NCBI GenBank assembly: GCA_016871615.1
Contig: VHCX01000034.1
Location: 1-36,651, forward strand
Length of the DNA stretch: 36,651 nucleotides
Source: Verrucomicrobiota bacterium
Lineage (GTDB): Bacteria; Verrucomicrobiota; Verrucomicrobiia; Limisphaerales; UBA9464
Direction of reading: 5' to 3'
Positions within the stretch are counted from its first letter, which is position 1, and every line of letters starts with the position of its first letter. The position numbers and the translations under genes were made by a program. Of this stretch, positions 1-36,651 are shown piece after piece. The notes beneath the pieces are model-generated. The model saw only the letters and a program-made list of their open reading frames with translations, made no database searches and had not been told where the DNA came from.

Positions 1-2
1 GG

Positions 3-53
3 GAACGCGCCCGGACCCTCGGATACGATGGTCTCGGTCCCCGTGCCCCCTGA
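3..53 (+). CDS. Possible 3' end of an upstream gene (partial)
   Basis: The frame beginning at base 3 is open from the window edge to a TGA at 51-53 and reads ERARTLGYDGLGPRAP. The fragment looks protein-like and lies upstream of, and on the same strand as, the dehydrogenase operon. It is far too short to assign a family. Bases 54-215 between it and the next gene show no convincing coding sequence. The call rests only on position and residue composition and could be chance in GC-rich DNA. Confidence 0.25.
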   Translation, partial: ERARTLGYDGLGPRAP

Positions 54-215
54 ATCCGACCCAGACGGGGCCTTGGCAGGGGATCCGACCGGTGGCAGCA
101 TCCTTTGGCTGAACACCCGAATTCATCGCAGCCGTGAGCGAAGCCCGTGTCGGCAGGGGAGGACAGGTTGGGTCCGGGCGGCGGCAGACGGCAGGCGGGG
201 AGTCCTTCCGAAGCC

Positions 216-1268
216 ATGACGTTCCATCCTTCCACCGGCCACGAATTCACCACGGTCTTCGGACGCAATCTGCTGGCCGAGATCCCCAACTTCGCCCACC
301 GGCCCTGCCTCGTCGTGACCATGGAGGACCTGTGGCCGCGGTTCGCCGACCGCTTCGCCGGCCAGGTCACGCCCTACTTCGTGCGGACCATCGACGGGGA
401 TGAACTCACCCGGGAGCTGCCCTCCATCCCGCCGTCGGCCTCGGTGGTCGGCCTTGGCGGAGGACAGGCGATCGATGTGGCCAAATTCATCGCCTGGCAG
501 CGGAGGGTGCCCCTCTTCCAGGTGCCGACGGCCATGACCGTCGACGCCCCGTTCGGACACCGCGCCGGCCTGAGGTTCGGCGGGCATGTGCGCTATGTCG
601 GGTGGGCCGTGCCCGAAGCCGTCTATGTCGACTTCGACATCCTCCAGGGCGCCCCGCCGGCCCTCAACCGCAGCGGGATCTGCGAGATCCTCTGCTTCCA
701 CACGGCCCATGCCGACTGGCGGCTGGCCCGCGACCGCGGGCGCACCGAGCCCCAGTGGCCCTACGACGAGGCCCGGGTGGCCGAGGCGCGGGCCGTGCTG
801 GACGATCTCCTGCCTCGCCTCGACGAGATCGGCCGCGTGAGCGAGGCGGGAATCCGCAGCCTGATGGGCGCCATGCGATGGGCCGGTGCCTCGTTCCACA
901 ACGCCGGATGGAACCCGCGCCACATCGAGGGGATCGAGCATTTCATCTTCTACGCGCTCGAGTACCACACCGGCCGCAAGTTCATCCACGGCCAGCCTGT
1001 CTGCCTGGGCATCGTCGCGGGCTCGATGCTGCATGGCGACGATGCCGACGGGATGCTCCGGCGGATCCACCGGGTGGGCGTGGACATCCGTCCGGAGGCG
1101 ATGGGAATCACCTGGGCGCAGGTGGAGCACGCGCTGATGAACCTCGGCTCGTTCGTACGCGAGGCCGGACTCTGGTATGGGATCGCCCACGAGGCGGAGA
1201 TCACCCCGGCCTTCGTTGCATCCCTCCGTGAGCGCATCACCGCCCTGTACGGGACCTGGGCGCCATGA
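216..1268 (+). CDS. Iron-containing alcohol dehydrogenase / glycerol-1-phosphate dehydrogenase-like protein
   Basis: A 350-residue member of the dehydroquinate synthase-like/iron-ADH superfamily, closest in motif layout to NAD(P)-dependent sn-glycerol-1-phosphate dehydrogenases (AraM/EgsA). The nucleotide-binding GGGQAIDVAKF lies at 81-91, followed by VPTAMTVDAPFGHRAG at 103-118. Candidate metal ligands are E157 in GICEILC (family members usually have Asp here), H242 in GIEHFI and H258 in FIHGQPV. The ATG at 216 is chosen because the upstream in-frame extension does not resemble the family N terminus. The stop overlaps the permease start by four bases (ATGA), so the two are probably translated together. 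The substrate is not predictable; the downstream DegT aminotransferase suggests the ketone or aldehyde product might be aminated. Superfamily is firm, exact function is not. Confidence 0.85.
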   Translation: MTFHPSTGHEFTTVFGRNLLAEIPNFAHRPCLVVTMEDLWPRFADRFAGQVTPYFVRTIDGDELTRELPSIPPSASVVGLGGGQAIDVAKFIAWQRRVPLFQVPTAMTVDAPFGHRAGLRFGGHVRYVGWAVPEAVYVDFDILQGAPPALNRSGICEILCFHTAHADWRLARDRGRTEPQWPYDEARVAEARAVLDDLLPRLDEIGRVSEAGIRSLMGAMRWAGASFHNAGWNPRHIEGIEHFIFYALEYHTGRKFIHGQPVCLGIVAGSMLHGDDADGMLRRIHRVGVDIRPEAMGITWAQVEHALMNLGSFVREAGLWYGIAHEAEITPAFVASLRERITALYGTWAP

Positions 1269-2752
1269 ACCCGCCCGACCAGGACGCCGAGGATTTGGGC
1301 CGCTTCGGCTACGACCAGCAATTGCGGCGCACCCTGGGCGGGTTCTCGAGCTTCGCGGTCGCCTTCTCTCTCATCTCGGTGTTCACCGGGGTCTTCGCCA
1401 ATTTCGGCCACGGGCTCCGGCAGGTCGGCGGGGCGGTGGTCTGGTCGTGGCTGGCGGTGCTGGCCGGGCAGATGCTGGTCGCCGTCGTGATGGCCGACCT
1501 CGCGCGCCGGATGCCGCTCTCCGGCTACGGCTATCAGTGGGCCGGGCGCCTGCTGAACCCACATTGCGGTTTCGCCGTCGGATGGCTCCTGATGCTCCAG
1601 CTCCTTACCGGATTCCCGGGCATCTGCGCGACGCTGGCCTCCCAGGTCGCCGCGGTCGTGGCACCGGGCCGGGCGGGTCCGCCGATGCTGACCGCCGTGA
1701 CGCTCGGGGTGATCGCACTGGTCACCCTGACCCAGTTGTGGGGAATGCGCCTGACGGCGCGGGTCAATGACATCGGGGTGTGGACCGAGCTGATCGGCGT
1801 CGCCGGGGTGAGCGGGCTGCTCGTGACGGTCGCCCTCCGCGCCGGAGCGTTGCCGGAGGCCATGCTCCAGGCGCGCGAGGCGATCTCCGGGTCGGCCCCG
1901 GGCCCCGGGGCCTGGGCGCTGTCGCTGCTGCTCGGCGCCTGGTGTCTGACCGGCTTCGAGGCGGCGGCCGATCTCGCCGAGGAGACCGTCGATCCGCGCC
2001 GGACGGTGCCCCGGGCCATCCTCGCGTCGCTGCTCGGATCGGGTCTGGCGGGCGCGGTCCTGTTGGCCGGGGCCGTCGGATGCATCGTCGACCTGCCGGC
2101 GATGCAGGCCTCGGACAATCCGCTGCAGGATATCCTCCGCCAGGCGACCGGGCCGTGGTGGCCGGGGGTGCTCGCCGTGGTTGCGGTGTCCATCTTCGCC
2201 TGTGCGCTGGCCTCGCTCGCCGCCACGAGCCGCCTGCTGTTCGCGCTGGCCCGCGACCGCATGTTGCCTGGCGCGGGCTGGCTGGCCTGCGTGGATTCCC
2301 GCCATGGCATCCCGCGTCATGCGGTCCTTTTCGTCTGGGCCGTGGCCTCGGCGCTGGTGCTCGGGCTGCCGACGCTGGATCTCGTGATCCAGATCTCGGC
2401 CGTCGGCGGATACCTGGCCTACGCCGGCATCATGCTCGCCGCGGTCCTCTCGCCGTCTCCGCACCGCCACGCCGGTCGGAGCGGCGAGCGGACATCCGGG
2501 GGCGGCGGCGGAGGCCTCATCCGCCGGGTCGTCGCTCCGTTGGCCCTGCTGTGGAGCCTCGGGCTCGTGGCGGCCCTGACGCTGACACCGATGGCTCTAC
2601 CTGGGATCGCCACCCGGCATCTGCCGGCGCTCTCGACCTCGGTGGGGTTGATGGTGGGCGCGGTATTGTATTTCGTTGTGATCCGGGGTCGTCTTCGTCG
2701 CGGTGAAGCCGGGCCCCCGGACCGCCGAACCGCCGATTCCACCGAGCCCTGA
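1265..2752 (+). CDS. APC-family amino acid permease
   Basis: A 495-residue polytopic membrane protein of the amino acid-polyamine-organocation (APC) superfamily. The N terminus (FGYDQQLRRTLGGFSSFAVA) has the cytoplasmic stretch leading into the glycine/serine-rich first helix typical of GABA/amino-acid permeases. About twelve hydrophobic segments follow, ending with paired helices around 420-475 and a charged tail. The segment LSGYGYQWAGRLLNP near residue 85-100 matches the conserved loop after helix 2 in this family. It overlaps the preceding dehydrogenase by ATGA and is followed three bases later by the aminotransferase. It likely imports an amino acid, polyamine or amino-modified small molecule; the substrate cannot be read from sequence. 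Confidence 0.9.
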   Translation: MNPPDQDAEDLGRFGYDQQLRRTLGGFSSFAVAFSLISVFTGVFANFGHGLRQVGGAVVWSWLAVLAGQMLVAVVMADLARRMPLSGYGYQWAGRLLNPHCGFAVGWLLMLQLLTGFPGICATLASQVAAVVAPGRAGPPMLTAVTLGVIALVTLTQLWGMRLTARVNDIGVWTELIGVAGVSGLLVTVALRAGALPEAMLQAREAISGSAPGPGAWALSLLLGAWCLTGFEAAADLAEETVDPRRTVPRAILASLLGSGLAGAVLLAGAVGCIVDLPAMQASDNPLQDILRQATGPWWPGVLAVVAVSIFACALASLAATSRLLFALARDRMLPGAGWLACVDSRHGIPRHAVLFVWAVASALVLGLPTLDLVIQISAVGGYLAYAGIMLAAVLSPSPHRHAGRSGERTSGGGGGGLIRRVVAPLALLWSLGLVAALTLTPMALPGIATRHLPALSTSVGLMVGAVLYFVVIRGRLRRGEAGPPDRRTADSTEP

Positions 2753-2755
2753 GCC

Positions 2756-4180
2756 ATGAGCCCGAGCGACCCAAGTATTGACTTCCAAGCCTCCCCGAAT
2801 CCGCTGATCCGGCCGGAGCCGAGGGTGTTGCCTCCCGAATACCCTGGTGCAGCGAGGTACGCCGAGGAGGAGGTCGACGCGGTCGTCCGCGTCGTGCGCA
2901 ACCGTTCGCCCTTCCGCTACTATGGACCCCGGCTTGGAGGCGAGGTTGCCCGGTTGGAGGATGAGTTCGCGTGTTTTCTGGCCAGTTCGCCCGGCGGAAC
3001 ATGGCCCGCGAATTCGCCTTTTCGGGTCACGGCGGTCAACTCGGGCACGGGCGCACTGGAGGTCGCCCTCGACGCCCTTGGGGTCGGCGCCGGCGACGAG
3101 GTACTTGTTCAGGGTTTTCTTTGGATCTCCAGCATCTCGGCCATCGTCCGTCAGCGGGCGATTCCCGTGCTAGTCGACTCCGACGCGACTTTGAATCTCG
3201 ACCCCGACGAGATCCGTCGGCGCATCGGGCCGAAAACCCGGGTCATCATGCCCGTCCCGATGCTGGGCGGATGCGCACGGATCGGCCGGCTTGCCGAGAC
3301 CGTGCGCACGGTGAATGCCGAGAGGGCCCGGCAGGGATTGCCGCCGGTACGGATCCTCGAGGATTGCGCGCAGTCGATGGGGGCGCACGCCTATGGAATT
3401 CCGGGGTCGGTTGAGCCGACCGCGCCCGAGGGTATCCATCGCGTCGGCACCTTCGGCGACGTCGGCATATTCAGCCTTCAGATTAACAAGAACATCACCG
3501 CCGGCGAGGGCGGGCTGATCGTCACGCGCGATCCGGACCTCGCTCGGCGCATCGATGCCTTGCACAACGCCGGGTACGCGCGGGGCAAGGCTCCGCCGGT
3601 CAATTGGTACGGGGACGAGCCGGTCGGATGGGGTCACGGCCGACGTCTGGGGGAGATGCAAGGAGCGGTGGCCCGCGTGCAGTTGCGCCGGTTGGACGAA
3701 ATCCTCGCGGCGATGCGTCGGGGGCATGACAGCATTGAACGGCATTTGAGATCGCTTGGTCTAAAGACCCGCGCACGTGCCGATGCAGATGATCCCGGCG
3801 ACACAGGCTACTACTGCCAGTTCCATCTACCGGATCGCGGCGAGGACGATGCGGGGCGCATCTTGCGCGGGCGCCGGATCGCCGACGCACTGCGCGAATT
3901 CGGCCTTCGGCCATGGTTCCTGCACGACTTCGAGGTGCACGTCTATTACAACATCGAGCCCTTGGTTGGACGCTGGCCACTGGCCGGAGGTGGTCCTTGG
4001 CCATCGGGTGACGCGTCGGGCGATCCGCGATACGCCTATGCGCGCGGGACCCTTCCGAAACTCGACCGACTTCTGACATCGACGATCGGTATCCATGTGC
4101 CCAGCACCCTTTCGGGCACCGAAGAGGCGTACATACGGCAGGCGCTTTCCTGGGTCATCTCCACTGAGACCGATCGCTGA
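2756..4180 (+). CDS. DegT/DnrJ/EryC1/StrS-type PLP aminotransferase
   Basis: A 474-residue fold-type I PLP enzyme of the DegT sugar aminotransferase family, which usually transfers an amino group from Glu/Gln to a keto-sugar or keto-cyclitol. The cofactor site is visible: VNSGTGALEVAL at 94-105, the PLP-ring Asp in ILEDCAQSMGAHAYG (D203), and the Schiff-base lysine in FSLQINKNITAGEGG (K245). The protein is longer than the usual 370-400 residues because of an N-terminal extension of about 25 residues and a longer C-terminal half. The ATG lies three bases after the permease stop. Third-position GC looks slightly lower than in neighbouring genes. The combination with a dehydroquinate synthase-superfamily enzyme is reminiscent of aminocyclitol or amino-sugar routes, but that is inference. 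Confidence 0.9.
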   Translation: MSPSDPSIDFQASPNPLIRPEPRVLPPEYPGAARYAEEEVDAVVRVVRNRSPFRYYGPRLGGEVARLEDEFACFLASSPGGTWPANSPFRVTAVNSGTGALEVALDALGVGAGDEVLVQGFLWISSISAIVRQRAIPVLVDSDATLNLDPDEIRRRIGPKTRVIMPVPMLGGCARIGRLAETVRTVNAERARQGLPPVRILEDCAQSMGAHAYGIPGSVEPTAPEGIHRVGTFGDVGIFSLQINKNITAGEGGLIVTRDPDLARRIDALHNAGYARGKAPPVNWYGDEPVGWGHGRRLGEMQGAVARVQLRRLDEILAAMRRGHDSIERHLRSLGLKTRARADADDPGDTGYYCQFHLPDRGEDDAGRILRGRRIADALREFGLRPWFLHDFEVHVYYNIEPLVGRWPLAGGGPWPSGDASGDPRYAYARGTLPKLDRLLTSTIGIHVPSTLSGTEEAYIRQALSWVISTETDR

Positions 4181-4481
4181 AGCGCCGGTCTGGTTGACTT
4201 TGGGGCTTCGACGCGGCTGGCGAACGGGCTGAACGAGCTGGCGTTGACCGGCAAAAAGTCTTGGAAAGAGCTGCCAGTCCGGTGACCAGGCCGCGCAATT
4301 TTTCTCTGCGACTTCTGCGGGCAACAGTTTGGGTGCCTGGACCTGCGCCTGGGAATGTGATCTCCCCTTAGGCAGTTTCTGCGGTCCGGTCAAACTTGTG
4401 GGGTCTTACGGAAAAATTTGTGCATCAGCCAAACAAAAAGTTGCGGGGATAAGAAATCACCCTAGGGTATCATTCTTCAAT
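4181..4481 (+). other. Intergenic region with a short protein-like remnant
   Basis: 301 bases without a gene. Directly after the aminotransferase stop the same frame reads on for about 34 codons (including LVDFGASTRLANGL and ELALTGKKSWKELPVR) to a TGA near 4280. This could be a decayed coding fragment or chance. The right part is AT-richer than the surroundings and ends with TATCAT at 4468-4473, a possible -10 element only about eight bases before the next ATG, with no Shine-Dalgarno sequence in between. No convincing -35 partner is seen. Confidence 0.4.
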
Positions 4482-6272
4482 ATGAAGTTTTTCCTTCTGC
4501 TTCCCATCCTGATAGGGCTCTTTGGAGCCGTTGGAGCTTTCGGCCAAGGGCTCACAATCACAGTCAACTCAACCGGAAACGACAACAACCCAGACGACCG
4601 GCTGACGCTCGTCGAGGCAATCTTGATCGCCAACGAGCGTCTTGGACGTCCCAGTTCGGCAGCAGAGTCGTCCTTGGTCGTTAAGGGGAGCTCGCGACTG
4701 CTGGACGTTCGCTTCGCCATTCCCGGCGACGGACCTCACTTCATCACACCGCCACCCGGGGGCTTTCCCCCGCTGACGACTGGCCTTTTCGATCAGGTTT
4801 TGATCGACGGATTCTCCCAACCTGGAGCGCGACCGAACTCCAACGGAATCGAGGGCACCAACAACGCCGCACTCAAGATCGTTCTCGACTGTCGGAAGCT
4901 TGCCGCCGATCCGGCCACAGGCGAAATGCCGGACTGGTCGTTTAAAATCGCCGCATCCCGTGTCCACTTCAGAGGATTTTCAGTCCTGGCCGGCCGGGAC
5001 ACCGACAACTATGGCGTATACTTCAGCGATGGCGCCGTCGGAGGGCAAGTCAGCGGTTGCTGGTTTGGAGTGTCTCCGGATCAGTCGATCCTCGCCGGCG
5101 GCGAGGTCGCAATCGCGGCGTACGGAACCGAGGGCGGTCAAGTGTTCGGGTCGGACGGCAATGGTGCGGACGACCTCGCCGAGATCAACATCATCGTTGC
5201 GCACGCCATCGGCGTCCAATTCGAGGAGACAAAGAATATCCTCGTTCAGAACAACCTCATCGGGGTGCTGCCTGACGGGAAGACATTGCCTCCCGAGGCC
5301 ATCCGGGAGGCCCTCGAAGGCGATGCGGTGGAAGGCAACGCCTTGGCCGGCACCATCACTCTTCGGCGAAACCTCATCGGGGGTATGCGCGGGGACGCCA
5401 TCGAATTTTATGGTCCTGCGGAAAGATTGCTGCTGTTGGAGAACACCATCGGCGTTGCCTGGGACGGAGTGACGCCGTTGCCGAATGGAAACTTTCTCAA
5501 GGTCCAAGCCGTCCAAGCCTTCGTGGGCTTGGACAAGGGGATGGTACCGACCGCCGCCTCGGGCAATCGTATTGCCAACCACACCGGATATCTTTTCCGA
5601 CACAACAAAGCGGACACCCGGATCGTCCATCGCGGAAACGTGTTGACGAAAAACTCGGGTTCCTATTTCGAACAACTGGCGAATTCACTCACTGGTATGC
5701 GGCTCGGACGCGCAACTGACCTTTCGCCCGTGCTTGAGGTAAACTCGACCCGGCAGATCCTGCGGGGGACCCTTCCGCTGAGTGGCCCCGGTCCCGATGC
5801 GCTAACGGCTGCCACGATTGACATCTATGCCTCGGAAGAATCGCCAGACCCGGATCGCCCTCCTATCGGGCGATGGCTGGCATCCTTCACCGATGGAGGA
5901 CCTGGAGATCTCGACCCATCGACGGGGGCCTTTACCTTGGACCTTTCTGCGGTGCCTGGGTTGGACAGTGTCACCCACCTAGCCGTCACGAGCACCTTGG
6001 AGGATGTCACGGGTGCAGACACATCTCCGTTTTCGAATATCCTTCGGCTCCCTCGCGGCGCCCCCCGCCTTTCACTGGCACGCACCGGCGATGGCATGAC
6101 GCTAACGCTGAACACCACGGAGGGTACCCGGTATCAACTTCAATCCAGCCTAACCCTAGGCTCGGCCTGGACCGATGTCGGAAACGCCTTCATCGGAACG
6201 GGAAGCTCCAAATCCATCCCTCTGCCCAAGGATCCTACGGCGGCCTTTTTCCGAGTGAGGCTTTCAAACTAG
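4482..6272 (+). CDS. Secreted right-handed beta-helix repeat protein with CSLREA-like N terminus
   Basis: A 596-residue exported protein of unknown ligand. Residues 1-22 (MKFFLLLPILIGLFGAVGAFGQ) form a Sec signal peptide. The mature start ITVNSTGNDNNPDDRLTLVEAI resembles the CSLREA-type motif found at the start of surface beta-helix proteins, and IDGFSQPGARPNSNGIEG is a characteristic turn of that group. The middle contains repeated short strands with Asn-rich turns (for example NILVQNNLIGVLPDG). The C-terminal 70 residues contain YQLQSSLTLGSAWTDVG and FFRVRLSN, a module common at the ends of Verrucomicrobial secreted proteins. The first ATG that gives a signal peptide was chosen; an in-frame extension to 4329 has no signal sequence. 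Base composition is less GC-rich than the neighbours, which suggests recent acquisition. Confidence 0.75.
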   Translation: MKFFLLLPILIGLFGAVGAFGQGLTITVNSTGNDNNPDDRLTLVEAILIANERLGRPSSAAESSLVVKGSSRLLDVRFAIPGDGPHFITPPPGGFPPLTTGLFDQVLIDGFSQPGARPNSNGIEGTNNAALKIVLDCRKLAADPATGEMPDWSFKIAASRVHFRGFSVLAGRDTDNYGVYFSDGAVGGQVSGCWFGVSPDQSILAGGEVAIAAYGTEGGQVFGSDGNGADDLAEINIIVAHAIGVQFEETKNILVQNNLIGVLPDGKTLPPEAIREALEGDAVEGNALAGTITLRRNLIGGMRGDAIEFYGPAERLLLLENTIGVAWDGVTPLPNGNFLKVQAVQAFVGLDKGMVPTAASGNRIANHTGYLFRHNKADTRIVHRGNVLTKNSGSYFEQLANSLTGMRLGRATDLSPVLEVNSTRQILRGTLPLSGPGPDALTAATIDIYASEESPDPDRPPIGRWLASFTDGGPGDLDPSTGAFTLDLSAVPGLDSVTHLAVTSTLEDVTGADTSPFSNILRLPRGAPRLSLARTGDGMTLTLNTTEGTRYQLQSSLTLGSAWTDVGNAFIGTGSSKSIPLPKDPTAAFFRVRLSN

Positions 6273-6486
6273 GGTGTTTTGAGGCAATGCGGTCCAGCCC
6301 CGACGAGGCCGGTCACGAAGCGAAAGCTCACGATGAGGCCGACTTGTCCATTGCAGTCGACATACCGAGCTCAGTGCTAGCCGGACTTTGGCAACCGGGC
6401 TGCGGTTTTCGCTGATTTGCTCCGATCGACCGGTGTTTTTCCCCGGAAAAGCGACTCTTTGAACTCTCGGGGTCACCGATTTTCTC

Positions 6487-6614
6487 TGTAGTGCAGACCT
6501 ATCCCCCCTCGTCTTTGCTCCGGGATTTTCAGATAGGAGGTCGGCTTTGTTCCTGCGCTGCCATCGACGCAAGAACAGTCTAGCCTGTCGCCAGACCCGA
6601 TGTAGTGCAGACCT
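6487..6614. repeat. Pair of 14-bp direct repeats (TGTAGTGCAGACCT)
   Basis: TGTAGTGCAGACCT occurs exactly at 6487-6500 and again at 6601-6614, 114 bp apart in a gene-free stretch. On the reverse strand the core AGGTCTGCACTA resembles part of the 26-bp element at 11279 and 21671 (GGTCCTCACTA), so the two may be divergent members of one dispersed family. Confidence 0.6.
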
Positions 6615-6624
6615 TTGACCTGAG

Positions 6625-6648
6625 AACCCCTCGTTTGCTGGGGTTTTT
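6625..6648 (+). terminator. Intrinsic terminator
   Basis: AACCCC (6625-6630), a nine-base loop, GGGGTT (6640-6645) and a run of T to 6648. In the plus direction this is a classical Rho-independent terminator about 350 bp after the beta-helix gene stop. In the minus direction, for truA, no T-run follows the stem. Confidence 0.65.
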
Positions 6649-6680
6649 CACTTTCAAAGTGCCCAGTAGCGAAAGTCCGG

Positions 6681-7562
6681 CTAGTCGAGATCGGCCGGAT
6701 GGGGCCGCCGGGGCATTCCTGGCCGCCGGTGGAACACCTGCCACAGCACCAGTCCCAGCGCCGGGGCGGTCATCCCCGCGAGGCGACGGTCGCGGGTGGC
6801 CAGCAACGGGATGATCTCGTCGGGATGGAAGCGCCCATGACCCACCTGCACCAGCGTGCCCACGATGCCCCGGCACATCTTGTACAGGAACCCGTCGGCC
6901 TCGATGACGACCGTGAGCCGCGGACCCGAGCGGAGCACGTCGCACCGCGTGACGTGACGGACCGTGTGGTGCCGCTCGTAGCCCGGCGAGGCGCTGAAGG
7001 CCAGGAAGTCGTGCCGCCCCACCAGCGTGGCTGCGGCGGCCCGCATCGCGGCGACGTCGATCGGCTTGGGCACGTGCCACTGATGGCGGATCCCCAGCGG
7101 GTCGTGGGCCGGGGCATTCCAGACGGTGTAGCGGTACTGCTTGCCCACGGCGTCGAAGCGCGCATGGAAGTCGGCCCGGGCCCGGGAGGCCGAGACCAAC
7201 CGGATATCCTGCGGCAGATGGGCGTTGGCCGCCAGCACCAGCTTGTCGGGCGTCATGCGCCACTCGGTGACCGGCACGTCGAAATGCACCGACATGCCCC
7301 GCGCGTGCACCCCGGTGTCGGTCCGGCTGGAGCTGACCGCGCGCGGCCCGCTGCGGAAGATCCGCCCGAGGGCGGCCTCCAGGCATCCCTGCACGCTCAT
7401 GCCCTCAGGCTGGACCTGCCATCCGCAGTAGGCGGTGCCGTCGTAGGCGACGGTAAGGCGGATCCGCTGGAAACCATCCCGGGCCGAATCGGGCCGTTCC
7501 CGGGACCGCCTGACGCCGGCCTTCGGCAACCCGTCGGGCGCTCCGCTTGCGGGGTCGCTCAC
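6681..7562 (-). CDS. truA: tRNA pseudouridine(38-40) synthase TruA
   Basis: Converts uridines 38-40 of the tRNA anticodon arm to pseudouridine. The family start IRLTVAYDGTAYCGWQVQ, the catalytic motif SSRTDTGVHARGMSVHF (nucleophilic Asp, residue 82 counted from the GTG), and the later blocks KQYRYTVWN and FLYKMCRGIVGTLVQVG are all present. The proposed start is the GTG at 7560-7562, which overlaps the ruvX stop (GTGA). This gives 293 residues, about 25 more than E. coli TruA, with an Arg-rich lead of roughly 30 residues before the conserved core. A TTG eleven codons in is an alternative start. No ATG lies close to the core in this frame. It is the last gene of nagB-ruvX-truA. Confidence 0.93.
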   Translation of the reverse strand: MSDPASGAPDGLPKAGVRRSRERPDSARDGFQRIRLTVAYDGTAYCGWQVQPEGMSVQGCLEAALGRIFRSGPRAVSSSRTDTGVHARGMSVHFDVPVTEWRMTPDKLVLAANAHLPQDIRLVSASRARADFHARFDAVGKQYRYTVWNAPAHDPLGIRHQWHVPKPIDVAAMRAAAATLVGRHDFLAFSASPGYERHHTVRHVTRCDVLRSGPRLTVVIEADGFLYKMCRGIVGTLVQVGHGRFHPDEIIPLLATRDRRLAGMTAPALGLVLWQVFHRRPGMPRRPHPADLD

Positions 7563-7972
7563 GGGGCCAGGCTGTCGAGGTAGCCCTGCAGGAGGACGGC
7601 CGCGGCCGCCGAATCGATCCTGCCTCGTTGCTGGGCCGCCTTGGTCCCGCCGCTGCGCAGGGCCTTGGCCGCCGACACCGTGGTGAGCCGCTCGTCCCAC
7701 GTCCGGATCGGCACGAGGATCACGTCCTTGAGCGCCGCGACGAACTCCCGCGCCTTGGCCGCGGCACAGCCGTAGGACCCGTCCATGTTGCGGGGCATGC
7801 CCACGACGATGAGCTCCACCTGCTGGTCGCGGATCAGTTCCTTGAGCCGTTCGACCAGCGGCGCGAACGGTTCGGCCGGAAGGAACTCCAGAGGCCGCGC
7901 GATCCATCGCATCTCGTCGCTCACGGCGACACCGACGCGGACGGTCCCGGGATCGAGGGCGAGGATGCGCAT
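7559..7972 (-). CDS. ruvX: Putative pre-16S rRNA nuclease / Holliday junction resolvase-like RuvX (YqgF)
   Basis: A 137-residue protein with the RNase H-like YqgF fold, involved in final 5' trimming of 16S rRNA and originally named for predicted Holliday-junction resolution. The first strand MRILALDPGTVRVGVAVSDE carries the acidic Asp7. VGMPRNMDGSYGCAAAKAREF, PIRTWDERLTTVSA and the C-terminal RIDSAAAAVLLQGYLD (active-site Asp) are family hallmarks. The length is normal. It starts 17 bases after the nagB stop and overlaps truA by GTGA, so it is co-transcribed and probably translationally coupled. Confidence 0.93.
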   Translation of the reverse strand: MRILALDPGTVRVGVAVSDEMRWIARPLEFLPAEPFAPLVERLKELIRDQQVELIVVGMPRNMDGSYGCAAAKAREFVAALKDVILVPIRTWDERLTTVSAAKALRSGGTKAAQQRGRIDSAAAAVLLQGYLDSLAP

Positions 7973-7989
7973 GGCGGAAGGGCGTCGGA

Positions 7990-8769
7990 TCAGAGGAGCG
8001 AGGCCGAGTCGGCGTCGATCAGCAGGACGGCCGCCGGGTTGCGCCGCAGGATCGAGGCCGGGCACAGCGAGTTCACCGGCCCCTGGAGCAGGTTCTTCAC
8101 GGGCATGGCCTTGCGCTTCTCCGGGGCCACGCAGACCACGCGACGGGCGGTCATCAGGGCCGGCAGCGTGAGCGTGATGGCGTAGGGGGGCACCGCCTCG
8201 AGCGAGGGGAAATGCCCCTCCTTGACCTGCTGCATCTTGCACGCGTCGTCGAGCCGCACCAGCTTCACCCATTCGCTGTCGTCCAGGCGTGCGACATGGG
8301 GATCGTTGAAGGCCAGATGCCCGTTCTCACCCACGCCGAGGCAGCACAGGTCGATGGCCTGAGCCTGCAGCAGCGCGGTGTAGCGGGCGCATTCCACGTG
8401 CGGCAGGTCGCAGTCGCCGTGGATGTAGTGGAAGGCCTTCGGCTTCACCAGCGACTCGATCCGATGCTTCATGTAGTGCCGGAAACTCGCCGGGTGGTCG
8501 GCCGGGATGCCCAGGTACTCGTCCATGTGGAAGAGCGTCACCTTGGACCAGTCGATGCCGCCCAGCTCCACGAGGTTCTTCAGGAACTGGATCTGCGAAT
8601 TGCCGGTGGCCAGGATGGCGGCCGCCGAACCATTGCGGGCGATGGTGTCCGCCAGATGATTGCGGACATCGAGCGCCACGTGGGCGGCGAGGTCGGGCTG
8701 GCTGGCGAAGACATGGACGTCCAGGGCGTCGGCCTTGAACGAGCGGACCGGTGCGTGCGTTGAGGTCAT
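7990..8769 (-). CDS. nagB: Glucosamine-6-phosphate deaminase
   Basis: Cytoplasmic enzyme turning glucosamine-6-phosphate into fructose-6-phosphate and ammonia, the last step in amino-sugar and cell-wall sugar catabolism. In 259 residues it shows the phosphate-binding stretch AAILATGNSQ (50-59), the catalytic acid region FHMDEYLGI (D83, E84), and GVGENGHLAFNDP with the ring-opening His151. The family more often has G(A/E)DGHIAFNEP at the last motif. Length and domain order are normal. It leads the nagB-ruvX-truA set. The sugar-type ABC ATPase gene ends 99 bp upstream on the same strand, which may link it to sugar uptake. Confidence 0.93.
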   Translation of the reverse strand: MTSTHAPVRSFKADALDVHVFASQPDLAAHVALDVRNHLADTIARNGSAAAILATGNSQIQFLKNLVELGGIDWSKVTLFHMDEYLGIPADHPASFRHYMKHRIESLVKPKAFHYIHGDCDLPHVECARYTALLQAQAIDLCCLGVGENGHLAFNDPHVARLDDSEWVKLVRLDDACKMQQVKEGHFPSLEAVPPYAITLTLPALMTARRVVCVAPEKRKAMPVKNLLQGPVNSLCPASILRRNPAAVLLIDADSASLL

Positions 8770-8868
8770 TGATCCCCCTCACCATGGCCCGACTCGTGCC
8801 GGAGGACAAGGACCGGCCGGAGCCGTGTACGTCCCACCCAGGGGAAACCCGACCCGCCGCCGGACCGC

Positions 8869-10356
8869 TCAAGCCCCCTCGACGGCCGCGGCCAGCAGCG
8901 ACTCCTCGCACCACTCCACGGCGGGCCTCAGCGCCACGAGCCGACCCCGATGGAACACCCCGATGGTGTCGCAGACGCCCAGGAGTTCGGGCAGGTAGCT
9001 GCTGGCCATGACCACGGCCCGGCCCGCCGAGGCGGCCGCGTCGATCTGCCGGTAGAGGTGCACCTTGCTGCCCACATCAATCCCCCGGGTCGGCTCGTCG
9101 AGCAGCAGCACCTGCGACCCATGATACATCAGCCGACCGAAGGCCACCTTCTGCTGGTTGCCCCCGGACAACTCCCCGACCGTCTGCGTCGGACCATGGG
9201 CGCGGATGTCCAGGGGCTCCATCCACGAGCGCGCCTCCCGCCGTTCCGAGGGCGGATGCCAGAACCCCCACCGGACCAGCGCCCCCGGCCGGGTGATGAG
9301 GAGGTTTTCCGCGACGCTCCGGGCCAGCAGCAGACCGTCGTCCTTCCGGTTCTCGCTCAGGAATCCCAGGCCCGCCTGCCACCGCTCGCGCGGCGAACGG
9401 CCCGACAGGTCGACATCATTCAGGCGGACTTCCCCCGACCGCGCCGCATCGAGGCCGAACGCCGCCCGCAGGGTCTCGGTCCGACCGGCGCCGACGAGAC
9501 CGAAGAGCCCGAGCACCTCGCCCTCGCGCAGGCGGAAGCTCACCTCCCGCGGCTTGTCGACACCCCCGAGGGCGCGGACGTCGAGCACCACCCGGCCCGG
9601 TGAACGCGGGCTCCGGGGATACAGCTCGTGGACGTCCCGGCCGACCATGGTCCGGATCAGGGTGCTGTTCGGGGTGTCGGCGAGATCGCCCGAGGCCACG
9701 CTCGCCCCGTCGCGCAGCACGGTGAATCGCGAGCAGACGCGGCGCGATTCCTCGAGGAAATGCGACACGTACAGCAGGCTGACGTCCTCGGCGCGCAACC
9801 GGTCCAGGACGGCGAAGAGGTGCTCGGTGTCGGCACGGGTCAGGCTGGAGGTCGGCTCGTCAAGGATCAGCACCCGGGGCTTCGACCGCAGGGCCCGGGC
9901 GATCTCCACCAGCTGCTGCTGGGCGATGGGGAGTTCCCCGGAGACGGCATCCAGCGGGATGTCCCCGGCACCCAGGTGCCGCAGGGCCTCGGTGGCCAGC
10001 GCCCGTTGGCTGGCACGATCGACCCAACCCCAGCGCGACGGCTCCTCGCCGAGCGTGATGTTCTCGGCCACCGAGAGATGCGGTGCGAGGTTGAGCTCCT
10101 GGTGGATCATCGCCACCCCGGCCCGCTGGGCGGCGATCGGCCCGGCCGGCCGATAGGGCGTGCCCTCGAGGGTCATCGTGCCAGCGTCGGCCGCATGAAC
10201 GCCCCCGAGGATCCTCAGGAGCGTGCTTTTTCCCGCCCCGTTCTCGCCGATGAGCGCGTGGGCCTCGCCCGCCGCAAGCGACAGGCTGACTCCCCGCAGC
10301 GCTTGGGTGGCACCGAAGGACTTCCGGATTCCGTCGAGTTCGAGGCGGGTGGACAC
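8869..10356 (-). CDS. Sugar ABC transporter ATP-binding protein (RbsA/MglA type, two ATPase domains)
   Basis: A 495-residue protein with two fused nucleotide-binding domains, as in ribose, galactose and xylose importers of the CUT2 class. Domain 1 has Walker A GENGAGKST near 37-45, Walker B VLILDEPTSSL, and an altered signature GELPIAQQQLVEIARAL. Domain 2 has the degenerate P-loop typical of this class (GLVGAGRTE), then LSGGNQQKVAFGRLM and LLLDEPTRGID. The start codon is GTG (10354-10356). No permease or binding-protein gene lies next to it on either side, so within this window it is an orphan component. Its partners may be elsewhere, or immediate neighbours may have been lost. Confidence 0.92.
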   Translation of the reverse strand: MSTRLELDGIRKSFGATQALRGVSLSLAAGEAHALIGENGAGKSTLLRILGGVHAADAGTMTLEGTPYRPAGPIAAQRAGVAMIHQELNLAPHLSVAENITLGEEPSRWGWVDRASQRALATEALRHLGAGDIPLDAVSGELPIAQQQLVEIARALRSKPRVLILDEPTSSLTRADTEHLFAVLDRLRAEDVSLLYVSHFLEESRRVCSRFTVLRDGASVASGDLADTPNSTLIRTMVGRDVHELYPRSPRSPGRVVLDVRALGGVDKPREVSFRLREGEVLGLFGLVGAGRTETLRAAFGLDAARSGEVRLNDVDLSGRSPRERWQAGLGFLSENRKDDGLLLARSVAENLLITRPGALVRWGFWHPPSERREARSWMEPLDIRAHGPTQTVGELSGGNQQKVAFGRLMYHGSQVLLLDEPTRGIDVGSKVHLYRQIDAAASAGRAVVMASSYLPELLGVCDTIGVFHRGRLVALRPAVEWCEESLLAAAVEGA

Positions 10357-10492
10357 GGGGAAACGTCACGATCCCGGCCCGACGCATCGAGGGGGCACGT
10401 CCCCCTGGACCGGCCCGGGAATTCGTGACGAGCAACCTAGCGATCCGGGACCGGAGGCTTCAAGCTCGGCCCAGCGTCCGTCACGCCCCGCA

Positions 10493-11299
10493 ATGGAGAG
10501 CGTCCCCCCATCCACCTCCCACCCGCCGCGTCTGGGCCTCAATCGAGGCGGTTACCGGGGTGAGCAGGTCGAGGCCTCCCGCCTGATGCGCGAGATCCGG
10601 TTGGCGGCCGGGCACGCCGGGTTCTCCGAACACTCGACCGGCATCGGCGACCACGAACTGGTCTTCCTGTCACGCCTCGGTCGCCCAGGACCCCGGTTCT
10701 ACCTCTCGGCCGGCATCCATGGGGACGAACCCGCCGGACTGGTGGCCTTGCGCGACCTGATGGTCGAGGACGCCTGGCCGGCAGACCTGAACCTCGGCAT
10801 CTGTCCCTGCCTCAACCCGCAAGGCTACGCCCTGGGCACGCGCGAAAACGCCTTCGGACTTGACCTCAACCGCGACTACCGCCAACCCCGCTCCGCCGAG
10901 GTGCGCCGCCACCAGGAGTGGCTGGCCTCGCTGCCGCCCTGGGACCTGTCGATCTGCCTGCACGAGGACTGGGAAGCGCACGGGTTCTACCTCTACGAAC
11001 TGAACCCGGCCCACCTGCCATCCCTCGCCGACGCCATCCTCGACTCCGTCCGTCCCGTCTGCCCGATCGACCATTCGCCGTGGATCGACGGACGCGAGAC
11101 CACCGCGCCGGGCCTCATCCGACCCACCGTCGACCCCGCCCGGCGGCCGGACTGGCCCGAGTCGTTCTGGCTGCTCCAGAACGGCTGCCGCCAGGGCTAC
11201 ACCCTCGAAGCCCCCTCCGACTGGCCCCTCCCCACCCGCGCCCACGCCCTCCGCCTCGCCGTCCACGCCGCCGCCAAAGGGGTCGGTCCTCACTATTGA
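10493..11299 (+). CDS. M14-family zinc peptidase / AgmA-succinylglutamate desuccinylase-like protein
   Basis: A 268-residue cytoplasmic zinc hydrolase of the M14 carboxypeptidase superfamily, which includes murein tripeptide amidase (MpaA) and aspartoacylase-like enzymes. Zinc ligands are H76 and E79 in GIHGDEPAG and H157 in ICLHEDWE. Substrate-binding Asn-Arg is at 126-127 in GLDLNRDYR, and the catalytic Glu is likely E239 in GYTLEAPS. No signal peptide is seen from the ATG at 10493. The last few residues (GVGPHY) and the stop codon come from a 26-bp dispersed repeat (11279-11304), so the natural C terminus may have been replaced. Substrate is undetermined. Confidence 0.82.
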   Translation: MESVPPSTSHPPRLGLNRGGYRGEQVEASRLMREIRLAAGHAGFSEHSTGIGDHELVFLSRLGRPGPRFYLSAGIHGDEPAGLVALRDLMVEDAWPADLNLGICPCLNPQGYALGTRENAFGLDLNRDYRQPRSAEVRRHQEWLASLPPWDLSICLHEDWEAHGFYLYELNPAHLPSLADAILDSVRPVCPIDHSPWIDGRETTAPGLIRPTVDPARRPDWPESFWLLQNGCRQGYTLEAPSDWPLPTRAHALRLAVHAAAKGVGPHY

Positions 11300-11304
11300 C
11301 ACAA
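11279..11304 (+). repeat. Dispersed 26-bp element, copy 1
   Basis: Exact 26-bp match to 21671-21696, beginning GGGGTCGGTCCTCACTATTG and ending ACACAA. It overlaps the last seven codons of the M14 peptidase gene and provides its TGA (11297-11299). Confidence 0.85.
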
Positions 11305-11424
11305 CCTTCCCCTGCCGGCGCCCCTGACGGGCCGCCTGCCCATCGGCGCAGCCAGAGCCCACCAAGCCCGGCCGACGCATCGGGGCCTGCCCAAAGCCCG
11401 CCTGCGCCGCACGCGGGTCCAGCC

Positions 11425-11455
11425 CGCGTGACGCCCGCCGCAGGCGGCCTCTTTT
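11425..11455 (+). terminator. Weak hairpin plus short T-run
   Basis: Between the peptidase gene and recF, GCCCGCC and GGCGGCC flank a three-base loop (one internal mismatch), followed by CTCTTTTC. It may act as a weak intrinsic terminator for the peptidase transcript. The stem is short, so confidence is low. Confidence 0.3.
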
Positions 11456-11495
11456 CTTCGACACCCCGGGGCGGGCCTCCCACACTCCACACCCG

Positions 11496-12593
11496 ATGCA
11501 CCTGTCCCGGCTCAAGCTGCGCGACTTCCGGAATTACGCCCGGTTGGACGTCGAGTTCGGACCGGGCTGCCATGTGCTGCTGGGCGACAACGCCCAGGGC
11601 AAGACCAACATCCTTGAGGCCATCTACCTCATCGCCACCCTCCGGTCGTTCCGGGGCTGCGGCGGGGCGCAGATGATCCGGCAGGGCGCCAAGGGCTACT
11701 TCGTGGGAGGATCCGTCGTCGCTCAGGGGGTCCATGAGGTCAAGGCCTACTGGTCGCCCAAGGAACGGCGGCTCTCCCTCGACGAGCGCCCCATCCGGCG
11801 GTTGGCCGAGTATTTCGGCGTCCTGCGCGCGGTGGTGTTCTGCTCCGAGGACCTCGCCCTCGTGAAGGGGCCGGCCCAGGGCCGCCGCAGGTTCCTCGAC
11901 CTGCTGCTCGCCCAGACGGTGCCCGGGTATCTCGCCCTGCTGATGCGCTACGCCAAGGCCCTCCGGTCACGCAACGCGCTGCTCAAGCAGTCGATGGTCG
12001 ACCTCATCGAGCTGGATGGCTTCACCCGGGAGCTGGTGCTCGCGGGCGAGGCGCTGATCACCGCCAGGCGCGACTTCGTCCCGAACCTGGCCCCGCGGGT
12101 CCACGCCGCGTTCCGGCGGATCGCCTCCCAGCACGACGAGCTCACCCTGGAGTACCACCCCGGTGTGACGGGGGATTTTGCCGTCGCCCTCGCGCAGTCC
12201 CAGGCGCGCGAGCGGGTGATGAAGACCACCGTGGTCGGGCCCCACCGCGACGACCTGACCCTCCGGGTGAATGAGCGCGCCGCCGCCCCCTTCACGAGCG
12301 AGGGACAGAAGCGCACGCTGGCGATCGCGCTCAAGCTGGCGCAGGCGGAGCACCTGGCCTCGGTGCACGGCACCCCTCCCTTGCTGCTGATCGACGATGT
12401 CATGGGCGAACTGGATGCCCGACGGCGGGCGGCCTTCGTGCCGCTGCTCCAGGGAGCGTTCCGAGCCGGCGGGCAGGTGTTCATGACCTGCACGGAGGAG
12501 AACTGGCCGCGCCAACTGGATTGCGAGCTGATCCGCTGGCGGGTGCAACAGGGCCGGCTCTCGCCCGGGAACGGCGGACCCGACGAGGAATGA
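11496..12593 (+). CDS. recF: DNA replication/repair protein RecF
   Basis: An ATPase of the SMC-like ABC type that helps load RecA at single-strand gaps. In 365 residues it shows the RecF N-terminal motif LKLRDFRNYARLDVEF, Walker A GDNAQGKTN (30-38), the ABC signature TSEGQKRTLAIALKLAQ, and Walker B LLLIDDVMGELDARRR. The length is normal. The ATG at 11496 is immediately followed by the family-typical MHLSRLKLRDF. RecF often sits with dnaA/dnaN/gyrB, but here none of these is adjacent. It ends 39 bp from a convergent gene with a hairpin between. Confidence 0.95.
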   Translation: MHLSRLKLRDFRNYARLDVEFGPGCHVLLGDNAQGKTNILEAIYLIATLRSFRGCGGAQMIRQGAKGYFVGGSVVAQGVHEVKAYWSPKERRLSLDERPIRRLAEYFGVLRAVVFCSEDLALVKGPAQGRRRFLDLLLAQTVPGYLALLMRYAKALRSRNALLKQSMVDLIELDGFTRELVLAGEALITARRDFVPNLAPRVHAAFRRIASQHDELTLEYHPGVTGDFAVALAQSQARERVMKTTVVGPHRDDLTLRVNERAAAPFTSEGQKRTLAIALKLAQAEHLASVHGTPPLLLIDDVMGELDARRRAAFVPLLQGAFRAGGQVFMTCTEENWPRQLDCELIRWRVQQGRLSPGNGGPDEE

Positions 12594-12599
12594 AGCCGA

Positions 12600-12625
12600 C
12601 AGCCCGGGTGCCGCCCGGGACGCTG
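12600..12625. terminator. GC-rich hairpin at a convergent junction
   Basis: CCCGGG (12603-12608), loop TGCCG, CCCGGG (12614-12619). CAG and CTG extend the stem across a three-base bulge. It lies between the stops of recF and the minus-strand secreted protein gene. There is no T-run, so it is a termination or mRNA-end-protecting structure by position only. Confidence 0.4.
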
Positions 12626-12632
12626 GCAATCG

Positions 12633-13550
12633 TCAGCGGGCGCGCGGAGCCCCGGCCGGCGGCAGGATCGGCGCCATCGGCAGACCGCTGGTGCCCGGGG
12701 CCCCGGAGACGCGGTTGGTCCCGCCGGCCTGGGCTTCGTTGGGCGGCGACACGTCGTTCGGGCCGGGACGCCGCGTGGCCCTCACGACCGCCACGTCGCC
12801 GGTGCCGTCCACGCCGAGGATTGGCCGGCCCACCCGGGACACGTAGGTGTGCCGGATCGAGACCGTGCCATCGGGCTGGATACGGTGATGCACGAAGTCG
12901 TCGGAACCGTACTGATGGAGGATGTGCAACCGGTTCTGCGGATCGAGCGCCATGGCCGGAGGATTGAAGGAGACGACGGTGCCCAGCGGGATCACATGGT
13001 GCGTCACGGACGCCTCCGGATTGCTGATGACGGCGAAGATGCGTGCGCGCCGGAGGTAGTTGGCCTGCAGGATGGCGTACCGCCGGCGTTCACCGCCCCC
13101 GCCCACGACCCCGAATTCCCGCTCCCAAAGGACCACCCCGTGCATGATCTCCATCTCGACAGGAGCGGTCACCACATGAGTCTCGCCGGGGCCGGTGAAC
13201 ACGGTGGCCGTCACCTGGTAGCGGCCGATCTCCTCGATCCGGAACAGCGGCGTCAGGTCGAATCTCAGCGTGCCGCGGGCCCCCGTCTTGAGGGTGAAGG
13301 AGCCCGTCTCGTCCATCTCCGCCTTACGGGCCACCCCGGCGCCCGAGACGTTCTCGATGTTGAAGCGGATCCAGTCGGGCCTGTCCCCGAGGCGAAGCGG
13401 GGCCCCGGTGAAGTTGGCGATGCGGACCTTGACCTCTGCCTTCTCGCCCGGGAGGAACTTGTCCTGCTCGAACTCCAGCTTCACGTCCACCTGGGCCCGG
13501 GCCACCAGCGCGAGCAGGAACAACGGAAACCAACGAAAGAGACGGTGCAC
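12633..13550 (-). CDS. Secreted protein of unknown function
   Basis: A 305-residue protein that begins with a GTG codon (13548-13550) and the signal peptide MHRLFRWFPLFLLALVARAQ. The mature N terminus (VDVKLEFEQDKFLPGEKAEVKVRI) reads like an immunoglobulin-like beta-sandwich of the kind that caps larger secreted proteins, followed by about 130 residues of beta-rich sequence with repeated short segments (LDPQNRLHILHQYG, GTVSIRHTYVSRVG). The C-terminal 40 residues are rich in Pro, Gly and Ala and are probably disordered. I do not recognise the family. The LamG-fold gene lies 47 bp upstream on the same strand, so the two may form an envelope-protein operon. Confidence 0.75.
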   Translation of the reverse strand: MHRLFRWFPLFLLALVARAQVDVKLEFEQDKFLPGEKAEVKVRIANFTGAPLRLGDRPDWIRFNIENVSGAGVARKAEMDETGSFTLKTGARGTLRFDLTPLFRIEEIGRYQVTATVFTGPGETHVVTAPVEMEIMHGVVLWEREFGVVGGGGERRRYAILQANYLRRARIFAVISNPEASVTHHVIPLGTVVSFNPPAMALDPQNRLHILHQYGSDDFVHHRIQPDGTVSIRHTYVSRVGRPILGVDGTGDVAVVRATRRPGPNDVSPPNEAQAGGTNRVSGAPGTSGLPMAPILPPAGAPRAR

Positions 13551-13597
13551 GACTCAGAGTCTAGTGGGCGGGTCCGCTCTTGGGAAGGACCGTGCGG

Positions 13598-14470
13598 TCA
13601 CCGGCGCCTGCGATGCAGGTCGGCCACCCCGCCGGGCAGGCGGTGGAGCGCCGCGACCTCGTCGGCAGAAAGGGCCCGGTCGAAGACAGCCAAGTCATCC
13701 ATCCAGCCCGTGTATCCCAATCCCAGCATCATCACCACCTCCTCCGCCTTCCAGGTGTAGGTGTGGTTCCGCTCGGTCAACGAGCCGGCCGGCTGGCCGT
13801 CCAGATACAACGCCACCTTCCCGTCGGCGCGCCCCGAGTTGAACCGGTCGAGGGTGAAGACCACCTGATGCCATTCCTCCCGACGGAACGGCGGCCGGGT
13901 GACCACCACCAGGGGCTTCTCGGCCAGCGGCATCTTGTCCCAGTCGCGACCCTCCGGGTTCCACACCTTCTTGTCCGCATAGGCCCCGAGGCGCAGGTGC
14001 TTGGGAAGATCCTCCGGCGTGAACTCGACGAACAGGGCCGCGTCGTCCCAGGCCTTGGAGGTGATCTGGATGACGTCGGAGTATTCCTTGGGGATGTCGA
14101 GTTCGGGGGTCGTCCTCAGCCAGAACGCCACGGTCGCGGACCAGGTGTTGGAGCTCCACGGGAAGTTGCCAGCGGCCCGGAAACCCACCACCTGGGGGAT
14201 CTTCTTCTCGAAGCGCAGCCCACCGCCATGGCGCCCCCCCTTGGGATCGATCCAGACGGCCCCGTTGGTCGGCAGGCCGGGCGAGGTGGCCCTGGGGGCG
14301 TCCCACTTGGGACCGGTCTGGAACCGCCGGTCGCCGCCGCCCACGACGGCATCGGCCGTCTGGTCGAAGGGCGCGTGGAACACCAGCGACGCGGCCAGCT
14401 TGGCCGGCGCCTTGGCGGAGAGTCCGGGGGTGAGCAGGACGAGCGGGAGGATCAGTCCGAGGAAGCGCAT
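13598..14470 (-). CDS. Secreted LamG/concanavalin-like jelly-roll domain protein
   Basis: A 290-residue exported protein. The signal peptide is MRFLGLILPLVLLTPGLSA. The rest fits a LamG-like fold (Laminin_G_3 family): AVWIDPKGGRHGGGLRFEKK as an early strand pair, WSATVAFWLRTTPE in the core, EEWHQVVFTLDRFNSGRADGK and KVALYLDGQPAGSL as the diagnostic strands, and GWMDDLAVFDRALSADEVAALH at the end. Such domains bind glycans or serve as adhesive modules. The last residues are Arg-rich (HRRRR). It is divergent from mqnE, with about 100 bp between the two starts that must hold both promoters. The role in this organism is unknown. Confidence 0.85.
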   Translation of the reverse strand: MRFLGLILPLVLLTPGLSAKAPAKLAASLVFHAPFDQTADAVVGGGDRRFQTGPKWDAPRATSPGLPTNGAVWIDPKGGRHGGGLRFEKKIPQVVGFRAAGNFPWSSNTWSATVAFWLRTTPELDIPKEYSDVIQITSKAWDDAALFVEFTPEDLPKHLRLGAYADKKVWNPEGRDWDKMPLAEKPLVVVTRPPFRREEWHQVVFTLDRFNSGRADGKVALYLDGQPAGSLTERNHTYTWKAEEVVMMLGLGYTGWMDDLAVFDRALSADEVAALHRLPGGVADLHRRRR

Positions 14471-14571
14471 GGCGTGATCCTGCGCGATCGACCGCCCGCT
14501 GGGAACCCCCTTCCTGCCGGCGAATCCCGTCTGCCCGCACGCCTGAAGCCCCGGGTTGCGCCCCGCCGAGA

Positions 14572-15780
14572 ATGCTGTTTCCTAGGCCCGTGGATGTGTT
14601 CAACGGCCCCGAGGGCCTCCAGGACGTTCGGGACAAGGTGGTGGCGGGCGAGCGGCTGACCCCGGAGGACGGCCTGCGCCTGTTCCAGTCCCGGGACCTC
14701 AACGGCCTGGGCACCTTGGCCGACTTCGCCAACCGCCGCCGCAATGGCCGGAGGGCCTCCTACATTCTCAACCGCTACATCAACTACTCGAACTACTGCA
14801 TCCTGAGCTGCCAGTTCTGCGCCTTCAGCCGCAAAAAACGCGACAACGACGGATTCCAGCTCACGGAGGAGCAGATGGTCGCCAAGGCCCGGGAGGCCCT
14901 GGCGATCGGCATCACCGAGCTGCACATCGTCGGCGGACTGCACCCCTCCCTGCCCTTTTCCTACTACACGGGCTTCCTGCGCGCCCTCAAGGCCGTGGAC
15001 CCCAGGCTCCAGCTCAAGTGCTTCACGGCGGTGGAGATCCTCCACCTGGCCTGGCTAGCACGGAAGAGCGTCCGCGACACGCTGATCGAGCTGAAGGAGG
15101 CCGGCCTCGAATCGCTCACCGGAGGTGGCGCCGAGATTTTCCGCAAGGAGGTCCGGAGCAGGATCGCCACCGGCAAGGAGAGCGCCGACGAGTACCTCGC
15201 GGTGCATGACACCTGGCACGCGCTGGGAGGCCGAAGCACCTGCACGATGCTCTACGGCCATGTGGAATTGCCCGAGGACCGCATCGACCACCTGGACCAG
15301 TTGCGCCGGCAGCAGGACCGGTCGGGCGGCTTCACCGGCTTCATCCCCCTGCCCTACCAGCCCGACAACAACCGCATCCCCGTCCGCCATGGACCGAGCG
15401 GCTTCGACCAACTGCGCACGCTGGCCGTGTCGCGGCTGTACCTCGACAACATCGACCACATCACCGCCTACTGGGTGGGCATGGGGCTCAAGATGGCCCA
15501 GATCGCCCTGAGCCACGGGGCCGACGATGTGCACGGGACCATCGTGGAGGAGCACATCTTCCACATGGCCGGGGCCAGGTCGCCGCAGGGCACGGCCGAG
15601 CGCGACCTCGTACGGGCCATCCGCGAGGCCGGACGCATCCCCGTCCAGCGCAACACCTTCTACGAGCCGGTCCGCATCTGGGACGAGGCCGACGCCTCGG
15701 CGCCCTCCGACCCGTCCTACGAAGGAGCGCCGGCGGCCGAGGCATCCGCCGGGTCCCCTATCCCGTTTGCGCTGGCCTGA
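14572..15780 (+). CDS. mqnE: Aminofutalosine synthase MqnE (radical SAM)
   Basis: Radical SAM enzyme of the futalosine route to menaquinone, joining a chorismate-derived enolpyruvyl benzoate to the adenosyl group to form aminofutalosine. The cluster-binding motif is CxxxCxxC at C76, C80 and C83 (YCILSCQFCAFSRKKRD). The motif LTGGGAEIFRKEVR and the following HDTWHALGGRSTCTMLYGH distinguish MqnE from its relatives MqnC and CofH. The 402 residues include about 25 extra at the C terminus, rich in Ala, Ser and Pro. No other mqn gene lies in the window. The Shine-Dalgarno sequence is weak. A dgt gene follows after 29 bases. Confidence 0.94.
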   Translation: MLFPRPVDVFNGPEGLQDVRDKVVAGERLTPEDGLRLFQSRDLNGLGTLADFANRRRNGRRASYILNRYINYSNYCILSCQFCAFSRKKRDNDGFQLTEEQMVAKAREALAIGITELHIVGGLHPSLPFSYYTGFLRALKAVDPRLQLKCFTAVEILHLAWLARKSVRDTLIELKEAGLESLTGGGAEIFRKEVRSRIATGKESADEYLAVHDTWHALGGRSTCTMLYGHVELPEDRIDHLDQLRRQQDRSGGFTGFIPLPYQPDNNRIPVRHGPSGFDQLRTLAVSRLYLDNIDHITAYWVGMGLKMAQIALSHGADDVHGTIVEEHIFHMAGARSPQGTAERDLVRAIREAGRIPVQRNTFYEPVRIWDEADASAPSDPSYEGAPAAEASAGSPIPFALA

Positions 15781-15809
15781 GGCGCCGAGGTCGCGGACCG
15801 TCCTGCGTC

Positions 15810-16964
15810 ATGCCGGTCGACCGATCAGAGCTGCAGGCCCGGGAACACCAGTTCCTGGCCCCCTACGCGCAGCGGAGTTCCGAAAGCCGCGGCCGCGTGC
15901 ACGCCGAGGGCCCACCGACCTGGCGCACCGAGTTCCAGCGGGACCGCGACCGGGTCATCCACAGCCGGGCCTTCCGGCGACTGGAGTACAAGACCCAGGT
16001 CTTCCTCAACGGCTCGGGCGACCACCTGCGCACGCGCCTCACCCACACCATGGAGGTGGCCGCCATCAGCCGGAACATCGCCCGGGCCCTCCGCCTGAAC
16101 GAGGATCTCGCGGAGACCATCGCCCTCGCCCACGACCTTGGGCACTCGCCCATCGGTCACAAGGGCGAGTCGATGCTCGATCGGCTCATGAAGGACCACG
16201 GCGGCTTCGAGCACAACCGGCAGAGCCTGCGCGTGGTCGAGGAACTGGAGCGGAAGTATCCGCGGTTCCCGGGCCTCAACCTGACCTGGGACGTGCGTGA
16301 GGGCCTCGCCAAGCACGGGGTGGCCTTCGAGTCGGTCGACGGAACCCGCCGCCGGCGCCACCATCAGGCCTCGCTCGAGGCCCAGCTGGCCAACCTCGCC
16401 GACGAGATCGCCTACTACAGCCACGACCTTGACGACGGCCTCGACAGCAGCCTGCTCGACGAGAAGAAGCTGCTCAAGGAGGTCCAGGTCTGGGCCAAGG
16501 CCGCCCGGGCCGTGAAGCGCCAGTTCGGGGAGCTTCCCGCCGAGAGCCGGCGCTATTACACGATCCGCCAGATCATCGACCAGCAGGTCGTCGACGTGGT
16601 CCAGACCACCGAGGCCCAGGTCCTCGAGGCCGGCTTGCGCTCGGCCGACGACGTCCGCACCCACCGGCGGGCCCTGGTCCAGTACAGCCCCGAGCGCCGG
16701 CTCGAGAACCTGGAATTGCGCAAGTACCTATACCGGAACCTCTACTACCACCCGGTGGTGGCCGAGCCCAACAACCGCGCCATCCGGATGCTCAGCGAGG
16801 TCTTCCAGACCTACCTGGCGCATCCCGAGGAGCTGGGGGCCGCGGCCCGCAAACGCATCCCCGTCGACGGACTGCACCGGGCCGTCTGCGACTACGTCGC
16901 CAGCATGACCGACCGGTATCTCATCGGGGAACACCACCGGCTCTTTGGGCTGACCCTCGGCTGA
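15810..16964 (+). CDS. dgt: dGTP triphosphohydrolase
   Basis: An HD-domain metal-dependent hydrolase cleaving dGTP (and in many species other dNTPs) to the nucleoside and triphosphate, limiting dNTP pools. The 384-residue sequence has RAFRRLEYKTQVF near 54-65, the first His of the metal site in RLTHTMEVAAIS (H79), the HD pair in LAHDLGHSPIGHKGE (H108, D109) and downstream EIAYYSHDLDDG, which supplies the last metal-binding Asp. Length is that of the shorter Deinococcus/Thermus-like group rather than E. coli Dgt (505). It follows mqnE closely and precedes the TonB receptor by 42 bp. Confidence 0.93.
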   Translation: MPVDRSELQAREHQFLAPYAQRSSESRGRVHAEGPPTWRTEFQRDRDRVIHSRAFRRLEYKTQVFLNGSGDHLRTRLTHTMEVAAISRNIARALRLNEDLAETIALAHDLGHSPIGHKGESMLDRLMKDHGGFEHNRQSLRVVEELERKYPRFPGLNLTWDVREGLAKHGVAFESVDGTRRRRHHQASLEAQLANLADEIAYYSHDLDDGLDSSLLDEKKLLKEVQVWAKAARAVKRQFGELPAESRRYYTIRQIIDQQVVDVVQTTEAQVLEAGLRSADDVRTHRRALVQYSPERRLENLELRKYLYRNLYYHPVVAEPNNRAIRMLSEVFQTYLAHPEELGAAARKRIPVDGLHRAVCDYVASMTDRYLIGEHHRLFGLTLG

Positions 16965-17006
16965 ACCCCGCCCCGGGGACCCGACGGAAGGACCCCTCCA
17001 GTCTGC

Positions 17007-19277
17007 ATGATCCAGCGCGGATGCCACAACGCCCCTCGGCCGATCCTGTGCCGGGCGGCCTGCTGCCTGGTCCTCGCGGTCCGGACGGCCGCCGCGGATG
17101 GATCCGGGACCGGGCCGGACCAGCCGCCTCGGCCATCCCGCGACAGCCTGCCGCCCGTGGTCGTCACGGGCTCCGACAGCCCGCTGCCGCTGGTCGACGC
17201 CCCGGTGCGCATGGAGGTGATCGGGGCGGAATCGATCACCGCCACCCGCTCGCCCAGGCTGGCCGATGCCGTCGAGTGGGCCACGGGCCTCCGCGTGGAA
17301 TCGAACTGCCAGAACTGCAACACCTCCGAGATCCGCATGCTCGGGCTGCAGCAACGCTACGTCTCCATCCTCACCGACGGACTTCAGTCCTTCTCCAGCC
17401 TGGCCGGCGTGTACGGCATCGAGCAGATCCCGATGGCCACCATCGACCGGATCGAGATCGTGAAGGGGGGAGGATCGACCCTCCATGGTCCGGGCGCGGT
17501 GGCCGGCGTCGTCAACATCGTCCCGCGCGATCCCCGCCTCCGGCGCTTCACCTTCGAGGCGAACACCGCCGTCATGGAGGGCCATCGGAGCGGATCGGCA
17601 CCGAATCTCGATGTGGGTGGCGTCTGGGAATTCGTGCCCGAGCGCGGCGACTGGGGCGTGCTGCTGCACGGCGTGCACGGGTCCACGCAGGCGGTCGATG
17701 TCGACGGCGATGGCTTCACCGAGGTGGCGCGTCGCCGGCTCGATGCCGGAGGCCTCCGCTTCGTGGCCCGGCCGTTCCCGGAGTCAAGGCTGGTGCTCGA
17801 CTACTCGCGCGCGTCCGAGGGGCGGCGCGGTGGCGAGGCCGGCGAGGGTCTCGACGTGCCCCCGAACGAGGCCCTGCTGGCCGAGGCCATCGACACCGTC
17901 CGCGACACGGGGACCGTCCAGTTCCGCAGCGAGGCCGGCGAGTCGACCGCGTTCCAGGCGGGCGTCACCGCATCGGCCACCGGGCGCGACAGCCACTACG
18001 GCGGCATCGCAGCCCTCGGCCACGCGCCCCCGGGATCGCCAGGCCACGACCCCGGGGTGATGGCAAGGCTGGCTGCGCGCCGGCCCGGGATCGCTCCGGC
18101 GGTGGCCGATCCGGCCGGTCCCTTCTTCAACCCCGCGTGGACCCCGGGGCTGGGCTTTGGGCGGACCGACAACCTCCTGGTGATGAGCGAGGCCGTCGCC
18201 TCGACCCGGATCGGCGACAGCCACCGGTTGGGCTACGGGGCCCAGTGGCGGCATGAGACGATCGAGGACCGTCAGGAGGGACTCGGCCGCGCGGTCGGGG
18301 CGACCTATGACAACGTGGGGGTGTTCCTCCAGGACGAATGGTCGCCCGACGAGCGCTGGAGCCTCATGGCCGGGACCCGCCTCGACCGTCACTCGGAGAT
18401 CGCCAACCCCATCCTCTCGCCACGGGGAGCCCTCCGGTACAGCCCATCGAAGAGCCTCGACTGGCGTCTGGCGGTCTCCACGGGTTTCCGGGCCCCGGAG
18501 GTGTTCGACGAGGACCTCCACATCGCCAACGTGGGCGGGGCCCTTGAGGTGGTCCGCCTGGCCCAGGACCTGGCCCAGGAATCCTCCGTGACGGTCACCT
18601 TCGGACCGGACTGGCGATTCGGGGAGGGAGGCCGCTGGCGACTCGACGGGAACCTGTTCCACACCGGACTCCGGGACGTCTTCTTCATCGATCCGGGGTC
18701 CGACGACCCGGCCACCCCGGACGTCATCGAGTCCACCAAAGGCAACCGGGGTGCGGCACAGGTCTTCGGGCTGGAGCTGAACCTCGGCGCCCGGTTCGGG
18801 GATTTCCTCGGCCAGATCGGCTACGTCGAGCAACGCAGCCGCTACGGCGAGGATCAGCTGCTCATCGGGACCGTGGGGGATCCGGTGGACAATCCGGTCT
18901 TCAGCCGGGACTTTGAGCGGACGCCGGAGCGCTACGGCGTGGGACGGATCACCTACGACGACGGGCGCTGGTCGGCCTTCCTCGGCGGCAAGCTCACCGG
19001 CCCGATGGCGGTGCCCCACAACCTCAACGACGCCCAGACCGGGCAGCGCCTGCGCAACGTGCTGTCGGAGTCGCCCTGGTTCTTCGCCGTGGACATCGGC
19101 CTGGGGCGCACCTGGACGCCCACCGGGCGGATGAGGCTCACGGCCTCCGTGGGCGTCCGGAACCTCTTCAACACCTTCCAGGACGACCTCGATGCCGGAC
19201 CATTCCGGGATCCGGCCTACGTCTATGGCCCTCGGTTCCCACGCACGCCGTACCTCGGCCTGAAACTTGAGTTCTGA
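17007..19277 (+). CDS. TonB-dependent outer-membrane receptor with a CxxC plug motif
   Basis: A 756-residue outer-membrane transporter. A short signal region (to about residue 30) is followed by a TonB-box-like PPVVVTGSD at 49-57 and a plug domain to about 170. IEIVKGGGSTLHGPGAVAGVVNI is split across the conserved plug end, and the barrel closes with the terminal Phe in LGLKLEF. The plug contains NCQNC with C101 and C104 in a segment (NTSEIRMLGLQQRYVSILTDG) that in some receptors is preceded by a redox-like or metal-linked pair. No ligand-binding or ABC partner gene is adjacent. Substrate is unknown; a metal or metal-chelate is one possibility. Confidence 0.9.
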   Translation: MIQRGCHNAPRPILCRAACCLVLAVRTAAADGSGTGPDQPPRPSRDSLPPVVVTGSDSPLPLVDAPVRMEVIGAESITATRSPRLADAVEWATGLRVESNCQNCNTSEIRMLGLQQRYVSILTDGLQSFSSLAGVYGIEQIPMATIDRIEIVKGGGSTLHGPGAVAGVVNIVPRDPRLRRFTFEANTAVMEGHRSGSAPNLDVGGVWEFVPERGDWGVLLHGVHGSTQAVDVDGDGFTEVARRRLDAGGLRFVARPFPESRLVLDYSRASEGRRGGEAGEGLDVPPNEALLAEAIDTVRDTGTVQFRSEAGESTAFQAGVTASATGRDSHYGGIAALGHAPPGSPGHDPGVMARLAARRPGIAPAVADPAGPFFNPAWTPGLGFGRTDNLLVMSEAVASTRIGDSHRLGYGAQWRHETIEDRQEGLGRAVGATYDNVGVFLQDEWSPDERWSLMAGTRLDRHSEIANPILSPRGALRYSPSKSLDWRLAVSTGFRAPEVFDEDLHIANVGGALEVVRLAQDLAQESSVTVTFGPDWRFGEGGRWRLDGNLFHTGLRDVFFIDPGSDDPATPDVIESTKGNRGAAQVFGLELNLGARFGDFLGQIGYVEQRSRYGEDQLLIGTVGDPVDNPVFSRDFERTPERYGVGRITYDDGRWSAFLGGKLTGPMAVPHNLNDAQTGQRLRNVLSESPWFFAVDIGLGRTWTPTGRMRLTASVGVRNLFNTFQDDLDAGPFRDPAYVYGPRFPRTPYLGLKLEF

Positions 19278-19285
19278 TCGCGCGC

Positions 19286-19311
19286 CAGGTCCTCGAGCCG
19301 CCTCGGACCTG
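19286..19311. terminator. Perfect 7-bp hairpin at a convergent junction
   Basis: CAGGTCC (19286-19292) pairs with GGACCTG (19305-19311) across a twelve-base loop, filling most of the 36 bp between the TonB receptor stop and the acyl-CoA synthetase stop. No T-run follows in either direction. Confidence 0.4.
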
Positions 19312-19313
19312 CG

Positions 19314-20792
19314 TCAATGTCCCCGGGCGAGCATCTCCCGCAGGGCCGTCTTGAGGATCTTCCCGGTGGCGTTGCGCGGCAGGGCCGGCAGCACGATGGC
19401 ACGGCGCGGCACCTTGTAGTCGGCCAGGCTTTCCTTCAGGAAGGCGACCAGCGCGTGCTCATCAAGGGTCTTGCCCTCGTCCATCGCCACGAAGGCCACC
19501 GCCCGCTCGCCCCGCCGCTCGCAGGGCTCGCCCACCACGGCGGCCTCGCGGATGCCCGGGAAGCGGTAGATCACCTCCTCGATCTCGCGCGGGTACACGT
19601 TCATGCCGTTGGGCTTGAGCATGTCCTTCTTGCGGTCGGTGATGACGAACCAACCATCGGACCGCCGGTGACCGATGTCGCCGGTCAACAACCAGCCGCC
19701 GCGCAGGGTCTCGGCCGTCTTCTCCGGGGCGTTCCAGTAGCCGAGCATCACATTGGCCCCGCGGACGCAGACCTCGCCGTCCACCCCGTCGGGCAGCGGG
19801 TTGCCGAGATCGTCCTGCACCGTCACCTCAACCCCCGGGATGGGCACGCCGATGGTCCCGGCCTTCGGGTCGCGCGGCGGGTTGACCGTCACCACCGGGC
19901 TGGCTTCGCTGAGGCCGTAGCCCTCGATCAGGGGCACCTTCGGATGCCTGGCCTGGAAGGCGTGGAGGATCTCCATCGGCAGCGGGCCGGCGCCGCTGAC
20001 GCACAGCCGCAGCGAGGTGAACTCGATGCCCGCCGGGATCTGCGACAGCGCCCGGAAGAGCGCCGCCATCGCCGGCAGCAGCGTGCCCCGGTTCTGCAGG
20101 ATCTCGGCGATCATGTGCTTCGGCGAGTGGAGCCCCTGCACGGCCACGACCGAGGCCCCGCTCAACAGGGGCAGCAACAGGCCCACGGTGAGCATGAAGC
20201 TGTGGAACATCGGCAGCAGCACCACCAGTCGGTCGTCTTCCGACAGTTCGAGGAAGACGCGGCAGGAGGCGACATTCCCGAGCAGGTTGCGGTGCGATAG
20301 CATCGCTCCCTTCGGATGCCCGGTCGTGCCGCTGGTGTAGATGAGCACGGCCAGGTCGTCGCCCCCGCGGGACGGAGCCGGCACCTCGGCGGCGGCGGTC
20401 GGCAGGGATCCCGCGGCCTGGACCTGGAGTCCCGGGCGCAACGCCCTCAATTCCGGGAGCCCGGCATGGCCCTCCTCGGCGATGACCCAGTCGATCCCGG
20501 CATCCTGCAGCATGTAGGCCACTTCGGCCGGCTTGAGGAAGTTGTTGATGGGCACGAGCACCGCGTCGGCGGCGAGCACGCCGAACATCGCACCCACGAA
20601 TTCCGGGCAGTTCCGCAGCCAGACTGCGACGCGATCCCCGGGGCGGATGCCGAGGGCCCTGAGCCGGGCCGCCGTCCCGAGCACCTGGTCCCGGTACTGG
20701 CCGTAGGTGAAGCGCGACTCGCCCCAGAACAGGGCCGTCTTGCCGGCATGGGCGGTGGCGGTCTCGAGGAAGGCGGAGGCGATGTCGTTCAT
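19314..20792 (-). CDS. Long-chain fatty acid-CoA ligase-type AMP-dependent synthetase
   Basis: A 492-residue adenylate-forming enzyme that activates carboxylic acids as acyl-AMP and then usually acyl-CoA. The P-loop-like motif is LIYTSGTTGHPKGAML (150-164), with GYGLSEASPVVTV in the middle, TGDIGHRRSDGWFVITDRKKDM as the hinge region, and the C-terminal catalytic lysine in LPRNATGKILKTAL. The ATG at 20792 gives a canonical start; a longer in-frame extension does not match. The probable pyrophosphorylase gene lies 80 bp upstream on the same strand. Its role may be fatty-acid activation, and the LuxE/LuxC genes 1 kb away act on the same class of substrate. Confidence 0.92.
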   Translation of the reverse strand: MNDIASAFLETATAHAGKTALFWGESRFTYGQYRDQVLGTAARLRALGIRPGDRVAVWLRNCPEFVGAMFGVLAADAVLVPINNFLKPAEVAYMLQDAGIDWVIAEEGHAGLPELRALRPGLQVQAAGSLPTAAAEVPAPSRGGDDLAVLIYTSGTTGHPKGAMLSHRNLLGNVASCRVFLELSEDDRLVVLLPMFHSFMLTVGLLLPLLSGASVVAVQGLHSPKHMIAEILQNRGTLLPAMAALFRALSQIPAGIEFTSLRLCVSGAGPLPMEILHAFQARHPKVPLIEGYGLSEASPVVTVNPPRDPKAGTIGVPIPGVEVTVQDDLGNPLPDGVDGEVCVRGANVMLGYWNAPEKTAETLRGGWLLTGDIGHRRSDGWFVITDRKKDMLKPNGMNVYPREIEEVIYRFPGIREAAVVGEPCERRGERAVAFVAMDEGKTLDEHALVAFLKESLADYKVPRRAIVLPALPRNATGKILKTALREMLARGH

Positions 20793-20872
20793 GGCGGGGC
20801 GTTCCTGGGGTGGGAATCGAAAGGGTCCTGGGCAAGGCGGGCCGATGCAACCGGCCCGGGCGGTCCGGTCGC

Positions 20873-21622
20873 TCAGCGTCGGGCGAAGATCCGGTTGGCC
20901 TCGGCCAGCGTCTCCTTCGACCCGATGTCGTACCAGATGCCCGGCACGCTCCAGGTCATCACCGGCGTGCGCGGGTACATCCACTGGATGAGCCGGCCGG
21001 GCTGGTCGGGATTGTTGCCCTCGGCCAGGTATTGGCGGATCGAGGCGAGGTGGTGGCGCGGGTAGTAGTACAGGGCGATGCCGATGAGGGTGCTGGCCGG
21101 CTCGGCGGGTTTCTCGACAAAGCTCGTGATCCGCCCGGTGTCATCGATGTCCACGACGCCGTACTTGCGGGCCTGCTCGAGGCTGCCCACATCGTACACC
21201 CCCAGCACCGGCCCGTTGTGCGAGCGGCAATACTGGCCAAAGCCGCGGAGGCTCTGGTTGAAGAGATTGTCACCGGCCACCACGATCAGGTCGTCGTCCA
21301 GGCTTTCCTGTTCCAGCACGAGGTTCAGGTCGCCGATGGCCCCCAGCTTGTTGGAATCGTCCGTCGAGCCATCGTTGATCACCGAGAACCGGAACGGGTG
21401 CTGCGAGGCCCGCCGATAGGCCTCGGACCACTGCGAGAAGTGCCCGGAGAACTTCGCGTTGCTCACCACGAACACCTCGTCGATGCCCCCGATCGGCGCC
21501 AGGTTGTCCATCACGTAGTCGATCATCGGCTTGCCCGCCACCGGCAGCAGCGGCTTCGGCTGGGTCAGCGTCAACGGATACAGCCGCGTGGCATAACCTG
21601 CGGCTAGAATGAGCACCTTCAT
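20873..21622 (-). CDS. NDP-sugar pyrophosphorylase (nucleotidyltransferase)
   Basis: A 249-residue sugar nucleotidyltransferase of the RmlA/GlmU-N type, which forms an NDP-sugar from NTP and a sugar-1-phosphate. The signature LAAGYATRLYPLTLTQPKPL followed by LPVAGKPMIDYVMDN is intact, VVAGDNLF carries the metal-binding Asp, and VVDIDDTGRITSFVEKP lines the sugar site. A glycosylation or envelope role is likely, but the sugar is not fixed by sequence. The start at 21622 is the ATG immediately before the signature. The promoter region is shared with the divergent luxE-like gene and contains copy 2 of the 26-bp element. Confidence 0.9.
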   Translation of the reverse strand: MKVLILAAGYATRLYPLTLTQPKPLLPVAGKPMIDYVMDNLAPIGGIDEVFVVSNAKFSGHFSQWSEAYRRASQHPFRFSVINDGSTDDSNKLGAIGDLNLVLEQESLDDDLIVVAGDNLFNQSLRGFGQYCRSHNGPVLGVYDVGSLEQARKYGVVDIDDTGRITSFVEKPAEPASTLIGIALYYYPRHHLASIRQYLAEGNNPDQPGRLIQWMYPRTPVMTWSVPGIWYDIGSKETLAEANRIFARR

Positions 21623-21670
21623 GGAGACCCCGACGGTATGCCAAGCCCCCGGTTTCTCCACATCGAAAAT

Positions 21671-21696
21671 GGGGTCGGTCCTCACTATTGACACAA
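21671..21696 (+). repeat. Dispersed 26-bp element, copy 2
   Basis: Exact copy of the sequence at 11279-11304. It lies in the 249-bp space between the divergent pyrophosphorylase and LuxE-like genes, about 50 bp upstream of the former start. Three As precede it within a few bases in both copies. Confidence 0.85.
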
Positions 21697-21871
21697 ACCC
21701 ACCGCGATCCCCTCCCGGTCGCCCCGACCCTTCACCCGGGGGGAACGCTGGACAAAGACACGCCACCTCGCCTACACCGGAGACCGACTGTCGCGGAAAA
21801 CCAGCCGAACCGCTTCCCCTCCCCGAAAAACCGGGATCGTTTCCGGGGATCGGAGCCTCAGCAAAAACCGC

Positions 21872-22972
21872 ATGAACCCCAGCCACTCTGCCCTGGCAGG
21901 TCGGGTCCGCGACCTGATCGGTCGCCATTCCCGGCCAACGGGCCTGCATGCCCCGGCAGGTTCCGACCCCTGGGAGCGTCTGGCGCTGGACCTCTTCAGT
22001 CTCCAGCACGACACCGTCCCGGCCTACCAACTGTTCTGCCGAACCCGCGGGTGCCAACCGGACTCGGTCCGCTCCTGGCGCCAGATCCCGGCGGTGCCCA
22101 CCAGCGCCTTCCAGGAACTCGAACTCACGGCCATCGCCCCGGAGGCCCGGGCCCGCGTCTTCCACTCGTCGGGCACCACCGCCCAGCGACCGAGCCGACA
22201 CGTCCACCATGCGGGATCGCTGGCCCTCTACGAGGATTCCCTCCGCCCGTGGTTCGCCGCCCACCTGTTGGCGACGGGCCCGGGGTTCCCGGTGGGATTC
22301 CGGCCCCGCTGCCTGGCGCTGACCCCGCCGCCCGGGCTGGCGCCCCACTCCTCCCTCGTGCACATGCTCGAGGTGGTGAATCATGACTTCGGGGGGGCGG
22401 GATCCGGCTTCTTTGGGCGGATCGGACCCGAAGCCGCCTGGGAACTGGACCTCGACGCCACGACCACGGCCCTCGAGGTGGCGTGCGCCGAGGGCCAACC
22501 GGTCCTCGTGCTCGGCACGGCCTTCCTCTTCGTCCACCTGGTCGACGCCCTCGATGCGGCAGGGCGTCGCTTCGACCTTCCTTCAGGATCCCGCCTGATG
22601 GAGACCGGCGGCTACAAGGGACGCTCGCGGACGCTGTCCCGCACCGATCTGCATGCGGCCCTGGCCGACCGGCTCGGCCCGGTGCGGATCGTACCCGAAT
22701 ACGGCATGAGCGAATTGTCCTCGCAGGCCTACGACACCGGGGACGGCTTCCGGTTCCCACCCTGGGTCCGCGTGCGCACCGTCCACCCGGAGACGGGGCA
22801 CGATGTCGCCGAGGGCGAAGCAGGCCTGCTGCGCATCCACGACCTGGCCAACGTCTGGTCGGTGGCCGCCCTCGAGACCGGCGACCTCGGCCGGATCCGG
22901 GGCGACACCTTCGAACTGCTCGGCCGCACCACCGACGCCGAGCCGCGCGGCTGCTCGCGCATGAGCCGCTGA
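21872..22972 (+). CDS. LuxE/PaaK-family acyl-protein synthetase
   Basis: A 366-residue adenylate-forming enzyme of the LuxE group, which in luminous bacteria activates a fatty acid as acyl-AMP and passes it to the reductase LuxC. The nucleotide loop FHSSGTTAQRPS (97-108), LVLGTAFLFVHLVDAL, the block LMETGGYKGRSR and the later EYGMSELSSQAYD are typical of this family. It is followed eight bases later by a LuxC-like reductase, matching the luxE-luxC pairing, but there is no luciferase (luxAB) or luxD here. It probably supplies activated acyl groups for a non-bioluminescent aldehyde. The acyl chain and carrier are not known. Confidence 0.88.
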   Translation: MNPSHSALAGRVRDLIGRHSRPTGLHAPAGSDPWERLALDLFSLQHDTVPAYQLFCRTRGCQPDSVRSWRQIPAVPTSAFQELELTAIAPEARARVFHSSGTTAQRPSRHVHHAGSLALYEDSLRPWFAAHLLATGPGFPVGFRPRCLALTPPPGLAPHSSLVHMLEVVNHDFGGAGSGFFGRIGPEAAWELDLDATTTALEVACAEGQPVLVLGTAFLFVHLVDALDAAGRRFDLPSGSRLMETGGYKGRSRTLSRTDLHAALADRLGPVRIVPEYGMSELSSQAYDTGDGFRFPPWVRVRTVHPETGHDVAEGEAGLLRIHDLANVWSVAALETGDLGRIRGDTFELLGRTTDAEPRGCSRMSR

Positions 22973-22980
22973 ACCCCGCC

Positions 22981-24402
22981 ATGACCCTCCACCAACTCTT
23001 CCTCGCCGACCTCGGCCCCGAGCTTGAATTGACCGGGGAGACCCTCCGGCAGGCCTGCTTCGCCGTCCGGCGCAACCGGAACGACTGGCTCCTGCGCCAG
23101 CGCACCCGGGGCGTCATCGAGATGGTGGCGCACACCGCGGAGCAGTGGCTCGAGCCGGTCAACGGCTTCCGGGCCCTGGCCCTGCGCGACGGGCCCAAGG
23201 AGACCGGCTGGAACCAGGCCACGCTGGCCCGCGGTCTCGACGCCTTCTTCGGCTCCATCACGGTCGAGTCCCTCGAGGCCCTGGTGGCACAGGACCTCGG
23301 CGACACCCGCCGCCTCGACGACTTCGGCGCCGGTTCCGCAGAGCACCGCACCGGTCGCACCTCGCTGGCGGTCGGACCGGAACTGCTGGTCCACCTCACG
23401 GCCGGCAACCTGCCCAACCCCGCGCTCTTCTCCATGATCCTCGGGCTGGTCACGCGCTCGGCCCAGGTCGTCAAGTGCCCGCGCGACGCGTCGTTCCTGC
23501 CCCGCCTCTTCGCCCACTCGCTGGCGGCCACCGAGTCGAAGCTGGGAGCCTGCCTCGAGCTGGTGTCCTGGAGCCACGACGAACGCGGTGCCCCGGCGCT
23601 GGAGGACCTGCTCTTCGCCGAGGCCGATTGTGTGACGGCCACCGGCAGCGACGCGATGTTGGCCGGAGTCCGGCCACGGATCCCGGCCAAGACCCGCTTC
23701 GTCGCCCACGGCCACCGCCTCAGTTTCGGACTCATCGCCAAGGAGTCGCTGAGCCCCTACTCGCGCAAACGGCTGGTGAGGGCGATGGCCGACGACATCA
23801 CGGCCTGGAACCAGCTGGGCTGCCTGTCGCCGCACGCGTACTACGTGGAGGAGGAGGCCTCGGGCAGTACCGAGACGCTCGCCGAGGAGCTGGCCGCCGA
23901 ACTGGAACGCCGCGAGGCGAGCGAGCCCCGCGGCCCCCTCGGGATCGCCGAGTCGGCCCTGATCCGGTCCCGGCGCAGCACCTTCGAACTCCGGTCCGCC
24001 GCCGTCGCCTCGCTGACCGACCGGAACCTGAACCGGTCGCTCTTCTTCGAGCCCCCGGCGACGGTCCGCCTCTGGGCCAGCCCGGATTCCACCGCGTGGA
24101 CCGTGGTGCTCAACCACGACGCGCGTCTCCAGCCCTCCTGCCTGCACCGTTTCATCGAGATCAAGCCCGTCCGGCAATGGGATGAGGTCCTGCGTTTCGC
24201 CGAGCCGCACCGCCACCAGGTTTCCACCGTGGCCGTGGCCGCGCCCGACGACCGGTTGCCCGACATCGCCCGCCGCCTGGCCCGATGGGGCGCCGGCCGC
24301 ATCTGCCCCATCGGCCGGATGCAGGAACCCCCGGCCGCCTGGCGTCATGACGGCCGCCCGGCCCTGGGCGACCTGGTCACCTGGACCGACCTCGAGTCCT
24401 GA
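22981..24402 (+). CDS. LuxC-like acyl-CoA reductase
   Basis: A 473-residue NAD(P)H-dependent reductase of the LuxC family, which reduces an activated acyl group to the fatty aldehyde through an acyl-enzyme thioester. The catalytic cysteine is C281 in [29 protein letters not shown] (140-152), [12 protein letters not shown] and GSDAML near 222-227 form the nucleotide site, and [12 protein letters not shown] precedes the cysteine block as in aldehyde dehydrogenase-like folds. The ATG at 22981 (after the LuxE-like stop at 22972) is chosen because the upstream in-frame extension is only a shadow of the preceding gene. QueD follows after 14 bases. Confidence 0.9.
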
Positions 24403-24416
24403 ACCCCTTCTCTTCC

Positions 24417-24773
24417 ATGGAACTCCGAAAAACCCTCCAGATCGAAGCCGCACACCGCCTTCCGAACGTCCCCGGCGGACACAAATGCGCCCGGCTCCAC
24501 GGGCACAGTTGGCGCATCGAAGTGGCCATCGAGGGACCCGTCGGCGAACACATCGGCTGGGTGATGGACTACGCCGACCTGAAGGCCGCCTTCCAACCGG
24601 TCCACGACCGGATCGACCACCACTACCTGAACGACATCCCGGGCCTGGAGAACCCCACCAGCGAACGGCTGGCGGTCTGGATCTGGAACGACCTCAAGCC
24701 CCGCCTGCCGCTGCTGTGCGAACTGGTGATCGCCGAGACCTGCACCTCGCAGTGCATCTATCGCGGACGGTGA
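24417..24773 (+). CDS. queD: 6-carboxy-5,6,7,8-tetrahydropterin synthase QueD
   Basis: Second step of queuosine/7-deazaguanine synthesis, converting dihydroneopterin triphosphate to 6-carboxytetrahydropterin. The 118-residue sequence has zinc ligands H13 (EAAHRLP) and H28/H30 (RLHGH), catalytic C24 in [16 protein letters not shown], the His/Asp pair in IDHHYLND and the conserved E107 in IAETCTSQ. Length is normal for QueD. It sits 14 bases after the LuxC-like gene, so it is probably expressed with that pair, although no shared pathway is evident. Confidence 0.94.
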
Positions 24774-24780
24774 GCGCCCC

Positions 24781-24813
24781 GGCCCGGCGAGCCCGTTGTT
24801 CCCGCCCCGGGCC
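24781..24813. terminator. Hairpin at a convergent junction
   Basis: GGCCCGG (24781-24787) can pair with CCGGGCC (24807-24813) across a 19-base loop, between the queD stop and the YhcH-family stop. The region is strongly GC-rich and lacks a T-run, so alternative pairings are possible. Confidence 0.3.
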
Positions 24814-24839
24814 TCCCCGCCCCGGCCCGTCCCCGGCGA

Positions 24840-25307
24840 TCAACCGATGCGGTGCACCGGGATCTTGATCACCACCTTGCGGATATGGGTCGGCTGGCCG
24901 TGGATCACCTTCGGCCGATGGGCATCGCCGGGGAAGAAGATGGAGAACCGGCCCGCCGCCTGGGTGATGGGGGTGTAATCGGCTGCGGCATGCCAGAACT
25001 GGACGTCGTTGCCGAACGGGCCGTCGGGGCTGAGGGCCTCGCGCGGGATCCAGTCGATCGTCTCAATGCCGGCGATGGTGTACTGGATGTCGATGTGCTC
25101 GCGGTGGCTCTCGAAGCGGCAGAGTTCCCGCCCCTGGGTGGTGTATTCCTGCACCGAGGCGTACAGGCTTGGGCCATCGAGCTCATGGTTGCCCAGGGGC
25201 GTCTCAGGCGTGAGGATCTTGAGCCAGTCGAGGCACCGGGTCCAGACGGGGCTGGACCGGAGGAACGGCGACCAGGTCTCCTGGGATCCGAGCGAAGCGT
25301 GCAGCAT
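24840..25307 (-). CDS. YhcH/YjgK/YiaL-family protein (DUF386, cupin-like)
   Basis: A 155-residue double-stranded beta-helix protein of the family that includes sialic-acid-associated YhcH (NanQ), often in operons handling aldoses or sugar acids. FESHREHIDIQYTIAGIETIDW, with His and Glu residues in the metal-site region, and FFPGDAHRPKV match the family. Length is standard. It starts three bases after the rsmB stop, so the two are almost certainly co-transcribed. A carbohydrate role is likely, but the substrate is unknown and it does not obviously match rsmB function. Confidence 0.85.
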   Translation of the reverse strand: MLHASLGSQETWSPFLRSSPVWTRCLDWLKILTPETPLGNHELDGPSLYASVQEYTTQGRELCRFESHREHIDIQYTIAGIETIDWIPREALSPDGPFGNDVQFWHAAADYTPITQAAGRFSIFFPGDAHRPKVIHGQPTHIRKVVIKIPVHRIG

Positions 25308-25310
25308 GGG

Positions 25311-26738
25311 TCAGGCGGGGTTGGGGATGGATTCGGAAATCGGGGAGGATGTCGGTTCAGCCTCCGGGGCGACCAGTCGCGCGGCGAAGGCGCCGTCGAC
25401 GGAGTCCGCCGCCGGGTGCAGGCGGCGACGGGCCGTCTCCACCCAGCCCGGATGGCCCTCCAGGAAGGCGTCGACCACGTGTTGGTTCTCCTCCGGCTCA
25501 AGGCTGCAGGTGCTGTACACCAGCGCCCCCCCGGGTCGCACCCGCCGGGCCGCCACGCCGAGCAACCGAAGCTGCTCAGCCGCCAGGCGCGGAATCTCGC
25601 CCGGCTGGAGGCGCCAACGGAGTTCGATGCGCCGCCGCAGGACCCCGGTGTTGGAGCACGGCGCGTCCACCAGGACGGCGTCGAACCGTTCCGCGCCAGC
25701 CCCCCCTGCCGGCCCGGCCACCGCCCCGGTGGTCCCGTCCTCGAACCGGTCGACGACGCTCACCCGGGCCTCGGCCCCGAGGCGTCGGACGTTCTCGCGG
25801 ACCAGCTCAAGCCGGCCGGGATGCGCATCCTGGGCCACCACCCCGCCGCCGTCTCCCAGGCGCTCGGCGATCGCCAGCGCCTTGCCCCCGGGCGCGGCGC
25901 ACAGGTCGAGGATGCGCTGGCCGGGCCGAGGATCCAGCAGGTGCACCGCCATCAGGGTGCTGGGATCCTGGAGGTAGAATCCGCCTTCCTGGAACGAACC
26001 CAGCGATTCGAGGGTGGGATGGCGGTCGAGCGAGAACACGGTGCCCGCGTCCACCCAGTCGAAGGTTTCCGGCACGGCCACGACACCCTCGGACTGCCAG
26101 CGGGCGACCAGCGCCTGCGGCGTGGTGCGGATCCGGTTCACGCGGGCGAAAATCCTCGGCGCGGAGTTGTCCCAGCCCAGCAGGCGCTGGAGCGTGGCGG
26201 ACCCCAGCTCGACGGACCAACGCGCCACGAGCCATCCCGGATGGGACCAGCCGGTCGCGGGATCGGAGAGCCTCAGGGCGTCGAGGGCGCGCCGGCAGGC
26301 ATCCCGATCGCGGGCGACGCCACGAAGCACGGCGTTCACGAAACCGGCCTGCGCCGAAAATCCCCGCTGCCGGGCCAGCAGCACGGCCTCGTTCACGGCG
26401 GCATGGTCGGGCACCCGGTCCAGGAAGATGAGCTGGTACAGACCGGACTGCAGGATCCCACGCAGGACCGGCCGCTGCGGGCGGCCATCGGTGCGCGAGG
26501 CGAGGAGATGATCGAGGGCCGACCGGTTGCGCAGGATGCCGAAGGCGATCTCCCGGGCCAGACGACGGTCGTCGTCGGACAGGGCCCGCATCCCGGGGAG
26601 CGCCTCGAGCCGGTGCTCGAGGAAGTCCCCGGGCGTCGCCCGCTGGAGGAGGATGTCCAGCGCCACGGAACGCGCCGACGGGACCGGCACCGGACGAGGC
26701 CGCCCGCCGGGCTTGGGATCAGATGAGTTCGAGATCAT
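25311..26738 (-). CDS. rsmB: 16S rRNA m5C967 methyltransferase RsmB
   Basis: SAM-dependent methylation of cytosine 967 in 16S rRNA. The 475-residue protein has an N-terminal NusB-like RNA-binding domain (RRLAREIAFGILRNRSALDHLL, HAAVNEAVLLAR) and a C-terminal RsmF/RsmB methyltransferase domain: ILDLCAAPGGKALAIAERLG binds SAM, VDAPCSNTGVLRRR carries the first catalytic-region cysteine, and VYSTCSLEPEEN the second. The start at 26738 overlaps the upstream NusG-like gene by about 20 bases, and the YhcH-family gene follows three bases after its stop, giving a three-gene operon. Confidence 0.94.
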   Translation of the reverse strand: MISNSSDPKPGGRPRPVPVPSARSVALDILLQRATPGDFLEHRLEALPGMRALSDDDRRLAREIAFGILRNRSALDHLLASRTDGRPQRPVLRGILQSGLYQLIFLDRVPDHAAVNEAVLLARQRGFSAQAGFVNAVLRGVARDRDACRRALDALRLSDPATGWSHPGWLVARWSVELGSATLQRLLGWDNSAPRIFARVNRIRTTPQALVARWQSEGVVAVPETFDWVDAGTVFSLDRHPTLESLGSFQEGGFYLQDPSTLMAVHLLDPRPGQRILDLCAAPGGKALAIAERLGDGGGVVAQDAHPGRLELVRENVRRLGAEARVSVVDRFEDGTTGAVAGPAGGAGAERFDAVLVDAPCSNTGVLRRRIELRWRLQPGEIPRLAAEQLRLLGVAARRVRPGGALVYSTCSLEPEENQHVVDAFLEGHPGWVETARRRLHPAADSVDGAFAARLVAPEAEPTSSPISESIPNPA

Positions 26739-27267
26739 CGGCCTCGATCTTCGCCACCACCGCCTTCCCGATGAAGTCGAGCCTCAGGTGGACATCGGAC
26801 AACTTGGACCGGCTCTCGACCCAGGCCTCGGTGCCGCGGAGCGGACCCGATTTGATGCGGACCTGCAACCCGGGCTTGATCTCGGGACAGACCTGGATTT
26901 CCACGCGGGCCTCGAGCGCCCGGTAGATGTCGTCCAGTTGGCGCTCGAACCCGGCCTGGTCGGGCACCTGGAGCAGGTTCGCCACATAACGGTTCTGGAT
27001 GAGGGTCTGCCGGTGGCGTCTCTGGACCCTTGCGAACAGGTAGCCCGGGAAGAGCGGCTTCTCGAAGACCACCCGCTTGCGGGCGTAGGTCTTGAGGCTC
27101 GGGTACAGCGGCAACCGGTGCTCGAACCCCTGCTCCAGGCAGAAGGCGGCCAGCTTCTTCTCGGCCCGCGGCCGGGCATGGGCCACGAACCACAAGACCT
27201 CGGTCCACTCCGGAAGGAGCAGGACCGGGTCCTCGGCTTCGATCGGATCGGATGGATCGGATTCCAT
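26719..27267 (-). CDS. NusG-like transcription antitermination factor
   Basis: A 182-residue protein with an N-terminal NGN domain (WFVAHARPRAEKKLAAFCLEQ; PLFPGYLFARV) and a C-terminal KOW-like domain (GLQVRIKSGPLRGTEAWVESR). The layout fits specialised NusG paralogues of the RfaH/UpxY/LoaP type, which increase processivity on particular long operons, rather than essential NusG, which normally sits by secE and ribosomal genes. The ATG at 27265-27267 is chosen; a GTG three codons upstream is also possible and lies in a short tandem repeat. It overlaps rsmB by about 20 bases. The target operon is not visible here. Confidence 0.85.
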   Translation of the reverse strand: MESDPSDPIEAEDPVLLLPEWTEVLWFVAHARPRAEKKLAAFCLEQGFEHRLPLYPSLKTYARKRVVFEKPLFPGYLFARVQRRHRQTLIQNRYVANLLQVPDQAGFERQLDDIYRALEARVEIQVCPEIKPGLQVRIKSGPLRGTEAWVESRSKLSDVHLRLDFIGKAVVAKIEADDLELI

Positions 27268-27293
27268 GTCGGACACCAGACGTCGGACACCAG
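27268..27293. repeat. Two tandem copies of GTCGGACACCAG
   Basis: GTCGGACACCAG occurs at 27268-27279 and 27282-27293 with a 14-bp period, immediately upstream of the NusG-like ATG. It also creates competing GTG start codons in different frames. Confidence 0.6.
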
Positions 27294-27341
27294 TGGGCCC
27301 CGCCCCCGCTGTTCAGTCCAAGCCCGCCCCCGGACGACGGA

Positions 27342-29162
27342 TCACTCCGTCGGCGCCGGGACGTAGGCCGTGATGCCGTCGATCCGGTAGCGCTTGGCCT
27401 GGCCTTCCGAACCGAACGAGACCTCGGCACCGACCGGCTGGCCGAGGAAGATCTTCGCGAAGGGGGTGAGGTAGCTCAGGATGTTCTTGTCGGGCTCGCC
27501 ATCCCAGGCGCCCAACAGGTAGATCCGCTCGTTGGTGCCGCTGGTCAGCTCGCTGACGTGCAGGACGGTGCCCGGGCCGGCCACGTCGGTCCGCACGTTG
27601 GCCCAGTCGGTGCCGCGCGCCCGCCCGAGGTCGCGCTCCAGCTCGGCCTTGCGGCGCTGCAGCACCCGCTGCATCTCCTTGGCGGACTTGTACTCGTGGT
27701 TCTCGCGGAGGTCGCCGTAGCTGCGGGCCAGCGCGATGTCCTTGACGTTGGCCGGGATGCGCTTGGCGACGAGTTCCTGATACTCCTCCTGGCGGCGCTG
27801 GAGGCTGGGCCAGCTCACCAGGAAGCTGTGGTCCTCCTTCTTGTTCTCGCCGGTGATCATCTCCTGGATCGCCGGGTAGGCCTTGACGATACGGGCGAAG
27901 AGCGACCGCTTGTCCATGTCGTCGAAGCTGGGCGAGAGCTGGAGGCTGCGGGTCAGGTCGCGGATCACCTCGATGTCGGCCGACTCGATGAGCTCGGGGA
28001 GCAGCTTCATGTCGTCGAGGATGAAGTCGTGGAGCCGGTTCGAGCGCTTCTCGTTGAAGGCGTCCCGCTCCATGGCGGTGAGCATCGCGCGGAACACCTC
28101 GGGCCCGAGGATGTCGGCGAAGTGGTCGCCGCGCTCCTTGCCCAGCCACAGCAACAGCTCGCTGCTGGCGCCGTGCTGGCTCACCAGGCGCATGAGCTCC
28201 TGCTTGAGCAACTGGCCTCGGTTCTCGAGGAACAGCAACCGGGCGCACTCGCCCGCCAGCTTGGCGCTGACGTTGTTGATGATGAGGATGAGCTTCGCGC
28301 CCCAGTCGGGCACCGAGTCGCGCAGGGCCTCGAGGGCCCGGCGGTGCTTGGCCGCCGGAAGATCGTTGAAGAACTCCACCAGCTTGGACTGGCCCGCGAG
28401 GATGTCCTTGGCGGTGACGGGTCCCTCGGGTTGCTCGAGCCCGGCGGCCTTCCGGAGGTCGTCCCGGATGAACACGCCCTCGAGGGCCAGTGCCGGCATG
28501 GTGACCAGGTGGCTGCCGATGTCGGCATCGAGGAAGGCGATGATCTCGGCCACCACGGCCTTGTTGCCGATGTCGGGCACGCTCTTGAGGATCTCGGAGG
28601 CGACGGCCACGCGGGCCTTCAGTCCCTTGGCGGCCTTGAATTCCCCAGAAAGCCGGACGCCGATGTCGAGTTCGGCCTCCTGGAAGAGGATGGGGTCGGT
28701 CTTCTTGAGCGGCACGGTGAAGTGGCCGTCCTTCTTCATCTCGGCCCGGGCCACCTCCCACCACTTCTTCCAGTCGCTGCCGATGACGTCCTTGAGCAGG
28801 TTCTGCACCTGGTCGACCGTCGCCGATCCGCCGAAGCTCGCGATGGCCAGCTTGACGACCGAGAGGTGGTGGAGTGCGGCTTCGCGCCGGAGCCCGTCGA
28901 GGTCGAGGGCCTTCCGGGCGAGGATGTGGTCACGCCCGATCGGCTTGAGGGACTCGGCCGCGAAGGCCAGGTCCATCGAGTGTCCGGCCTTGGAGGTGAA
29001 GTCGATGTTCAGGCGCCCGAGGGCGAGGTCCATGGAAACGATGCGGCCGAAACCCCAGCTCCGGTGCTGGCAGAAACCCGCCTCCGTCAGGGTCATCAGC
29101 GGGGCGACGTGGGTCTTCAGGATCTTTCCGGCGGCAACCAGTCTCTCAAGTTCGTCTCTCAT
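27342..29162 (-). CDS. greA: Long-form transcription elongation factor GreA
   Basis: A 606-residue protein with a GreA module at its C terminus. The coiled-coil at about 453-525 contains YGDLRENHEYKSAKEMQ, preserving the acidic tip pair (D484, E487, equivalent to D41/E44 in E. coli GreA) that reactivates stalled RNA polymerase. The FKBP-like domain spans about 527-603. The first 450 residues form a helical region without an obvious motif, including a segment near residues 25-60 (SWGFGRIVSMDLALGRLNID) that may be a small beta-barrel. Chlamydial GreA is likewise extended (about 715 residues), and E. coli GreA is only about 158. A fusion with an unknown accessory domain is inferred from length and sequence. 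panD is the next gene upstream, 127 bp away. Confidence 0.88.
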   Translation of the reverse strand: MRDELERLVAAGKILKTHVAPLMTLTEAGFCQHRSWGFGRIVSMDLALGRLNIDFTSKAGHSMDLAFAAESLKPIGRDHILARKALDLDGLRREAALHHLSVVKLAIASFGGSATVDQVQNLLKDVIGSDWKKWWEVARAEMKKDGHFTVPLKKTDPILFQEAELDIGVRLSGEFKAAKGLKARVAVASEILKSVPDIGNKAVVAEIIAFLDADIGSHLVTMPALALEGVFIRDDLRKAAGLEQPEGPVTAKDILAGQSKLVEFFNDLPAAKHRRALEALRDSVPDWGAKLILIINNVSAKLAGECARLLFLENRGQLLKQELMRLVSQHGASSELLLWLGKERGDHFADILGPEVFRAMLTAMERDAFNEKRSNRLHDFILDDMKLLPELIESADIEVIRDLTRSLQLSPSFDDMDKRSLFARIVKAYPAIQEMITGENKKEDHSFLVSWPSLQRRQEEYQELVAKRIPANVKDIALARSYGDLRENHEYKSAKEMQRVLQRRKAELERDLGRARGTDWANVRTDVAGPGTVLHVSELTSGTNERIYLLGAWDGEPDKNILSYLTPFAKIFLGQPVGAEVSFGSEGQAKRYRIDGITAYVPAPTE

Positions 29163-29289
29163 GATCGGCTCTAGGATATTCGGCCCGATGTGGGCGGCCT
29201 GTGACTATGCGGCCGGCCGATCCCGAGACCAACACCAATTTCGCAGCGGGAGAACGCCTGCCAAGGCCCTCCGGGCCCGCGGCACGGGA

Positions 29290-29652
29290 TCAGAGGCCGC
29301 GTTCGTTGACGATGCGGTTGGCCGCGTCGAGGACGACGACCTTCGGGGACCATCCGGGGGCCAGGCTGCTGTCCACCTCGGCGAAGGACATGATCGTGAG
29401 GCGGTCGCCGATCTTGCCCAGGTGCGCCACCGCCCCGTTCATCTCGATGGCGCCCGAACCCCGGGGCCCGCGGATGGCATAAGTCTCCCATCGGGCGCCA
29501 TTGGCCATGTTGCCGCAGAGGATCCTCTCGTAGGGATGCAGGCCGACCCGCTCCATCAGGTCCTCGTCGATGGTCAGGCTGCCCTCGTAGTCGACGCTGG
29601 CGGCGGTGACGGTGGCCCGGTGGAGTTTTGATTTCAGCAGATGGACGAGCAT
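29290..29652 (-). CDS. panD: Aspartate 1-decarboxylase
   Basis: Pyruvoyl-dependent enzyme making beta-alanine for pantothenate and coenzyme A. The 120-residue precursor shows the self-processing site DYEGSLTID, cleaving between G24 and S25 to leave the pyruvoyl group, KLHRATVTAAS before it, and GNMANGARWETYAI plus GDRLTIMSFAEVD after it. Start ATG is at 29650-29652 (MLVHLLKSKLHRATV), matching the family. The promoter region is shared with the divergent oxidoreductase gene (264 bp). greA lies 127 bp downstream on the same strand. Confidence 0.95.
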   Translation of the reverse strand: MLVHLLKSKLHRATVTAASVDYEGSLTIDEDLMERVGLHPYERILCGNMANGARWETYAIRGPRGSGAIEMNGAVAHLGKIGDRLTIMSFAEVDSSLAPGWSPKVVVLDAANRIVNERGL

Positions 29653-29916
29653 GGACAGGAGTCCCGGGAACGCCCATGAGACACCCCGGACAACGGTGAG
29701 GCTACGCCGAGACGATCCCATTGAAAAGCCGGCGACGACATGGCGGCGATGTCCAGGAGGAAGCGCGCGCAACGACCGGCGGTAGGCCCAAGGGAATCCA
29801 CCTCGCGCCGCCCGCCTCGCCCGGGACCCGCGTCGGCGTTGACTCGGCAGGCCCGCGGGGGCGATCTTCGACGGCGTTTCCTCACGGCAATCACGGTCGT
29901 TCAACACACATCCATC

Positions 29917-31080
29917 ATGAGCAGAAAGATTCGTTACGGAATGGTCGGCGGCGGACGCGGAGCCTTCATCGGCGCGGTCCACCGCATCGCCGCCAACATC
30001 GACGGCCAGATCGAGCTGGTCGCCGGCGCGTTCTCCTCGGACGCGGAGAAGTCCAAGGCCTCCGGCGCGGACCTCTTCCTCGCCCCCGACCGCGTGTATG
30101 GCAGCTATCAGGAGCTGGTGATCAAGGAGGCCGCGCTGCCGGCCGAGCAGCGCATCGACTTCGTGGCCATCGTCACGCCGAACCACGTGCACTTCCCCGC
30201 CGCCAAGGCGGCTCTCGAGGCCGGATTCCACGTGCTGAGCGACAAGCCGGCCACCTTCGACCTGGCCGAGGCCAAGGAACTGGCGGCCATCGTGAAGAAG
30301 ACCGGCCGCCTCTACGGCCTGACCCACAACTACACCGGCTATCCCCTGGTGAAGGAGGCGCGTCACCTGGTGCACTCGGGCAAGCTGGGCAAGATCCGCA
30401 AGGTCGTGGTCGAGTACCCGCAGGGCTGGCTGGCCACGCGCATTGAGGCCTCCGGCCAGAAGCAGGCGGCCTGGCGCACCGACCCCAAGCGCAGCGGCGC
30501 GGCCGGCTGCATCGGCGACATCGGCACCCACGCCGAGAACCTCGCCGAGTACATCACCGGGCTGCAGATCAGCGAACTGGCCGCCGACCTGACGGCGTTC
30601 GTGAAGGGCCGCAAGCTCGATGACGACGGCAACGTGCTGCTCCGCTTCAAGGGCGGCGCCAAGGGCGTGCTGCACAGCTCGCAGATCTCGGTGGGCGAGG
30701 AGAACAACCTCAACATCCGGGTCTACGGCGAACTGGGCGGCCTCGAGTGGCATCAGAAGGAGCCGAACACCCTGCTGGTGAAGTGGATGGACCAGCCCAT
30801 GCAGGTGTACCGCACCGCCAACGGCTACCTGAGCGACGCCGCCAAGGCCGCGGGCCGCACTCCCCCGGCCCATCCCGAGGGCTACCTCGAGGCCTTCGCC
30901 AACATCTACAAGAACTTCGCCAACGCGATCCGCGCCAAGCAGGCGGGCAAGAAATTGGCCAAGGACGACGTGGCCAACGACTACCCGAAGATCGAGGACG
31001 GCGTGCGGGGCATGGCCTTCATCGAGGCCGTGGTCGCCTCCTCCAAGGCCAACGCAGCCTGGACGAAGATCGCCGCCTGA
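29917..31080 (+). CDS. Gfo/Idh/MocA-family NAD(P)-dependent oxidoreductase
   Basis: A 387-residue cytoplasmic dehydrogenase acting on sugars, inositols or their derivatives. [17 protein letters not shown] (7-23) is the Rossmann start, the motif usually written EKP is [11 protein letters not shown] here, and [16 protein letters not shown] supplies the catalytic His region. The C-terminal half has the family beta-sheet and the usual dimer-forming region. The ATG at 29917 is chosen over a longer frame with no family match. It shares a promoter region with panD. Substrate is unknown. Confidence 0.92.
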
Positions 31081-31098
31081 GTCCCCGTCATCCCCGAC

Positions 31099-31119
31099 GG
31101 GCATCCCTTCGGGGTGCCC
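31099..31119. terminator. UUCG-capped hairpin at a convergent junction
   Basis: GGGCATCCC (31099-31107) and GGGGTGCCC (31111-31119) form nine pairs (one T-G) closing TTC, giving a C-UUCG-G cap, 19 bp after the oxidoreductase stop and 28 bp before the RodZ-like stop. No T-run follows, but the tetraloop makes it a strong RNA structure. Confidence 0.55.
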
Positions 31120-31146
31120 CGGGACGACACCACCCGTGCGCCTCGC

Positions 31147-31719
31147 TCAACGGGTGCGAGCCGGTGGCGTCGTCGCGTTGGTGGGCAGCGGGGCCTGGGC
31201 GTTGAGCGGCTTGCGGGGCACGGGTCGCAGGGCGTTGCCCAGCGGCACGGTGGCCGGCACCGGGGCGGGAACCATGGTGCTGCGCGGCGCGGGCCCGGTT
31301 GCGGCGGCGGACGAGCGGGACGCAACCCAGGAGCGGTAGCCCATCCAGACCGCCCACAGCACCCCGAGGCCGAGCAACGCCGGGAACAACCACTGCCACC
31401 GGACCCTCGACAGCCACAGGGTGATGAAGTCCAGCGGACCTTTCCGGCGGCCGGTCAACGGCGGCGGACCGGAGTAGTCCTCCGAGGCGCCCAACTCGGC
31501 CTCGAGCTCGGCCATCACCCGTCCCACGTCGAGGCGCAGCTCCTTGGCGTAGGTGCGCGTGAAGCCGCGGATGTAGACCTGCGCGCCGAAGGTGTCCCAG
31601 TCGCCGGCCTCCAGTGCACGGATGTGGTCGGTCTTGATGTTGGTCACGTTCGCCACGTCGTGGACGGTGCGTCCCTGACGCTCACGCTCGGCCTTCAACT
31701 GTTCAGCAACACTGGGCAC
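31147..31719 (-). CDS. RodZ-like helix-turn-helix membrane protein
   Basis: A 190-residue protein with an N-terminal HTH_25-type domain (EQLKAERERQGRTVHDVANV, then YIRGFTRTYAKELRLD), a short linker, and one transmembrane helix (WLFPALLGLGVLWAVWMGY). The C-terminal tail is rich in Pro, Ala and Thr and lacks the DUF4115 beta-domain of true RodZ, so it is a short or derived version. RodZ links MreB to the membrane in rod-shape determination. The GTG at 31717-31719 begins at VPSVAEQLK; a TTG at 31755 would add 12 residues. Function by domain only. Confidence 0.75.
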   Translation of the reverse strand: MPSVAEQLKAERERQGRTVHDVANVTNIKTDHIRALEAGDWDTFGAQVYIRGFTRTYAKELRLDVGRVMAELEAELGASEDYSGPPPLTGRRKGPLDFITLWLSRVRWQWLFPALLGLGVLWAVWMGYRSWVASRSSAAATGPAPRSTMVPAPVPATVPLGNALRPVPRKPLNAQAPLPTNATTPPARTR

Positions 31720-31850
31720 CCGCTGGTGATACCCGCCGCGCGGCGGCCTCGGCAACCCTCGAAACGGTCCGGCGGGGTGTCTGTCGGCCCGGTGGCGCCG
31801 GGCGTGTTTCGGCGGTATCCAGAGCCGTGCCGCGGTGGCAGGATGCCCCC

Positions 31851-32678
31851 ATGAAGCTCGATTCCCACCAGCATTTCTGGAGGTACACCGCCGCCGAGTA
31901 CCCCTGGATTCCGGAGGGGTCGGCCCTCCAGCGCGACTGGCTGCCGGCGGATCTGGGGCGGATCCAGCGGTCCTTGGGCTTCGACGGTTCGATCGCCGTG
32001 CAGGCCCGCCAATCGCTGGCCGAATCGTGGTCGCTCTTGGGGTTGGCCGACGCCGACCCGACGGTGAAGGCGGTGGTCGGCTGGGTGGACCTGCAGTCCG
32101 AGCGGGTCGAGGAAAGCCTCGCGGCTCTGGCCGCGCACCCGCGATTGGCCGGCGTGCGCCATGTCGCGCAGGACGAGCCCGACGACGGCTTCCTCGTCCG
32201 CCCGGCCGTCGTCCGCGGCATCGGGGCGCTCCGGCAATTCGACCTCACCTACGACCTGCTCATCTACCCGAGGCAGCTCCCGGCCGCGATCGAGCTGGTC
32301 CGGCATTTCCCGGAGCAACCCTTCGTGCTCGACCACATCGCCAAACCGCTCATCCGCGACGGGCTGATCGAGCCCTGGGCCTCGCAGATCCGCGAACTGG
32401 CCCGGCACCCGAACGTCTGCTGCAAGGTGTCGGGCATGGTGACCGAAGCGGATCACCGCAACTGGAAGGCCGACGACTTCCGGCCCTACCTCGACGTGGT
32501 GTTCGAGACGTTCCGGCCGGAGCGCCTGATGTTCGGCAGCGATTGGCCGGTCTGCCTGCTGGCGGGGAGCTACGAGCAGGTCGAGGGCTTGGTGCGCGAT
32601 CACGTCCGCCATCTGGGCCCGGAACAGGCCGCCGGCTTCTGGGGCGGCAACTGCGCCCGGTTCTACCTGGGGGCCTGA
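31851..32678 (+). CDS. Amidohydrolase-2 family protein (L-fuconolactonase-like)
   Basis: A 275-residue TIM-barrel hydrolase. The metal-site motif is LDSHQHFW (H6, H8), with H162 in VLDHIAKP and the Asp in FGSDWPVC (D231). This layout matches L-fucono-1,5-lactonase and related lactone hydrolases of sugar-acid pathways. The ATG at 31851 has GCAGGA as a ribosome-binding site eight bases upstream; an earlier in-frame start at 31827 is less likely. The neighbours are unrelated, and there is no fucose or rhamnose operon here, so the substrate is inferred only from family resemblance. Confidence 0.87.
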   Translation: MKLDSHQHFWRYTAAEYPWIPEGSALQRDWLPADLGRIQRSLGFDGSIAVQARQSLAESWSLLGLADADPTVKAVVGWVDLQSERVEESLAALAAHPRLAGVRHVAQDEPDDGFLVRPAVVRGIGALRQFDLTYDLLIYPRQLPAAIELVRHFPEQPFVLDHIAKPLIRDGLIEPWASQIRELARHPNVCCKVSGMVTEADHRNWKADDFRPYLDVVFETFRPERLMFGSDWPVCLLAGSYEQVEGLVRDHVRHLGPEQAAGFWGGNCARFYLGA

Positions 32679-32728
32679 TCCCAACGACGCTGGCACGACG
32701 CTGCGGGAATCGAACGACCCGACGGCAA

Positions 32729-32761
32729 CGGCCCCTCCGGAAACACGATCCGAAGGGGCCG
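32729..32761. terminator. Long hairpin at a convergent junction
   Basis: CGGCCCCT (32729-32736) pairs with AGGGGCCG (32754-32761). After one mismatch, CGG (32738-32740) pairs with CCG (32750-32752) around the loop AAACACGAT. It lies between the fuconolactonase-like stop and the Tat-type oxidoreductase stop. There is no T-run on either side, but the stem is the longest such structure in the window. Confidence 0.55.
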
Positions 32762-32813
32762 CTTGAAGTCGCCCCGGCGGGGCCTCCCGCCCCTCCGCCC
32801 GTCTGGACGGGCA

Positions 32814-34292
32814 TCAAACCCGCGACGGCACCTCGAAGCCCTTCCGGTACTCCCGGGTGAGCATCTGGTTGGCGCGATCGTTGCGGATGAACCGCTCGGC
32901 CTTGACGTCCATGCGCAGGGTCTCGCCCAGCACCAGCGGCTGCGCCTCGAGGTTGATGCCGTTGGAGATCAGGTGCTCGGACAGGCGCGAGAAGGTCTCG
33001 GCGGCCTCGTGGTTGCCCTGCAGGCGTTCGCGGATGGCCTCGGGCGGCAGCTTGGACCCCAGCAGGTAGCTGATGTTGCCCGTGTGGCAGAGGGCGCTGC
33101 TGAGGTGCCCCTCGAGGATCTCGGCATTCAGCTCGCCCGAACGCCGGCTGCGGACCGCCGAGATGAAGTTGGCGTAGTGGTCGGCCCCCTGCTTCCAGGC
33201 CTTGATCTGCCGGCCATTCCGGTCGAAGGCCTGGGCGCTGTCGTACGACGGGATGACCAGGTGGCCATTCTCGCAGTGGATCACCACGCCCACCTGGGCG
33301 CCCCGGTAGTCGGGCATGCTCTTGGACCAGCGTCCGTCCTGATACTCCTTGGACTTGGGCAACCCGCGCACCTCGAAGATCAGGGCGGCCTGGTCGTACT
33401 GGTGGAAGACGAACTGCGAATTGGGCGTGTCGCCATTGTCCTGATAGCCCAGTCGGCCGCCCACGCTGAAGACCTTCGGGCTGAGGGTGTTCACGCCCAG
33501 GGCCCAGCGGGCGATGTCCATCTGGTGGATGCCCTGGTTGCCGAGGTCGCCGTTGCCGGTGACGAACTGCCAGTGCCAGTCGTAGTGCAGCTTGGAGCGC
33601 ATCAGGGGCTTGAGCGGCGCGGGCCCGCACCAGAGATCGTAGTTGATGTGGTCGGGGACCTGCGTGGGGGCCGACACCTGGCCGATGCTCTGGCGCGGCT
33701 TGTAGCAGAGGCCGCGGGCCACCTGGATGCGCCCGAGGTTGCCCTCCCGCACCCAGGCTATGGCCTCGCGGAGGCCCGGGTTCGACCGGCACTGCGTGCC
33801 CGTCTGGACGATGCGCCCGTACTTCCGGGCGGCGGCGACGATCTGGCGGCCCTCCCACACGTTGTGGGACACCGGCTTCTCGACGTACACGTCCTTGCCC
33901 GCCTGACAGGCCCACGTGGCCAGGAGCGCATGCCAGTGGTTCGGCGTGGCCGTGGACACCGCGTCGATCTCGCCGCTTTCGAGCAACTTGCGCACGTCGG
34001 TGAAGGTCTGGACCTGGATGCCGTCCTTGGCGAGGTCGGCCCGGCCCTTCTCCAGCACCTTGGAGTCGACGTCGCACAGGGCCACCAGGCGCACGCCCTT
34101 GAGCTTGCGGAACCCGGCGATGTGGTCGTTGCCGCGCGAGTTGAAGCCGACCACGGCCACCCGGATGTCGTCATTGGCACCGATCACCCGGGACTTGGGG
34201 GTGAACCGGGCGGCGGGGGCGGTGGTGGTGCAACCGGTGACGACGGCCCCGGCGGCCAGCGAGGTGGCGGTGAGGAATTGGCGGCGATTCAT
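32814..34292 (-). CDS. Tat-exported lipoprotein of the Gfo/Idh/MocA family
   Basis: A 492-residue oxidoreductase with a Tat signal (MNRRQFLTATSLAAGAVVTG) followed by a lipobox cysteine (C21), so it is probably anchored after export as a folded protein with bound NAD(P). IRVAVVGFNSRGNDHIAGF is the Rossmann start, VYVEKPVSHNVWEG carries the catalytic Lys, and GDLGNQGIHQMDIARW the His region. Such exported members are numerous in Verrucomicrobiota and Planctomycetota and are thought to act on polysaccharide-derived sugars. The start (cat at 34290-34292) overlaps the upstream stop by ATGA. Confidence 0.93.
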   Translation of the reverse strand: MNRRQFLTATSLAAGAVVTGCTTTAPAARFTPKSRVIGANDDIRVAVVGFNSRGNDHIAGFRKLKGVRLVALCDVDSKVLEKGRADLAKDGIQVQTFTDVRKLLESGEIDAVSTATPNHWHALLATWACQAGKDVYVEKPVSHNVWEGRQIVAAARKYGRIVQTGTQCRSNPGLREAIAWVREGNLGRIQVARGLCYKPRQSIGQVSAPTQVPDHINYDLWCGPAPLKPLMRSKLHYDWHWQFVTGNGDLGNQGIHQMDIARWALGVNTLSPKVFSVGGRLGYQDNGDTPNSQFVFHQYDQAALIFEVRGLPKSKEYQDGRWSKSMPDYRGAQVGVVIHCENGHLVIPSYDSAQAFDRNGRQIKAWKQGADHYANFISAVRSRRSGELNAEILEGHLSSALCHTGNISYLLGSKLPPEAIRERLQGNHEAAETFSRLSEHLISNGINLEAQPLVLGETLRMDVKAERFIRNDRANQMLTREYRKGFEVPSRV

Positions 34293-34792
34293 GGTGGGGG
34301 AGGAGTGGATTCGAGTTCGGCGGTGACATCGGTTCCCGAGGCGCCCGGGGTGTAGGTCACCCGGTAGAAGACCTCGGCGTCGCAGCGCTGGATCGCCCAG
34401 CGCTCGACGAAGCGGGAGTAGCGGCGTTCCGGGGGGATCACGTAGGACGATGGCGTGCCGGATCCGGAGAAGGAGAACGACTCGTGACCGCCCCGCGGAT
34501 CGGCCTCCGCCTCGGGCGCCTCGATCAGGCGGGTGTCGATCACCTTGCGGTGGCGGCACCTAAGATCGGCCTCCTGGTCGCGGGCCAGGACGATGGACTC
34601 GGCGTGGCGATAGAGGGCCCCGGTGGCCATCCCGGACCGGCCGCCGAGATCGAGCAGGCCGGTGGTGCGGCAACCGCCCAGGAGGGCGGAACCGGCCAGG
34701 ATCAGGGGCGCTGCCGAGCGGAACGGCGACGGACGCATCCTCCGGGAAGACCGGACGCCGACGCCCGACCGGCGCCCCGTGCGGGCGGTCAT
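34289..34792 (-). CDS. Small predicted lipoprotein of unknown function
   Basis: A 167-residue protein. MRPSPFRSAAPLILAGSALL, reached 18 residues after the first ATG, followed by GGCRTTG, is a lipoprotein signal, so either the n-region is long or translation begins at the second ATG (34736-34738). The first start overlaps the upstream stop by ATGA (34789-34792), which supports it. The body (from GALYRHAESIVLARDQEADL to FVERWAIQRCDAEVFYRVTY) is mixed alpha/beta with two cysteines. I do not recognise the family. It is the middle gene of an ATGA-linked trio of exported proteins. Confidence 0.7.
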   Translation of the reverse strand: MTARTGRRSGVGVRSSRRMRPSPFRSAAPLILAGSALLGGCRTTGLLDLGGRSGMATGALYRHAESIVLARDQEADLRCRHRKVIDTRLIEAPEAEADPRGGHESFSFSGSGTPSSYVIPPERRYSRFVERWAIQRCDAEVFYRVTYTPGASGTDVTAELESTPPPP

Positions 34793-35784
34793 GGCGATCC
34801 TTTCCCGGCCTTGTAGGCTTGGTACAGGGCGTCGATGGGCAGCGACCGGGAATCGCCCCGGTGGAGGAGCACCCGGTAGCGGAAGGTCACCGCCTTGCCC
34901 GGTTCCACGGCGAGGTCGCCGGTGCCGGCGGGTTTCTTCTCGAAGTCGTGGACGCCGAAGGGATTGGCGGCGAACAACCCGTAGTCCCGCACATGCCACC
35001 AGGTCGGATGCCGGGGGTTGGCCGGATGGTCGAAGATCGTGACGCCGTAGGTGCCGGTGCCCGTCGGCCCGGCCACCGGACCGGAGTAGTCGCACCACTC
35101 GGCGCGCTTGCCCCAGGTGTCGCCGTCCTGCTGCCCACGCGAGTTGAGAATCGTGCCTCCCCGGCTCTTGTCGGCGCGTTTCAGGCGCATGGTCTCGGCC
35201 AGTCGGATGGCGAAGGTACCCTCCTTGGTGTCCCCGAGCACCAGCGGACCGCCGACGGGACGGACCGTGATCTCGAAGTCCATCTGCCGCAGGTCCGGTG
35301 TCGGCGGATGGAAGACCATGCGGCGCTCGTCCTCGGCCACCACCGTGCCGTCCTTGGCGACCCAACGGTTGCGCGATGCGATGACGGCACGCTGGCCGGC
35401 GCCGGATCCCTCGACGCGCGTGGCGGTGAACGCCTCGTGCACGGTCCGGCCGGCTCCTGCCACCTCGCTCCAGAAATCGTTGCCGTTGGCGGCCCCGTGG
35501 GACCACCAGAGCGCGTGGTGGTGCGGATGGTCCTTCTCCTCGCCGCCGACATCCTCCTGGGGCCACCTCCGGGTCATGTGGACGCCATCGGGCCCGAGCA
35601 GCGGATACAGAAACGGTCGTGAAACACCCCCGGTGTGATACTCGGAGAGGAGGTCCGCCCCATGGGAGACCCGCACCACCCCGCCGGCCTGCGCGACCGA
35701 CAGGCCGCGACCCACACCCGGCCCGCGGGAGGTCTGGCAACCGCAGAGCACCCAAGCCAGCAGGACACCGGCAACCGTTTTCAT
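34789..35784 (-). CDS. PmoA-like (DUF6807) lipoprotein
   Basis: A 331-residue protein with a lipoprotein-type signal (MKTVAGVLLAWVLCGC, lipobox Cys at 16). The rest matches the family labelled methane oxygenase PmoA, whose members are not methane monooxygenase subunits but beta-rich proteins common in Planctomycetota and Verrucomicrobiota: DHPHHHALWWSHGAANGNDF, VVAEDERRMVFHPPTPDLRQ, TIFDHPANPRHPTWWHVRDY and FAANPFGVHDFEK. Its HPHHH cluster suggests metal binding. It heads the three-gene operon, with 187 bp to the tmRNA gene. Confidence 0.82.
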   Translation of the reverse strand: MKTVAGVLLAWVLCGCQTSRGPGVGRGLSVAQAGGVVRVSHGADLLSEYHTGGVSRPFLYPLLGPDGVHMTRRWPQEDVGGEEKDHPHHHALWWSHGAANGNDFWSEVAGAGRTVHEAFTATRVEGSGAGQRAVIASRNRWVAKDGTVVAEDERRMVFHPPTPDLRQMDFEITVRPVGGPLVLGDTKEGTFAIRLAETMRLKRADKSRGGTILNSRGQQDGDTWGKRAEWCDYSGPVAGPTGTGTYGVTIFDHPANPRHPTWWHVRDYGLFAANPFGVHDFEKKPAGTGDLAVEPGKAVTFRYRVLLHRGDSRSLPIDALYQAYKAGKGSP

Positions 35785-35923
35785 CGCGGGGGAAGGCACA
35801 CGATGAGTATTCCTGCATGGCCCGCCCGGGCAACCGCGAAATCGACCCTCCGAACGACCAGGGAATGCCGCCATGGATGGGTCGGATCGCCGCAGGGCAA
35901 AACGGCTCTCCGGCAAAGGCCAT

Positions 35924-35952
35924 TTGACAAGTGCCCGGCTCTCGACGATTTC
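35924..35952 (+). promoter_or_regulatory. Possible ssrA promoter
   Basis: TTGACA at 35924-35929 with a 17-base spacer leads to GATTTC (35947-35952), a poor -10 match. Transcription would begin about a dozen bases before the mature tmRNA 5' end, which is compatible with RNase P trimming. The -35 is perfect but the -10 is weak. Confidence 0.35.
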
Positions 35953-35971
35953 AACCTGTGTCAGTTCATGG

Positions 35972-36325
35972 GGGGGCGTACCGGTTTCGACTAGGTGATC
36001 CTGCCCGGGATGGCATGCCGAGGATGATTCGTTGGCCTCGTAAAACATCGGATCAAACACATAACTGCTAACGAAGAGTTGGCTCTCGCGGCCTAATCGG
36101 CCCGACGTTTCGCCCTGAACACCTGCTACGGGGACGAAACGCCATCAGCAGGCATGATCGGCGCCGGAGTCCGCGCGTCGTCGGTCGAGAACCTTCATGC
36201 GGGCTGAGCGAAATCGGTCCCTGTCGGCCGGCCACGATTTCGCCGAGAACCTTGGCTGACTAAGCATGTAGTCGTTTCGGGTTGAATGGCTTAGGACGCG
36301 GGTTCAATTCCCGCCGCCTCCACCA
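35972..36325 (+). ncRNA. ssrA: Transfer-messenger RNA (tmRNA)
   Basis: A one-piece tmRNA. The 5' end GGGGGCGTACCGGTTTCGAC pairs with the 3' CGCCTCC before ACCA (7-bp acceptor stem with one G-U), and the T-arm is GCGGG TTCAATT CCCGC. The tag frame starts at the resume codon GCT (36067-36069), reads ANEELALAA and stops at TAA (36094-36096); the C-terminal LALAA is the usual protease-recognition end. CCA is encoded (36323-36325). The RNA rescues stalled ribosomes with SmpB. Confidence 0.95.
36301..36325 (+). other. Candidate integration (att) core at the 3' end of ssrA
   Basis: The T-arm/acceptor-stem 3' end of tmRNA is a standard integrase target. Here it is followed within about 60 bp by an integrase-like N-terminal remnant. 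The partner att copy, if any, lies beyond the window. Confidence 0.35.
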
Positions 36326-36358
36326 TCTTTTGCTCGGGTTTTTGAGTTTCCTTGATTT

Positions 36359-36379
36359 TTGATGACAGATTGATGACAG
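36359..36379 (+). repeat. Two direct copies of TTGATGACAG
   Basis: TTGATGACAG occurs at 36359-36368 and 36370-36379 (11-bp period), between ssrA and the integrase-like remnant. The spacing and place would suit recombinase arm sites, but the sequence is short and may be chance. Confidence 0.5.
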
Positions 36380-36386
36380 CGTCCGC

Positions 36387-36630
36387 GTGTCACAGCGCGG
36401 AGCAAACCGGCCCAAGTCCCCTAAGCGGGACAAGCCGATGGTCATCAAACGAGGGTCCGTCCGGGTTCAGATCTACTGACAGGACCGTGGTCAGCTTCTT
36501 CATGCACTGGCGAAACCGGCAGCGTAAGCCGCGGCAGAAATCGCTCACCGACTTTCAGGCGGCCATGGGCGAGAACAATCTCGCGAGGGCGATTGCCTTC
36601 GTTACCCACAGCGACCCAAAGCTCGCCTGA
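36387..36630 (+). pseudogene. Frameshifted remnant of a tyrosine-recombinase (integrase) N terminus
   Basis: From a GTG at 36387 one frame reads SQRGANRPKSPKRDKP and then MVIKRGSVRVQIY before a TGA at 36477-36479. The adjacent frame then continues with RTVVSFFMHWRNRQRKPRQ and KSLTDFQAAMGENN to a stop at 36630. Joined across the shift this resembles the start of Verrucomicrobial tyrosine recombinases (basic lead, IKRGxVxVxIY, then an RKR-type strand and DFxxA helix). The catalytic domain is absent. A single-base change between the two frames would explain the break. It lies about 60 bp after ssrA, in the direction expected of an integrated element. The call is from pattern memory, not alignment. 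Confidence 0.55.
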
Positions 36631-36651
36631 CGGCTTCATGCATACGCGCTG

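Follow-up and report, generated by a model that had tools for sequence, protein, structure and literature searches.

A dispersed 26-bp sequence that probably represents solitary terminal repeats of a RAYT-like transposase

The 36,651-nucleotide stretch of DNA analyzed here (the window) carries the 26-mer GGGGTCGGTCCTCACTATTGACACAA at positions 11279-11304 and 21671-21696, identical over all 26 nt, as the first-pass annotation had reported. When one mismatch is allowed, the match grows to 29 nt (11276-11304 versus 21668-21696), and a scan of the window for a 20-mer at up to 3 mismatches gave these two copies alone. Copy 1 (11276..11304, plus strand) consists of AAA followed by the 26-mer and reads with its GGGG head first; its inner edge, TTGACA, lies at 11296-11301 on the same strand. 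This copy spans the 3' end of a plus-strand open reading frame (ORF) at 10223..11299, encoding the last residues of its product, GVGPHY, and providing its TGA stop codon (11297..11299, plus strand). The gene has an AstE/AspA-like catalytic domain (PF24827) and an uncertain start (10223 in the ORF list, 10493 in the gene calls), and a recF-like gene with SMC_N and AAA matches lies downstream (11496..12593, plus strand). Copy 2 (21668..21696, plus strand; TTGACA at 21688-21693) is intergenic, 48 nt from the start, at 21622 as placed by homologues, of a minus-strand nucleotidyltransferase gene (20873..21622; PF00483), with 175 nt between it and a LuxE-like gene on its other side (21872..22972, plus strand; PF04443). 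Since one copy crosses the end of a gene and the other lies between genes, 48 nt from a start, the earlier description of both as being at gene edges is a fair one, and their contexts are unrelated, as it also stated. An Rfam search of the window at gathering threshold found a tmRNA alone, and one window protein used to look for a plasmid gave no match.

Two matches occurred in none of 100 shuffles of the window, and the two-site match is not due to chance. Across the genome, the 26-mer core matches at 62 places with up to 3 mismatches, 41 of them exact, and a reversed control matches nowhere. The presence of just two copies in the window would agree with a chance match or with a recent local duplication from one site to the other, but this explanation is refuted by these genome-wide counts and opposed by the finding that G010, the nearest relative, has copy 2 in the same position, and we assign it next to no probability. 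The window copies are probably old insertions, of which copy 1 now ends a gene and copy 2 has been retained between genes. By the calls of a gene finder started from ORFs of the window, mostly with Pfam support, 52 of 63 copies are intergenic in fetched DNA that is 86% coding. The same 63 copies comprise 35 singles and 13 groups of two or three, and the heads point outward in 13 of 15 neighbor pairs. Some copies pair closely in inverted orientation, an arrangement that the first-pass annotation had raised along with the prospect of further copies in the genome. That annotation would have counted an absence of other copies against its reading; such copies exist, and the reading is supported. 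Pairs of about 100 nt have no common spacer family; resemblance is limited to two L049 spacers and the L222 spacer, and to the two L226 spacers, which are near-identical.

On contig C6, inverted copies at 51890 (plus strand) and 52900 (minus strand), with heads outward, lie around a Y1_Tnp match (C6:52501-52836). This gene is a RAYT-like Y1/HUH transposase between two inverted repeats that are not GTAG REPs, in line with the earlier suggestion that copies might flank such a gene. Another transposase gene, on contig C103 and 60% identical, lies between copies of a sibling repeat, AAAGGGGTCAGTTCTTGATA, which is present at 14 places in the genome. We surveyed 41 transposase loci, two of them from this genome, and found flanking inverted repeats scoring at least 15 at 19 loci; a would-be twentieth locus, L108, was dropped as an inverted piece of gene. 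Among these 19 loci, GGGGTC is found in at least one arm in 14, GGGTC in 3, and GTGTC in 2. Related transposases carry their own versions of the repeat, and repeat distance follows protein distance (Mantel r = 0.654, 0 of 5000 permutations, n = 29). The HuH motif is NHFH in 27 of 29 transposases and NHYH in 2, and YVHLNP and YIHLNP are likewise found in 27 and 2 of the 29. The best solved-structure match to a model of a relative's transposase was the Escherichia coli RAYT 4er8 (E 8e-4). In the model of the relative L105 protein there are confident C-terminal helices (block pLDDT of 74-89 over 241-310, overall 60.3), and Pfam gave no helix-turn-helix (HTH) match in the C-terminal domain.

A RAYT-like gene between inverted copies, the extragenic bias of those copies, and the long hairpins of compact dimers (a perfect 26-bp hairpin in both of those tested) would also be expected of a canonical REP or REPIN family, in which the unit is a palindrome that forms a hairpin with a GTAG-type foot and is recognized by a group 2 or 3 RAYT. 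However, single copies fold no better than shuffles (z of +0.74 and +0.65 for the two strands), which largely refutes this assignment. In addition, the consensus AAAGGGGTCGGTCC... has no GTAG or GTGG (GT[AG]G) foot, and the C6 and C103 transposases score 51.8 and 49.3 bits, respectively, against the REP-transposase model NF047646, below its cut-off of 80. A canonical REP family is thus a very unlikely explanation. The constancy of GTC and GAC had led us to consider a single-unit hairpin, GTCGGT-CCTCACT-ATTGAC, which we rejected on the same fold result; its upper pair is also broken by the main form in G010, CACTTTTGACA. The first-pass annotation had offered a mobile family that was either REP-like or an end-of-element relic, and the second term is the more exact, as a terminal repeat, because single copies have no palindrome. 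Like E. coli REPs and TnpAREP (PMC8266576; PMC12306157), the present family consists of extragenic repeats associated with a Y1 transposase, and it differs in having no GTAG foot and no single-unit hairpin.

The family fits the published TIRYT terminal inverted repeat (TIR) families (PMC3733652) and TnpAY1 subclass 2.1 (PMC6006769). In a TIRYT, or TIRtron, inverted repeats flank a RAYT-like gene, a GGGGWSAS motif recurs in some of these repeats at a similar distance from the gene, and the repeat families are moderately abundant and dispersed as singles, dimers, and groups (PMC3733652). The gene between inverted repeats and the dispersed singles, dimers, and groups are found here as well, in what seems to be a verrucomicrobial lineage. 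In contrast, the main form here, GGGGTCGG, has G rather than A at position 7, one base off GGGGWSAS; A is present at this position in 14% of the 63 copies, and GGGGTCAG, which fits the motif, is the form in the sibling repeat and in some dimers. Subclass 2.1 holds 20 of 26 TIRYTs (PMC6006769), and the transposase here has in common with it the NH[YF]H and Y[IV]HLNP motifs, a long C-terminal extension, and the absence of REP-like secondary structure beside the gene; it differs in its length (316 amino acids, compared to a subclass median of 238) and in that a C-terminal HTH is seen here only as confident model helices, with no Pfam match. We conclude, with a probability of about 0.87, that the 26-mer is a solitary dispersed copy of the TIR belonging to a TIRYT-type RAYT-like Y1/HUH transposase. 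The transposase would nick single-stranded DNA at the repeat ends, and single ends or end-to-end dimers would be pasted into new places, mostly between genes, with the transposase's own gene staying put. The repeat-transposase pairs in this genome and its relatives make this a well-resolved TIRYT repeat family in a class with few described cases.

Matches to a 22-mer within 3 mismatches are present in 21 of 58 relatives (22 of 59 if the genome itself is counted), and copies and transposase track imperfectly across them. Several relatives, for example, G001, G002, G018, G028, and G034, have a homologous transposase and no 22-mer match; G029 has matches at five places, and G026 and G035 at one each, with no transposase at E 1e-20; and G010 has 21 places, with the transposase present only as a piece at a contig end. 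Copies are inherited at fixed sites between two relatives: in 11 of 14 G010 stretches, the site of the copy is occupied by one in G000 as well. Copies aligned at common sites are identical at 23 to 26 of 26 positions over 16 rows, which include two from G003, one from G007, and L233 and L235 (23 and 24 of 26), for which G000 has a dimer or complex as the partner, and which leave out four L226 rows, L230 2114, and L234 2105, as these were not aligned copy to copy. Because the presence of a copy in each genome was the criterion for choosing sites, we do not take this conservation as proof of selection. No movement of the element was seen, and G000 and G007 have it at one common place.

In the transposase genes, the TTGACA inner edge resembles a -35 box that would belong to a leaderless promoter. 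If it has this role, a transposase bound to its own end could repress its own gene, a possibility to which the sequence lends support. Whether REPs drive RAYT expression is called unknown in PMC3733652, and a leaderless promoter whose -35 box would be the inner edge of the repeat makes the TIRYT analogue directly and cheaply testable. Of the 63 copies, 3 have a -10-like xAxxxT 16 to 18 nt downstream (null, 5.9), including the transposase gene's own copy, and none has TAxxxT (null, 1.1); neither window copy is among the 3. The lack of a -10 excess led us to reject the dispersed copies as mobile promoters.

Dispersed transposase-end repeats of this kind are already known; what appears unusual in this genome is how often copies lie directly behind genes. 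Of the 35 single copies, 13 lie head first at a stop codon, compared to 7.1% expected, with a p value that is descriptive only because the range, -21 to +12, was picked after the distances were seen. In G010 the count is 5 of 22 (null, 8.4%), several at sites common to G000, and the placement is not seen in the more distant G044 (2 of 17; null, 4.3%) and G046 (0 of 28; null, 5.9%); these counts do not support stop-codon placement as a general rule. The placement in this genome, together with the 11 of 14 G010 stretches with a common site and the 23 to 26 of 26 identity there, could be explained if the 26-mer were an operator or host signal, such as a 3'-end element, that is merely contained in the transposase region and whose copies are kept by regulatory selection. 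We consider this very improbable: the repeat varies among relatives in step with the transposase, and the sibling repeat goes with the sibling transposase in the same genome. Further, the stop-codon placement is not seen in G044 and G046, the downstream -10 count shows no excess, and the conservation at common sites is partly ascertainment. For the TIRYT-type terminal repeat, a fuller picture is possible but rather doubtful, namely, a hairpin-less TIR family whose inner edge is the -35 box of its own transposase's leaderless promoter, allowing self-repression through end binding, an organization found near transposase genes of this type in several phyla. Its solitary copies would lie head first at stops, so that the products of some genes end in a GVGPHY tail encoded by the element, and they might have a role in translation termination. 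Neither the oriented stop-codon excess, seen in one genome, nor TTGACA as a probable -35 box is described for TIRYTs in the part of PMC3733652 used for comparison. Some E. coli REPs are located no more than 15 nt from a stop codon and have been reported to cause ribosome stalling (PMC8266576; PMC12306157), and the excess here, in comparison, is in one orientation; the present family may serve as an independent one for testing the idea that repeats beside stop codons influence translation.

The first-pass annotation placed an identical 26-bp sequence at two spots of the window, and both copies were confirmed (copy 1 at 11279-11304 and copy 2 at 21671-21696), with two matches arising in 0 of 100 shuffles; once the three preceding bases are included, the copies form a 29-nt match with one mismatch. 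We found further copies when the genome (3.83 Mb in 183 contigs, the window being contig C34) was searched for the 26-mer and its variants: the 21-nt core occurs with at most 3 mismatches at 62 places (35 forward and 27 reverse; 41 exact), and the core read backwards, as a control, gave 0 matches in the same genome. Stretches taken around these 62 places, window included, held 63 copies when up to 4 mismatches were allowed, with a conserved unit running from about AAAGG to ACACAA. A second short related motif (AAAAGGGGCCAGTCCTCAC, AAAAGGTGCCACACC and similar) directly follows several copies (loci L047, L049, L050, L052, L054, and L058).

Seven gene loci in this genome (ten match rows) carry Y1_Tnp (PF01797), and at one of them, on contig C6, repeat copies at 51890 (+) and 52900 (-) flank a RAYT-like transposase gene as inverted repeats; the element ends share 33 nt, CCAAAGGGGTCGGTCCTCACTATTGACACAACT, identical and inverted. 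The earlier reading of the 26-mer as a mobile or regulatory repeat family is sound in outline. RAYT-like genes flanked by terminal inverted repeats (TIRs), here called TIRYTs, are described in PMC3733652, some with GGGGWSAS and some in dispersed families with dimers. The repeat family is real, and it is probably a new TIRYT-type family, probably verrucomicrobial, of an already described sort.

The contig C103 transposase is 59-60% identical to that of C6 and carries a sibling repeat, AAAGGGGTCAGTTCTTGATA, as does the C14 transposase gene, which is cut by the contig end; the sibling repeat occurs at 14 places genome-wide. The remaining four Y1_Tnp genes (C1, C21, C47, and C76) are 22-27% identical to the C6/C103/C14 set. 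The HuH and Y motifs of the transposase match TnpAY1 subclass 2.1 in 29 of 29 cases, a subclass to which PMC6006769 assigns 20 of 26 TIRYTs and for which it reports no REP-like sequences. The AlphaFold model of a relative (L105), whose confidence is modest because its mean pLDDT is 60.3, has as best match structure 4er8, an E. coli RAYT (E 8e-4; TM 0.30 by query). The nearest named records, near full-length at 60-63% identity, mostly have Verrucomicrobia labels (best 80 of 559 confirmed), with one record labelled subdivision 3 and one Pedosphaera sp. among those 80, and our genome probably belongs beside them. Excluding the own genome, 31 of 58 relatives have the transposase protein (E 1e-20 or better) and 21 of 58 have a 22-mer of the repeat with at most 3 mismatches; with the reversed 22-mer there was a single match, in G024. 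Protein and repeat track imperfectly among relatives: G029, G026, and G035 have 22-mer matches and no transposase at E 1e-20, and several transposase-bearing relatives lack any 22-mer match. One relative, G008, has sixteen partial transposase matches, many with internal stops, apparently a graveyard of decayed copies.

Inverted repeats scoring at least 15 on both sides were seen at 19 of 41 transposase loci (L108, an inverted gene piece, was left out), with GGGGTC in at least one arm at 14, GGGTC at 3, and GTGTC at 2, and a variable middle. From 43 loci, 35 usable proteins were obtained, of which 29 had a left repeat placed automatically (6 were dropped for too low a repeat score, and at least L093 among the 29 appears misplaced). 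Protein and repeat distances correlated over these 29 (r = 0.654 for 23 positions and 0.590 for the middle 9), neither value being reached in 5000 permutations, and common ancestry adds to this correlation.

Neighbouring copies less than 220 nt apart formed 15 pairs, with heads outward in 13, as around the transposase gene, and six were compact (27-28 nt start to start). Folding of two compact dimers gave 26-bp hairpins with perfect pairing (-32.0 and -32.3 kcal/mol; z of -11 and -13), and a single copy gave no hairpin. In contrast to the dimers of our genome, the 12 compact pairs of a variant repeat, GGGTCGGTTCTTACTATTGACA, in G046 (same order, another family; L252-L265) have heads inward. 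At the C6 locus, both flanks are common to our genome and G007 and run the same way (82% and 80%), with the element between them reversed (84%; L031:2484-3528 compared with L076 and L278 of G007) and about 1.4 kb extra between element and right flank in our genome. The inversion could have come about through the transposase or through recombination of the inverted ends with each other.

In the nearest relative, G010, copy 2 is 26/26 identical and equally distant from its gene, with flanks of 62/80 and 65/80 identity; the 16 other genomes of the genus that have the gene lack it. Upstream of recF, no copy within 5 mismatches was found in the stretch examined in 18 other genus genomes with recF: in ten the tail of the upstream gene is recognisable and the repeat is missing from its end, in six the DNA there is different, and one has only 32 nt of sequence. 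Where copy 1 would lie, G010 carries CTCACCATTGAC, perhaps a decayed copy 1, and the position of the stop is unchanged. Since copy 2 is kept in G010 and copy 1 possibly decayed there, both sites are probably old; sites in 11 of 14 copy-holding G010 stretches align with a stretch of our genome also holding a copy. The recF-like gene itself has a leaderless-promoter-like layout at 11458-11486 (+): TCGACA, 17 nt, CACACT, then ATG at 11496.

Two patterns, at stop codons and at promoters, merit specialist attention. Gene calls from a home-made caller put 52 of 63 copies between genes, in fetched DNA whose coding share is 86%; of the others, 8 overlap a gene's 3' end (in one case from the other strand), 2 overlap a 5' start, and 1 lies within a gene. 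One of the 5' cases is copy 2, which a homologue-based start at 21622 makes intergenic. Taking a range of -21 to +12 nt around a stop on the same strand, picked after inspection of distances, the head falls inside it in 20 of 63 copies and in 13 of 35 singles (including the two around the transposase gene), where random extragenic positions would give 7.1% (binomial, 4e-7); the tail side does so in only 2 of 35 singles. Six copies supply the in-frame stop codon, encoding a tail of GVGPH (AVGPH once) followed by Y, F, or stop; among them is copy 1, which supplies the TGA of ORF 10223-11299 (C-terminal residues AAKGVGPHY). The excess was not seen in G044 (2/17) or G046 (0/28); in G010, which shares sites with our genome, the count was 5/22. 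E. coli REPs up to 15 nt from a stop codon stall ribosomes (summarised in PMC12306157).

For promoters, 114 loci gave 98 with a start codon and adequate upstream sequence and 94 non-redundant ones, with record labels from several phyla. A TTGACA-like hexamer (at least 5/6) lies 24-34 nt upstream of the start codon at 45 of 94 left ends (4.7 expected from shuffling; largest of 300, 10), followed in 36 of the 45 by xAxxxT at 16-18 nt spacing (6.4 expected; largest of 500, 13), with the -10 mostly ending 6-8 nt ahead of the start codon. Because the genes are homologous, and the distance range and xAxxxT test were set once the data had been inspected, a leaderless promoter of the transposase gene is a strong lead from sequence, short of proof. 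We found no such promoters of these genes in the literature searched, whose thin coverage makes this weak evidence of absence. Eight of 110 ATG-starting predicted genes of our genome have such a hexamer at that distance, 6 with xAxxxT too, including the C6 transposase gene and recF, and therefore leaderless-type promoters also occur outside transposase genes. The hexamer is usually the repeat's inner edge in those elements that are closest to our own; it lies near that edge (at least 5/6) in 16 of the 19 left repeats and 9 of the 19 right ones. The 63 dispersed copies show no excess of a downstream -10, and 60 keep the hexamer intact. Elsewhere, the window holds a tmRNA gene at 35972-36325 (+) (RF00023, 184 bits).
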